Source: Acidimicrobiia bacterium (lineage in GTDB: Bacteria; Actinomycetota; Acidimicrobiia; Acidimicrobiales; Acidimicrobilacustridaceae). Taken from it: a stretch of 50,860 nucleotides of DNA. The notes under the pieces are model-generated. The model searched no databases. It was not told the DNA's origin and saw only the letters and a list, made by a program, of their open reading frames with translations. The DNA is taken from positions 1 through 50,860 of the forward strand of contig JAFIEP010000007.1 in the NCBI GenBank assembly GCA_020832495.1, written 5' to 3'. The position numbers were made by a program, and so were the translations under genes. Of this stretch, positions 1 to 50,860 are shown in pieces; position 1 is the stretch's first letter; each line of letters begins with the position of its first letter.

Positions 1-51
1 CACCGTCGGCGCCGCCGGTTGTCGAGTTGCCTGACTGTTCAGCACCCGTGG

Positions 52-65
52 CGTACATACGTTCG
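52..65. promoter_or_regulatory. LexA-like box (weak)
   Basis: CGTACATACGTTCG fits CGNAC-N4-GTTCG. This is one mismatch from the actinobacterial SOS core CGAAC-N4-GTTCG, and it has the same variant half-site as the box at 35004-35019. A regulated gene would have to lie beyond the left edge. Confidence 0.25.
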
Positions 66-113
66 TAGTCTGCCAAAGGGGTACGACAACAACCCCGCCC
101 CACCACGCCCAGC

Positions 114-180
114 CACCACCCACCGCAGCCACACCACCACCCACCGCGACCACACCACCACCCACCGACACCACCCACCG
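114..180. repeat. 21-bp tandem repeat
   Basis: CACCACCCACCG recurs at 114, 135, 156 and 169. The first three copies are exactly 21 bp apart and share flanking bases; the last is compressed to a 13-bp step. The array is C-rich on the plus strand. The period is a multiple of three, but the flanking reading frame does not look like a protein. Confidence 0.6.
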
Positions 181-330
181 ACACAACCACCATCGGCGGT
201 GGGTTACCCAACTCCGGTGGGGCAGCGCACTGCGCGCAGTCGAATCCTGCGAGCGGAGGCCTGCAGGCCGGGCGCCAGGACCCTGCAGGTCAGGTGAATG
301 GAACCGTCGCGCCAGCGGACGACCCGCGGC

Positions 331-777
331 TCAGGTGGCGTCGGGTGCAGGGCGGGTGCTGAAGGGCAGCACCCATTCGGGTTCGCTGGTGTCGTCGATG
401 GCCAGACGGAACTCGAAGCTGCGCCCCGCGGGCAGCGGCAGCGCGGAGAAGTTGATGGCCATCGGCACCGGCAGCGGTGTGCCGGGTGCCAGCCCAGCCG
501 GGCGACCTGCTTCGAGGTTGCCCTGGACGAGGAGTGGCCGTTGGCCGGCCATCACCGGTTGGCCGTCCTCGTCGACGAGCTCCAGCTTCCAGTTGTGCTT
601 CAGGTTTGCTCGGTCCCATGGGATGCGCATCAGCATGGCCACCGCCACCGGCTGAGGTTTCGGCCCCACCATGGCCAGCCCTCCGCCCAGCACGTAGAGC
701 TTTCCGTCGGCCACTTGGGCCGAGTCGGCCAGCAGCATGGTCACGTCGATGAGGGGTTGGTCGAACTCGAGGCTCAC
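331..777 (-). CDS. DUF6941 family protein
   Basis: A 148-residue protein of the actinobacterial DUF6941 type, recognised from the N-terminal pattern LLADSAQVADGKLYVLGGG followed by an alternating beta-strand body. The family has no known function. It looks soluble, with no signal peptide or membrane segment. I place the start at GTG 777 because a TAGCAT hexamer (786-791, minus strand) lies 8 nt upstream; ATG 798 and ATG 738 are alternatives. The gene diverges from the DUF501 gene, with only 19 nt between starts. If the ATG at 798 were used, the two coding regions would overlap by 2 nt. The family call is moderately sure; the start is not. Confidence 0.7.
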   Translation of the reverse strand: MSLEFDQPLIDVTMLLADSAQVADGKLYVLGGGLAMVGPKPQPVAVAMLMRIPWDRANLKHNWKLELVDEDGQPVMAGQRPLLVQGNLEAGRPAGLAPGTPLPVPMAINFSALPLPAGRSFEFRLAIDDTSEPEWVLPFSTRPAPDAT

Positions 778-784
778 GACAGCG

Positions 785-791
785 CATGCTA
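785..791. promoter_or_regulatory. shared divergent -10 element
   Basis: CATGCTA reads TAGCAT on the minus strand, 8 nt before the DUF6941 start, and CATGCT on the plus strand, 6 nt before ATG 797. One near-palindromic -10 may therefore serve both divergent genes. The plus-strand hexamer lacks the leading T. Confidence 0.35.
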
Positions 792-796
792 GGGGC

Positions 797-1348
797 ATGG
801 CGACCGTGGCACGACCCCAACTCAGCGCTCCCGAGTTCGTGGCGCTCTACGCCGGCATGAGTCGGGGAGGCGGCCGCAGCGTCGACGAGTTGGTGACCGA
901 GGCCATCGGACGGCCGGCCCGCAGCGCAGTGGTGGTCGAGTGGTGGACGCCCGATGGCTATCCGGGGGTGCTGGCCAACCCGCCGCTGCTGGACGACGGC
1001 ACGCCCATGCCGACCCGCTGGTGGCTGGCCGACCCGGTGCTCGGTCGCCTGGTGGGTCGCCTCGAGGCTGCTGGGGGAGTGAAGCAAGCCGAAGCGGCGG
1101 TGCCGCCCGCGGAGCTTGCGGCCGCACACGCCCGTTACGCCGCCGAACGCGATGCCCTCCTGCCCGCCGATCACACCGCTCCTCGGCCCACCGGCGGGGT
1201 CGGCGGCACCCGCCAGGGGGTGAAGTGCCTGCACGCCCATCTGGCCTGGTGGATCGTCGGCGGCGATGATCCGGTCGGTGCGTGGGTGGCCGCCCGGCTT
1301 CCCGGTGGGGACCTCCACGAGAACCCCCGCCCAGACGTGGAGCCGTGA
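797..1348 (+). CDS. DUF501 domain-containing protein
   Basis: A 183-residue protein of the DUF501 family, which is restricted mainly to actinobacteria and has no known biochemical function. The diagnostic core is visible: a segment PLLDDGTPMPTRWWLADP near residue 75, then a C-terminal stretch with GVKCLHAHLAWW near residue 150. The family's typical neighbour, an exopolyphosphatase, follows immediately, which supports the call. The usual upstream partners, enolase and an FtsB/DivIC-like gene, are absent here. ATG 797 is taken as start; GTG 806 in the same frame is possible. No membrane segment is seen. Confidence 0.8.
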   Translation: MATVARPQLSAPEFVALYAGMSRGGGRSVDELVTEAIGRPARSAVVVEWWTPDGYPGVLANPPLLDDGTPMPTRWWLADPVLGRLVGRLEAAGGVKQAEAAVPPAELAAAHARYAAERDALLPADHTAPRPTGGVGGTRQGVKCLHAHLAWWIVGGDDPVGAWVAARLPGGDLHENPRPDVEP

Positions 1349-1361
1349 CACGGTTCGCCGG

Positions 1362-1367
1362 TAGGGT
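1362..1367 (+). promoter_or_regulatory. leaderless -10 (TAGGGT) before ppx leader ORF
   Basis: TAGGGT sits 6 nt before GTG 1374, the spacing seen at most promoters in this window. Transcription would start at that GTG and run through a 36-codon ORF into ppx. Confidence 0.5.
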
Positions 1368-1373
1368 CGACGC

Positions 1374-1484
1374 GTGATCACCTGTGCCGACCCTCGGGCT
1401 GCCTCTGCTCTCCTCCAGGCGCCGACCTCGCTGCCGCCGACCGTCGTGGCGGACGCCGTCGGACCAGCCCACACCGTCCGATGA
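1374..1484 (+). CDS. putative 36-aa leader peptide upstream of ppx
   Basis: A 36-codon frame runs from GTG 1374 to TGA 1482-1484, and its stop overlaps the ppx ATG (1481-1483) as ATGA. The start is 6 nt after a TAGGGT hexamer, so it would be the first codon of a leaderless mRNA. The peptide begins MITCADPRAASALLQAPTSL and is rich in Ala, Pro and Val; I recognise no homologue. The arrangement suggests that ppx is translated by coupling to a short upstream ORF. The frame could also be chance in high-GC DNA, with ppx simply read from a longer leader. Confidence 0.4.
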   Translation: MITCADPRAASALLQAPTSLPPTVVADAVGPAHTVR

Positions 1485-2515
1485 CAGTCACCGTTGCCGC
1501 CATCGACTGCGGCACGAACTCCACCCGCCTCCTGGTGGCGACCGAGAGCGACGACGGGTCGCTGGCCACGATCGAGCGGCACATGCACATCACCCGCCTC
1601 GGCGAGGGAGTGAACGCCTCAGGTCGGTTGGCGCCGGCCGCCATCGAGCGCACCCTGGCGGTGTTGCGCCAGTACGCCGACATCGTGCGAGGTCACCAGG
1701 TGGATGCGGATGCGGTGCGCATCGCGGCCACCTCGGCATGCCGAGACGCCGGCAATCGTGACGAGTTCTTCGACGCCGCCGAACAACTGCTCGGTGCGCG
1801 ACCCGAGCTGCTGTCGGGCACCGAGGAGGCGGCGTTGTCCTTCGCCGGCGCCACCGCCGAGCTGTCCCCGCAACAGGGACCGTTCCTCGTGGTCGACATC
1901 GGGGGCGGCTCGACCGAAGCGGTCTACGGCACCACCGAGCCGGAGGCGTCGATCTCGCTCGACATGGGGTGCGTGCGCATCACCGAGCAGTTCCTGCACA
2001 GCGACCCCCCGGCCCCCGAGGAGCTGTCGAGCGCCCTGTCGGTCATCGCCATCCACATCGACGACCTCCTGCGGGAGATCCCCGACGCGTCCGAGGCAGC
2101 CACCTTGGTCGGCTTGGCGGGCACGGTATCGACCATGGCGGCGGTGGAGATCGGCCTCGCCGCCTACGACCGCGATCGGATCCACCACTTCGAGCTGAGT
2201 CGAGCCGCTGCCGAGGACGTGTTCCGCACCCTGGCCACCGAGGCGTCGGCCGACCGCCGCCACAACCCGGGCCTCGAGCCCGGGCGGGTGGACGTCATCG
2301 TCGGGGGCGCCTGCGTGGTGGTGCAGCTCTTCCGCAGCCTGGGCTTCTCGTCGATGTTGGTGAGCGAGGCCGACATCCTCGACGGACTGGCCGCATCGGT
2401 GCTCAGCCGACGTGGTTCGTCGGATCCCCCATCGGTTACCCCACCGGTCACCCGGCCACTCGCCAGCGACGTTGACGCTGCGTCGGCGCAGCCCGGGCCG
2501 GCGGACCGGCAGTAG
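1481..2515 (+). CDS. ppx: Ppx/GppA family exopolyphosphatase
   Basis: A 344-residue member of the Ppx/GppA phosphatase family, which hydrolyses terminal phosphates from inorganic polyphosphate and/or the pentaphosphate alarmone pppGpp. The N-terminus has the actin-fold phosphate-1 loop AAIDCGTNSTRLLVA (residues 6-20). A second loop, VVDIGGGSTEAVYG, lies near residue 140 and holds the DIGGGSTE signature. The length matches short actinobacterial Ppx2-type enzymes without the HD-like C-terminal domain. The start overlaps the stop of a short leader ORF (ATGA). The neighbouring DUF501 gene is the normal actinobacterial context. Whether it acts on polyphosphate or pppGpp cannot be told from sequence alone. 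Confidence 0.88.
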   Translation: MTVTVAAIDCGTNSTRLLVATESDDGSLATIERHMHITRLGEGVNASGRLAPAAIERTLAVLRQYADIVRGHQVDADAVRIAATSACRDAGNRDEFFDAAEQLLGARPELLSGTEEAALSFAGATAELSPQQGPFLVVDIGGGSTEAVYGTTEPEASISLDMGCVRITEQFLHSDPPAPEELSSALSVIAIHIDDLLREIPDASEAATLVGLAGTVSTMAAVEIGLAAYDRDRIHHFELSRAAAEDVFRTLATEASADRRHNPGLEPGRVDVIVGGACVVVQLFRSLGFSSMLVSEADILDGLAASVLSRRGSSDPPSVTPPVTRPLASDVDAASAQPGPADRQ

Positions 2516-2518
2516 GCT
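2513..2518 (+). promoter_or_regulatory. leaderless -10 overlapping ppx stop codon
   Basis: TAGGCT lies 7 nt before ATG 2526. Its first three bases are the TAG stop codon of ppx, so the aminotransferase promoter is built on the end of the previous gene. Confidence 0.55.
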
Positions 2519-2525
2519 GCCGCCG

Positions 2526-3626
2526 ATGTCCGCTCACCCCGAGCGGGTCCTGATGGGCCCGGGACCGGCGAACCCCTACCCCGAGGTCATCGAGGCCTTC
2601 ACCCGTCCGGTGGTCGGCCACCTCGACCCAGCCTTCCTCGAACTGCTCGACGAGACCAACGAGCGGCTGCGCCGTCTGTTCCGCACCCAGAACGCCCTCA
2701 CCTTCCCCATCTCGGGGACGGGCTCCGCCGGGATGGAAGCCGCCTTCGTGAACTTCGTGGGGCCGGGCGACGTCGTCGTCATCGGAGTGAACGGGGTGTT
2801 CGGCGAGCGGATGTGCGACGTGGCCGCTCGCTGCGGCGCCGACGTGGTGCGGGTGGACGCCGAGTGGGGCCGCCCGCTCGACCCGCAAGCGCTGCTCGAC
2901 GCACATTCGGCGCCGACCGCCATTGCGCTGGTGCACGCCGAGACCTCCACCGGAGTGCGCAACGACATCGCCTGTCTCGGCCAGGGCAAGGGCGATGCCC
3001 TGCTCATCGTGGACTGTGTGACGTCAGTGGCGGGGATCCCCGTCGAGATCGACGCCTGGGGGGTGGACGTCGCCTACGCCGGGACGCAGAAGTGCCTGGG
3101 TGTTCCACCGGGCCTGGCGCCGTTCACCGCCTCGGAGGCTGCGCTGGCCCGTCGTCGGGAGCGACCGTCGTCGTGGTACCTGGACCTGGGGATGATCGCT
3201 CGCTACGTGACCGGGGACGGGGGCCGTGCCTACCACCACACCGCTCCGATCTCGATGGTCTACGCCCTGCACGCCGGCTTGGGTGTCGTGCTCGACGAAG
3301 GCCTCGAGGCCGGCTGGGCGCGTCACGAGGCCTGCGGAACGGCGCTGCAGGACGGGCTCGAGGCACGTGGGCTCGAGTTGTTCGCCGAGGCCGGACACCG
3401 TCTGCCTCAGCTCACCTCGGTGCGCATCCCCGCTGGGCGACTGGCCGACGGACTCGACGAGGCCACCGCCCGTCGACGCCTGCTCGAGCGTTGGGGGATC
3501 GAGGTCGGTGGCGGACTCGGACCGGTCGCCGGGCAGGCCTGGCGGATCGGCTGTATGGGCCACACTGCCCGTCAGCGCAACGTGACGTTGTTGCTGGCGG
3601 CCATGGCGGAGTTGTTGGATCCATGA
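2526..3626 (+). CDS. class V (alanine/serine-glyoxylate type) aminotransferase
   Basis: A 366-residue PLP-dependent fold-type I aminotransferase of the alanine-glyoxylate / serine-glyoxylate family, which moves an amino group to glyoxylate. It starts with LMGPGPANPYPEV, typical of the family. The region near residue 70 (ISGTGSAGMEAAF) should bind cofactor phosphate. The Schiff-base lysine lies in the motif YAGTQKCLGVPPGLAPF near residue 185. The start follows a leaderless TAGGCT hexamer by 7 nt. The stop overlaps the downstream acetyltransferase start (ATGA), so the two are probably cotranscribed. Amino donor specificity is not determined; photorespiratory-type glyoxylate detoxification or serine metabolism are both plausible. 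Confidence 0.85.
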   Translation: MSAHPERVLMGPGPANPYPEVIEAFTRPVVGHLDPAFLELLDETNERLRRLFRTQNALTFPISGTGSAGMEAAFVNFVGPGDVVVIGVNGVFGERMCDVAARCGADVVRVDAEWGRPLDPQALLDAHSAPTAIALVHAETSTGVRNDIACLGQGKGDALLIVDCVTSVAGIPVEIDAWGVDVAYAGTQKCLGVPPGLAPFTASEAALARRRERPSSWYLDLGMIARYVTGDGGRAYHHTAPISMVYALHAGLGVVLDEGLEAGWARHEACGTALQDGLEARGLELFAEAGHRLPQLTSVRIPAGRLADGLDEATARRRLLERWGIEVGGGLGPVAGQAWRIGCMGHTARQRNVTLLLAAMAELLDP

Positions 3627-4213
3627 CCACCATCTTCGGGCGGCGAGTGCTCCTGCGACCGCTCGAAGCCAGCGACTTCGGCGCCTGGCGAGAGGTGCGG
3701 CGACGCAACGCCGAGTGGTTGGAGCCGTGGGAACCGTCGCGCATCGCCGGCCACCCCGACGTCGTGGAGGATCACAGCGCGTTCTCGTCGCGCTGCGCGG
3801 CCCGCCAGCGCGAGCGCCAACTGGGGACCGGCTTCGGGTTCGGCATCTTCGTCGACGGCTGTTTCGCCGGGGAGATCAACCTGTCCTCGGTGCAGCGTGG
3901 CGCCTTCCAGAGCGCCTATGTGGGCTACTGGATGGACCGTGCTCGGGCTGGACAGGGCTACGTGCCCGAGGCGCTCGTGGTGGTGTGCCGCTACGCCTTC
4001 GAGGACCTTCGTCTCCATCGACTGCAGGTGGCCATCATCCCCCGCAACGACCGCAGCCACCGGGTGGTGCAGAAGCTGGCCCTGCGCGACGAGGGCGTCG
4101 CCCTGCGGTACCTCGAGATCAACGGGGTGTGGGAGGACCACGTCCGCTACGCCATCACCGCCGAGGAGTGGCACCAGCGGGGCGACGAACTGCTCGCCGC
4201 GTGGGTCGATTGA
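3623..4213 (+). CDS. GNAT family N-acetyltransferase (RimJ/RimL type)
   Basis: A 196-residue acetyltransferase resembling RimJ/RimL, enzymes that acetylate protein N-termini such as ribosomal proteins S5 and L12. The N-terminal strand RVLLRPLEASDFGAW is typical. The central motif VGYWMDRARAGQGYVPEAL (about residues 100-118) is the acetyl-CoA pyrophosphate loop, in the R/Q-x-x-G-x-G/A class. The segment LQVAIIPRNDRSHRVVQKL near residue 138 matches the conserved N-x-x-S-x-x-V-x-x-K/R-L region. It overlaps the aminotransferase stop by 4 nt and probably depends on that promoter. The substrate cannot be predicted. Confidence 0.85.
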   Translation: MTTIFGRRVLLRPLEASDFGAWREVRRRNAEWLEPWEPSRIAGHPDVVEDHSAFSSRCAARQRERQLGTGFGFGIFVDGCFAGEINLSSVQRGAFQSAYVGYWMDRARAGQGYVPEALVVVCRYAFEDLRLHRLQVAIIPRNDRSHRVVQKLALRDEGVALRYLEINGVWEDHVRYAITAEEWHQRGDELLAAWVD

Positions 4214-4273
4214 GGAGTGTTCTCAACACGAGCGCTCGTCCGCTCGGGGGCGAGGGCGACGCGGCGGTCGGGC

Positions 4274-5011
4274 TCAGCGCTTCGAGTCCGACAACCGCTC
4301 GGCGAACGCCGGCGCATCCATCGAGTGCACCTGTGCCACCAGTTCGACCTCGAGCGCCGCACCGTGGTCGTCGAGGGCGGCGGTGACCGCCATGGTGCGG
4401 CGGGCGGCGACGAGAAGGTCCCGTGGCGCCTCGCCGGCGCCGGCGGCGAAGCGTACCGCCTCGTCGACGAGGGCATCGTCGGCCACGCAGCGCCAGGCCA
4501 GGCCGACGCGCTCGGCGTCGGCGCCATCGAGCACCTGCCCGAACAGCAGCATGGCCCGGGCTGTCTGTGGTCCCACGGCACGTTGCAGCCACCAGGTGTG
4601 CCCGCCGCCGGGGTGGATGCCGAGTCGTAGGAACCGGGTGTCGAAGCGGGCCGAGCGGCCAGCCAGCCGGACATCGGCGGCCAGGGCGAGGTTGAGCCCC
4701 GCCCCGACGGCCGGTCCGTTGACGGCGGCCACCACAGGGAGGGAGCAGTCGGCCACGCGCAGGAAGCCCTCGTAGATGAGGCGCAGGCCCTGCTCGCGGG
4801 CGTCGCCGAGGTGTGCCAGTGAGGCACCTGCGCAGAACGCCGTGCCCGCTCCGGTCACCACCACGCCGTGGGTGCGCCGATCTGCCTCGGCGTCCTCGAC
4901 GGCGGCGACGAGGTCGGTCACCATCTCGGGCGAGAGCGCGTTGCGGCGGTCGGGGTCGTCGAGGACGATCACTCGCACGGCATCCCGCTGCTCGCTTCGT
5001 ACGAGGCTCAC
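4274..5011 (-). CDS. enoyl-CoA hydratase/isomerase (crotonase) family protein
   Basis: A 245-residue crotonase-superfamily protein acting on an acyl-CoA thioester, most likely hydration or isomerisation in beta-oxidation. The oxyanion-hole segments are visible: AFCAGASLAHLGD near residue 60 and VNGPAVGAGLNLALAADVRL near residue 96. The second conserved glutamate of classical hydratases is not evident: the segment after it reads LGIHPGGGHTWWL, so the exact reaction is uncertain. It starts with GTG overlapping the stop of the upstream SDR gene (GTGA), so the two are translationally coupled. It converges with the GNAT gene across a 60-nt gap that has only a weak hairpin near 4240. Confidence 0.82.
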   Translation of the reverse strand: MSLVRSEQRDAVRVIVLDDPDRRNALSPEMVTDLVAAVEDAEADRRTHGVVVTGAGTAFCAGASLAHLGDAREQGLRLIYEGFLRVADCSLPVVAAVNGPAVGAGLNLALAADVRLAGRSARFDTRFLRLGIHPGGGHTWWLQRAVGPQTARAMLLFGQVLDGADAERVGLAWRCVADDALVDEAVRFAAGAGEAPRDLLVAARRTMAVTAALDDHGAALEVELVAQVHSMDAPAFAERLSDSKR

Positions 5012-6132
5012 CGTCGCCGCCCTCGGCCGGTGTCGCGGGAACCACGTCCGCTGGTGGGGCTGAGCTGCGGCGGTGGCGGCGGGACAGCGCCGTCGCGAAC
5101 CACGCTGGGCGAGTGGCGGAAGAACTGTTCCACGTCGCGCTGGTAGCGGTAGGCAGGCTGTTCGCCTCCCACCGCACGACGCAGGCGAGTGGCCTCGGCG
5201 AAGGCTTGCACGGTGCCTGCCGACGTGTACTTGTACTGGAAGCCGGCGTCCTTCAGGCGACGGTTGTCGATGCCTCGCCCGTAGCGCAGCAGGGACAGCA
5301 ACTCCTCGGGCAGGTCGACGCCCAGGGTGCGCAGGGGGAGCGCGGCCAGTTCGGCCCCGTACGCCGGCAGAGGGACGGTGCGTTTGCCGCAGATGGCGGC
5401 AACCTCGGACCAGGGCAGCATGCCGTCGCCGGCCACGTTGAAGATGCCGGGGAGTTGGTGGTGCAGCACGAAAAGGATCGACCGCACCACGTCCTGTTCG
5501 TGCACGAACTGCAGGCGGGGGTCGAAACCGAAGATGGTGGGCACGAGCGGGAGGCGCAGCGCTCGGGTGATGGGCGTCTCGATGTCGTTGCCGAGCACGT
5601 TCGAGAAGCGCAGAAGGCTGACGTTCACATGGGGGTTGTCGATGGCGAAGTCGCGTACGTAGCCCTCGACGGCTTCCAGGCTGCGTTCGACCCGGGTGCG
5701 AGGGGTATGGCTGCGCGGGGTCTCCTCGGTGAACCAGACCGGGTCCTCCTTGGCGGCGCCGTAGACGTACGACGACGATTTCACCACCACGTCTCGCACC
5801 GGCGACCCTGGCGCCGAGGCAGCCGCGAACAGGTTCATGGTGCCGATGACGTTGATCTCGTGCATCGTGCGCGGGTGCATCGAAGTCGAGTCGACGACGA
5901 GGAAGGTGTGGGCGATGGTGTCGATGCGCGCCGCGGCCACGATCCGGGACAGGATCGAGTAGTTCTCGTCGGTGCGGACGTACTCGGTGCGCTCGAGTTC
6001 CACCGACGGTTCCCGGGTGTCGAGTCCGATGATGACGTCGACGCCTGGATCCCGCTCGAGTGCCTTGGCCACGAGTCCGCCCCAGAAGGTGGCCAAGCCG
6101 GTGATGAGGACGCGCTTACCCACGGCGTCCAC
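5008..6132 (-). CDS. NAD-dependent epimerase/dehydratase (GalE2-like SDR)
   Basis: A 374-residue extended SDR. The Rossmann motif is degenerate (VLITGLATFWGG, near residue 7, for GxxGxxG), as in mycobacterial GalE2 (Rv0501). A segment reading LPLVPTIFGFDPRLQFVHEQD near residue 220 also recalls that protein from memory. The catalytic Ser-Tyr region is near residue 118, KSSSYVYG. The C-terminus is Pro/Arg-rich and probably disordered. It lies between an acyltransferase and a crotonase on the same strand, matching the mycobacterial galE2-acyltransferase pairing. Substrate unknown; a nucleotide sugar or a lipid-linked sugar is possible. Start could be TTG 6135, GTG 6132 or GTG 6123; no clear ribosome site or -10 decides it. 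Confidence 0.78.
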   Translation of the reverse strand: MDAVGKRVLITGLATFWGGLVAKALERDPGVDVIIGLDTREPSVELERTEYVRTDENYSILSRIVAAARIDTIAHTFLVVDSTSMHPRTMHEINVIGTMNLFAAASAPGSPVRDVVVKSSSYVYGAAKEDPVWFTEETPRSHTPRTRVERSLEAVEGYVRDFAIDNPHVNVSLLRFSNVLGNDIETPITRALRLPLVPTIFGFDPRLQFVHEQDVVRSILFVLHHQLPGIFNVAGDGMLPWSEVAAICGKRTVPLPAYGAELAALPLRTLGVDLPEELLSLLRYGRGIDNRRLKDAGFQYKYTSAGTVQAFAEATRLRRAVGGEQPAYRYQRDVEQFFRHSPSVVRDGAVPPPPPQLSPTSGRGSRDTGRGRRR

Positions 6133-6183
6133 CAACGGCGGGCACGGTGCCGACGACGATGACAGGTCGCGACGTAGCGGTCA

Positions 6184-7134
6184 TCATCCGGCCCACACCG
6201 ACTTGCGCGCCCGCAACATGTCGTACAGGGCGGACTGGATCTGTTCCCTGATGCGCTCGGACTCGTCCATCACGCGACTGCGGGAGTAGCGGTCCTGACC
6301 CGGTGGCACGTCGAAGGTCACCGGGGGCAGCACCCGGACGCGCATCTTGGCCGGGAAGTAGGCGACGGTGCCGAGCAGGGGGCCGAACACCAGTTGGTTG
6401 GCCGTGATGGGGAAATAGGGCAGACCCAACGCCTTGGCCACCGCCGGGGACTTCCACACGATGGGCATGGACTCCTCGGCACCCATGACGGCGAGCGGGT
6501 AGACGGGGACACCGGCACGCATGGCGATCTCGACATAGCCGCCTCGGCCGAAGCGACGCAGCCGGTAGCGCTGCGTGTACGGCTTGCCGGGGCCCTTGCT
6601 GCCCTCGGGGAACACCAGCACCAGTTGGCCCTGCTCTCGTAGCAACCGGTAGGCGTTGTCGGGGTGAGCGACCACGCCGCCGAGGCGTGACCACAGCGTG
6701 CCCACGACCGGAAGGCTCTTGAACAGGTGGTCGGCCAGCCCGTAGACGGGACGACCGAGCTCGGTCTCGATGCCGTGCATGATGACTGGTGCGTCGGAGG
6801 GGATGGCCGCCGCGTGGTTGGCCACCAGGAGGGCGCCGCCCTCTTGGGGCAGGTGCTCGATGCCTTCCCACTCGACGCGGAACCAGTAGCGGTACACCGG
6901 GTCGTAGGCGGCGCGGGCGAGCGAGCGCAGGTGTTCGGAACGACCCCACTCGTCGACGTCGCCGAGACGCGCGTCGGCGGGGTCCTCCTCGATGTCGACG
7001 TCGCCGGCGCCGCGGGGGTCGGGCACCGGCAGATGAGCCACCGACGGCGCGGCGGGGACGAGATTCTCGAGGTCGGCGCCGGCGCTGTCATCGAGCGCCG
7101 CCTCGGCGTCGGCTGGGTCACGGCCGGTGTCCAC
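6184..7134 (-). CDS. lysophospholipid acyltransferase (PlsC-like)
   Basis: A 316-residue acyltransferase of the glycerol-3-phosphate/1-acylglycerol-3-phosphate family, which moves fatty acyl groups to a lipid acceptor at the membrane. The catalytic block I appears as LLVANHAAAIPSDAP, where the usual H-x4-D reads H-AAIPS-D, one residue longer. Block III is VFPEGSKG, with the conserved E and G, and a later VPVYPLAVMG matches block IV. The N-terminal 70 residues are acidic and low complexity. The start GTG 7134 is set by a TACGCT hexamer 6 nt upstream (7141-7146). It probably forms an operon with the SDR 50 nt downstream, as for mycobacterial Rv0502/Rv0501. Confidence 0.82.
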   Translation of the reverse strand: MDTGRDPADAEAALDDSAGADLENLVPAAPSVAHLPVPDPRGAGDVDIEEDPADARLGDVDEWGRSEHLRSLARAAYDPVYRYWFRVEWEGIEHLPQEGGALLVANHAAAIPSDAPVIMHGIETELGRPVYGLADHLFKSLPVVGTLWSRLGGVVAHPDNAYRLLREQGQLVLVFPEGSKGPGKPYTQRYRLRRFGRGGYVEIAMRAGVPVYPLAVMGAEESMPIVWKSPAVAKALGLPYFPITANQLVFGPLLGTVAYFPAKMRVRVLPPVTFDVPPGQDRYSRSRVMDESERIREQIQSALYDMLRARKSVWAG

Positions 7135-7140
7135 CTCCGC

Positions 7141-7146
7141 AGCGTA
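7141..7146 (-). promoter_or_regulatory. leaderless -10 of acyltransferase gene
   Basis: TACGCT on the minus strand, 6 nt before GTG 7134. It faces the MFS promoter at 7231 across a 108-bp divergent spacer. Confidence 0.55.
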
Positions 7147-7230
7147 CCGCCTCGGTGTGACTCCGCTCGCGGGCCGGGCCCCGTGCCCGGCATCCGGTCC
7201 GGTCGCAGAGGGGTCGGGGTTTGCCGCCGC

Positions 7231-7236
7231 TACCGT
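7231..7236 (+). promoter_or_regulatory. leaderless -10 of MFS gene
   Basis: TACCGT, 6 nt before GTG 7243. This fixes the MFS start within a much longer open frame. Confidence 0.55.
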
Positions 7237-7242
7237 GAGCCG

Positions 7243-8517
7243 GTGGCCGACCGACCCGGACTCCGCCAAGCAGCGGTGGCGTTCCGCTACCGGAACTTCC
7301 GGCTGTTCTGGTTCGGGGCACTGTTTTCCAACACGGGCACGTGGATCCAGAACGTCACCGTGCCCTACGTCGTGTTCCAACTCACCGGCGACCCCTTGTG
7401 GGTGGGGATCGCCGCCTTCGCCCAGCTCCTACCCATGGCGGTGTGCAGCCTGGTGGGTGGAGCGCTCGCCGATCGCTTCCAGCGCCGACGGGTGCTGCTC
7501 GTCACCCAGTCCCTCGCCGCGCTCGTCGCCGTGAGCCTGTGGCTGGTGTGGTGGTCGGGTCGGGCGTCGGTCGGAACGATCATCGCCCTGGTGGCCCTCG
7601 GCGGTGTCGTCGCCGGGTTGAACATCCCGTCGTGGCAGGCGTTCGTCACCGAGCTGGTGCCCAGGGACCGGTTGCTCAACGCCGTCACCCTCAACTCGGC
7701 GCAGTTCAACGCGGCCCGGGCGTTCGGCCCTGCCATCGGCGGGCTGGTCATCGCCCAGTTCGGCGCGGGCTGGGCCTTCCTGGTCAACGGGTTGTCGACC
7801 GCGGCGGTGCTGGCGGCGTTGGCGGCCATCGCCGTGCCTGCCGTGGCGCGCGAGCCCGTCGGAGAAGGTGTGGGGCGGGGCTTCGTTGCCGCGGTGGGGG
7901 TGGCGTGGTCGATTCCCGGCATCCGGGTGTGCCTGCTGTCGGTGGTGGCCCTCGGGCTGGCCGGTATGCCCATCATGAGCCTGCTGGTGGTGTTCGCCGA
8001 GCAGGAGTTCCTCGTCGGCGGGTTCCGTTATGGCCTGTTGGCCGCCGCCATGGGGGTCGGGTCGGTGCTGGCCACGCCCCTGGTGGCTGGTCCGGGAACG
8101 GCGCTGCGTCGCCAGCAGTTGGCCACGACGGCCATGGTCGTCTACGGCGGCGCCCTCGTGGCCTTCGCCCTCAGCCCCACCTACGGCGTGGGTCTGGCCC
8201 TGCTGGTGCTGGCCGGCGGCGCCTACCTGCCGGTGGGGGCCACGCTGAACACCAGCCTCCAACTGCAGGTCTCCGAACGCTGGCGGGGTCGGGTGGTGGC
8301 TGTCTACGTCACCGCCCTCACCCTGGCGGTGCCACTCGGGTCGCTGGCGCAGGCAGCGGCGGCCAGTGTCGTGGGGGTTCGGCTCACCGTGGTCGTGGCC
8401 GGCACCGCCTACCTGGGCGTCGTCGGGATCCTGGCGTTCTCCGGTCTACTGGCCCGCCTCGACGATGTCGTCGAGGGCACGTTGGGCGAACCGCCCCGTC
8501 CCACCCCGGCCACCTGA
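7243..8517 (+). CDS. MFS transporter (MFS_3 / EntS-like)
   Basis: A 424-residue major facilitator superfamily protein, probably a proton-driven exporter in the cytoplasmic membrane with about 12 helices. The start (VADRPGLRQ, then AFRYRNFRLFWFGALFSNTG) is the characteristic N-terminus of the MFS_3 / transmembrane secretion effector group related to the enterobactin exporter EntS. The loop between helices 2 and 3 carries GGALADRFQRRRVLL, the standard MFS signature. GTG 7243 is chosen because a TACCGT hexamer lies 6 nt upstream. It diverges from the acyltransferase gene and converges with the nuclease gene across 29 nt. Substrate unknown. Confidence 0.85.
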   Translation: MADRPGLRQAAVAFRYRNFRLFWFGALFSNTGTWIQNVTVPYVVFQLTGDPLWVGIAAFAQLLPMAVCSLVGGALADRFQRRRVLLVTQSLAALVAVSLWLVWWSGRASVGTIIALVALGGVVAGLNIPSWQAFVTELVPRDRLLNAVTLNSAQFNAARAFGPAIGGLVIAQFGAGWAFLVNGLSTAAVLAALAAIAVPAVAREPVGEGVGRGFVAAVGVAWSIPGIRVCLLSVVALGLAGMPIMSLLVVFAEQEFLVGGFRYGLLAAAMGVGSVLATPLVAGPGTALRRQQLATTAMVVYGGALVAFALSPTYGVGLALLVLAGGAYLPVGATLNTSLQLQVSERWRGRVVAVYVTALTLAVPLGSLAQAAAASVVGVRLTVVVAGTAYLGVVGILAFSGLLARLDDVVEGTLGEPPRPTPAT

Positions 8518-8546
8518 CCCCAGCCCTCGAGCTCCGGCGGCCCAGC

Positions 8547-9467
8547 TCAGCGAGCGTCGCTCTCCTCCAGCCATCGTTGGCCGTCGTCGCACGACCTGGA
8601 CAGCGCGCACCATCGGCACCGTGGTCCCGCGCTGCGCTGCGCCTGGCGTGTCTCGGCGGCCAGCTCGGCCAGGCGGACGGTGGCGGCCACCGTCCGGTGG
8701 AGCCCGGCGCGCAGCACCTCGGTGGTGACCGGCTCGGCGACCACCGTGCCCTGGTCGAGGTAGTGGGTGGCCGACATGCGTGGCGGCGTCCCCACCCGGA
8801 TCGTCTCCAGCACGGCGTAGAAGCGCAGGTCGTCGAGGTGCTGGGGGCGGCGGGTGCCGGTCTTGAAGTCGACGAGGACCTTGCCGGCCCGGGTCCCGTC
8901 GGCCCGCCCCAGGGTGAGGTCGACCTTGCCCGACAACACGACGGCGCCGTTGGCCAGTTCCACCCGGAGGCGGCTCTCGGCGACGGGGCGCCACCGTCGG
9001 TCGAGGGGTGGGAAGGTGTCGTCGAACGCGGCCAGTCGCTCCACGGCCCGCCCGACGATGTCGGCGCGGTCGGCGTCGCCGATGGTTCGCAGCCAGTCGC
9101 CGAGGCTCGAGTCCTCCTCCGCCGCACGAGACAGTGCCTCCTCGACCCGCTCGCCGGCCGAGGGTTCGCCCTTCCACGCCAGGCCGAGCTCGATGGCCCG
9201 GTGGGTGATGCTGCCGACCGCCAGCGGGGGTGACCAGGTGAACGGCTCGGCCTGGTCGGCGAGGTGGCTGGCCTCGCACTCGAGCACCGACGACAGTGCG
9301 TGCTTCGACACGAACAGGGTGTCGGGCAGGGAGTCGGTCAGTGGAGCCACGACCTGCTCGAGTTCGTGGCGCAGGAGGTGGCGGAGCTCGGGGTCGAAGT
9401 CGGGGCGCTCGTCGGGACGGGCGGCGAGCACGTCGAGCACCTCGGCTTGGGCGGGGGTCAGCTCCAC
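8547..9467 (-). CDS. PD-(D/E)XK nuclease, RecB/Cas4-like with four cysteines
   Basis: A 306-residue single-domain nuclease of the RecB/AddB/Cas4 superfamily. The active-site strands read SGKVDLTLG (Asp) and KVLVDFKTG (D-x-K), near residues 185-210. One cysteine in SVLECEASHLAD (near residue 62) and three near the C-terminus in CRWCALSRSC match the split Cys pattern that holds an iron-sulfur cluster in Cas4 and AddB. I infer a DNA exonuclease or nickase role in repair. No cas genes are nearby, so this is not evidence of CRISPR. The start GTG 9467 follows TACGGT (9474-9479) by 6 nt; longer in-frame starts are possible but lie upstream of the promoter. Confidence 0.8.
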   Translation of the reverse strand: MELTPAQAEVLDVLAARPDERPDFDPELRHLLRHELEQVVAPLTDSLPDTLFVSKHALSSVLECEASHLADQAEPFTWSPPLAVGSITHRAIELGLAWKGEPSAGERVEEALSRAAEEDSSLGDWLRTIGDADRADIVGRAVERLAAFDDTFPPLDRRWRPVAESRLRVELANGAVVLSGKVDLTLGRADGTRAGKVLVDFKTGTRRPQHLDDLRFYAVLETIRVGTPPRMSATHYLDQGTVVAEPVTTEVLRAGLHRTVAATVRLAELAAETRQAQRSAGPRCRWCALSRSCDDGQRWLEESDAR

Positions 9468-9473
9468 GGACCC

Positions 9474-9479
9474 ACCGTA
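9474..9479 (-). promoter_or_regulatory. leaderless -10 of nuclease gene
   Basis: TACGGT on the minus strand, 6 nt before GTG 9467. Confidence 0.5.
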
Positions 9480-9574
9480 GGACGGGTTCCTCACCCCGCC
9501 CGACCATCCCCGGCGCGGGACGTCGCCGCCACAGCGCGGCGAACGTGTCACACCCCTGCGGGAGAATCGTTCTG

Positions 9575-9994
9575 ATGCAGCCCACCGCCCTTCACTACGC
9601 CGCCGCCGCCAAGGCCCTGGCCGCTACCGCTCGTCGACTCGACCTGGTGGCGCCGACGTTCCGCACGCCCCCTCGTCGGCCAGGTGTGCATCGGACCTTG
9701 TGTCGCTCACCGCAGGGTGGGGCGACGGTGGCGGTCACCCTGCGCGGGCGCCCTTGGCCGGCCGTCCTGGCCGACATGGTCGACGGCGTGGTGGCTGCCA
9801 ACGACCTGGCGGAGCTCGATGCCGACACCACCCGCGCTGCGCTGTGGTCGGCACTGGTGACCGCTGGGTTGGTCGACCCGGCGGCCGGACCCCACACCGG
9901 CGACAGCGCAGCCACCAGGCCCGGCGATCGGCGACGGGTGCGCATCGTCCGGCCGGCCCTCGACGACGCCCCCTCGACGCCATCAGCCGCCTGA
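9575..9994 (+). CDS. conserved-looking hypothetical protein
   Basis: A 139-residue protein I cannot assign. It starts with an Ala-rich helix (ALHYAAAAKALAATARRLDL), followed by an Arg/Pro segment ending near residue 45. The core, near residues 50-75, is VAVTLRGRPWPAVLADMVDGVV, with the look of a small globular fold, and the tail is Arg/Pro-rich. No signal peptide or membrane helix is present. The start ATG 9575 has a ribosome site (GGGAG, 9560-9564) about 10 nt upstream, unlike the leaderless neighbours. It diverges from the nuclease gene. The pattern recalls uncharacterised actinobacterial proteins, but I cannot name a family. Confidence 0.65.
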   Translation: MQPTALHYAAAAKALAATARRLDLVAPTFRTPPRRPGVHRTLCRSPQGGATVAVTLRGRPWPAVLADMVDGVVAANDLAELDADTTRAALWSALVTAGLVDPAAGPHTGDSAATRPGDRRRVRIVRPALDDAPSTPSAA

Positions 9995-10218
9995 CGGGTC
10001 GCCTGATGTGGGTGGCCGGGCTGCTCCCGTCTGGGCAGGTGATGTGAAGCCAACAACCGAATGTGTGGGGGGCTCCTTTACCTGACGTCGATCGTTTGCG
10101 ACAATGGGAGTGCTTGCGAGCCCTGTCGGCCGACGACAGGCGGGGGGCGGACAGGCGATGGCGAGGGCACGGCGGGCCGGACGGGTCGCCTCGGCCCGGC
10201 ATGCTGGGAGGCGATGGC
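9995..10218. other. spacer before CAP/SLH gene
   Basis: No gene is seen. A 6-bp stem (CCTGTC 10122-10127 / GACAGG 10135-10140) and a G-rich run near 10067 are present. I see no recognisable riboswitch core. Confidence 0.3.
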
Positions 10219-11496
10219 ATGACGATGGGCACCGATGGGCAGGCGCCAGGTCTGGCGCCGACCCGAACCGAGGGGGAGCGGACCGGCTGGTGGTGGCGAG
10301 TGGCCGCCGTGTGCGCCGCCACCGTGCTGCTGCTGGCTGCGTGCAGCGGCGACGACGGCGATGGCGCCGAGGAGGCGATGTCCGACGCCATCGACGAGGA
10401 CTTCGTCCTCGATCCGATGGGTCGTACCGGCATCACCGCCGGTGGGGAGGACACGGTCACCGTGTCGGCCACGCCCCCGCCGGTCGGCTGGGAGGACAAC
10501 ATGCTGGCCCAGGTGAATGCGCTGCGGGCCCAGCACGGCGTGGCAGCGCTGTCGCTGTGCGCCACCCTCACCGCGGCCTCGCAGGCCCACAGCGACGACC
10601 AGCGCAACGGCAACTTCATGGATCACACCGGCAGCGACGGCTCCACCCCTGTTCAGCGGGCGGCTGCCGCTGGCTACGGCACGAACGTCACCGTCGGGGA
10701 GAACGTGGCCGCCGGGTTCGGCACGGTCGACGGGGTCATGGCCGGCTGGATCGCCTCGCCGCCGCACTTCCAGACCCTGATCCACCCCAGCCTCCAGCAC
10801 ATCGGATTGAGCGTCGCCGTGCGCGACGACGGCCACCGCTTCTTCTGGACGCAGAAGTTCGGTGGCGGGGGAAGTTGCGAGCCAGGCGGTGCCACGGGCA
10901 CCCCACCGGACACCCAGCCTCAGTCGACCCCGACGCCGACCCCAGCGCCCGATCCGGACGCGCCCTTCGCCGACGTGCCCAGCACCCACCCGTTCGTGGG
11001 TGCGGTCCGATGGATGGCGGACAACGGCATCTCCACCGGGTTCGCCGACAACACCTTCCGACCGACGGCCCCGGTCACGCGCCAGGCCATGGCGTCGTTC
11101 CTCTGGCAGATCCAGGGTGCACCCGAAGGGCCGTTCCCCGACCCGGGGTTAGCTGACGTGCCGCCGGGCCATCCGTTCCACACGCCGATCGCCTGGATGG
11201 TCGACAGCGGGCTGGCCACCGGCTTCGACGACGGCAACTTCCGGCCCACGGCCGACGTCAGCCGTCAGGCGACCGCCGCCTTCCTGTGGCGCATCGAAGG
11301 ACAACCCGGTGCACCATCCCCCGACTTCACCGACGTGCCCCCCACGCACCCCTTTGCCGCAGCCATCGGTTGGGCCACCGCCGCTGGAGTGACCGGCGGC
11401 TTCGACGACGGCACCTTCCGACCGGCCAACCCGGTGAGTCGTCAGGCGGCGGCCGCGTTCCTGCAACGATGGCACGATCCGCAGAGTGTGGAGTAG
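10219..11496 (+). CDS. secreted CAP-domain lipoprotein with three SLH repeats
   Basis: A 425-residue exported lipoprotein. A signal peptide with hydrophobic core ends in the lipobox LLAAC (Cys42), followed by an acidic linker. Residues about 90-215 form a CAP/SCP domain, with NALRAQHG, AHSDDQ, GENVAAG and HFQTLIHP as the conserved His/Glu positions of bacterial CAP proteins. After a Pro/Thr linker come three S-layer-homology repeats of the form DVP-x-x-HPF...GxxDGTFRP...SRQAxAAFL, the style common in Ilumatobacter relatives. SLH repeats normally bind cell-wall glycans. The start ATG 10219 follows GGGAGG (10206-10211) by 7 nt; ATG 10225 is also in frame. One leucine is the rare codon TTA (11149-11151). 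Confidence 0.88.
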   Translation: MTMGTDGQAPGLAPTRTEGERTGWWWRVAAVCAATVLLLAACSGDDGDGAEEAMSDAIDEDFVLDPMGRTGITAGGEDTVTVSATPPPVGWEDNMLAQVNALRAQHGVAALSLCATLTAASQAHSDDQRNGNFMDHTGSDGSTPVQRAAAAGYGTNVTVGENVAAGFGTVDGVMAGWIASPPHFQTLIHPSLQHIGLSVAVRDDGHRFFWTQKFGGGGSCEPGGATGTPPDTQPQSTPTPTPAPDPDAPFADVPSTHPFVGAVRWMADNGISTGFADNTFRPTAPVTRQAMASFLWQIQGAPEGPFPDPGLADVPPGHPFHTPIAWMVDSGLATGFDDGNFRPTADVSRQATAAFLWRIEGQPGAPSPDFTDVPPTHPFAAAIGWATAAGVTGGFDDGTFRPANPVSRQAAAAFLQRWHDPQSVE

Positions 11497-11518
11497 CACC
11501 GTCAGGCGGCATCGCAGC

Positions 11519-11537
11519 GCCCGCATTGGCGCGGGCA
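11519..11537 (+). terminator. possible weak terminator hairpin
   Basis: GCCCGC and GCGGGC form a 6-bp stem around a 6-nt loop, 22 nt after the CAP/SLH stop. There is no T tract, so this is weak. Confidence 0.25.
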
Positions 11538-11562
11538 GATGTGTGTGGGCAAGCGTGAGCCG

Positions 11563-13470
11563 ATGACCCGAGCCAACTCGTCGACGGGCGCGGCGAGTGG
11601 CCCCACGCTGGTCATCGAGATGGCCGACACAACGACCGGCGCAACCGCCGGCACGAGGGTCACAGCTGACCCGAGCCAGGTGCTGGTCGTCGGTCGCGAC
11701 AGGGGCTGCGATGTGGTGTGCCCCGCAGCGGAGGTCTCTCGTTGGCACCTGCAGCTGTGGTGTCACGAGGACACCTGGTGGCTGCGTGACCTGGGCTCCA
11801 CCGGGGGTACGTGGCAGGAGGACGACCGGGTCGAGGCGATGCCGCTACACGGCGAGGTGGTGTTGACCCTCGGGCGCCGCCACGGCGGGCCGGTGCTGCG
11901 GTGCAGGATCACCGACGACGACGACGCCAGGGAGGAGGTCGGGTCTGCTGCTGCCGCCGACCACGCCCGCCAGTTGCTCGAGTGGGCCGAGGCGGCGGAG
12001 GCGGCAGGCGTCGACCTGTCCTCCACCATCCGGGTGGCTCCCGATGATCCCGCCCTGCAGGTGCACCTCGACGGGCACCTGCGACGGTTCGAGCCCGGGA
12101 CCGTGGTGCGCATGGGCCGCGACCCCGACGTCGAGGTGCCGATCTCCGACCCTGACGTGTCGCGCCGACACGCCGAGGTGCGCAACGACGGCACCCGCTG
12201 GGTGATGTCCGACCTCGGCAGCGAGCAAGGCATCTTCGTGCACGGTCAACGGGTGGACGAGCGCCCTCTCAGCGGGGTCACCACGGTGTGGTTGGGTCGG
12301 CCGGGGGCGGGCACCCGGGTGGTGTTGCTCACCTCGGGTGAGACGGAGGTGCCTCCGCCGACGCGTGCGCCTCATCGGCTGAGGTGGGCACTCGAAGCGG
12401 CGCTGGCGCTGGCCGTGGTGGCGCTCGTCGTGGGGCTGCTGGTGGTGGATCGTGACGGCGGCGGCGCCCCCGACGTGGCCGAGTTGGCCAGCGCCACCGT
12501 GCGCGTCGAGGTGTTCGACGGCACCCCGGCCGATGGCGAGTTGCTGTCGCGGGGGAGTGGCACCGTCATCGGCGACGACGGGTTGGTACTCACCAACGCA
12601 CACGTCGTCGAGGGTCACCAACGCCCCGACGCCACCATCGCCATCTCGTTGCACGAAGGCGACGACGTACCGATGCGCCTGGCCTACGAGGGGGAGGTGG
12701 CCGCCCTCGATCGGTACCTCGACCTGGCCGTGGTGCGCCTCACCGAGCGCAGCGATCCCGAGGCGCCCACCGTCGGCGACCTCACCCACGTCCGCCTCGG
12801 CGACTCCGACGCCCTCGAGGTGGGTGACGACCTGTGGGTGCTGGGCCATCCGGTGGTCACCGAGGCTCTGTCGGTCAACGTCACCAGTGGCTCGGTGGGG
12901 GGCTTCCTCGGTGACGCCCTGTTGGGCACGCCGCGGGCCTGGGTCACGAGCGAGGCAGCCATCGGACGGGGCAGCTCGGGAGGTCTGGCCTCCGGCCGGG
13001 AGGGCACCTTGGTGGCCATCCCCACCCAGATCTGGGTGGTGCGTGACGCCGATGGGGTGGAGCGCCGGTCGAACCGCCTCCGACCGGTGGCGTTGGCCCG
13101 CCCCTTGGTCGAGGCGGTCCGGTCGGGACGCCCGTATGCCGCAGTGGAGGCGCCCTCGGTGGCGCTCGACGTGGCCGGCCGTTGCGAGGGCCGGCCGGGC
13201 AGTTCCCCACCGAGCGGGTCGGCGACGTCGTCGGGGGTGGAGGAGGTCTTCATGGTCACCGGGGTGCCCGAAGGACCGCTGATCCATCACCGGGTGCTCG
13301 TCGACGCCGGTGACGGCCCGGTCGAGGTGGCCAGCGGCGCCGTGCCGAGCACCGGCTCACCCACCTGTGTGGTGGTGTCGTTGGAGCCGGTGGCCGAGGG
13401 CGACGTCCGCCGCGTGGTGTTCGCCCTTGACGCCGACTTCGTCCAGGTGCTCGGTGAGCTGCGCCGCTGA
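11563..13470 (+). CDS. membrane protein with two FHA domains and a trypsin-like protease domain
   Basis: A 635-residue protein. Two FHA domains (about 14-110 and 160-250) should bind phosphothreonine; the second keeps GRDPDVEVPI, SRRHAEV and LGSEQGIFVHG. One membrane helix follows (about 273-295, ALEAALALAVVALVVGLLVV). Residues about 305-535 form an S1C/trypsin-like domain with a full triad: His347 in TNAHVVE, Asp387 in LDLAVV, and Ser472 in GRGSSGG. The topology implied is cytoplasmic FHA sensing and extracytoplasmic proteolysis, which suggests control by Ser/Thr kinases. No kinase gene lies in the window. ATG 11563 is preferred because the FHA fold begins soon after; ATG 11539 is 8 codons longer. 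A ribosome site is not obvious for either. Confidence 0.85.
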   Translation: MTRANSSTGAASGPTLVIEMADTTTGATAGTRVTADPSQVLVVGRDRGCDVVCPAAEVSRWHLQLWCHEDTWWLRDLGSTGGTWQEDDRVEAMPLHGEVVLTLGRRHGGPVLRCRITDDDDAREEVGSAAAADHARQLLEWAEAAEAAGVDLSSTIRVAPDDPALQVHLDGHLRRFEPGTVVRMGRDPDVEVPISDPDVSRRHAEVRNDGTRWVMSDLGSEQGIFVHGQRVDERPLSGVTTVWLGRPGAGTRVVLLTSGETEVPPPTRAPHRLRWALEAALALAVVALVVGLLVVDRDGGGAPDVAELASATVRVEVFDGTPADGELLSRGSGTVIGDDGLVLTNAHVVEGHQRPDATIAISLHEGDDVPMRLAYEGEVAALDRYLDLAVVRLTERSDPEAPTVGDLTHVRLGDSDALEVGDDLWVLGHPVVTEALSVNVTSGSVGGFLGDALLGTPRAWVTSEAAIGRGSSGGLASGREGTLVAIPTQIWVVRDADGVERRSNRLRPVALARPLVEAVRSGRPYAAVEAPSVALDVAGRCEGRPGSSPPSGSATSSGVEEVFMVTGVPEGPLIHHRVLVDAGDGPVEVASGAVPSTGSPTCVVVSLEPVAEGDVRRVVFALDADFVQVLGELRR

Positions 13471-13474
13471 GAGA

Positions 13475-13487
13475 TGAACGGTGTTCA
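13475..13487. promoter_or_regulatory. TGAAC-N3-GTTCA palindrome (operator candidate)
   Basis: TGAACGGTGTTCA is a perfect 5-bp inverted repeat. It ends 10 nt before the TAGGGT hexamer (13497-13502) of the carotenoid oxygenase gene. Such sites are typical of TetR-family repressors. The regulator is unknown. Confidence 0.4.
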
Positions 13488-13496
13488 GTGTCGCGC

Positions 13497-13502
13497 TAGG
13501 GT
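13497..13502 (+). promoter_or_regulatory. -10 of carotenoid oxygenase gene
   Basis: TAGGGT with a start about 7 nt downstream gives a 5' leader of roughly 20 nt that contains a GAGGAG ribosome site (about 13519-13524). This one is a leadered transcript. Confidence 0.45.
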
Positions 13503-13529
13503 GGGATCACCCGACCACGAGGAGCTCTC

Positions 13530-14930
13530 ATGACCATCGACGCCTCGCTCGACACGTCCGTCTCGCCCTTCCTGCAGGGCCTGATGGCGCCGGTCACCGA
13601 CGAGCGAGACGACGGCGATCTCCGGATCGAGGGCGAGCTGCCCGAGGGCCTGCAGGGCACGTTCGTGCGCAACGGCCCCAACCCGGCGTTCACCCCGCCG
13701 GGGGCCTACCACCCCTTCGATGGTGACGGCATGCTGCACGCCGTGACCATCGGCGACGGTGCCGCCCGCTACCGCAACCGCTGGATCGAGTCGAAGGGCC
13801 TGGCCGTCGAACGCCGGATGGGTGCCGCGGTCTACGGCGGGTTGGCCGAGTTCCGCGTGCCATCGCCCGAGGTGGTGGCCGAGGCGGGCATCATCAAGAA
13901 CACGGCCAACACCCATACCGTGCGCCATGCCGGGCGGATGCTCGCCCTCATGGAGGCGGGGCTGCCCACCGAGATCACCGACGGGCTCGACACCGTCGGC
14001 GAGTACGACTTCGACGGGCGGTTGGTCGGGCCCATGACCGCCCACCCCAAGCTCGATCCTCACTCGGGGGAGCTGGTGTTCTTCGGCTACAGCCCGCTGC
14101 CACCGTTCCTGCGCTACCACGTGGCCGACACCACGGGTGCCCTGATCCACTCCGAGGTCATCGACCTGCCCGCCTCGGTGATGATGCACGACTTCGTGGT
14201 CACCGAACATCACACGGTCTTTCTCGACGCGCCGGCCATCTTCGACGTGGTGGCACTGTCCAAGGGTGAGCCGGCGTTGCGGTGGGAGCCGGAGCGAGGC
14301 ACCCGCCTGGGCGTGCTACCACGCTTCGGCACCAACGCCGACGTGCGCTGGTTCGACATCCCGGACTGCTATGTCGTGCACTTCTTCAACGCCTGGGAGG
14401 AGGGTAACCGTCTCGAGATCAGGGCCCCTCGTTTCGAGCGTGTGCCGGGCGGGTTCGAGTTCGACGCCCCCACCACCTCGATCCCACCGGTGCCGTGGCA
14501 GTGGAGCATCGACCTCGAGGCGGGCACCGTCACCGAGACACAGCTCGACGACCGCAGCGGCGAGTTCCCCCGGGTGAACGACGACCACGCCACCCGGCCG
14601 ACCCGCTTCGGCTACAACACGTTGGCTCGCTCCTGGGAGCTGGACTTCGACTTCGACGGCGTCGTCCGCTACGACTTCGAGACCGGTGCGGCCACCAGCT
14701 ACCGGCACGGCGCCACTGCGGTGTGCGGCGAGCACGTGGTGGCTCCCGACCCTGCCGGGACCGGCGAGGAGGACGCATGGTTGCTGAGCATGGTCGCCGA
14801 CCGGGCCACCGACGAGTGTCATCTGGCGGTGCTCGACGCCCGCGACGTGGCGGCGGGGCCCGTGGCGTGCATCCACCTGCCGCGGCGGGTGCCGCTGGGT
14901 TTCCACGCCAACTGGTTTCCTGCTGGTTGA
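13530..14930 (+). CDS. carotenoid cleavage oxygenase family protein
   Basis: A 466-residue member of the carotenoid/lignostilbene dioxygenase family, seven-bladed beta-propellers with a non-heme iron that split double bonds of carotenoids, apocarotenals or stilbenes. The four iron-binding histidines can be placed: His172 (TAHPK), His220 (MMHDF), His284 (VVHFFNAWEE) and His459 (GFHANW). The N-terminal RNGPNPAF and DGDGMLH blocks are standard. It starts at ATG with a GAGGAG ribosome site. The upstream palindrome 13475-13487 suggests repression by a TetR-type regulator. It converges with the isocitrate dehydrogenase gene across 15 nt. Substrate not predictable. Confidence 0.9.
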   Translation: MTIDASLDTSVSPFLQGLMAPVTDERDDGDLRIEGELPEGLQGTFVRNGPNPAFTPPGAYHPFDGDGMLHAVTIGDGAARYRNRWIESKGLAVERRMGAAVYGGLAEFRVPSPEVVAEAGIIKNTANTHTVRHAGRMLALMEAGLPTEITDGLDTVGEYDFDGRLVGPMTAHPKLDPHSGELVFFGYSPLPPFLRYHVADTTGALIHSEVIDLPASVMMHDFVVTEHHTVFLDAPAIFDVVALSKGEPALRWEPERGTRLGVLPRFGTNADVRWFDIPDCYVVHFFNAWEEGNRLEIRAPRFERVPGGFEFDAPTTSIPPVPWQWSIDLEAGTVTETQLDDRSGEFPRVNDDHATRPTRFGYNTLARSWELDFDFDGVVRYDFETGAATSYRHGATAVCGEHVVAPDPAGTGEEDAWLLSMVADRATDECHLAVLDARDVAAGPVACIHLPRRVPLGFHANWFPAG

Positions 14931-14945
14931 CGTGCGCCGTGCTGC

Positions 14946-17180
<2,235 letters not shown>

Positions 17181-17213
17181 GGTGCTCCCGTTGGTCGAGG
17201 TGTTCGCGCCCGA

Positions 17214-17219
17214 ATTCTA
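17214..17219 (-). promoter_or_regulatory. -10 of icd
   Basis: TAGAAT on the minus strand, about 33 nt before GTG 17180, with a ribosome site between them. No convincing -35 is seen. Confidence 0.45.
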
Positions 17220-17316
17220 GAGGGTGGCGCACCGGCACCGGTCACGTGCACCGCCGCTGTCGGGCGCGGTCGCGCTGTCGGGCCACGCCGTCCCACCACG
17301 CCCTGTGTCGGCGCGG

Positions 17317-17322
17317 TAGGTT
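17317..17322 (+). promoter_or_regulatory. possible -10 of the liv operon
   Basis: TAGGTT, leaving a leader of about 84 nt before livF. It is the only TANNNT hexamer I found that sits well in this spacer. Confidence 0.35.
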
Positions 17323-17412
17323 GTGGCCGGCGTTCGACCGGGTTTCGCCACCCGCAGCGGTCGATCGCCCGATGTCGCCCACTGCCCGCACGACCGACCG
17401 GAGGGGAAGCCG

Positions 17413-18269
<857 letters not shown>

Positions 18270-18273
<4 letters not shown>

Positions 18274-19073
18274 GCCCCGACCAGAATCCTCCGCCGAACA
18301 CCGCCACCACGCCGCTGCTCGAACTGCGCGACGTGGTCCTGCGCTTCGGCGGTGTCACCGCCCTCGACGGGGTGTCGTTCGACGTGCTGCCCGGTGAGCT
18401 GTTCGCCGTCATCGGTCCGAACGGTGCCGGCAAGACGTCCATCTTCAACTGCCTCAACGGCGTGTACCGCCCCCAGGAAGGCACCATCCGCCTGTCCGGG
18501 CACGACCTGGTGGGCGAACGTCCCCGACGCATCGCCGAGATGGGGGTGGCCCGCACCTTCCAGAACCTGGGCCTGTTCATCAACCTCGACATCGTCGACA
18601 ACCTCATGCTGGGTCGCCACCACCTCATGCGCTCGGGCTTCCTGAGCGGGGCCTTGTGGTGGGGTCGGGCTCGCAACGAGGAGGCGGCCAACCGTCGCCA
18701 GGTCGAGGAGATCATCGAGCTGCTCGAGTTGGGTGGGCATCGGCGCAAGCCGGTGGGCATGCTGCCCTACGGCATCCAAAAGCGCATCGAGCTGGGTCGG
18801 GCACTGGCCATGGAGCCCAAGTTGCTGCTGCTCGACGAGCCGGTGGCCGGCATGAACCTCGAGGAGACCGAGGACATGGCCCGCATCATCATCGAGATCG
18901 GGGAGCGACTCGACCTGTCCATGATCCTGGTGGAGCACGACATGCACATGGTCATGGACCTCGCCGATCGGGTGCTGGCGCTCGACTTCGGGGTCCCGTT
19001 GGCCACCGGCACCCCCGCCGAGGTGCAGTCCGACCAGCGAGTGATCGACGCCTACCTGGGGAAGGCCTCATGA
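18270..19073 (+). CDS. livG: branched-chain-type ABC transporter ATP-binding protein LivG
   Basis: A 267-residue partner ATPase to LivF. Walker A is GPNGAGKTS near residue 50. The segment RTFQNLGLF near residue 93 is the Q-loop typical of LivG. Walker B is LLLLDEPVAGMN, with the LivG-specific AGMN continuation, and the switch histidine is in ILVEHDMHMVM. The usual LSGG signature is altered to LPYGIQKR, as is common in LivG proteins. The start overlaps the livF stop (ATGA), and its own stop overlaps the synthetase start the same way. Confidence 0.92.
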
Positions 19074-20911
19074 CTGCCACCCTCGAACGGCCCAGCGCCA
19101 CGAGCGACCCCACCGAGCTGCCGTCGCTGCCGGCGGTGCTCGTGCACCGGGCCAGGACGTCGCCCACCACCGTCGCGCTGCGCAAGAAGCAGTACGGACG
19201 GTGGAAGGAGTACGACTGGGCGACCTACGCCACCCGCTCGGCGCACATCATGGCCGGGCTGGCCTCGCTCGGTGTCGGGCCGGGCGACAAGGTGGCCATC
19301 CACTCCGAGAACCGCCCGGCGTGGGTGATGGCCGACCTGGCCGTGCAGGCCATGGGCGCGGTGTCGGTGGGTGTCTACCCGACCAGCCCCCCAGCGGAGG
19401 TGCAGTACGCCCTCGAGCACTCCGAGACCAAGGTGGTCATCGTCGAGGACGAGGAGCAGTTCGACAAGGCCATCGAGGTGCGTCACCAACTGCCGGAGCT
19501 GCGCCACATCGTGGTGGTCGACCCCCGGGGCATCCGCCAACTCGACGACGACCAGGTCCTCACTCTGGCCGACCTCGAGGCCCGCGGGGCCGACGCCACC
19601 ATCGACGACCTGGCCGCTGCCACCGAGCGCATCGACCCCGCTGACGCCGCCATCTTGGTCTACACCTCGGGGACCACCGGGCCGCCCAAGGGGGCCATGA
19701 TCTCCCACGACAACCTGATGGCCGCCGCCCGCTCCACCCGTGAGCAGTTCAGCGTGGCCGACGGCGACGAGGTGCTGTCCTACCTGCCGCTGTGTCACAT
19801 CGCCGAGCGGCTCATCTCGGTGGTGAACGCCTTGGGGTCGGGCTACCGGGTCAACTTCGGGGAGAGCACCGACACCCTGCTCACCGACCTCGCCGAGGTG
19901 CAGCCCACCTTCTTCGTGGGTGTGCCCCGGGTGTGGGAGAAGATGATGGCGGCCATCGAGATCCGCATGGCGGACGCCAGTTGGGCCAAGCGCACGACCT
20001 ACCGCGTCTGGAAGGCCCAGGGCACCCGCCTGGCCCGCAAACGCATGTCGGATTCGCTCAACCCCTTCGACCGCCTCTGGTACGGGCTGGGCTGGTTGAT
20101 GCTCTACCGCTCGCTCCGCCAGAAGTTGGGCCTGCTGCGGGTGCGCGAGGCGGTGTCGGGCGCCGCGCCGGTCTCGCCGCAGGTGCTCGAGTTCTTCTGG
20201 GCGTTGGGGGTGCCGGTGCGCGAGGTCTACGGCCAGACCGAGAACACCGCCCAGGCCACCATGACCCCCAAGGGCGACGTGCGCATCGGCTGGGTGGGCA
20301 CGGCCGTGCCCGGCGCCGAGGTGCGCCTCGACCCCGACACGGGCGAGATCCTCACCCGTGGCGCGGGCACCTTCATCGGCTATTACCGCAACCCCGAGGC
20401 AACCGCCGAGACGGTCGACGCCGACGGATGGCTGCACACCGGCGACGTGGGCGAGATGGACGCCGACGGCTTCCTGCGGATCACCGATCGTATGAAGGAC
20501 ATCATCATCACCGCCGGGGGCAAGAACATCTCCCCGTCGGAGATCGAGAACAAGCTGAAGGTGTCGCCCTACATCGCCGAGGCCATCGTCATCGGCGACG
20601 GCCGCAAGTTCCTCACCGCCCTGGTCGGCATCGAGGCCGACACCGTGGGGAACTGGGCCACCCAGCGGCGACTCGACTACACCACCTACCGCGACCTCAC
20701 CACCAAACCCGAGGTGGTGGGCCTCATCGACGGCGAGGTGGCCAAGGCCAACGCCGATCTGGCCCAGGTGGAGACCATCAAGGCCTTCCGCCTGCTGCCC
20801 AAGGAGCTCGACCAGGAGGACGGCGAGGTGACCGCCACCCAGAAGGTCAAGCGGCGGGCCATCGAGCGCGAGTTCGCCGAGCTCATCGACGGAATGTACG
20901 GGGGCGGCTGA
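19070..20911 (+). CDS. long-chain-type acyl-CoA synthetase embedded in liv operon
   Basis: A 613-residue AMP-forming acyl-CoA synthetase that activates a carboxylic acid with ATP and CoA. The AMP-binding motif is YTSGTTGPPKGA near residue 200, followed by SYLPLCHIAER near residue 240, a pattern of long-chain FACL enzymes. YGQTEN near residue 388 and DGWLHTGDVGEMDADGF near residue 450 are the adenylate-binding blocks, and KDIIITAGGKNISPSEIEN near residue 475 includes the hinge and catalytic region. It overlaps livG by ATGA and precedes livH by 1 nt, so it is an integral operon member. I infer uptake coupled to CoA ligation; the acid is not known. Confidence 0.92.
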   Translation: MTATLERPSATSDPTELPSLPAVLVHRARTSPTTVALRKKQYGRWKEYDWATYATRSAHIMAGLASLGVGPGDKVAIHSENRPAWVMADLAVQAMGAVSVGVYPTSPPAEVQYALEHSETKVVIVEDEEQFDKAIEVRHQLPELRHIVVVDPRGIRQLDDDQVLTLADLEARGADATIDDLAAATERIDPADAAILVYTSGTTGPPKGAMISHDNLMAAARSTREQFSVADGDEVLSYLPLCHIAERLISVVNALGSGYRVNFGESTDTLLTDLAEVQPTFFVGVPRVWEKMMAAIEIRMADASWAKRTTYRVWKAQGTRLARKRMSDSLNPFDRLWYGLGWLMLYRSLRQKLGLLRVREAVSGAAPVSPQVLEFFWALGVPVREVYGQTENTAQATMTPKGDVRIGWVGTAVPGAEVRLDPDTGEILTRGAGTFIGYYRNPEATAETVDADGWLHTGDVGEMDADGFLRITDRMKDIIITAGGKNISPSEIENKLKVSPYIAEAIVIGDGRKFLTALVGIEADTVGNWATQRRLDYTTYRDLTTKPEVVGLIDGEVAKANADLAQVETIKAFRLLPKELDQEDGEVTATQKVKRRAIEREFAELIDGMYGGG

Positions 20912-20912
20912 G

Positions 20913-21809
20913 GTGTCCCAGTTCCTGCAGTACATGGTGGCCGGCGTGGCGCTCGGGGCGAAGTACGCCCTGGTGGCGCTGGGCTTCGTCATCATCTTCA
21001 AGGCCACCGGCGTCATCAACTTCGCCCAGGGCGGGTTGGTGATGCTCGGCGCCTACCTGACCTACAACTTCGGTGTCACCTGGGACCTGCCCTTCTGGGT
21101 GGCCGTGGCCATGGCCATGGTGGTCACCGCCCTGGTCGGTGTCGTCATCGAGCGTGTCATCCTGCGCTACATGGTGGGCAGACCGGCATTCGCCCTCATC
21201 ATGATCACCGTGGGGTTGTTGTTCATCCTTCAACAGGTGACGGTGGCCATCTGGGGGGATGACGCCCTGAACCTGGGCGACCCGTGGGGCCTCGGCACCT
21301 TCCGCATCGGCGACATCGTCATCCAAGAGCGCGACCTGTGGGCGGTGATCCTTGCCGCCGCGGCGGTGGCCGTGTTCTTCGTGTTCTTCCGCTACAGCTC
21401 CCTCGGCCTGGCCATGCGGGCCACCGCCATCGACCAGGAAGCCGCCCTGGCCCAGGGCATGAGCGCCAAGCGCGTGCACGCTGCGGCCTGGGCCATCGCC
21501 GGGGCCACCGGTGCGCTGGCCGGCGTGACCATCGCCGCGGGCTCGGCCAGCTTGGACCCGAGCATCCAGTTCATTGCGCTGCTGGCCTTCCCGGCCATCA
21601 TCCTGGGCGGCATCGACTCGCCCCTCGGGGCGGTGGTCGGCGGTCTGGTCATCGGGATCACCCAGAGTCTCACCAACGGCTACCAGGCCGAGTACCTGGC
21701 CTTCTTGGGCAGCGGCTTCCAGAGCGTCATGCCCTTCGTGGTCATGGTGCTGGTCCTGTTGGTCAGGCCCTACGGGCTGTTCGGCACTCCGGAGGTCAAG
21801 AGGGTCTGA
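20913..21809 (+). CDS. livH: branched-chain-type ABC transporter permease LivH
   Basis: A 298-residue permease of the HAAT family with about eight membrane helices. The N-terminus LQYMVAGVALGAKYALVALG and the motif TGVINFAQGGLVMLGAYL (near residue 30) are standard for LivH. The cytoplasmic loop MRATAIDQEAALAQGMSAKRV (about 168-188) contacts the ATPases. It starts with GTG one base after the synthetase stop and is followed by livM with a TGATG overlap. Confidence 0.9.
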   Translation: MSQFLQYMVAGVALGAKYALVALGFVIIFKATGVINFAQGGLVMLGAYLTYNFGVTWDLPFWVAVAMAMVVTALVGVVIERVILRYMVGRPAFALIMITVGLLFILQQVTVAIWGDDALNLGDPWGLGTFRIGDIVIQERDLWAVILAAAAVAVFFVFFRYSSLGLAMRATAIDQEAALAQGMSAKRVHAAAWAIAGATGALAGVTIAAGSASLDPSIQFIALLAFPAIILGGIDSPLGAVVGGLVIGITQSLTNGYQAEYLAFLGSGFQSVMPFVVMVLVLLVRPYGLFGTPEVKRV

Positions 21810-22918
21810 TGGCACGCACCTCGCCGTACCTCGTCACCGACTATCGCCAGGAGTTGAAGGCCTTCGGCACCGGCTGGAAGCGCTTCGGCGTGCTGGTCGC
21901 CGCCGTGCTGTGGCTCATCACCCCGCTCCAGGTGGGCGACGCCTGGCTGTTCATCTTGAACTTCATCGCCGTGTTCGCCATCGGCGGCATCGGGTTGAAC
22001 CTGCTCACCGGCTTCGCCGGGCAGGTGTCGCTGGGCCATGCCTTCTTCCTGGGCGTGGGTGCCTACGCCGCTGCCTGGTTCGGTGGCCAGCAGGAGCTGC
22101 CCCTGGTGCTGTGGTTGCCCATCGCCGGGTTGGTGGGCGCCGCCATCGGCGCACTCGTGGGTCCCATTGCCCTGCGCCTCAGCGGCCACTACCTGGCCAT
22201 CGTCACGTTGGCCCTGCTGTTCATCGGCGAGCACATCTTCTTGGAGTGGACCTCGGTCACCGGCGGTACCCGAGGGGTGCGGGTGAACGCTGGGTTGTCC
22301 ATCGGGCCTGTCGACTTCACAGCGCTCGACGTGGCCGGTACCACCTACAGTCGCGAACAAGGCTTGTTCTGGTTGCTGTGGGGGCTGGTGGCGTTGGCGG
22401 CGGTGCTGGCGTTCAACATCGTGCGTACCCGACCCGGTCGGGCGCTGCAGGCCATCCGCGACCGCGACACCGCAGCGGAGGTCATCGGGGTCAACATCAC
22501 CCGCTACAAGGTGGGCGTGTTCGCCATCTCGAGCGCCTACGCCGCTATCGCCGGGGGTCTCTACGGTGCCGCCCTGCTGCGCTCGGTACGGCCCGAACAG
22601 TTCGGTGACTTCAACGGCATCCTGCTGTCGATCACCTTCATCGCCATCATCATCGTGGGCGGGATGGGCACGACGGTGGGGGCCATCCTGGGATCGTTCG
22701 TGGTGGTGGGCCTCCCACGGGTGATCGAGCGCTTCTCCGGCGACCTGCCCTTCCTCATCCAAGGGGCGGGCGACTCGGGACTCATCCGGGTGTCGCAGTT
22801 CAACAACATGCTGTTCGGCTTGCTGATCATCGTCTTCCTGCTCGTCGAACCGATGGGCATCGCCGCCATCTGGCGGCGCATCACCACCTACTTCAAGGCA
22901 TGGCCGTTCTCCTACTAG
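21809..22918 (+). CDS. livM: branched-chain-type ABC transporter permease LivM
   Basis: A 369-residue permease partner of LivH. The family motif LNLLTGFAGQVSLGHAFFLGVGAYAAA lies near residues 64-90, split here over the first conserved helix pair. The ATPase-contacting loop is RALQAIRDRDTAAEVIGVNITRYKV (about 211-235). The C-terminus IAAIWRRITTYFKAWPFSY is typical. The start shares one base with the livH stop (TGATG). A strong composite hairpin lies between this gene and the binding-protein gene. Confidence 0.9.
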   Translation: MARTSPYLVTDYRQELKAFGTGWKRFGVLVAAVLWLITPLQVGDAWLFILNFIAVFAIGGIGLNLLTGFAGQVSLGHAFFLGVGAYAAAWFGGQQELPLVLWLPIAGLVGAAIGALVGPIALRLSGHYLAIVTLALLFIGEHIFLEWTSVTGGTRGVRVNAGLSIGPVDFTALDVAGTTYSREQGLFWLLWGLVALAAVLAFNIVRTRPGRALQAIRDRDTAAEVIGVNITRYKVGVFAISSAYAAIAGGLYGAALLRSVRPEQFGDFNGILLSITFIAIIIVGGMGTTVGAILGSFVVVGLPRVIERFSGDLPFLIQGAGDSGLIRVSQFNNMLFGLLIIVFLLVEPMGIAAIWRRITTYFKAWPFSY

Positions 22919-22940
22919 TACCGAACGCCATGCAGCCGCG

Positions 22941-22986
22941 AGCAGCGAGCACCTGCAGGGGTGACACCCCCTGCGCCTGCGCTGCT
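22941..22986 (+). other. intercistronic hairpin between livM and livK
   Basis: Nested stems: AGCAGCG (22941-22947) pairs with CGCTGCT (22980-22986), and inside it GCAGGGG (22955-22961) pairs with CCCCTGC (22968-22974) around a 6-nt loop. There is no T tract. Such structures often protect or attenuate mRNA so that the binding protein is made in excess of the permease. Confidence 0.55.
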
Positions 22987-23027
22987 GGTAGCACTGTCTC
23001 CACTACCCAACCGAGAGGGGATCAACC

Positions 23028-24341
23028 ATGAGGACACGATCACGAGGACGTTCGTTCCTCGCTGTGCTGTTCGCCGGAGCACTCGTGCTCGGCGCCTGCG
23101 GGCGCGACGACGGCGACGAGACGGCGACGACGGAACCCGACGACCCGTCCGGCACCACCGAGACCACCGACGGTGAGCCGGGTGAACTGACCGCTGGGCC
23201 CGGCTTCGACGGCGAGACCATCCGCCTCGGGGTCATCACGCCCGAGACCGGTATCGCCGCAGCCATCGGTGGCCCGCTCACCGCCGGCAACCAGGTCTAC
23301 TGGGACAGTATCAACGCCGAAGGCGGCGTGGCCGGCGAGTACGAGGTCGAGCTGGTCGTGCGCGACTCGGAGTACATCCCCGACACCGGCGTCCAGCAGT
23401 ACAACGGCATCAAGGACGACGTGGTGATGTTCCAGCAGGTGCTGGGCACACCGGTCACCGAAGCACTCGTGCCGCTGCTCGAGGACGACGAGATCCTGGC
23501 CGGCCCGGCCTCGCTCGACGCCTTCTGGGTGCGCGACCCCTACCTGATGCCCATCGGTGCCCCGTACCAGATCCAGGCCATCAACGCCCTGAGCTACGCA
23601 GTCGACAACCTCGACGCCGAGGACGCCACGCTGTGCTCGGTGACCAAGGACGACGACTACGGCCAGACCGGCCTCGACGGCCTCGAGTTCGGCGCCGACG
23701 CCTTCGGGCTCGACATCGACGTGTCGGTGGAGTTCCGCCAGGGCGACCAGGTGTTCTCCTCGCAGATCGAAGCCCTCATGGGCGCCGACTGCGACATCGT
23801 GTGGATCACCGCACTGCCCACCGAGACCATCCCGATCCTCACCGAGGCCGTGACCCGCGACTTCGCACCCACCTGGCTCGGTCAGTCGCCCACCTGGGTG
23901 AACGCCCTGGGCGGCTCGGATCTGGCTCCGTACCTCGAGGAGAACTTCCTGCTGCTGTCGGAAGGCCCGCAGTGGGGTGACGACAGCGTGGAGGGCATGG
24001 CCCAGATGCTGGCCGACATCGAGGAGTACGCCCCGGACCAGGCTCCGGACATCTACTTCGCCTTCGGCTACGCCCAGGCGTGGGCTGCGCACCAGATCCT
24101 CGAAGAGGCCGTCAGCCGCGGCGACCTGAGCCCCACCGGTGTGCTCGAGGCGTCGACCACGGTCGGCACCCTCACCTTCGGTGGTCTGCTGGGCGACTAC
24201 GTCTACGGCCCCGCCGAGGACCGTGACCCGCCACGGGAGTCGAGCATCTTCGCCATCGACACCTCCGTCGAGGGCTTCCTCAGCGCCTTGGAGGTCAACT
24301 TCACCTCCGAGCCCGCCGAGGACTACGAGTTCGACGACTGA
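23028..24341 (+). CDS. livK: branched-chain-type ABC substrate-binding lipoprotein LivK
   Basis: A 437-residue exported binding protein. A signal peptide ends in the lipobox LVLGAC (Cys24), followed by an acidic Thr-rich linker. The mature part is a type-1 periplasmic binding fold: ETIRLGVITPETGIAAAIGGPL near residue 65 opens the ligand cleft. The body is very acidic, with many DD and DE pairs, which is common in aquatic or marine actinobacteria. A GAGAGGGG ribosome site lies about 7 nt before ATG 23028. It is the last gene of the operon, and a strong terminator follows. Ligand unknown. Confidence 0.9.
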   Translation: MRTRSRGRSFLAVLFAGALVLGACGRDDGDETATTEPDDPSGTTETTDGEPGELTAGPGFDGETIRLGVITPETGIAAAIGGPLTAGNQVYWDSINAEGGVAGEYEVELVVRDSEYIPDTGVQQYNGIKDDVVMFQQVLGTPVTEALVPLLEDDEILAGPASLDAFWVRDPYLMPIGAPYQIQAINALSYAVDNLDAEDATLCSVTKDDDYGQTGLDGLEFGADAFGLDIDVSVEFRQGDQVFSSQIEALMGADCDIVWITALPTETIPILTEAVTRDFAPTWLGQSPTWVNALGGSDLAPYLEENFLLLSEGPQWGDDSVEGMAQMLADIEEYAPDQAPDIYFAFGYAQAWAAHQILEEAVSRGDLSPTGVLEASTTVGTLTFGGLLGDYVYGPAEDRDPPRESSIFAIDTSVEGFLSALEVNFTSEPAEDYEFDD

Positions 24342-24375
24342 GGTCGTCGCTCTTCGGAGTCCGCTTCGAGCGTGT

Positions 24376-24405
24376 GGTGTGGCCCGGCTCCGGTCGGGCC
24401 ACACC
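24376..24405. terminator. strong hairpin after the liv operon
   Basis: An 11-bp perfect stem (24376-24386 / 24395-24405, centred on GTGTGGCCCG and CGGGCCACAC) with an 8-nt loop. It lies 35 nt after the livK stop and between convergent genes, so it may work in both directions. A T tract is absent, as often in high-GC actinobacteria. Confidence 0.7.
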
Positions 24406-24497
24406 CGCGCCCGGGGCCGGTTCGTCGCTCGTGCTGGACCCCGGTGCCCCGGGACAGGCTGAGCAGCCCGCCCGCTTGCCCGCTGAGGTGCGCCTGC

Positions 24498-25217
24498 TCA
24501 GGCGGGCCGCAGCACGAGCACGTGCTGGGCGACCGGCGAGGGCGGTCGGATGGCCTCGACCTTCCAGCCGGCGGCCACGGCGATCTCCACGATGGCGTCG
24601 CGCCGGAACACCGCCCACTTGAGGGGTGACCGCGGGTTGAGGTCGGCGAAGCCCTGCTCGTCGAAGGTGGCCCGGTCGAACCAGCGCCGCATGCTGTCGT
24701 AGATGCCGTGGCCCCCCTCGGAGGGTTCGGGCAGGAACACCGAGGCGAGGAGCAGGCCGTCGGGGGACGCCACCGCACGGGCGGCGCCGAGCAGGAAGGC
24801 GGCGTCGTCCGGTGTGACGTGGGTCAGCACGGACCACATCGAGATCAGGTCGAACGGTCCGTCGACGGGCAGTCGTTCGAGCGAGGGGAGTGGTGAGCCA
24901 TCCGGGGCGTACCGGGCGTTGCGAGCGGGCACCTCGGCGAAGGCGAATCGGGGCTCGTCCAAGGCAGCGTTCAGCCAGGCGATGAGGGCGCCGTCGATGT
25001 CGATGCCGGTGTAGCGGCCGACGGGCAGGCCTTGCTCGACGATGGCGGCCACCAGCTTCGTCCCGCAGCCGATGTCGAGCACCGACAGCGTCGAGAGGTC
25101 GGACCGGCCCGCTTCTGCGGCCATGAGTTCCACCAGCGCGCACCCCGAATCGAGCCACTCCTGGTGGGACTTGCGTCCGCCGCGTCGAAAGGCCTGCGGC
25201 ACGTCGAGTGCAGCCAT
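24498..25217 (-). CDS. class I SAM-dependent methyltransferase
   Basis: A 239-residue protein with the Rossmann-like methyltransferase fold. Motif I is SVLDIGCGTKLVAAI near residue 45, the acidic end of strand 2 is YTGIDIDGALI near residue 72, and a motif IV-like stretch is FDLISMWSVLTHVTPDD near residue 120. The LTHVTPDDAAFLL pattern resembles methyltransferases acting on lipids or small molecules, but I cannot name the substrate. ATG 25217 is chosen because a TAGGGT hexamer (25225-25230) lies 7 nt upstream; the frame extends further but would run into the tRNA gene. It converges with the liv operon. Confidence 0.82.
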   Translation of the reverse strand: MAALDVPQAFRRGGRKSHQEWLDSGCALVELMAAEAGRSDLSTLSVLDIGCGTKLVAAIVEQGLPVGRYTGIDIDGALIAWLNAALDEPRFAFAEVPARNARYAPDGSPLPSLERLPVDGPFDLISMWSVLTHVTPDDAAFLLGAARAVASPDGLLLASVFLPEPSEGGHGIYDSMRRWFDRATFDEQGFADLNPRSPLKWAVFRRDAIVEIAVAAGWKVEAIRPPSPVAQHVLVLRPA

Positions 25218-25224
25218 GTCGCCG

Positions 25225-25230
25225 ACCCTA
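25225..25230 (-). promoter_or_regulatory. leaderless -10 of methyltransferase gene
   Basis: TAGGGT on the minus strand, 7 nt before ATG 25217. Confidence 0.5.
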
Positions 25231-25316
25231 CCTCCGGGCGTGCCGGGGAGGTGACGGGGGAGGTCGGCACGGCGAGATCTCGGGTCCACCGCAGTGATCG
25301 TCTGGTGAGCAGTGGG

Positions 25317-25399
25317 TGCCCGGGGTGGGATTCGAACCCACACGACCCGAAGGTCCGAGGGGTTTAAGCCCCCTGCGTCTGCCGTTTCGCCACCCGGGC
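25317..25399 (-). tRNA. tRNA-Leu (anticodon UAA)
   Basis: An 83-nt class II tRNA. The acceptor arms GCCCGGG (25393-25399) and CCCGGGC (25318-25324) pair perfectly, with discriminator A at 25317. The anticodon loop CTTAAAC carries TAA (25364-25366, reading UUA) on a stem of five G-C pairs. A long variable arm and the T-loop GTTCGAATC are present. CCA is not encoded. The 5' end is only 13 nt after the stop of the upstream peptidase gene on the same strand, so it may be processed from that transcript. This is the counterpart of Streptomyces bldA tRNA. Confidence 0.96.
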
Positions 25400-25412
25400 G
25401 GGGTGTGGTGGT

Positions 25413-26858
25413 TCAGAGGGGGCTGGCTGAGCCGCCGCTGGCCTCTGCGTCCACGCAACTGGTGAAGCGCAGCAGCCCACGGCCGACGTCCTCCACCGTG
25501 GCGTCGGGTAACTCCTCGGCGTAGCGCTGGAGCGAGCTGCCCAGCTCGGCCAGATCGGCGGGGGTGTCCATGGTGACGTCGATACGCACGCAGGTGCCGC
25601 CGTCCTCGGGCTCGTAGGCCACGTACCAGTCGCCGCCCCACCCGCTGGCCGCGCTGCGCGCCTCGGCAGCGCTGCGACGGGTGCCCAGCATGAGTCGCCA
25701 GGCACGTTCGCCGAACACGGCGTCATCGAGCAGCTCGCCGTCGTAGGGGGGCACGTCCACCTCGATGCGGGGTTCGCGCACGAGGAACTTGTCGAAGTGG
25801 AGGATCTGCTCGGTGGTGTCGGGCGGCTCACGGAAGGCCTCGTCGAGCGCGTCCTGCCCGCCGAAACGGAGGAGTTGTTGCACGAACAGCTCGCCTTGCT
25901 CGTAGGGGGCGATGAGGATGTCGAACAGAATCGGCGGGACGTTCGACACGTCCATGTTCATGGCGAAGCGGGCTTCCTCGAGGTCGCGCTGGCGGCGCTC
26001 CTCGTCGCTGAGCGTGTCGATCCACTGCTGCTCGATGATGACCGCGTTGCCCTCCACCACACTGAGGAAGGCCTCTGCGATCTCGTCGTCCCGGTCGTCG
26101 TACTCGGGTCGGTGCAGCTCGAACCACTGGTCGTCGAGGGCATGCACCAACTCGTGCACGATCGTCTGGCGGACATAGGGCGTGAGCTCGCCGCCGCGCA
26201 CCACCAGCTCGCCGGTCTCGGGGTCGTAGAACCCCAGGATCCCCTCGCCGTAGAGCTGCTCCACGGCGCGCACGAGGTCGGTGCCGGGTTCGATCATGCC
26301 GAGCGCCCCGAAGATCCGCTCGGTGAGCGCCAGCTCCTCGGCCACTTCCTCGTCGAATTCCTCGAGCACCCGGGCGGCGAAAGCGTCGTCGGGGAGGATC
26401 TCGACGTCCACGGGTTCTTGGAACTCGAGGCCGCGGGCGGCTTCCACGAAGCGGCTGAGCTCCTCCACCTCGGCACGGATGGCGGCCTCGTCGATGGGGC
26501 TCGGGGGAGTGGCCGTCGGCGGTGATGGTGCGCCCGGTTCGGTGGGTGTCGGAGGTGTCGGACCGGCGGATTCCTCTGGCACGTCCTCGATGTCATCGGC
26601 TGCCAGCGTGTCGTCGGTGCGGTCGAGCACCAGGTAGGCGACGCCGCCGCCGAGCAACCCGGCCAGCACCACGATGGCCACGAGCGCCGCCCAGCGCAGC
26701 CGCACCGATCCGCCCGACGGTTGTCCGGGTGGGCCGGGCGGACCACCGGTCCCCGGTGCGCCGGGCAGGGGTCCCGCTGCGTCGCCCGCGGTCGGAGGCC
26801 GACCGGTGTCGGGGAGCGGCGGACGACTACCGGGTTGTGCAGGCCACGGATCGCTCAC
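25413..26858 (-). CDS. membrane-anchored HExxH metallopeptidase-like protein
   Basis: A 481-residue protein. A Pro/Gly-rich cytoplasmic N-terminus (about 50 residues) precedes one membrane helix (about 55-78, LRWAALVAIVVLAGLLGGGVAYL) and a Pro/Thr linker. The extracytoplasmic domain holds VRQTIVHELVHALDDQ (near residue 235), an HExxH zinc motif, and DDEIAEAFLSVVEGNAVIIEQQW about 30 residues later, where a Glu probably supplies the third ligand. Two cysteines near the C-terminus (TCVRID and TSCVD) may pair. Peptidase activity is inferred, not certain. The start is GTG 26858 with AGGAG about 5 nt upstream. One leucine is encoded by TTA (25509-25511). Confidence 0.8.
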   Translation of the reverse strand: MSDPWPAQPGSRPPLPDTGRPPTAGDAAGPLPGAPGTGGPPGPPGQPSGGSVRLRWAALVAIVVLAGLLGGGVAYLVLDRTDDTLAADDIEDVPEESAGPTPPTPTEPGAPSPPTATPPSPIDEAAIRAEVEELSRFVEAARGLEFQEPVDVEILPDDAFAARVLEEFDEEVAEELALTERIFGALGMIEPGTDLVRAVEQLYGEGILGFYDPETGELVVRGGELTPYVRQTIVHELVHALDDQWFELHRPEYDDRDDEIAEAFLSVVEGNAVIIEQQWIDTLSDEERRQRDLEEARFAMNMDVSNVPPILFDILIAPYEQGELFVQQLLRFGGQDALDEAFREPPDTTEQILHFDKFLVREPRIEVDVPPYDGELLDDAVFGERAWRLMLGTRRSAAEARSAASGWGGDWYVAYEPEDGGTCVRIDVTMDTPADLAELGSSLQRYAEELPDATVEDVGRGLLRFTSCVDAEASGGSASPL

Positions 26859-26948
26859 GGCACTCCTGGGCGAGCGGGCAACGGTCGCCGACCACCGTAC
26901 CGGAGCGGACCTGGCTTCTGCGGTCGCCGGTCGGGCCGGGCCGGCGGT

Positions 26949-28031
26949 TCAGGCGGCGTCGACGCTCGGCACGTCGCGGGGGCGCCCCTGCTCGTCGAGG
27001 CGGACGGCCCCGAGCGTCCAGAACTCCTCGAGGATGGTGTCGCGGTCGGGACGGCCCGCCAGAGCCCGGTCGACCTCACCCCAGATGGCCTCGAGCAGGT
27101 CGTGGCGACGGCCGGCCAGCGACTGGGCCAGGGCGGCGTCCCACAGGGTGTCCACCACCTCGGTGCCGGGGTAGGTGCGACCCGACGCCCCCACCCAGGT
27201 GCGGTCGCGCATCTCGGCGATGGCGGTGCGCAGGTAGGCGACGTGGGGGGTCTCGTCGGCCCGGATGTAGGACACCAGCCGGGCCGCCTCCCCGTCGCCG
27301 GCCACCAGGTCGGTGTCGGAGAGCACCTCCTCGGCCCAGATGAACGAGTGGAACGCCGACAGCTCGATGAACAACAGGCCGATCATCTGCAGCACCACCA
27401 ACTCGGACATGTGGTCGATGTCGTCGGGCAGCAGGCGGGGTTCCTCTGCCCGCTTGCGGGACCCGTCGAGCCCCATCCGCTCCAACATCCGCTCGGTCTC
27501 GTCTGCGGTCACCGGCGACTCGAAGGCGATGTCACGGGCAATGAACCACATCTGGTCGTGCCCGGCGATGTCGTCGTGGCCGGCTTCGTCACGTGCGTGG
27601 GCCTCGAACAGCCCGCTGCCGAGGTGGGCAATGGCGGTGCTGTCGATGTCCTCGACGAACAGTCGCTGCCATTCGGGGATGGGCAGCAGGCGGAGCATGC
27701 CGCCGAAGCCTTCGACGGTGCCGATGCGGGTGAGCGTGGCGATGGTCGGCTCGCGGACGCCATGGCGCAACAGGAGTTTCGTCTGGGCCACGTTCGGGAA
27801 GGGCTCGGGCCACGTCTCGAGCGGGAGGTGGAGTGCGGGGGTGCCGAACTGGGCCACCCGGCGGGTCTCCCAGGCCTCGATGGCGGGCGCCCGGTGCAGG
27901 GTGCGAGGCGAGCGGTACGTCCCGTCGCTGTCGAAGCCGCCGTGACAGCGGACGCCGTTGACCACCAGCGGTTCGGCCAGGTCGTGGTCGGCGAGGAGGT
28001 CCTCGGGGGCGTAGGTCACAGCGGTGCTCAT
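26949..28031 (-). CDS. ferritin-like di-iron protein, function unknown
   Basis: A 360-residue helical protein I cannot assign to a named family. The ligand pattern of ferritin-like di-iron oxygenases/reductases is clear: Glu149-x2-His152 (DEAGH), Glu223 in LFIELSAFH, and Glu260-x2-His263 (DETPH), with an earlier Glu such as 143 or 119 as a fourth carboxylate. This is the layout of ribonucleotide reductase R2, fatty-acid desaturases and N-oxygenases. The start ATG 28031 is fixed by a complete promoter: TTGCAC, 17 nt, TACCAT, 6 nt, ATG. A perfect palindrome covers the -35 and spacer, so the gene is probably repressible. It diverges from an SDR gene. Confidence 0.75.
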   Translation of the reverse strand: MSTAVTYAPEDLLADHDLAEPLVVNGVRCHGGFDSDGTYRSPRTLHRAPAIEAWETRRVAQFGTPALHLPLETWPEPFPNVAQTKLLLRHGVREPTIATLTRIGTVEGFGGMLRLLPIPEWQRLFVEDIDSTAIAHLGSGLFEAHARDEAGHDDIAGHDQMWFIARDIAFESPVTADETERMLERMGLDGSRKRAEEPRLLPDDIDHMSELVVLQMIGLLFIELSAFHSFIWAEEVLSDTDLVAGDGEAARLVSYIRADETPHVAYLRTAIAEMRDRTWVGASGRTYPGTEVVDTLWDAALAQSLAGRRHDLLEAIWGEVDRALAGRPDRDTILEEFWTLGAVRLDEQGRPRDVPSVDAA

Positions 28032-28037
28032 GGCTAG

Positions 28038-28066
28038 ATGGTAAACACATTGCACTAATCGTGCAA
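28038..28066 (-). promoter_or_regulatory. full leaderless promoter of the di-iron gene
   Basis: -35 TTGCAC (28061-28066), 17-nt spacer, -10 TACCAT (28038-28043), then 6 nt to ATG 28031. It is the best -35/-10 pair in the window. Confidence 0.65.
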
Positions 28067-28068
28067 TG
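28048..28068. promoter_or_regulatory. operator palindrome CATTGCAC-N5-GTGCAATG
   Basis: A perfect 8-bp inverted repeat with a 5-nt spacer. It overlaps the -35 hexamer and most of the spacer of the di-iron gene promoter, which is where a repressor would act. Size and symmetry fit TetR- or MarR-type regulators. It lies 104 bp before the divergent SDR start. Confidence 0.6.
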
Positions 28069-28089
28069 AGTGATTGGCGCCTCAGCGCT

Positions 28090-28132
28090 CTGCGCGCAGT
28101 GGGCCACCGATCTGGTGGTTGGTTGCGCGCGG
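28090..28132. repeat. 43-bp palindromic repeat, copy 3
   Basis: Arms CTGCGCGCA (28090-28098) and TGCGCGCGG (28124-28132) can pair over 9 bp with one G-T, with an inner stem CCACC/GGTGG. By eye it matches the 44-kb copies at 31 of 43 positions. It sits just upstream of the SDR promoter. Confidence 0.55.
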
Positions 28133-28158
28133 TCGCACGGGCGGTGCCGCCGGACCGG

Positions 28159-28164
28159 TAGCGT
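28159..28164 (+). promoter_or_regulatory. leaderless -10 of SDR gene
   Basis: TAGCGT, 7 nt before GTG 28172. Confidence 0.5.
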
Positions 28165-28171
28165 CGCCGCC

Positions 28172-28993
28172 GTGGCCCCGACTCCCGCATCGCCCCCCGG
28201 CGCACCCTCGCCGCCCGACCCGACGTCCCCGCCCGACCCGGCCGGTCTGTTCGACCTGAACGGCCGCACCGCCATCGTCACCGGCGCCTCGAGCGGGCTC
28301 GGCGACCGCTTCGCCCGGGTGCTCCACGCCGCCGGCGCCACGGTGGTGCTGGCCGCCCGCCGAGCCGACCGGCTCGAGGCCTTGGCCGCCGAGCTCCCCG
28401 GGTCGGTGCCGGTGCGCTGCGACGTGGGTGACGCCGACGAGCGGCGTGACCTGATCCGTCGAGCAATCGAGGCCACCGACAGGCTCGACATCGTGGTGAA
28501 CAACGCCGGCATCGGCCAGCCCATGGCGGCGGTGGACGAGCCGCTCGAGCACTTCGAGGAGGTGCTGGCCGTGAACCTCACCGCCGTGTTCCACCTCAGT
28601 CGCCTGGCGGCCCGCCACATGATGGCCCGCAACGGCGGCGCCATCGTGAACGTGGCGTCGATCTTGGGCATGGTGGCGTCATCGCCCATCCACCAGGCCA
28701 GCTACGCCGCATCGAAGGGCGGCGTGGTGAACCTCACTCGCGAGCTGGCCGTGCAGTGGGCCCGCAAGGGTGTGCGGGTCAACGCCTTGGCCCCGGGGTG
28801 GTTCCCCTCGGAGATGACCACCGAGATGTTCACCGATGACGCCTCGGGTCGCTACCTGGAGCGCAACGCGCCGATGGGTCGCGGTGGTCGACTCGACGAG
28901 CTCGACGGGGCGTTGCTCTTCTTGGCGTCCGACGCATCGACGTACGTCACCGGGCACGTGCTGGCGGTCGACGGCGGCTGGCTGGCGCGCTGA
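28172..28993 (+). CDS. short-chain dehydrogenase/reductase
   Basis: A 273-residue classical SDR with an NAD(P) Rossmann fold. The cofactor motif is TGASSGLG (near residue 37), NNAG is near residue 110, and the catalytic Ser and YAASK lie near residues 155-175. The tail near residue 245 (DASTYVTGHVLAVDGGW) is the usual end of oxidoreductases of the FabG/glucose-dehydrogenase group. The first 28 residues are Pro-rich and probably disordered; the start GTG 28172 is set by TAGCGT 7 nt upstream. It diverges from the di-iron gene. Substrate unknown. Confidence 0.88.
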   Translation: MAPTPASPPGAPSPPDPTSPPDPAGLFDLNGRTAIVTGASSGLGDRFARVLHAAGATVVLAARRADRLEALAAELPGSVPVRCDVGDADERRDLIRRAIEATDRLDIVVNNAGIGQPMAAVDEPLEHFEEVLAVNLTAVFHLSRLAARHMMARNGGAIVNVASILGMVASSPIHQASYAASKGGVVNLTRELAVQWARKGVRVNALAPGWFPSEMTTEMFTDDASGRYLERNAPMGRGGRLDELDGALLFLASDASTYVTGHVLAVDGGWLAR

Positions 28994-29016
28994 GGCACAG
29001 CACTCCGTCAGCTGGG

Positions 29017-29022
29017 TACGGT
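29017..29022 (+). promoter_or_regulatory. -10 of fumC
   Basis: TACGGT, with a leader of about 20 nt that carries a GAGGAG ribosome site (29036-29041). This is a leadered transcript. Confidence 0.5.
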
Positions 29023-29047
29023 GCTCGCAGCGACCGAGGAGCACGAC

Positions 29048-30457
29048 ATGGACCCCACCCGCCACCGGATCGAGCACGACTCCATGGGGGAGGTGGCGGT
29101 GCCGGCGGATGCCCTGTGGGGAGCCCAGACCCAGCGGGCCGTCCACAACTTCCCCATCTCGGGCATCAGAGTCGACGCGGCGGTGATCGTGGCGCTGGCC
29201 CGCATCAAGGGCCGAGCCGCGCTGGTGAACGCCTCGCTGCGATCCCAACCCGCAGTGGACGGCCGCGTGGGGCGAGCCATTGCGGACGCCGCCGACGAGA
29301 TCGTGGCCGGCGAACATCTCGACCAGTTCCCCGTGGACGTGTTCCAGACCGGTTCGGGGACGTCCACCAACATGAACATGAACGAGGTCCTGGCTCGGCT
29401 GGCGTCAGCCCGGTTGGGCACATCCGGTGAGGTGCACCCCAACGACCAGGTGAACGCCTCGCAGTCCTCCAACGACGTGTTTCCCACGGCCATCCACCTG
29501 GCGGTGGCCGCCACCGTGGCCGAGCGCACCGTCCCCGGTCTCGAGCATCTCGCCGCCAGCTTCCGCACCCAGGCCCGACGCTGGTCGGGGGCGGTGAAGG
29601 CCGGGCGCACCCATCTCATGGACGCCACCCCGGTGACCTTCGGCCAGGTGTTCGGCGGGTACGCCACCCAGCTCGAGCAGGCCGCTGCCCGCCTCAGCGG
29701 GTCGCTCGAGCGGGTGTGCGAAGTGCCTCTCGGCGGCACGGCGGTCGGTACCGGCCTGAACGCCCCGGCGGCGTTCGCCCCCAAGGTGCTGGCGGCGCTC
29801 GCCGAGGACACCGGCCTGCCGCTGCGCGAAGCGGACGACCACTTCGCCCACCACGGCGCCCGCGACGCCCTCGTCGACGTGTCAGGCCTCCTTCGGGTGG
29901 CGGCGGTGGCACTCACCAAGATCGCCAACGACATTCGCTTCATGGGCAGCGGCCCCACCGCCGGGCTGGCCGAGGTGCGTCTCCCTGACCTGCAGCCGGG
30001 GTCGTCGATCATGCCGGCCAAGGTGAACCCGGTGCTGTGCGAGTCCGTGACCCAGGTGGCGGTGCAGGTCATCGGCAACGACGCCACCGTGGCCGCAGCG
30101 GGCAGCAGTGGCCACTTCGAGCTGAACGTGTACCTGCCGGTGATGGCCCGCAACCTGCTCGAGGCGGCCACGTTCCTCGGGTCGGTGACCACGGTGTTCG
30201 CCGAGCGGTGCGTCGACGGCATCGAAGTGAACACCGAACGCAGCCGGGCCTACGCCGAGGGATCCCCGGCGGTGGCCACCGGCCTGAATCCCGAGTTGGG
30301 CTACGAGAAGGTGGCGGAGCTCATCAAGCGATCGTCGACCACCGGTGAGCCGGTGCGCGACCTGGTGCTGCGCGACGGTCTGCTCGACGAGCAGCGGCTC
30401 GAGGAGTTACTCGACGTGGACGACCTGACCGGGCAGCGTCGCCGACGGCGCCGCTGA
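29048..30457 (+). CDS. fumC: class II fumarate hydratase
   Basis: A 469-residue fumarase C, interconverting fumarate and malate in the TCA cycle. The family signature GSSIMPAKVNP lies near residue 318, with the mobile catalytic Ser. TGSGTSTNMNMNEV near residue 100 and GRTHLMDATPVTFGQ near residue 187 are the other two active-site regions. ATG 29048 follows GAGGAG by 6 nt; the frame is open upstream to GTG 29021, but that codon overlaps the -10. The C-terminus is Arg-rich, and one leucine is TTA (30417-30419). Aspartase is an alternative in this superfamily, but the motifs favour fumarase. Confidence 0.93.
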   Translation: MDPTRHRIEHDSMGEVAVPADALWGAQTQRAVHNFPISGIRVDAAVIVALARIKGRAALVNASLRSQPAVDGRVGRAIADAADEIVAGEHLDQFPVDVFQTGSGTSTNMNMNEVLARLASARLGTSGEVHPNDQVNASQSSNDVFPTAIHLAVAATVAERTVPGLEHLAASFRTQARRWSGAVKAGRTHLMDATPVTFGQVFGGYATQLEQAAARLSGSLERVCEVPLGGTAVGTGLNAPAAFAPKVLAALAEDTGLPLREADDHFAHHGARDALVDVSGLLRVAAVALTKIANDIRFMGSGPTAGLAEVRLPDLQPGSSIMPAKVNPVLCESVTQVAVQVIGNDATVAAAGSSGHFELNVYLPVMARNLLEAATFLGSVTTVFAERCVDGIEVNTERSRAYAEGSPAVATGLNPELGYEKVAELIKRSSTTGEPVRDLVLRDGLLDEQRLEELLDVDDLTGQRRRRRR

Positions 30458-30478
30458 GCGGTCGCCAGTCAGCAACCC

Positions 30479-30988
30479 TCAGACCGTGGGGGGTGACTCG
30501 GTCATGGCCGGGGTGCCCTCGAAGGGGATGGGATCGTCGGGCACCGGGATGTGGGGTCGCTTCCAGCTCATGACCCGGGCCAGGCCCGACGCCACCGTCC
30601 GCCACTGCTCGGGCTGCCAGCCCTCGGCGGCGTCCACCACCGAGCAGCCCTGGTCGATGTGGACGAAGGCCGGCAGGCTGGTGATGCCCATGGCGCCGAT
30701 GGCCACCCGATCGGGGTCGACGAGCACCAGCAGTTCCTCGACGAGTGGGCCCAGGAACTGGCGCGCGTCGTCGGGTGGTGCCGCCACCAGGAACGCCGTG
30801 CGGCAGTCGGCCTCGGCGAAGGTGCGCAGGACGCGCGTCGCCGTGGGCAGGATCCAGGAGCTCTCGTAGGTGTAGGGATCGAGCGCCACGACCGCCAGGT
30901 GGAAGGTGGTCACCCATTCGCTGATGGGCCGAGGCTCACCTCCCTGCAGCGAAGTGAGCGGGGTGTCGCCGGGAACATCGGTAGCCAC
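30479..30988 (-). CDS. thioredoxin-like fold protein without CxxC (tentative)
   Basis: A 169-residue soluble protein. The layout is compatible with a thioredoxin-like fold: a strand-helix unit with ATRVLRTFAEADCRTAFLV, then GITSLPAFVHIDQGCSVVDAAEGWQPEQWRTVASGLA, where SLPAFV would be the cis-proline loop. No CxxC is present, so it is unlikely to be a redox enzyme. The start GTG 30988 lies 8 nt after TAGGTT (30997-31002). It converges with fumC across 20 nt and diverges from the membrane protein gene. The fold call is a guess from pattern; the gene itself looks real. Confidence 0.6.
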   Translation of the reverse strand: MATDVPGDTPLTSLQGGEPRPISEWVTTFHLAVVALDPYTYESSWILPTATRVLRTFAEADCRTAFLVAAPPDDARQFLGPLVEELLVLVDPDRVAIGAMGITSLPAFVHIDQGCSVVDAAEGWQPEQWRTVASGLARVMSWKRPHIPVPDDPIPFEGTPAMTESPPTV

Positions 30989-30996
30989 GGCCGGAG

Positions 30997-31002
30997 AACC
31001 TA
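30997..31002 (-). promoter_or_regulatory. -10 upstream of 30988 gene
   Basis: TAGGTT on the minus strand, 8 nt before GTG 30988, leaving at most one or two leader bases. Confidence 0.4.
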
Positions 31003-31039
31003 GCGCGGACCGCTGGTCGGACCCCAACGCCGGCTGGTG

Positions 31040-31045
31040 TACCTT
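31040..31045 (+). promoter_or_regulatory. leaderless -10 of membrane protein gene
   Basis: TACCTT, 6 nt before ATG 31052. Confidence 0.5.
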
Positions 31046-31051
31046 GCGGTC

Positions 31052-31564
31052 ATGAACCCAGGGTCCACCCTGTACAACCTCGTCTTGGTGCTGCACCTCG
31101 TTGGTGTGGTGGTCGGCTTCGGCACGGCCTTCGCCTGGACGGTGCTCGGGGCACGGGCCCGCAGCGTCGAGGGCGGCGGTGCAACGCTGGCCGAGATCGG
31201 CGTGAGTGGACTCAGCCGGCTCTCCGCACCGGCCATCTGGTCGGTGGGGGTCACGGGCCTGATCCTCATCGGCATGCACCAGGCCAACGGCTTCTACACC
31301 TTCGCCGACACCTGGATCTCGCTGGGTTTCCTGCTGTTCTTCATCACCGCCGGTGTGACCCAGTTCCTGTGGATCCCCTCCCAGCGCAAGGTGCAAGCCA
31401 CGGTGGCGGCGCTCGAGGCGTTGCCCCCGGGATCGGACCGGCCTTCGGCTGAGTTGGCGTCGCTCGAGGAGCAGGGCAAGCAGGTGGCGGTGTGGGGCGG
31501 CGTGGTGCACCTCGCCTTCGCCTTGTCGATCATCGTGATGGTCTTCAAGCCCGGCTTCGGCTGA
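31052..31564 (+). CDS. four-helix membrane protein (DUF2269-like)
   Basis: A 170-residue integral membrane protein with about four hydrophobic segments: LYNLVLVLHLVGVVVGFGTAF (residues 7-27), one near 60-78, WISLGFLLFFITAGVTQFLW near 88-107, and a final one near 145-165. The Leu/His start resembles the DUF2269 group of uncharacterised membrane proteins. A charged loop between helices 3 and 4 is cytoplasmic or exposed. ATG 31052 is leaderless after TACCTT. Function unknown. Confidence 0.65.
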   Translation: MNPGSTLYNLVLVLHLVGVVVGFGTAFAWTVLGARARSVEGGGATLAEIGVSGLSRLSAPAIWSVGVTGLILIGMHQANGFYTFADTWISLGFLLFFITAGVTQFLWIPSQRKVQATVAALEALPPGSDRPSAELASLEEQGKQVAVWGGVVHLAFALSIIVMVFKPGFG

Positions 31565-31595
31565 CACGGACCGACGCGCCGGGCGCCGCCGCAGG

Positions 31596-31601
31596 TAACG
31601 T
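31596..31601 (+). promoter_or_regulatory. leaderless -10 of 31608 gene
   Basis: TAACGT, 6 nt before GTG 31608. Confidence 0.5.
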
Positions 31602-31607
31602 CGGGGT

Positions 31608-32369
31608 GTGCACCCGATCGAGCACCTCCGCTTCGTGGCCCGGGCGGACGGCGTGGCCGGGGACGTGTTGGTGCGCCAGACCGCAGCGGCGCTGGCCTCG
31701 TTCACCGACGATCCCACGGCGCTGGTCACCGCCTGCCGTCGGGTGGTAGTGCGCCAACCTCACTCGGCCGTGTTGGCCTGGTTCTGCTCGCGGGTGTTGA
31801 CCGCCATCGATCCGGCCGACGAGTTGTGGTCCGCCGTGGGTGCGCTCGAAGCCGACTGCACGGCCGCTCACCTCGCTGACCTGCTGGCTCCCGAGGCCCG
31901 CGTGGTGGTGCTCGGGCCCGCCCCCGAGGTGGCGGCCGCACTCGGGCGTCGGGCGGACGTCACCGCCGTGTGGCTCGAGTCGGACGGGCCGGCGGGCGGC
32001 AGCAGCGTGGGTGCGGTGGTCCCGGCGTTGTCATGGGCATCTGCCGTGCTGGTCGAGGCCGAAGCCGTCGGGGGAGCGGAGGCACTGGCGTCCGCCGGAG
32101 CGTTGCCCGTGGCGGCGGTGGCCCACCACCTCGGCGTGCCCGTGTGGTTGGTGGTGCCCGAGGGCAGAGTCCTGGCGTCGAGTGTGTGGCCGGCGTTCCG
32201 CACGCGCGCACTCAACGCCGAGTGCGACGAACCGCTCGAGGTGGTGCCTGCAGAGCTGGTCGACCGGGTGGTGCGCCCAGTGGGTGAGATCGACGTGGCC
32301 GAGCTGGCCCGTGCCGCCGACGCGCCGGCCGCGCCCGAGCTCTTCGGCGCCGGGCCCGGCCACCTGTAG
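31608..32369 (+). CDS. eIF2B/ribose-bisphosphate-isomerase-like fold protein (tentative)
   Basis: A 253-residue protein. The N-terminal half is helical, with alternating Ala/Leu. The C-terminal half follows the Rossmann-like fold of the eIF2B alpha/beta/delta, MtnA and R15P isomerase superfamily: RVVVLGPAPEVAAAL, then SAVLVEAEAVGG, then a segment ending HHLGVPVWLVVPEGRVL, which matches the ALAA...GVPVYV motif. The catalytic Cys and Asp of the isomerases are not evident (the GAD motif reads VEA), so it may be non-enzymatic or very diverged. GTG 31608 is set by TAACGT 6 nt upstream. No translation role is implied. Confidence 0.6.
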   Translation: MHPIEHLRFVARADGVAGDVLVRQTAAALASFTDDPTALVTACRRVVVRQPHSAVLAWFCSRVLTAIDPADELWSAVGALEADCTAAHLADLLAPEARVVVLGPAPEVAAALGRRADVTAVWLESDGPAGGSSVGAVVPALSWASAVLVEAEAVGGAEALASAGALPVAAVAHHLGVPVWLVVPEGRVLASSVWPAFRTRALNAECDEPLEVVPAELVDRVVRPVGEIDVAELARAADAPAAPELFGAGPGHL

Positions 32370-32381
32370 CCGGTCGACCGG

Positions 32382-32387
32382 TACGCT
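32382..32387 (+). promoter_or_regulatory. leaderless -10 of PPOX gene
   Basis: TACGCT, 6 nt before ATG 32394. Confidence 0.55.
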
Positions 32388-32393
32388 GCGGCG

Positions 32394-32855
32394 ATGCCTT
32401 CACGTCGCGACAAGATCCGCATGACCGAGGCCGAGGTGGACGAGTTCCTCTCCGGTCGGCACACCATGAACATCGCCACCTTCGGGCCCGACGGCACGAT
32501 TCACCTGGTGGCCATGTGGTACGGGTTCCTCGACGGCGCGCCGGTGTTCGAGACCTACGCCCGCTCGCAGAAGGTGAAGAACCTGCGTCGCAACCCCAAC
32601 ATCACCGCCCTGGTGGAAACCGGCGAGGACTACGACGAACTCCGCGGCGTCGAGTTGGTCGGCAAGGGCGAGATCATCGAGGACCACGACCGTCTGCACG
32701 AGGCGGCTCGCAGCGTGGTGCAGCGCTACTACCCGATCGACGATCCCGCCGAGCTCGACGCCGCCGCCACTGCGCTGATGGCCAAGCGGGTGGCGGTGCG
32801 CATCGACGTGGAACGCACCGTGTCGTGGGATCACCGCAAGCTGGCCGCCCACTAG
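32394..32855 (+). CDS. pyridoxamine 5'-phosphate oxidase family (FMN/F420-binding split barrel)
   Basis: A 153-residue split-beta-barrel protein. The N-terminal ATFGPDGTIHLVAMWYGFLDG (about 28-48) and RSQKVKNLRRNPNITALVETG (about 58-78) are typical of actinobacterial PPOX proteins that bind FMN or F420 rather than true PdxH enzymes. A DYDELRGVELVGKGEI segment follows near residue 80. I expect a small flavin/deazaflavin oxidoreductase, dimeric and cytoplasmic. Its TAG stop is reused as the start of the -10 of the next gene. Confidence 0.82.
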   Translation: MPSRRDKIRMTEAEVDEFLSGRHTMNIATFGPDGTIHLVAMWYGFLDGAPVFETYARSQKVKNLRRNPNITALVETGEDYDELRGVELVGKGEIIEDHDRLHEAARSVVQRYYPIDDPAELDAAATALMAKRVAVRIDVERTVSWDHRKLAAH

Positions 32856-32858
32856 TCT
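32853..32858 (+). promoter_or_regulatory. leaderless -10 built on preceding stop codon
   Basis: TAGTCT, 6 nt before ATG 32865. The first three bases are the stop of the PPOX gene, the same trick as at 2513-2518. Confidence 0.55.
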
Positions 32859-32864
32859 GCGGCC

Positions 32865-33551
32865 ATGGGTGACATGGTCGAATTCGCGAGCAACGGCAGC
32901 ACGGCACAGGGGTACCTGGCGGTCCCTCCGAAGGGATCCGGCCCCGGGCTCATCGTGATCCAGGAGTGGTGGGGTCTCGTGCCCCACATCCGCGACGTGT
33001 GCGACCGCTATTCGGCGGCCGGATTCGTGGCGCTGGCCCCCGACCTCTACGGCGGCACCACCACCACCGAGCCCGACGAGGCCGGAAAGCTCATGATGGC
33101 CATGAACTTGGACCAGGCCGCCAAGGACCTCTCCGGTGCGGTCGACTATCTGCTGGCGTCCGACGCCGTCACCAGTACGGGCATCGGCGTCACCGGCTTC
33201 TGCATGGGCGGCGGCTTGGCCCTGGTGCTGGCCACCCAGCGTCCCGATGCCATCGTGGCCTGCGCTCCCTTCTACGGGGTCATCCCCTGGGAGCACGCCC
33301 AGCCCGACTGGTCGAAGATGACCGCTGCGGTGCACGGCCACTTCGCTGAGAACGACGGCATGTTCAACCCGGCGAAGGTGCGCGAACTCGAACGCCGCCT
33401 GCACGAGCTGGGCAAGGAAGCCACCTTCGTCATCCATCCCGACGTGGACCACGCCTTCTTCAACGACACCCGCGAGGACGTCTACCACCGGGAGACCGCC
33501 GAGCGGGCGTGGGGAGAGACAGTGGAGTTCCTGCGCGCCAACGTCACCTGA
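32865..33551 (+). CDS. dienelactone hydrolase family protein
   Basis: A 228-residue alpha/beta hydrolase of the dienelactone hydrolase family, which opens dienelactones in aromatic breakdown or hydrolyses related esters. The Cys-Asp-His triad is visible: Cys113 in GFCMGGG, Asp164 in ENDGMF, and His196 in DVDHAFFN. The N-terminal QEWWGLVPHIRDVCDRYSAAGFVALAPDLYGG is the usual start of the fold and spans residues 34-64. It is leaderless after TAGTCT. It converges with the HNH gene with only 2 nt between stops. No other ring-cleavage genes are nearby, so the substrate is open. Confidence 0.9.
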   Translation: MGDMVEFASNGSTAQGYLAVPPKGSGPGLIVIQEWWGLVPHIRDVCDRYSAAGFVALAPDLYGGTTTTEPDEAGKLMMAMNLDQAAKDLSGAVDYLLASDAVTSTGIGVTGFCMGGGLALVLATQRPDAIVACAPFYGVIPWEHAQPDWSKMTAAVHGHFAENDGMFNPAKVRELERRLHELGKEATFVIHPDVDHAFFNDTREDVYHRETAERAWGETVEFLRANVT

Positions 33552-33553
33552 AC

Positions 33554-35011
33554 CTACGAGCTGTCGTCGGCGGGTGTGCCCCTGGCTTTCGGCCTGGGGT
33601 CGAGCCAGTTGGTGAGAATGGCGTCGGCGCCGTAGCGGTCGAGGCGGTCGCCGGAGGGGATCCAGCGGGTGTCGGGCTGAGGGTGGTTGGGGTCGCCCAA
33701 GTGGATCTCAGCGGCCGGGCGGTGGCCGGTAACCTCGACGACGGTGCCGTCGGGGGCGGTGAAGCGGAGTTGGCGGGTGTCCGGGTCGAGTTCGTGCGTC
33801 CAGCCGGGTTGGTGGATGCGGGTGTGGTGTTCGTCGCAGAGCCAGACGAGGTTCCACAGGGCGGTGGGGCCGTTGTCGGCTCGGTGGAGGAGGTGGTGGG
33901 CGCGGAGGTGGTGGGTGCGTCCGCAGCCGGGGAAGCGGCAGGTGCCGTCCCGGAGCAGCAGTGCGTGGCGTTGTTCGGTGGTGGCGAGCGGCTCGGGGCT
34001 GGTGGCCAGCACGGGCACGCCCTTGTCGTGGAGCAGCACCACGATCGACGATTCGGAGAGCAGCGACGCAATGGTGGGGACGTCGACGGGTCCGCCGCCG
34101 TGGATGCGTCCGCAACCGCCGTCATCGCCGCTGTCGGGGTTGAACAGGTCATCGACGTCGATGAGGATGTTGATCTGGTAGCGGGCGGGGAGGGTGCCCC
34201 GGGCGGTGGTGTGCCCGGCGAGGGACCGGCGGGCCATGGCCACCAACGCGTCGGCCGAGGTCGGCCGCTTCGGGCCCGGATCGGGAGCAGTCTCTGTGTC
34301 GGCCTGGGTGGCTGTGTCGTCGGTGGCGTCCTTGGCGTCCTTGGCGTCGCGGTAGGCGTCCCACAAATCGTCGCGCTCGGCGCGCAGCGCGGCTTCGAAC
34401 TCGGCGCCGCGTTCGGGGTTGAGCACCGCTCGGAGCCGCCACATGCCGTCATCGCCGACGGTGGTGCCCACCGATTCGGGGATCGGCTCGGCGTCGCGCT
34501 CGGAGCGCTTGACCCGCTTCATGGCGCGCACCAGCGTCTGTAGTTGGGCGCCGCTGGCGTAGCGGGCAGTGTTGAGCACTTCGTCTTCGTTGTCGGGGGT
34601 GGCGACCGACGCGCAGAGATCCACGATGCCTTCTGACAGGCAGCCTTGCGCGAAGGCAGATGACAGGCCGGGGAGAGGCTCGAGCCGTGTGGCCAGCCGC
34701 GCGCAGCGGGATGCCTCGGCAGGGGTGAGCCCCACCGACATGGTCATCCACTGCCGCAAGGTGACGCCGGGCAGGTAGTTGGCCAGCGCGGCCAACTCTG
34801 CGGTGAGCTCCACCATCCTCGCCTGGCGGGCCGACACCTCGGCGGCCACCTGTCGTAGCTGTTCGGTCAGCTCGTCGATGCGAGCTTGTTCGGGTGGGCC
34901 GTCGAACACGGGGGTGACACCGTCGAACGCCACGTGCGCACCGGCCGTCGTGCTGTCGCAGGCGTCTCGGTGGTCCCCATTCGGTTCGTCAGCCACACCA
35001 GCGTCGTACAC
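33554..35011 (-). CDS. DUF222 / HNH endonuclease (13E12-type) protein
   Basis: A 485-residue protein of the DUF222-HNH type, called the 13E12 repeat family in mycobacteria. The N-terminal DUF222 domain is helical (about 35-300). The C-terminal HNH nuclease is complete: CRFPGCGRTHHLRAHHLLHRA near residue 390, then NLVWLCDEHHTRIHQPGW, giving the His-Asn-His ligands and two Cys pairs for zinc. The role is uncertain; some mycobacterial members are LexA-regulated. Here a near-perfect SOS box overlaps the start codon GTG 35011, which is leaderless after TAGAAT (7 nt). This supports DNA-damage induction. A middle low-complexity stretch repeats AKDA (near residue 225). Confidence 0.88.
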   Translation of the reverse strand: MYDAGVADEPNGDHRDACDSTTAGAHVAFDGVTPVFDGPPEQARIDELTEQLRQVAAEVSARQARMVELTAELAALANYLPGVTLRQWMTMSVGLTPAEASRCARLATRLEPLPGLSSAFAQGCLSEGIVDLCASVATPDNEDEVLNTARYASGAQLQTLVRAMKRVKRSERDAEPIPESVGTTVGDDGMWRLRAVLNPERGAEFEAALRAERDDLWDAYRDAKDAKDATDDTATQADTETAPDPGPKRPTSADALVAMARRSLAGHTTARGTLPARYQINILIDVDDLFNPDSGDDGGCGRIHGGGPVDVPTIASLLSESSIVVLLHDKGVPVLATSPEPLATTEQRHALLLRDGTCRFPGCGRTHHLRAHHLLHRADNGPTALWNLVWLCDEHHTRIHQPGWTHELDPDTRQLRFTAPDGTVVEVTGHRPAAEIHLGDPNHPQPDTRWIPSGDRLDRYGADAILTNWLDPRPKARGTPADDSS

Positions 35012-35019
35012 ATGTTCGA
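35004..35019. promoter_or_regulatory. LexA/SOS-box-like operator
   Basis: TCGTACACATGTTCGA matches the actinobacterial SOS consensus TCGAAC-N4-GTTCGA with one mismatch. On the minus strand it abuts the -10 and covers the GTG start, an ideal place for repression. Confidence 0.65.
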
Positions 35020-35046
35020 TTCTACCAACGCATCGGAGGATCGCAA
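35019..35046 (-). promoter_or_regulatory. leaderless promoter of the HNH gene
   Basis: -35 TTGCGA (35041-35046), 16-nt spacer, -10 TAGAAT (35019-35024), then 7 nt to GTG 35011. Confidence 0.6.
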
Positions 35047-35134
35047 CCGAAACAGGGAGATCTCACACTCTGTGGTCACCGTCGGAAGTCCCTGAGGGGA
35101 GTCGACCACCACACCTGACGTAGTGGGCGCCAGC

Positions 35135-36778
35135 TCAGCTGGCCAGGGCCACCTGGCCCTTGCCGTGCGCCTTGGCGGCGTACATGGCCCGGTCGGCCAG
35201 CGACAGCAGCCCCCCGGGGGTGCTCGACCCGTCGGCCACGGCGATGCCGACGGTGGCACCGACGACGATGCCGCCGTGGCTGGTGGGCACAGGTAGGGAC
35301 AGCGCCTGCACCAGGCGTTCACCGGCGGCGACCATCTCCTCCTCGGAGGTGAAGCCCTCGCACAGGGCCACGAACTCGTCGCCGCCCATGCGGCAGGCGG
35401 TGTCGGTGTCGCGCAGCACACCCCCGAAGCGGCGGGCCAGCTCCACCAGCACGTCGTCGCCCAGTTGGTGGCCGTGGCGGTCGTTGACCGCCTTGAAGCC
35501 GTCGAGGTCGCAGTAGAGCACGGCCACCCCGTGTCCTTCGCGGCGTTCGCGCGCCAGCGCCTGCTCCAACCGATCCAGGAACAGTGCTCGATTCGGCAGC
35601 CCGGTGAGGTGATCGTGGTTGGCGGCCGTCCACAGCTCTTCCTGAGCCCGGTGCAGCGCAGCGCGTGCTTCGGTGTCCTCGGTGACGTCGGCCACCGTGA
35701 CCACGGTGCCGGCGGGGTTCCCGTTGCGGCCGTGGAAGACCCGGGCATCGAAGCGCGCCCACCGGCCCATGCCGAGATCGCCCCGCCGCTCCTCGTCGCC
35801 CACGGTCAGGTTGGCGATGTCGGTGTGCACCCCGTCGACGGCCAACGCCGCACGGCTCACCGCCTGCAGGGTGGGCTGTTCGCTCATGCGGTCCCGTACG
35901 TCGCGAGGCACCAGCCCGGTCTCGGCGTCGGGCTCTGTTCCGGCGAGGAGCTGGGCGGCCTGGGCGTTGCTGTAGCGGACCTGACCCTCGGCGTCGCACA
36001 GCACGATGCCCACCGGGGTGAGTGCCGCCAGCGACAGGAAGGCACTCTGGTCGTCGACCAAGGCGCTGCTGTCCTCGCGGGAGTGGTGCATGCGGGTGAG
36101 GAGCACGATGGACTCGAACAGCGGGTCGTCGAGCAGGTTGGCGGCCACCCCCGACACCTCGAACCACTTGGAGTCGCTCTCAGGTCGGATGGCCCGCAAC
36201 TCGCCGGTGAGTACGTCGCCCGGATGGTCGAGGAGGTGCTGGAAGCTGCCGAGCAGCCTCGGCAGATCCTCGGGGTGGATCGTGTCGATGGTGAACGGTG
36301 ACCGGGCGTCCTCGTCGCTGACGCCGGTGACCGCCGCGTTCATGCGGGGCCGCCAGTTCATCTGGGTGGAGGCGTCGACGCCCCAGGTGGTGCAGCCCAG
36401 CGCACCGAGGGCCCGCTCCAGGCGGACCAGTTCGGTGCGGTCCTCGACACCGACGTGCAGCGGCGGTCCGTCCGCGTCAGCCGCATGGGTCTCAGCGGGC
36501 ACCGCCCGGGCCCGCAAGGCCAGTGCGGCCGGAGTGCCGTCGGGTCGGCGCATCACCAACTCGACGGTGGCTGTGCCGAGCCGGCAGGCCTCGCCCACCC
36601 ACTCGTCGAGGAGGAGGAGGTCCTTCTCGTCCACGAGCGTGTGCAGCGGCACGGTGTCGACGTCGCCGAGCAGCTCTCGAGCGGCAGCGTTCGGCGCGGT
36701 GATCAGGCCGTCGCGGAGGGTGAAAAGGGGGAGGGGGAGGAGGTCGAGATCGACATCGCCTGCCATCTCGGTCGTCAT
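35135..36778 (-). CDS. PAS-GGDEF diguanylate cyclase
   Basis: A 547-residue cytoplasmic signalling protein, likely making c-di-GMP. PAS-like regions occupy about 1-370; one near residue 235 reads ALAALTPVGIVLCDAEGQVRYSN and is a typical PAS start. The GGDEF domain is about 375-547. The catalytic motif RMGGDEF is intact, and RDTD five residues before it is the product-inhibition I-site. There is no EAL domain, signal peptide or membrane helix. I place the start at ATG 36778; the frame is open further upstream but would run into the P450 gene. No clear ribosome site or -10 was found; a palindrome CATTG-N5-CAATG lies about 20 nt upstream. Confidence 0.85.
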   Translation of the reverse strand: MTTEMAGDVDLDLLPLPLFTLRDGLITAPNAAARELLGDVDTVPLHTLVDEKDLLLLDEWVGEACRLGTATVELVMRRPDGTPAALALRARAVPAETHAADADGPPLHVGVEDRTELVRLERALGALGCTTWGVDASTQMNWRPRMNAAVTGVSDEDARSPFTIDTIHPEDLPRLLGSFQHLLDHPGDVLTGELRAIRPESDSKWFEVSGVAANLLDDPLFESIVLLTRMHHSREDSSALVDDQSAFLSLAALTPVGIVLCDAEGQVRYSNAQAAQLLAGTEPDAETGLVPRDVRDRMSEQPTLQAVSRAALAVDGVHTDIANLTVGDEERRGDLGMGRWARFDARVFHGRNGNPAGTVVTVADVTEDTEARAALHRAQEELWTAANHDHLTGLPNRALFLDRLEQALARERREGHGVAVLYCDLDGFKAVNDRHGHQLGDDVLVELARRFGGVLRDTDTACRMGGDEFVALCEGFTSEEEMVAAGERLVQALSLPVPTSHGGIVVGATVGIAVADGSSTPGGLLSLADRAMYAAKAHGKGQVALAS

Positions 36779-36905
36779 GGTGCTAGTCAACGACACATTG
36801 CGGGCCAATGCGTAGGCGCGACCCCCGAAATGATCCGTACTGCCTACCGGTGCGGCCTCGAACTGGGCCGGATTCCTCACCGGCGTGCTCGACGGTCGCT
36901 CGCGG

Positions 36906-38171
36906 TCAGCTCGTGCCGATCGGCGCCGTGGGCGTGAAGCGCACCGGGAGGCGTTTGACCCCACCCACGAGGGGCGGGCCCAGCGACTCGAGGAAGACCG
37001 GTGGGCCGGTGACCTCGATGTCAGGCAGGCGAGTGAAGAGTTGGCGGAAGATGACGGCGAGTTCGCGCCGGGCCAGGTGGGCGCCGAGGCAGAAGTGCGG
37101 ACCGGGACCGCCGAAGCCGACATGGGGGTTCGGGTCGCGTCGGACGTCGAAGCGCTCGGGGTCGTCGAACGCCCTCGGGTCACGATTCGCCGCGCCGTAG
37201 AACATGATCAGTCGGTCGCCCGCATCGAAGTCGTGGCCCGACAGCGTGGGCGGGCGGGTCACGGTGCGGCGCATGAAGGTCACCGGCGACGCCATGCGGA
37301 CGATCTCCTCGACCGCCGTGGGGGTCACCCCGTCGATGTCGTCCTGCCAGATGCGGCGCTGGTCGGGGTTCTGTGCGAGCAGGTGCATGCCGAGGCTGGT
37401 GGCGGTGCGGGTGGTGTCGTTGCCGGCCACGGCCAGCAGGATGAAGAACGAGCCCAGCTCTTCGGCGGTGAGCATGTCCTCGTCGCCTTCGGCGTTGACC
37501 AGCTTCGACGTGAGATCGTCGGTGGGATTCGCCCGACGTTCCGCGGCCATCTCGTTCATGAGGGCGGTGAGGGTGAGGCCGGCGTCGAACAGGGCCGGGA
37601 CGAGATCCTTCCCGTCGAGGAACTCCGGATCGCCGCCGCCGAGAATCACGTTGGTGGCGTCCAACACGGTCGAGAACTCACTGCGCGGGATGCCCATCAT
37701 GTCGCAGATCACGAGGAGTGGGAACGGCTGGGAGATGGCCTCGACGAGGTCGACCTCACCTTTGTCGCACATGTCGTCGATGACCTCGGTGCAGATGGCC
37801 TCCACCGAATCGAGCACGCTCTGGAGCTGCCGGGGCGTGAACGAGCGGGACACGATGCCCCGCTGGCGGGCGTGGCGAGGATCGTCCATGTTGATGAAGC
37901 TGCCGAAGAACTCGGCCGCCTCGGCGGGCATGTCGATGATCGAGATGGCACCTTGGCCCGAACAGAAGTCGGCGGCGTTGCGGCTGATCTCGACGACTTC
38001 GGCGTAGCGGGTGACGGCGAAGAACTCCTCGTGGGCATCGGTGAGCGGGTTGAGGAACTCGTAGCGGGTGAACGGTCCCTCCTCGCGGAGCACGGCGAAG
38101 TCCGCCATGCGTTCGTCGAGCGGCCGATCCCAGAACAGGGGGTCGGTGACCCCGAGCGGTTGGCTGGTCAT
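36906..38171 (-). CDS. cytochrome P450
   Basis: A 421-residue bacterial class I P450. The oxygen-activation motif in the I helix is AVAGNDTTR (near residue 250), the K-helix ExxR is EEIVR, and the heme-thiolate loop is FGGPGPHFCLGAHLARRE (Cys near residue 360). The sequence recalls mycobacterial CYP125/CYP142-type sterol side-chain oxidases, mainly in the I-helix and heme regions, but I would not assign a subfamily. Ferredoxin and reductase partners are not adjacent. ATG 38171 has GGGAG about 7 nt upstream, and a TAGGGT hexamer (38207-38212) lies about 35 nt upstream. A TetR gene on the same strand precedes it and may control it. Confidence 0.92.
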   Translation of the reverse strand: MTSQPLGVTDPLFWDRPLDERMADFAVLREEGPFTRYEFLNPLTDAHEEFFAVTRYAEVVEISRNAADFCSGQGAISIIDMPAEAAEFFGSFINMDDPRHARQRGIVSRSFTPRQLQSVLDSVEAICTEVIDDMCDKGEVDLVEAISQPFPLLVICDMMGIPRSEFSTVLDATNVILGGGDPEFLDGKDLVPALFDAGLTLTALMNEMAAERRANPTDDLTSKLVNAEGDEDMLTAEELGSFFILLAVAGNDTTRTATSLGMHLLAQNPDQRRIWQDDIDGVTPTAVEEIVRMASPVTFMRRTVTRPPTLSGHDFDAGDRLIMFYGAANRDPRAFDDPERFDVRRDPNPHVGFGGPGPHFCLGAHLARRELAVIFRQLFTRLPDIEVTGPPVFLESLGPPLVGGVKRLPVRFTPTAPIGTS

Positions 38172-38206
38172 GTGTCGTCTCCCTGTGCGCCGGTCACCAC
38201 GAGGCC

Positions 38207-38212
38207 ACCCTA
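38207..38212 (-). promoter_or_regulatory. -10 of P450 gene
   Basis: TAGGGT on the minus strand, with a leader of about 28 nt that includes the ribosome site. Confidence 0.45.
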
Positions 38213-38251
38213 GGCGATCAGTGCTCGCATTTCTGCACGCCCGGGGCGGGG

Positions 38252-38995
38252 TCAGCGCGGCCCGGCGGTTCCGTCCGAGGGGAGGAAGCGGTGTTCGAGG
38301 CCGTCGAGGAACGTGGCCAGTCCGAAGGCGAAGACGTCATCGACCGAGGGCAGCGACACGTCATCGGGACGGGCGCGCAACAAGGCGAAGGCATCCGCGG
38401 GGAACGCGGCGAGCAGTTCGTGGCGCTCGTGGGTGAGCCCCGACACCTGTCCCGTGCTGCTCGTGTCGAAGAACACGGTGCCGAGCACGAAGTCCACGAG
38501 CGCCAGGTACGCGGGAACGGCGACGTCCGGAGGGAAGCCGGCGTCGAGTAGCCCGGCGAGACCGCGTTCGGTGCCGAGCAAGGCGTTGGGTCCGAACAAC
38601 GGCGAGACGGTCAGTGCAGGCACCAGGTTGTGGTGGTCCATCAGCACTCGACGCAGCTCGTTCGACAGCACCTCGACCGTGGCCCGCCCGTCGGTGCCAT
38701 CGGGTGGGTGGCGCACCTCGCCGAGCACGTGGTCGACGAGCAGGACCAACAGCTCGTCGCGGCTGGCCACGTGGCGGTACAGCGACGCACTGCCGGTGTG
38801 GAGTTCCTCGGCCAGGCGCCGGACGGTGAGCGCGTCCAGACCCTCGGCATCGACCAGTGCCAACGCCGCATCCACGATTCGCTCGGTGGAGAGCCCATCG
38901 GCCCGGGGGCGGCGCCGCGCTTCGCGGGCCTGGCGTTCGAGCCACCAGGTCGGGCTTCCCGGCACCGCGGCAGTGACGTCCGTCGCTCGCATCAC
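38252..38995 (-). CDS. TetR family transcriptional regulator
   Basis: A 247-residue one-component repressor-type regulator. The helix-turn-helix is near residues 35-82: IVDAALALVDAEGLDALTVRRLAEELHTGSASLYRHVASRDELL is the standard TetR DNA-binding domain, with SLYRHVASRDELL marking the recognition helix. The C-terminal ligand/dimer domain is helical (TetR_C type). The start is GTG 38995 or ATG 38992, behind TACGAT (39001-39006) by 5 or 8 nt. It lies between the acyl-CoA dehydrogenase and P450 genes on the same strand, which suggests control of lipid or sterol catabolism. Its operator is not identified. Confidence 0.88.
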   Translation of the reverse strand: MMRATDVTAAVPGSPTWWLERQAREARRRPRADGLSTERIVDAALALVDAEGLDALTVRRLAEELHTGSASLYRHVASRDELLVLLVDHVLGEVRHPPDGTDGRATVEVLSNELRRVLMDHHNLVPALTVSPLFGPNALLGTERGLAGLLDAGFPPDVAVPAYLALVDFVLGTVFFDTSSTGQVSGLTHERHELLAAFPADAFALLRARPDDVSLPSVDDVFAFGLATFLDGLEHRFLPSDGTAGPR

Positions 38996-39000
38996 CCCGC

Positions 39001-39006
39001 ATCGTA
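39001..39006 (-). promoter_or_regulatory. -10 of TetR gene
   Basis: TACGAT on the minus strand, 5 nt before GTG 38995 and 8 nt before ATG 38992. The spacing decides neither. Confidence 0.35.
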
Positions 39007-39046
39007 CGGGGCAGCGGCGCGTCGGCCGGGCGGTCAGGCTGGGCCG

Positions 39047-40654
39047 TCAGCTCTTGGCGTCGGCCAGCATCTTGCGGGCGATGACCTTGAGGCACAGCGT
39101 CTCGTCGGCGCCCTCGAAGATGGACAGCACGCGGGCGTCCACGAAGTAGCGGCTGACGGCGTACTCCTCGGCGTAGCCGAAGCCGCCGTGAATCTGCATG
39201 GCCTCGCGGGTGACCCACTCGGCGGCCTTGCACACGTAGGCCTTCACCATGGAGGCCTCGAGCTGGCCTTCGCCGCGACCCATGAGGGTGGCCACCTGGT
39301 AGGAGAACTGCCGTGCGGCCTGGATGAGGGTGGCCATACGGCCCAGCTTGGCCAGGGTGAGCTGGTACTCGGCAATAGGGCGGCCGAACACCACCCGGTC
39401 CTTGGCGTACTCGCAGGCGTCCTCGTAGGCGGCCTGCATGACACCCACAGCTCGGGCGGCGGTCTGCAGGCGCCCGTTCTCGAAGCCGGCCATCTGGTAG
39501 TAGAAGCCCTTGCCCAGGCCGTCCTCGAGGCCGATGAGGTTGTCGGCGGGCACCCACCAGTTGTCGAGGGCAATCTCGTAGGAGTGCATGCCCCGGTAGC
39601 CGATGGTGTCGATGGGGCGGCCCTCCATCTTGCCGCCGCCCGGCGCGCCACCGCTGTCGCCGGCTGACTGGGCGAACTCGAACCCGTGCCCGTCGGCAAT
39701 GGGCTTGGGCACGAGGAACAGGCTGAGCCCACGGTGCCCGGCGTTGCGGTCGGTGTCGGTGCGGGCCAACAGCAACAGCACGTTGGCCCGGGCCCCGAAG
39801 GTGCACCAGGTCTTCACGCCGTTGATGACCCAGCCGCCGTCGGCCTCGGTGGCCGTGACCTTCACACCGGCCACGTCGGAGCCGTAGTCGGGCTCGGTGA
39901 CGGCAACCGCACCCATGACCTCGGTGGTGGCCAGCTTGGGCAGCCACTCCGAGCGCTGCTCGTCGGTGCCACCGGCCACCAGCGCCCGGGTGAGGATCTC
40001 GGGGCGGGTGATGAGCGAGCCGCCGACGCACAGCGAGCCGCGGGCCAGTTCCTCGGTGGCCACGATCATGGCCAGGTACTCGCCTTCGCCGCCGGAGGAG
40101 AAGCCGCCGTACTCCTCGGGCACCGACAGGCCGAAGCCCCCCATCTCGGCCAGACCGCTGATGATGTCCTCGGGAATGTCCTCGTTGTGGCGGTGGATGT
40201 GCTCGGCCACCGGGCGGATCTTGTCCTCGGCGAAGCGGCGGAAGGTGTCCTGCACCATCTCGTAGTCGTCGTCGAGGTGGCGGGAACCCGGCGTGAAGGC
40301 CAGCGAGGCCAGCACCTCGGGATCGCGGTAGGTGGCGACGAAGCTGCGGGCGTCGTCGAGCGCCTCGGGGGCGACGCCCCACTCGCCCTCCCGGCCGTAG
40401 AGCTTCCCGGCCAGCTCGGCCACGGCGTCGGCGATGTAGACGCACGCCATGAGCCCTTCGGTGTCGCCTCGCTCGCCGTAGGTGAGCATGGCCCGCCCGG
40501 TGTGCACGGTGGCCGCGGCGTGGGCCAGGTCGTAGGCCAGCACCTGGTTGTCGTCGATGGAGCCGGTGGCGGCCAGGCGGGTGGTGGCGGCGTCGACCAC
40601 CTCCTGGGCGAGATCGATCACCGCTTTGGCTTGGGAGAGGTCCGCGCTCGTCAT
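39047..40654 (-). CDS. acyl-CoA dehydrogenase with N-terminal extension (methylsuccinyl-CoA dehydrogenase-like)
   Basis: A 535-residue flavoprotein. Residues 120-535 are an acyl-CoA dehydrogenase: FAD-binding VAVTEPDYGSDVAG near residue 255, and the catalytic-base region SIFEGADET near residue 515. The first 115 residues form an extra helical domain that reads LAYDLAHAAATVHTGRAML near residue 39, resembling methylsuccinyl-CoA dehydrogenase (Mcd) of the ethylmalonyl-CoA pathway. I infer an Mcd-like enzyme with moderate trust; other pathway genes are not in the window. The start ATG 40654 is leaderless after TAACCT (40661-40666). A perfect palindrome sits over its -35. Confidence 0.85.
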   Translation of the reverse strand: MTSADLSQAKAVIDLAQEVVDAATTRLAATGSIDDNQVLAYDLAHAAATVHTGRAMLTYGERGDTEGLMACVYIADAVAELAGKLYGREGEWGVAPEALDDARSFVATYRDPEVLASLAFTPGSRHLDDDYEMVQDTFRRFAEDKIRPVAEHIHRHNEDIPEDIISGLAEMGGFGLSVPEEYGGFSSGGEGEYLAMIVATEELARGSLCVGGSLITRPEILTRALVAGGTDEQRSEWLPKLATTEVMGAVAVTEPDYGSDVAGVKVTATEADGGWVINGVKTWCTFGARANVLLLLARTDTDRNAGHRGLSLFLVPKPIADGHGFEFAQSAGDSGGAPGGGKMEGRPIDTIGYRGMHSYEIALDNWWVPADNLIGLEDGLGKGFYYQMAGFENGRLQTAARAVGVMQAAYEDACEYAKDRVVFGRPIAEYQLTLAKLGRMATLIQAARQFSYQVATLMGRGEGQLEASMVKAYVCKAAEWVTREAMQIHGGFGYAEEYAVSRYFVDARVLSIFEGADETLCLKVIARKMLADAKS

Positions 40655-40660
40655 GGGCGA

Positions 40661-40666
40661 AGGTTA
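40661..40666 (-). promoter_or_regulatory. leaderless -10 of acyl-CoA dehydrogenase gene
   Basis: TAACCT on the minus strand, 6 nt before ATG 40654. Confidence 0.5.
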
Positions 40667-40673
40667 CCGACCC

Positions 40674-40697
40674 CGCCGATGTGCGCTCACATCGGCG
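40674..40697. promoter_or_regulatory. 24-bp operator palindrome
   Basis: CGCCGATGTG and CACATCGGCG form a perfect 10-bp inverted repeat with a 4-nt centre. It begins 7 bp upstream of the -10 and spans the -35 region of the acyl-CoA dehydrogenase gene. It could bind a repressor, or form a hairpin if transcribed. Confidence 0.55.
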
Positions 40698-40807
40698 AGG
40701 TCGTTGGTACGCGGGGTCGACGGCGGTCGCCCGGTATCGAAGCCGGGCTGATGAACGATTCTTCAGTTGCTGGAAATGTTGGTGGCGGCCGTCGATCAGG
40801 AGTGGTC

Positions 40808-41107
40808 ATGAATGCGTCGAGAAGAGTCGAGTCGGACAACTGTGGGTCGAGTCCACCCGTACCCCTGCCGCAGTTGGCCACGGTCCCCGGTGAGGGGCCG
40901 GGCATAGGGGGTCGATCAGGTCGGCCGTCTGGTGATGCCCCTCCGGCAACGTCGCTCGACCTGGTGGCCTGTCACCGCTGCGGGGTGACGGTGGCCCGCC
41001 TCAGCGCCGTGTTCGTGGACGGGAGCGCCGACCGACCGCGTTGCATGGTCTGCGCCCTCGGCGCTACGAGTCCGATGGAGCCCGTCGTCGCGCCCCTGTG
41101 GCGCTGA
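40808..41107 (+). CDS. small zinc-ribbon-like protein
   Basis: A 99-residue protein. The first 50 residues are Pro/Gly-rich and disordered. The second half holds ACHRCGVTVARLS and, 20 residues later, RCMVCALG: two CxxC knuckles that look like a zinc ribbon. I know no family for it; a DNA- or RNA-binding or regulatory role is possible. ATG 40808 is chosen because AGGAG (40798-40802) lies 5 nt upstream; ATG 40751 would be longer. It lies divergent from the acyl-CoA dehydrogenase gene and convergent with the GGDEF-EAL gene. Confidence 0.5.
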   Translation: MNASRRVESDNCGSSPPVPLPQLATVPGEGPGIGGRSGRPSGDAPPATSLDLVACHRCGVTVARLSAVFVDGSADRPRCMVCALGATSPMEPVVAPLWR

Positions 41108-41167
41108 GCGTCATCGCCCCGCGCGGTCGCCCCGCCCTGCAAGTGCACGATCTGCGGGCCGGGTCGG

Positions 41168-43813
41168 TCATCTGTCGGCGGTCGCTGAGGTCGTCGCCAA
41201 GTGCGAGCGCACCTCGTCGAGGGCGGAGCTGTCGGCCAGCCACGCCGTGCAGACGTCGGCCGGCACCGGTCGGGTGATGAAGTAGCCCTGGGCCCGGTCG
41301 CAGCCGAGGGCGGCCAACTCGGCCAGGGTGGCGCCGTCCTCCACGCCTTCGGCCACCACCCCGAGGCCCAGGTTGTGGGCCAGGTCGATGGTGGAGCGCA
41401 CGATGGTGGCGTCGGAGGAGTCGTGCACCATGTCGCCCACGAAGCTGCGGTCGATCTTCAGCTCGTCGATGGGCAGGTGCTTGAGGTAGGCGAGCGACGA
41501 GTAACCGGTGCCGAAGTCATCGATGCTGGTGGCCACACCCATGGCCCGCACCTCGCTGAGCACGTCCATGGCCTTGGCGGGATCGTCCATCAGTTCGCTC
41601 TCGGTGACCTCCAGCTTGATGAGGTGGGGGTCGACCTGTTCGCGGCGGAGCAGCTCCTCGAGCCACGGGACGAGCGTGGGGTCGTACAGGTTGCGCACGC
41701 TCAGGTTCATGGCCACCCGCAGGGGTGTCCCCGCCTCGGCCCACGCCTGCGCCTGGTGGATCCCCGCGGTCAGCACCCAGCGGGTGAGCGGGTCGATCAA
41801 CCCCGACAGTTCGGCCAGTTCGATGAACTCCGCCGGGGGCACCATGCCGTGCTCGGGGTGACGCCAGCGCACCAGGGCCTCGGCGCTGCCCACCCGCCCG
41901 GTGTCGAGGTCCACGCTGGGCTGGTAGTGCAACTCGAGCTGGTCCTCGTTGATGGCCTTGCGCAGTTCGCCCAGCAGCGCCAGACGTCGGATGCTCGAGC
42001 GGTCGTGTTCGGCGTCGTACTCCACGACCGGCACGCCGTTGCGCTTGGCCAGGTACATGGCCACGTCGGCGCGTTGCACCAGCGAATCGGCGTCGGCGCC
42101 GTGTTCGGGGTAGCGCACCACCCCGATGGCCGCCGACACCTGCACGTCGATGCCGCCGAGGGCGAAGGGGTGCTCGAGCGCCTCGTGGATGATGGTGGCG
42201 TACTTGTCCACCCGGGCGCTGGCCTCCTCGCCGGTGACGAGGACGGCGAACTCGTCGCCGCCGAGGCGGGCAATGGTGTCGGCGTCGCGCAGCTCACGTT
42301 GCAGGCGTCGGCTCATCTCGATGAGGAGCCGGTCGCCGTGGTCGTGACCCAGGGCGTCGTTCACGTCCTTGAACTGGTTGAGGTCCATCATCAACAGCGC
42401 GGCGCTGGTCTGGCCCTCGGGGGCGGCGCGGATGGCCATGCGCAGCCGCTCGAGCAGCATCGCCCGGTTGGGCAGGCCGGTGAGGGCGTCGTGGAGAGCT
42501 TGGCGGCGCAGCACCTCGGCGGCCATGGTGCGGTCGGTCACGTCGTGCAGCGACAACCCCACCGTGCCGTCGGCGAGGGGGAACACGTGGGCGGAGAACA
42601 CCCGGGTGCCGCTGCCGGTGGGTTGGAGCCGCAGGTCGTCGATGGAGGCGTTGCCGCCGTGGCGGGCGATGTCGATGAGCTCGTCGAGCATGTGCGGCTC
42701 GACGAAGGTGAGCACCTCGTCCGCCGTGCGATCCACGCACAGCTCGGCGTTACGTCCGCACAGCTGTGCTGCCTCGGGGTTGGCTGCGACCACCGTGAGG
42801 GCGTCGCCGGCCTCGTCAGTGGTGAGGCGCAGGACGAACAGCGCCAGGGCGATGCGTTCCACCAGGTCGAGGTAGCGCTGGGCCAGGCTGGCGGCTTCGC
42901 GTTCGTCGGTGACGTCCAACATGACACCGCGCACGTGCACGGCGCGACCGAGGTCGTCGGTCTCGACCCGCATGCGGTCGCGCATGTGCACGATGCGGCC
43001 GTCGGCCGCCACCATGCGGTAGTCCTGCTCGACGTGTTCGCCCCGGCGGATGGCGTTGCGGTAGATGCGGCGGGCTTCTTCGTAGTCGTCGGGGTGGACA
43101 TGGGAGCGCCAGAAGCCCGGCTCGGCCCACGCGGAGGCCGGGTAGCCGAGCAGCTCCTCGGCCCGCTGGTTCACGTACAGCGTGGAGGGTCGGCTGGTCA
43201 GCTGCTCCCACACGATGGCGTCGATGCCGCCCATGAGCTCGCCGTAGCGGGTGCCGAGGTCACGTTCGGCCTCCACGATCTCACCGACCACGAGCACCAC
43301 GAAGGTGCTGGCCACGGCGAAGGCCAGGAACAGCGGGACGTCACCCTCGACGTTGTTGAACATCACCACCAGACCGGCGCCGATGGCACCAACGGCGAAC
43401 GAGGCGCTCGCCACGCGTCGACCGAAGGCCACGGCGCTGGTGGCGTTGAGGCCCAACATGAACAGCAGCAGCGCCCCGATCACCTCGTCGAAAGCGACGA
43501 GCATGGCCACCAGCAGGAGTTGGTCGGTGAACGCCATGAGCGGTGGGAGGGAGCCTCGCCGGCGCAACGCCACGTCGAAGGCCACGTTGTAGGGCAGCAC
43601 CAGGAACACGATGGCGGCCAACGCAGGCAGGCGGGCGTCGCCGAGGGTGTCGACGGCCAGGGCCGTCATGGCGGCCAGCACGACGATGGCGGCGTAGCGG
43701 GCCCGCAGCGTGAGTTCCCACAGCCGCTGCTGACGGAGGTGGGCCTCATCGGGGCGCGCCGTGGCGCGGAGCGATCCGTCCCCGCTCACCGGCTCGACTT
43801 CAGTGTCGCCCAT
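41168..43813 (-). CDS. membrane PAS-GGDEF-EAL c-di-GMP protein
   Basis: An 881-residue membrane signalling protein. About six hydrophobic helices occupy roughly 38-185, followed by PAS domains (about 195-450), GGDEF (about 455-615) and EAL (about 630-875). GGDEF keeps RLGGDEF and the I-site RDAD before it. EAL keeps the full phosphodiesterase set: EALVRW, MNLSVRN, TESELM, DDFGTGYSSL, KIDRSF and AEGVED. Both synthesis and breakdown of c-di-GMP are thus possible. ATG 43813 is preferred, with GGGG upstream and a TAGCAT hexamer (43857-43862); an ATG at 43858 would overlap that hexamer. Confidence 0.9.
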   Translation of the reverse strand: MGDTEVEPVSGDGSLRATARPDEAHLRQQRLWELTLRARYAAIVVLAAMTALAVDTLGDARLPALAAIVFLVLPYNVAFDVALRRRGSLPPLMAFTDQLLLVAMLVAFDEVIGALLLFMLGLNATSAVAFGRRVASASFAVGAIGAGLVVMFNNVEGDVPLFLAFAVASTFVVLVVGEIVEAERDLGTRYGELMGGIDAIVWEQLTSRPSTLYVNQRAEELLGYPASAWAEPGFWRSHVHPDDYEEARRIYRNAIRRGEHVEQDYRMVAADGRIVHMRDRMRVETDDLGRAVHVRGVMLDVTDEREAASLAQRYLDLVERIALALFVLRLTTDEAGDALTVVAANPEAAQLCGRNAELCVDRTADEVLTFVEPHMLDELIDIARHGGNASIDDLRLQPTGSGTRVFSAHVFPLADGTVGLSLHDVTDRTMAAEVLRRQALHDALTGLPNRAMLLERLRMAIRAAPEGQTSAALLMMDLNQFKDVNDALGHDHGDRLLIEMSRRLQRELRDADTIARLGGDEFAVLVTGEEASARVDKYATIIHEALEHPFALGGIDVQVSAAIGVVRYPEHGADADSLVQRADVAMYLAKRNGVPVVEYDAEHDRSSIRRLALLGELRKAINEDQLELHYQPSVDLDTGRVGSAEALVRWRHPEHGMVPPAEFIELAELSGLIDPLTRWVLTAGIHQAQAWAEAGTPLRVAMNLSVRNLYDPTLVPWLEELLRREQVDPHLIKLEVTESELMDDPAKAMDVLSEVRAMGVATSIDDFGTGYSSLAYLKHLPIDELKIDRSFVGDMVHDSSDATIVRSTIDLAHNLGLGVVAEGVEDGATLAELAALGCDRAQGYFITRPVPADVCTAWLADSSALDEVRSHLATTSATADR

Positions 43814-43856
43814 CACCACCCCAGCACGCCGCCGTCGGTGCACCGCGTACGGACGC

Positions 43857-43862
43857 ATGCTA
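43857..43862 (-). promoter_or_regulatory. -10 of GGDEF-EAL gene
   Basis: TAGCAT on the minus strand. The first possible ATG overlaps it, so translation probably begins at 43813 after a leader of about 37 nt. Confidence 0.4.
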
Positions 43863-43891
43863 GGTGGTCGGCGGCCTGTCTGCGGGACGAC

Positions 43892-43964
43892 GTGCGGGGT
43901 GGCCTGTGGGATGGCGTGCGGGATGGCGGTGCGGGATGGCGGTGCGGTGGCGTGTGGGATGGCG
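43892..43964. repeat. 12-13-bp tandem repeats
   Basis: Six units of the form GTGCGGGATGGCG. Two identical 13-bp units sit at 43916-43928 and 43929-43941, with variants of 10-13 bp around them. The array is G-rich and lies within the long spacer before mutY. Confidence 0.65.
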
Positions 43965-44008
43965 GCCCGTCCGGCTCTCCACCCGGTCCGGCGCCGGCGC
44001 CCGTGCGA

Positions 44009-44051
44009 CTGCGCGCAGCCAGGTACCCATGCGGTGGTTCAGTGCGCGCAG
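44009..44051. repeat. 43-bp palindromic repeat, copy 1
   Basis: Arms CTGCGCGCA and TGCGCGCAG pair over 9 bp around a 25-nt loop. The copy is identical to copy 2 over at least 44 bp, and the match continues to 57 bp with one mismatch. The copies are 81 bp apart. Confidence 0.75.
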
Positions 44052-44089
44052 AGCACGCCGGCGCCCGCGCCGCCGCTGGCCGGCTGGCA

Positions 44090-44132
44090 CTGCGCGCAGC
44101 CAGGTACCCATGCGGTGGTTCAGTGCGCGCAG
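44090..44132. repeat. 43-bp palindromic repeat, copy 2
   Basis: The stem here is longest: GCACTGCGCGCA (44087-44098) pairs perfectly with TGCGCGCAGTGC (44124-44135). Confidence 0.75.
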
Positions 44133-44200
44133 TGCACGCCGGCGCACAGCACTGCCGCCGGTCGCCGCAGAGCGGCCCCCGCCCCCGGTGCCCCCAGCTG

Positions 44201-44250
44201 GTTCGTGCGTACGTTCGCGAGGCTGTGGCACGCCGAACGTACGCACGAAC
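44201..44250. promoter_or_regulatory. perfect 17-bp inverted repeat upstream of mutY
   Basis: The left arm 44201-44217 (GTTCGTGCGTACGTTCG) and right arm 44234-44250 are exact reverse complements, separated by 16 nt. The right arm ends 13 nt before the mutY -10, covering the -35. Each arm holds CGTGCGTACGTTCG, two mismatches from the SOS core. It could be an operator or a hairpin. Confidence 0.6.
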
Positions 44251-44263
44251 GGCGGGGTGGCCC

Positions 44264-44269
44264 TACCGT
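44264..44269 (+). promoter_or_regulatory. leaderless -10 of mutY
   Basis: TACCGT, 6 nt before GTG 44276. This is what sets the mutY start inside a very long open frame. Confidence 0.55.
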
Positions 44270-44275
44270 GAGGCG

Positions 44276-45193
44276 GTGGCCCACCGCACCGAGCCCACTC
44301 GGGCCGGACTCGACCCCTCAGTACCCGTGGCGGAGCTCCGGCGGACGTTGCTCGAGTGGTGGGCGGCCACTCGCCGGGACCTGCCGTGGCGCCGCACCCG
44401 CGACGGCTGGGCGGTGTTGGTCAGCGAGGTGATGCTGCAACAGACCCAGGTGGCCCGGGTGATCCCGCGCTTCGAGGCGTTCATGGCCCGCTTCGGTGAC
44501 CCGGCCACCTGTGCGGCGGCGCCGGTGGCGGCGGTGATCGACAAGTGGCACGGCCTCGGCTACAACCGGCGGGCGGTGGCCCTGCACGCCGCAGCGACGG
44601 CGTGTGTGGACCGCCACGACGGTGTCGTGCCGGCCCAGCTGGAGGCCTTGCTGGCCCTGCCCGGGGTGGGGCCCTACACGGCGCGGGCGGTGGCGGCCTT
44701 CGCCCATGAGTGCGACGTCGGGGTGGTGGACACCAACGTGGGTCGCATCCTGGCCCGCCTGGGCGGCCGGTCGCTGCGGCCGGCCGAGGCGCAGACCATC
44801 GCCGACGCCCTGGTGCCGCCGGGCGAGGCGTGGGCGTGGAACCAGGCGATGATGGATCTCGGGGCGGGCGTGTGCGTCCGCACGCAGCCCCGGTGCGACC
44901 AGTGTCCGGTGCGAGCCTGCTGCGCCTGGCAGGGCCAGCCCGCCGACGCCGATCCGGCGGACGGTTCGGCGGGGGTTGGGCGCGGCCAGTCGCGCTTTGC
45001 CGGCTCCGATCGTCAGGGGCGGGGCCGACTGGTGGATGGCCTGCGTCGCCAGCCGATGGTGACCGCCGCTGATCTGGCCGAGGTGGCCGGGTGGCCCGAC
45101 GACCCCGAGCGTGCCCGGCGGGTGGCGGCCACGCTGGTGGCCGACGGTCTGGCCCGCTGGGACGACGACGGCGGGCTGCGCCGCGCCGGGTGA
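44276..45193 (+). CDS. mutY: A/G-specific adenine glycosylase
   Basis: A 305-residue base-excision-repair enzyme that removes adenine mispaired with 8-oxoguanine. The catalytic Glu is E51 in SEVMLQQTQ. The helix-hairpin-helix is LPGVGPYTARAVAAFA, ending near residue 143, and the catalytic Asp is D152 in VDTNVGRI. The iron-sulfur loop has Cys200, Cys207, Cys210 and Cys216 (C-x6-C-x2-C-x5-C). After residue 225 the sequence is short and lacks the NUDIX-like 8-oxoG recognition domain of Escherichia coli MutY. The C-terminal 75 residues instead resemble a small winged-helix or Fur-like end. It ends 3 nt from the convergent hydrolase gene. Confidence 0.92.
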   Translation: MAHRTEPTRAGLDPSVPVAELRRTLLEWWAATRRDLPWRRTRDGWAVLVSEVMLQQTQVARVIPRFEAFMARFGDPATCAAAPVAAVIDKWHGLGYNRRAVALHAAATACVDRHDGVVPAQLEALLALPGVGPYTARAVAAFAHECDVGVVDTNVGRILARLGGRSLRPAEAQTIADALVPPGEAWAWNQAMMDLGAGVCVRTQPRCDQCPVRACCAWQGQPADADPADGSAGVGRGQSRFAGSDRQGRGRLVDGLRRQPMVTAADLAEVAGWPDDPERARRVAATLVADGLARWDDDGGLRRAG

Positions 45194-45196
45194 CGC

Positions 45197-46102
45197 TCAG
45201 TCCGTGGCGGTGAGGAAGTCGCAGACCAGGCGGTTCACCACGTCGGGCCGTTCCACCTGCAGGAAGTGGCCGGCGTCGTCGACGATCTCCACCCGCGACG
45301 CCGGGTGGGGGAGCGCGGCCGCCACGGCGTCGCCCACCATCTCCACCCCGAGGCAGCCGTCGTTGCGGCCGTGCAGGTAAAGGGTGGGTTGCGGGGTGGG
45401 CTGTTGGGTGGCGGCCTGGGCGGCGGCGTAGCGCTCCTGGTGAACGCTGGGGTCGAACATGGCCCGGTAGTAGCCGAGCGCGGCGGTCAGGTTCGCCGGG
45501 TCGGCCAGGGCCGCCTTCACTGCGGGGGTGTCGGCGGCGGGATCGTGGCCCGGGGACCAGGTGCGCCACAGGTGGTCGATGAAGTCCATGTCGTCGGCGG
45601 GCACCACCATCTCGGGCAGGCCCGGCATCTGGAAGAACCAGATGTACCAACTGCGGGCCAACTGGGTGGGTGTCAGCATGCCGGTGGTCAGCGCCGCAGC
45701 CGGCGGCACCGACATGGCCACCACCCGGCGCCACCGCTCGGGGGCCACCGCGGCCGCTCCGTAGGTGGCGAACGCCCCCCAGTCGTGGCCGATGAGCACG
45801 GCGTCGCCGTCACCGTCGAGGGCCTCGTGCAGGGCCACGGCATCGTGGGCCAACGCCCCGGTCTGGTAGGCGCCGTCGGCGGGAACCGCCGTGGGGGCGT
45901 AGCCCCGCAGGTAGGGGGCGACCGCCCGGTAACCGGCGTCGGCCAGCGCCGGCAGCAGGTGGCGCCACGAGTGGGGCGTGTCGGGGAAGCCGTGCAGGCA
46001 CACCGCCAGCGGGCCGTCGCCGCAGCTGAGGTAGGCCACGTCGAGCCCGTCGGCGTCGATGGTGGCGTCGGTGATGGGGGTGGAGGCGGGACCGTCGCTC
46101 AT
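45197..46102 (-). CDS. alpha/beta hydrolase, epoxide-hydrolase-like
   Basis: A 301-residue alpha/beta hydrolase. The oxyanion region is HGFPDTPHSWRHL (near residue 37) and the nucleophile is Asp107 in GHDWGAF, the epoxide hydrolase/dehalogenase form. The acid is probably in HGRNDGCLG and the general base in DDAGHFLQVERP near residue 280. The cap domain has WYIWFFQMPGLPE near residue 155, common in actinobacterial epoxide hydrolases. Epoxide or haloalkane substrates are both possible. ATG 46102 is leaderless after TACAGT (46110-46115) with 7 nt spacing. Confidence 0.88.
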   Translation of the reverse strand: MSDGPASTPITDATIDADGLDVAYLSCGDGPLAVCLHGFPDTPHSWRHLLPALADAGYRAVAPYLRGYAPTAVPADGAYQTGALAHDAVALHEALDGDGDAVLIGHDWGAFATYGAAAVAPERWRRVVAMSVPPAAALTTGMLTPTQLARSWYIWFFQMPGLPEMVVPADDMDFIDHLWRTWSPGHDPAADTPAVKAALADPANLTAALGYYRAMFDPSVHQERYAAAQAATQQPTPQPTLYLHGRNDGCLGVEMVGDAVAAALPHPASRVEIVDDAGHFLQVERPDVVNRLVCDFLTATD

Positions 46103-46109
46103 GGGTCGA

Positions 46110-46115
46110 ACTGTA
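46110..46115 (-). promoter_or_regulatory. leaderless -10 of epoxide-hydrolase-like gene
   Basis: TACAGT on the minus strand, 7 nt before ATG 46102. Confidence 0.5.
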
Positions 46116-46337
46116 GGACAGGGCCCGACCGGCGACCGGCGCCGCCCGACGGCCGGGCGGCAGCTGCGACGCCTGTCACACGACGAGCCGGACCCCGCCG
46201 CCGGTGACTACCCTGAGTGACGAGCGGATGAACGGTGATTGCCAGTAGGTGACCATTGTCAACCGCCACCCGCTGTTCGGGCTCCGAGCCCGGACGGGTT
46301 CTCGACGAGCGCAGGGGGCTGCGCCGGGGGTGAGACC

Positions 46338-47225
46338 ATGATCGTGAGCTTCTACGGAGTGCGAGGGTCGACACCGTGTGGTTGCGCGTCCAACGAGCGC
46401 TACGGGGGCAACACGTCGTGCGTCGTGGTCGAACAGCGCGGCAGCGACCCGGTGGTGCTCGACATGGGAACCGGCCTGCGCTTCTTCGGCGAAGCCCTCC
46501 CCCCTGATGAGACGTTCCGTGGCCATGCGCTCGTGACGCACCTGCACTGGGATCACGTGCAGGGTCTGCCGTTCTTCCCGCCGCTGCACCGCCCTGGCGC
46601 CCGCCTCGACGTCTACGGGCCGCCCCAGGAGTCGGGCAGCCTGGCCGACGCCTTCGACGGGTTCGTGAACCCGCCCTACTTCCCGGTGAGCGTGCGGGAC
46701 CTCGTCGGTGACGTCACCTTCAGCGAACTCGACGAAGGTGAGCACGCCGTGGGTGACGCCAAGGTCACCGTGCGGCGCATACCCCACATCGGGCCCACCA
46801 ACGGCTACCGGGTGAGCTTCGGGGAGGCGTCGATGGCCTTCGTGCCCGACCACCAACAACCCCACGACGGCTCCCTCGAGGTCGACCCGGCGGTCATCGA
46901 GTTGTGTTCGGGTGTCGACCTGTTGGTGCACGACGCCCAGTACACCCCCGAGGAGTTCGCCCAGAAGTCCACCTGGGGCCACTGCACCATCGAGTACGCC
47001 CTGGCGGTGGCGGCCAAGGCCGGTGCCCGGCGACTGGCGCTGTTCCACCACGACCCCACCCACGACGACGCCACCCTCGACCGTCTGCTCGACGAGGCCC
47101 GCCACCATCCGCTGGCCGCCCACCTCGAGGAGGTGATCTGCGCCCAGGAAGGCCTGTCGGTCGACCTGAGCGGTGTCACCGTCCCAGCGGGCGGACAGCG
47201 GCCGGTAGGTTGGAGTCATGAGTGA
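46338..47225 (+). CDS. metallo-beta-lactamase-fold hydrolase
   Basis: A 295-residue MBL-fold protein. It starts VSFYGVRGSTPCG, the typical beginning of the phnP/RNase Z-like group that often works on phosphodiester substrates. The metal motif is THLHWDHVQG (H-x-H-x-D-H, near residue 67). Later ligands include VPDHQ, HDAQYTPEE and LFHHDPTHDD (near residue 240). It probably binds two zinc ions. The start has a GGGGGTGAG ribosome site about 6 nt upstream. Its end overlaps the flavin reductase start by 8 nt. Substrate unknown; a cyclic nucleotide or RNA role is only a guess. The 235-nt spacer upstream has no other gene. Confidence 0.85.
   Translation: MIVSFYGVRGSTPCGCASNERYGGNTSCVVVEQRGSDPVVLDMGTGLRFFGEALPPDETFRGHALVTHLHWDHVQGLPFFPPLHRPGARLDVYGPPQESGSLADAFDGFVNPPYFPVSVRDLVGDVTFSELDEGEHAVGDAKVTVRRIPHIGPTNGYRVSFGEASMAFVPDHQQPHDGSLEVDPAVIELCSGVDLLVHDAQYTPEEFAQKSTWGHCTIEYALAVAAKAGARRLALFHHDPTHDDATLDRLLDEARHHPLAAHLEEVICAQEGLSVDLSGVTVPAGGQRPVGWSHE
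47206..47211 (+). promoter_or_regulatory. leaderless -10 of flavin reductase gene
   Basis: TAGGTT, 6 nt before ATG 47218, lies inside the end of the previous coding region. Confidence 0.5.
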
Positions 47226-47718
47226 TCTCGACGCGCCAGCCGACTCCATCGACGCCGCTCGCTTCCGCCAGGTACTGGGCCATTTCCCCACCGGGGTGAC
47301 GGTGGTGACCACCATGGCCGACGGCAAACCCGCCGGGTTGGCCGTCGGGTCGTTCTGTTCGCTGTCGCTCGATCCGCCCCAGGTGCTGTTCTGCGCCGGG
47401 TCGCAGAGTTCCACCTTCGCCAAGATCCGCGACGCCGGATCGTTCTGCGTGAACATCCTGGCCGAGGACCAAGAAGACGTCTGTCGGGTATTTGCCGGCA
47501 AAGCAGCTGACAAGTTCGAAGGCCTGGGTTGGAAGCACTCGTCGACGGGCAACCCGGTGTTGAACGGTGTGTTGGCCACCATCGACTGTTCGCTCGAGAA
47601 CGCCATCGAGAGCGGCGACCACCACATCGTCATCGGCGCCGTGGAGGGCCTCGAGTTGCACCACGAGGGCGACCCGCTGCTGTTCTTCCGAGGCGGCTAC
47701 GGCCGTTTCGAACGCTGA
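47218..47718 (+). CDS. flavin reductase-like FMN-binding protein
   Basis: A 166-residue flavin reductase of the HpaC/NtaB split-barrel type, which supplies reduced FMN or FAD to a partner monooxygenase or acts as a diaphorase. Typical blocks are FPTGVTVVTTMADGKPAGLAVGSF (about 23-46), SLSLDPPQVLFCA and GSFCVNILAEDQE near residue 75. The C-terminus, ending HHEGDPLLFFRGGYG, is standard. No monooxygenase partner is adjacent. It begins leaderless after TAGGTT and overlaps the MBL gene by 8 nt; the carbonic anhydrase gene follows after 1 nt. Confidence 0.88.
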   Translation: MSDLDAPADSIDAARFRQVLGHFPTGVTVVTTMADGKPAGLAVGSFCSLSLDPPQVLFCAGSQSSTFAKIRDAGSFCVNILAEDQEDVCRVFAGKAADKFEGLGWKHSSTGNPVLNGVLATIDCSLENAIESGDHHIVIGAVEGLELHHEGDPLLFFRGGYGRFER

Positions 47719-47719
47719 C

Positions 47720-48241
47720 GTGGCCATCTACGCGCTCGGCGACGTCGAGCCGACCATCGATCCCACCGCCTATGTGCATCCCGACGCCGTGATCATCGGC
47801 GACGTGCGGCTCGGCCCCGGTGCCTCGGTGTGGCCGTGCGCGGTGCTGCGCGGCGACGAGAGCCACATTGCCATCGGCGCCGACACGTCGGTGCAGGACG
47901 GCTCAGTGCTGCACTGCACCGACCGGCTGCCCACGGTGGTGGGGGACCGTTGCGTCATCGGCCACATCGTGCACCTCGAAGGGTGTGAGGTGCGCGACGG
48001 CGCTCTGGTGGGCAACGGGTCGGTGGTACTGCACGAAGCGGTCATCGGCGAAGGGGCGCTCGTCGGGTCCAACGCCGTGGTCACCGCCAAGATGGTGGTA
48101 CCGCCCGGGGCCATGGCCTTGGGCATCCCGGCCAAGATCCGCGAGACAGCCGAGGTGCCGGGGTGGATCATCGAGGCCACGGCGCAGACCTACGTGCACC
48201 GGGCCACCCGCTACCGCAACGAGCTCCGCCGCCTCGACTGA
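47720..48241 (+). CDS. gamma carbonic anhydrase family protein
   Basis: A 173-residue left-handed beta-helix protein of the gamma-CA/YrdA family. The hexapeptide repeats (such as AVIIGDVRLGPGASVW and GDRCVIGHIVHLEG) are clear, and the three metal-binding histidines lie in LHCTDR, IGHIVH and HLEG. Many YrdA-type members have lost activity; the acidic loop of true Cam is absent, so CO2 hydration is uncertain. GTG 47720 starts one base after the flavin reductase stop, so it belongs to the same transcript. Confidence 0.85.
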   Translation: MAIYALGDVEPTIDPTAYVHPDAVIIGDVRLGPGASVWPCAVLRGDESHIAIGADTSVQDGSVLHCTDRLPTVVGDRCVIGHIVHLEGCEVRDGALVGNGSVVLHEAVIGEGALVGSNAVVTAKMVVPPGAMALGIPAKIRETAEVPGWIIEATAQTYVHRATRYRNELRRLD

Positions 48242-48248
48242 GCGGGCG

Positions 48249-48254
48249 TACGCT
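48249..48254 (+). promoter_or_regulatory. leaderless-type -10 upstream of small ORFs
   Basis: TACGCT, 7 nt before GTG 48262. This may drive the 48410-49048 gene pair with a long leader, or a small ORF starting at 48262. Confidence 0.4.
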
Positions 48255-48261
48255 GGTCGAC

Positions 48262-48477
48262 GTGTTGGTGACCCTCGATCTCCCGGAGGCAGTGATGCAG
48301 CGCTCCGTCGCCGGACGGGCCACGGCAACGTCGGATTGCGCTGTCGTCGGGCCGTGTCGGCGGGGGTCATCCGATCTACCTCTGTCGAACCCGACGATCA
48401 GAAGGCACAATGGAGCCTGTGAGCACCATTGGCGAAGAGCTGATCGAACAACGCCGTCGCCGGCGTCGAGCCGGTGA
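48262..48477 (+). CDS. questionable 71-aa ORF after a leaderless promoter
   Basis: Opens with GTG 7 nt after TACGCT and begins LVTLDLPEAVMQRSVAG, which looks like a short helix. The rest is Arg/His/Ser-rich and overlaps the 48410 gene in another frame, so it may be only a leader. No homologue recognised. Confidence 0.2.
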   Translation: MLVTLDLPEAVMQRSVAGRATATSDCAVVGPCRRGSSDLPLSNPTIRRHNGACEHHWRRADRTTPSPASSR

Positions 48478-48619
48478 TCCCCGCATCAGCCCCGAAGGTC
48501 GCGAGCTGCTGCTGCGGATGACGACCGGGGACCTGATGGACGAGTTCCAGGCCGCCCTCGACGCCGACCCGGCCGCCGACCCCGCCCTGGGTGGCCACGA
48601 CAGCGACGACGACGTCTGA
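48410..48619 (+). CDS. small basic-acidic protein, antitoxin-like (tentative)
   Basis: A 69-residue protein. The N-terminal half is very basic (EQRRRRRRAGDPR) and may bind nucleic acid; the C-terminal half is acidic, with TTGDLMDEFQAALDADPAAD. This shape, basic DNA-binding front and acidic partner-binding tail, fits a type II antitoxin. ATG 48410 has AAGG about 4 nt upstream; GTG 48419 is an alternative. It ends 9 nt before a 139-residue gene. I know no family for it; the pairing is the main reason for the call. Confidence 0.4.
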   Translation: MEPVSTIGEELIEQRRRRRRAGDPRISPEGRELLLRMTTGDLMDEFQAALDADPAADPALGGHDSDDDV

Positions 48620-48628
48620 GCTGCAGTT

Positions 48629-49048
48629 GTGCTGGTGATCGACGAGTACCTGCCCGTGCGCGTCCTGGTCGGAGTCCGCCCTCCCGAGCTCGGCGAGGAC
48701 GAACCCCTGGCTCTGCCCGCCTACCGGCACTACCGGCTCCTTCAGCGCATCCACGCCCCTGGCACCGGCCAGCTCTCGGGTCTGCTCGCTGACAGTGACC
48801 AGCAAGCCATCCGCCGCCCCCACCCTGAGGTCCTCCAGATTCTCGACCCCCGCCCACTACTCGACGAGGCCGCCGCCATCGGCGCCCGCTACCGCTCGGC
48901 GGGCCTGCTCGTCGGCGAAACCCTCGCCGCTGGGCTCACCTACGGCCGTCAGCTCTGGTTCGGCACCTCCCGCAACATTGGTGAGCGTCTCGGCGAGATC
49001 GCCACCGACCTTCGCATCGCCATCCACGTTGCCGATCCCACCCCCTGA
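48629..49048 (+). CDS. PIN-like toxin candidate (tentative)
   Basis: A 139-residue protein. It starts MLVIDEYLPVRVL, with the hydrophobic strand plus acidic residue (Asp5) of a PIN nuclease. The later segment LVGETLAAGLTYGRQLWFG (about 94-112) matches the PIN helix-strand with Glu97. The expected acidic T-x-D motif reads GTSRN, so the active site may be incomplete. The C-terminus, IATDLRIAIHVADP, is a normal PIN end. Together with the preceding small gene it resembles a VapBC-like pair, but the family is not one I can name. The start is GTG 48629. Confidence 0.45.
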   Translation: MLVIDEYLPVRVLVGVRPPELGEDEPLALPAYRHYRLLQRIHAPGTGQLSGLLADSDQQAIRRPHPEVLQILDPRPLLDEAAAIGARYRSAGLLVGETLAAGLTYGRQLWFGTSRNIGERLGEIATDLRIAIHVADPTP

Positions 49049-49272
49049 ACCCGACGACCCGCCAGCCAATATCCCGGTCGACGAGGCATCTCACAGATCC
49101 TTCTCGTCCACGGGCTGCCCTCGCCCAGCGGCGCTGCCGCCCGGCGCCTGTCGCCAAGCTGCCGTTGTGTTCAGGAGGTGACCTCCGCCTGCTGCGATGC
49201 CGGCCAACGATTGCACCCGCACGGTGATCCGTGGGGTCGCAGCGCCCTCGGGGGTGTCGAGAGGGGACGACC
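49049..49272. other. spacer before broken lipoprotein gene
   Basis: No gene is seen. GGAGGT-g-ACCTCC (49174-49186) is a 13-bp palindrome containing a perfect anti-16S site but no start codon at a usable distance. Confidence 0.35.
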
Positions 49273-50443
49273 ATGCGCACGTTCGTGTTCGCACTGTTGG
49301 GCGCGCTGGCTGCCGGGATGGTGGCCTGCGACGACGACGACGGCGACTCGGCCACCACCGCACCTGAGGCCAATGACGACGGCGGCGCCGAGACGGGCGG
49401 TGATCCCGACGGCACCGATCCACTGCCGCCGCTGCCCGACCACGTGGCGTTGCCCATCGTGTTCGTGCACGGCTTTGCCGGCTCGGCCCAGCAGTCCGAG
49501 TCGCAGGCCATGCGTTTCGTGGCCAACGGCTACCCGGCCGATCGCATCGTGGCCTACGACCACGACGGCCGGCATCGACCTCGAGGCGTACACCGCAGGC
49601 CTCGACGAGGTGATCGCCGACACCCTCGACCGCCACGACGCCGAGCAGATCTACCTGGTGGGCGACGAAGCGGAGGAGACCGACATCGTTGCCCAACGCG
49701 ACGCGGTGGTGCTGTCGGGCCGTGCGGTGGAGTTCCCGGCCAACACCGGCCGGGCCGGGGTGACCCTCGACGTGTGGGAGGTGGACGCGGAGTCCGGCCA
49801 GCGCGTCGACGACGACCCGCACGCCACCTTCGAGGTGGGCCCCGACGGCGAATGGGGACCCGTCGAGGTGGCCACCGCCGTGCCCTACGAATGGGTGCTG
49901 TCGACCGATGACACCGAGGTGCAGCACCACCTGTACTTGCAGCCCTACCTGCGCAGCAGCCACCTGGTGCGGCTGCTGTCGTCGGAACCCGACGGCGACA
50001 CCCGCACGAACACGAACGTGGGCAGCGACCATTCGGCGCTGGTGGTGATGCGCATGCGCGAGTGGTACGCCACCGGCCGGGGCGACACCGACGGCGCCCG
50101 GCCCGACGTGTTGGAGGTGGTGGTGCGCCACGGCGACACCGAGACCGACGCCGTCGACGTGATCAGCGAGTTCGTGGGCAACGGCACCATCGGCCTGCAC
50201 CTCCACGACGGCGCCGACGCCGTGGAGGAGAGCACCCTCGAGCCGTTGCCGTGGTTCTCCGAGCAGCCGTTCCAGAGCGGCATCGACGTGTTCCTGCCCG
50301 CCTCCGCCGACGGGGCGGGCACCATCTCGGTGACCAACCTGCCCCGTGGCGACGCCGAGCGGCCGCAGGTCATCAATGTGGCCAACTGGCCGTCGGACAC
50401 CCACACCATCAGCGTGGTGTTCGCCGACTTCGCCGTCGACTGA
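49273..50443 (+). pseudogene. broken lipase-type alpha/beta hydrolase lipoprotein
   Basis: A secreted hydrolase gene with two faults. It begins well: ATG 49273 with GAGGGG upstream, signal peptide and lipobox MVAC (Cys19), an acidic linker, then VALPIVFVHGFAGSAQQSE, the start of an esterase/lipase fold. At about 49566 the reading frame shifts (probably one extra G in GACGGCC), and the expected protein continues in the next frame as GIDLEAYTAGLDEVIADTL. After YLVG the catalytic GHSxG and the rest of the core are missing. The sequence jumps to DEAEETDIVAQRDAVVLSGRAVEFP, the linker before the C-terminal beta domain. The end, up to 50443, is intact. Two independent lesions point to a pseudogene; the frameshift alone could be an error. 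Confidence 0.75.
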
Positions 50444-50467
50444 GCAGGGGGCGAGCGTTCAGGCCGG

Positions 50468-50860
50468 TCAGCTACCGGAGTACAGCCAGGGGCCCGGGCC
50501 CCACGGCAGGTTCCGCACCACGCTGAACACCACGAGCACGCCCACCAGTACCGGCACCATCCACGGTCGGGTGGGCAGCTTGGGCAGGCGCACGCCCCAC
50601 GGCACCAGGAACCACTGGAGCATGGCGTAGGCCACCAACGGGGCGGCGGCCAATACCAAGATGTTGTGCCCGGCCGCCCGCTCCATGTCGAGGTTCAACA
50701 TGGCGTGCGTGGCCCGCAGGCCGCCGCACAGCGCACAGTCGGTGCCGGTGAGCGCCCGCAGCGGACACAGCGGGTAGACGCCGCCTTCGCTGGGATCGAG
50801 CGACGCCGTGTAGAGACAGGCCGCACCCAGCCCCGCAGCGCCCAACCCGGCGGTCAGCTT
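50468..50860 (-). CDS. DUF2752 membrane protein (partial, cut by right edge)
   Basis: At least 130 codons are seen. The frame stays open to the edge, so the true start lies outside. The DUF2752 motif is clear: CPLRALTGTDCALCGGLR, i.e. C-P-x5-T-G-x2-C-x2-C-G with the following Arg. Two or three membrane helices follow, including NILVLAAAPLVAYAMLQWFLV and VPVLVGVLVVFSVV, and the C-terminus ends PGPWLYSGS. Function unknown; family members sit in the cytoplasmic membrane. It converges with the broken lipoprotein gene across 24 nt. Confidence 0.85.
   Translation of the reverse strand, partial: KLTAGLGAAGLGAACLYTASLDPSEGGVYPLCPLRALTGTDCALCGGLRATHAMLNLDMERAAGHNILVLAAAPLVAYAMLQWFLVPWGVRLPKLPTRPWMVPVLVGVLVVFSVVRNLPWGPGPWLYSGS

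Follow-up and report, generated by a model that had tools for sequence, protein, structure and literature searches.

Phased palindromic repeats and a palindrome-flanked AbiEi-type nuclease gene suggest a REPtron-like mobile element in Actinomycetota

Introduction

REP/RAYT systems (REPtrons and REPINs) consist of short palindromes that flank an enzyme gene and are also dispersed between genes, with sequences specific to a lineage. According to PMC3733652, CGTC-tagged REPs are palindromes without a dedicated RAYT, and head-to-tail arrangement is absent or rare in both GTAG and CGTC REPs. MITEs and insertion sequences likewise combine gene-less copies with a gene-bearing unit that has repeated ends. 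Two further described systems are of interest for their proteins: an EDxHD homing endonuclease acts as a dimer on a very long target of nearly 60 bp, as stated in a review (PMC3943268), and the AbiEi antitoxins of type IV toxin-antitoxin systems bind inverted repeats in their own promoters, one of them co-operatively (PMC7319586).

Here we describe a family of palindromes found in intergenic DNA of a 50,860-nucleotide stretch of an Acidimicrobiia genome (contig JAFIEP010000007.1; hereafter, the window). A sequence-only reading of the window had called them REP-like, and this holds for their palindromy and their place between genes, as well as for their tens of copies, their lineage-specific sequences and the enzyme gene that some of them flank. 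A link to RAYT is not supported, as no Y1 HUH transposase was found in the window's own genome (G000) or in that of a member of another family in the same order (G043), there is no GTAG foot, and neighbouring copies stand head-to-tail only, without head-to-head or tail-to-tail dimers. The repeats are also 43 bp or more in length, and the enzyme is predicted to be an AbiEi-type winged helix joined to a Vsr/EDxHD-like nuclease. From CGTC-tagged REPs, as portrayed in PMC3733652, they differ in greater length, in head-to-tail order, in the absence of CGTC from their conserved edges and in the candidate enzyme gene that they flank.

By sequence comparison, the nuclease resembles EDxHD homing endonucleases of the I-Bth0305I type in its domain profile and conserved acidic and histidine residues, but it is fused to an AbiEi winged helix, and its gene is intergenic and flanked by palindromes, no intron or intein having been noticed. 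With AbiE systems it shares the AbiEi_4 DNA-binding domain, to which a nuclease domain has been added; the gap to the 3′ palindrome, mostly 40–120 bp, is too short for the unit to contain a toxin gene as well. Unlike MITEs and insertion sequences, the unit has palindromic ends, so that a direct repeat equals an inverted one, and it has no known transposase and no established target duplication. We rejected a CRISPR array on form, since the copies lie in 50 clusters of one to three diverged copies and not in long identical arrays at few loci.

Results and Discussion

The window repeats belong to a family dispersed through the genome

G000 comprises 4.46 Mb in 147 contigs and is 96.9% complete. 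A covariance model built from a 39-copy alignment listed 136 strand-matches in it, and rescanning the stretches around these matches yielded no fewer than 76 clear copies of 43 bp, grouped into 50 clusters (26 single copies, 22 pairs and 2 triplets). Copy counts in G000 and G043 are lower bounds, at most 150 candidates having been scored per genome. Dropped before counting were the second copy of the pair on contig C50, since that contig mirrors itself, the half-copies at C13:33387, C32:26594 and window 206, and the copies at C66:324 and C85:47683, both below the cut. On C50 (68370 bp), the repeat loci L003 and L004 are exact reverse complements at mirror positions, which gives the contig the appearance of a perfect inverted dimer with a unit of 34185 bp, either an assembly artefact or a hairpin-ended replicon.

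The copies fall into two types, both 43 nt and ungapped, with 52 of the 76 clear copies in type A and 24 in type B. Type A reads CTGCGCGCA-N5-CCACC-N5-GGTGG-N5-TGCGCGCAG and type B reads CTGCGTGCA..GGTACC-N5-GGTACC..GCACACAG, and hybrids of the two exist. The pairs of the hairpin stem covary across the alignment. Conservation ends within about 1–4 bases outside the 43-bp core, the conserved edges being A...TC in type A and T...A(ACC) in type B, with unconserved flanks. The members in the window are as follows.

44009..44051, + strand: palindromic repeat, first of a head-to-tail pair, type A/B hybrid (family-model score)
44090..44132, + strand: palindromic repeat, second of the pair, with identical core, 81 bp from the first (family-model score, spacing)
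28090..28132, − strand: single type-A palindromic repeat between divergent genes (family model, gene calls)
206..242, + strand: degenerate right half-copy of type A near the contig end (alignment; absent from the family-model matches)

The similarities first reported from the letters alone were reproduced: the two 44-kb copies are identical at 43/43 positions and at 56/57 across a longer stretch, and the copy at 28090–28132 agrees with them at 31/43 positions in either orientation, the family model placing it in type A on the minus strand. What had been taken for a diverged copy near 201–240 is indeed a remnant of the repeat, at about 206–242, but amounts to a right half-copy with small insertions. 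That the repeats might be chance GC-rich palindromes, or might exist in these copies alone, had been named as grounds for dismissing them. With a model built without the window copies, the three copies score 59.7, 42.8 and 42.8, and none of 30 block-shuffled windows reaches a score above 15.2, so chance palindromes are ruled out; the genome-wide count disposes of the other objection. Within a system that is itself unusual, the 44-kb repeats are solo copies of the ordinary kind. An Rfam search of the window returned one tRNA only, and an Rfam search of three repeat loci gave no match. A separate inverted repeat, GTTCGTGCGTACGTTCG..CGAACGTACGCACGAAC, lies at window 44201–44250, upstream of a mutY-like gene.

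Our own codon-score gene caller placed 45 of the 50 clusters in intergenic DNA and 1 within a called ORF; the other 4 are at the ends of contigs. The intergenic clusters divide into 21 between same-direction genes, 13 between convergent genes and 11 between divergent genes; the caller overlooked the nuclease gene on contig C32 described below, so one of the 13 is really same-direction. In the same-direction gaps, 17/21 clusters are nearer to the upstream stop than to the downstream start. The earlier statement that all copies are intergenic and beside promoters therefore fits the window, where both clusters lie between divergent genes, but does not extend to the genome, with 13/50 clusters called convergent, 21/50 same-direction and 1/50 inside a called ORF. 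Among the genes beside copies, one repeat-containing protein family recurs (L073, L075, L077, L078, L095 and L106, on C17, C25, C29, C32, C99 and C130), its members having about 37–70% identity over the aligned parts.

Among 60 relatives, none of them a congener of G000, 56 gave no match to the family and 4 gave weak ones. The best full-length relative among named proteins for the window comes from a Microthrixaceae MAG, which makes a place in Acidimicrobiia probable for the organism. Scanning 84,980 GTDB species genomes and IMG/VR with a pattern, in sets from which the genome itself and its near relatives may be absent, found no match, nor did BLAST or pattern searches for copies in plasmids. 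G043 holds at least about 50 copies (99 strand-matches) of a similar palindrome, which has the inner architecture of the G000 repeat and different outer arms. Of 397 genomes in the order, 5 match a pattern for this common architecture, and only G000 and G043 have more than one match.

Neighbouring copies are head-to-tail and helically phased

In all 24 multi-copy clusters of G000, neighbours have the same orientation (0/24 mixed), with orientation taken from the model scores. Their 26 spacings fall into three classes, 70–72 bp (17), 81–85 bp (7) and 91–92 bp (2), and none lies between classes. The Rayleigh R for the phase is 0.84 at a best period of 10.5 bp, with p about 1e-8, triplet neighbours not being independent. 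From the three classes, we conclude that neighbouring copies lie on one face of the DNA. Within pairs, the cores agree at 1053/1118 positions and the next 25 bases after the core at 372/650. Several pairs are plain tandem duplications (those on C6, C13, C29, C53 and C103), and the pairs on C51 and C97 have identical or nearly identical cores with unlike flanks.

In G043, three neighbour pairs have a spacing of exactly 61 bp, which is 71.5 less one helical turn, and a fourth (on C71) is out of phase at 129 bp. Tandem repeats beside genes homologous to the C32 nuclease gene within the order (27 rows) cluster at 59–62 and 71–72 bp. For V-tests on these other genera, we fixed phase and period from G000. 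A set of 22 rows picked by eye gave p 2e-8; this set left out L308 (45 bp), L312 (66), L328 (122), L348 (45) and L367 (59), and the choice departed from the script's palindrome cut in that three kept rows (L341 twice, L374 3′) fall below it and five dropped rows above. For that reason, the test was redone on all 27 rows (p 7e-6) and on the 24 rows above the cut (p 7e-5), where p is weaker but still low. Outside the order, 12 unfiltered rows gave p 0.026, 7 of them fitting the classes (60, 61, 72 four times, and 83) and 5 not (48, 66, 74, 74 and 88). Of the flanks of G000 genes, 48/435 have a tandem score of at least 18, and these loci include the repeats themselves.

Palindromes flank a gene for a predicted AbiEi-type nuclease

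Contig C32 of G000 has two type-B copies at a distance of 1195 bp, with a single gene of about 309 codons between them. Judged from its sequence, this gene encodes a fusion of an AbiEi-type winged helix with a Vsr/EDxHD-like nuclease domain. Among 17 family members, AbiEi_4 matches 15, REase_MTES_1575 13 and DUF559 9 at E 0.01; in a separate search, the 7 listed MTES_1575 matches are under that family's curated cut-off and one DUF559 match is over its own. PADLOC AbiEi models matched 17/17. The nearest solved structure by profile is 3r3p, 'Mobile intron protein' (E 4e-6), which we take to be I-Bth0305I, and the second is 3hrl, an endonuclease-like protein (E 3e-4). A T, D240, E251, H258 and D267 are invariant across the 17 rows, the acidic and histidine ones being residues of catalytic type. 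MTES_1575 is named as a Vsr-type REase in PMC3710099.

We first favoured chance for the place of the C32 gene between repeats, as the other two of the three G000 paralogues have none, and this was overturned by palindrome-flanked homologues in G397 and G043. In G397, the homologue on C121 has one copy of a CCACC/GGTGG-type palindrome on either side, and 10 of 11 loci have a matching, locus-specific palindrome on each side of the gene; the eleventh, L253, has a strong flank match in inverted form only. For the G043 homologue on C59, only one side carries a copy, at a distance of about 33 bp from the 5′ end of the match. A flank match is also present in 1/3 homologues in G000 and 1/6 in G043, and 2/3 and 4/6, respectively, have no flanking pair. 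The reading that the repeats are not tied to any gene is thus right for the window, which contains no homologue of the nuclease gene, and wrong for the family, copies of which flank that gene elsewhere in G000. Type A is the commoner of the two, and we found no gene that it flanks.

The gene is present in 80 of 148 genomes of the order in a homologue survey. For a wider test we used 88 homologues chosen regardless of repeats (28 of 30 returned loci and the first 60 of 83 other listed matches; 3 of the 88 have a flank under 150 bp), and a gene passed if a direct match of score at least 18, of whatever kind, joined its 5′ and 3′ flanks. Within the order, 49/88 genes pass and 39/88 fall below, against 1/400 mismatched flank pairs and 1/157 ordinary G000 genes. 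Outside the order, with the own genome and order members excluded, 22/66 genes pass, in 16 of 26 genomes, and 44/66 fall below, against 0/400 mismatched controls. The matching flanks form a hairpin better than 40 shuffles in 45/49 cases within the order and 19/22 outside, and no good hairpin in 4/49 and 3/22. Matching palindromes therefore surround this gene in many genera, and we regard the association of gene and palindrome pair as secure. No gene passes in G441 (0/8 genes) or in G501 (0/7). In the order set, the 3′ copy begins 33–208 bp, mostly 40–120 bp, past the matched region, and after trimming, 34 of 62 flanking repeats (tested genes and three chosen genomes) are 45–51 bp long. No homologue was found in 79 named loci and none in phages; 24 plasmid records have partial matches, below 60% identity.

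We also compared similarity between proteins with similarity between their palindromes for the 62 flanked genes, which include L242, where the match is short and not palindromic. Over all pairs r is 0.247 (0/2000 permutations), and between families there is hardly any agreement (r 0.052, 140/2000 permutations), which leaves co-evolution of protein and palindrome between families unsupported. Close proteins can carry unrelated palindromes. Given the weak agreement between families, recognition may be of shape, or the palindromes may change fast.

A mobile element as the favoured explanation

Several accounts of these repeats can be weighed on the evidence above. The palindromes could be operators of an AbiEi-type autoregulator, the dispersed sites being its regulon and the nuclease domain incidental. 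AbiEi proteins do bind inverted repeats in their own promoters (PMC7319586), and helical phasing fits co-operative binding, but a matching copy is also found on the 3′ side of the gene, 13/50 clusters are called between convergent genes, one whole unit is missing from two congeners of G397 (see below), and the proteins flanking the copies in G043 and in G000 share three matches only (32–35% identity; E 9e-22, 4e-19 and 8e-5). On this last count, we rejected a conserved regulon, and operators in general seem to us an unlikely explanation. A role as bidirectional terminators or as hairpins for mRNA stability, with local tandem duplication as the means of multiplication, would explain the covarying hairpins, the 17/21 same-direction clusters nearer the upstream stop and the pairs that are tandem duplications, but it gives no reason for 10.5-bp phasing or for matched pairs around one gene family, and 11/50 clusters lie between divergent genes, so that we consider it improbable.

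Classical REPs whose RAYT (Y1 HUH) transposase has since been lost, or has escaped detection, would likewise be palindromic, intergenic, lineage-specific and present in tens of copies. The sequence-only reading had proposed a search for a RAYT-type transposase; PF01797 (Y1_Tnp) has no match in G000, at its 96.9% completeness, or in G043 (G397 has 5), neighbours are head-to-tail only, GTAG is absent from the conserved edges, and a different gene sits between the copies, all of which makes this account very improbable. Equally slight is the chance that the repeats are nucleoid or chromosome-organising sites bound by some other protein; dispersed copies with phased spacing would suit such a role, but 56/60 relatives have no match and 4 have weak ones, the architecture pattern is missing from 392/397 genomes of the order, and the repeats are associated with one gene family.

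The explanation that we favour, and think probable, is that the window repeats are gene-less, dispersed copies of the palindromes that end a mobile element, one that resembles a REPtron but has a non-RAYT enzyme. The autonomous unit would consist of a palindrome, one ORF of about 270–310 codons and a second palindrome, mostly with 40–150 bp from the coding region to each, and the ORF product would join an AbiEi-type DNA-binding winged helix to a Vsr/EDxHD-type nuclease. The protein would bind the palindrome as a dimer, and two bound dimers would co-operate if two palindromes share a face of the DNA; co-operation of this kind is our proposed reason for spacings near 60.5 + 10.5n bp. Nicking or cutting at the palindrome by the same protein would then lead to copying of the unit, or of the palindromes alone, in trans to intergenic sites, and solo copies may be mobilised in this way. 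The C32 gene, flanked by type B, would serve type A as well. Several observations speak against this account: many homologues have no detected pair, type A flanks no gene that we found, palindromes of different families hardly follow the similarity of their proteins, the C71 pair of G043 is out of phase, and precise deletion could also produce the empty sites described below. That the element is driven by this nuclease also appears probable.

We lean, with slightly less confidence, towards a phylum-wide class of elements in Actinomycetota, in which an AbiEi/EDxHD-Vsr nuclease carries its own fast-changing palindrome of ~45 bp on both sides and seeds phased solo palindromes. REPtrons would then have been invented twice, with a homing-type double-strand DNA nuclease in place of the single-strand HUH transposase, and many genes named 'AbiEi antitoxin' would be selfish elements and not antitoxins. 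The frequent flanking of this gene family by matched palindromes points to a previously undescribed type of mobile element, and our search of open-licence papers brought up no description of such a unit of palindromes and AbiEi-nuclease gene. For a class of orphan palindromic repeats, in a bacterium where no RAYT was found, the unit supplies a possible mobiliser and a possible mechanism, and it indicates that a multi-copy Actinomycetota protein family labelled as AbiEi antitoxin may be mobile. Its protein-palindrome pairs, with ready empty sites, offer material for direct biochemical tests.

One whole unit is absent from two congeners of G397

The comparison of empty sites, also proposed from the sequence alone, was carried out on the gene-bearing unit, the flanks of six G397 loci being sought in seven congeners. 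At L243, the site examined base by base, the flanks can be aligned as far as the palindromes in both G412 and G178, where 18 bp (13 bp by another scoring) separate them, versus 1077 bp in G397; no palindrome was detected at either empty site, and this whole unit is thus absent from two congeners. Shorter gaps where G397 is filled also occur at L254 (99, 161 and 211 bp in G063, G227 and G304, and 494 bp in G203), at L255 (51, 170, 317 and 376 bp in G227, G203, G178 and G412), at L246 (67 bp in G367, holding another hairpin) and at L240 (172 bp in G203, with an intermediate of about 870 bp in G178 and G227). Gaps near the filled length are found for L254 in G178, G367 and G412, for L243 in G227 and G203, and for L255 in G367. 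The empty sites could reflect either insertion in G397 or precise deletion in the congeners. Some intergenic gaps in these congeners (L414, L417, L421 and L422) contain short hairpins in which GGGGTCAGACCCC or GGGGTCTGACCCC occurs as a motif, and these may represent a further family of dispersed palindromes.
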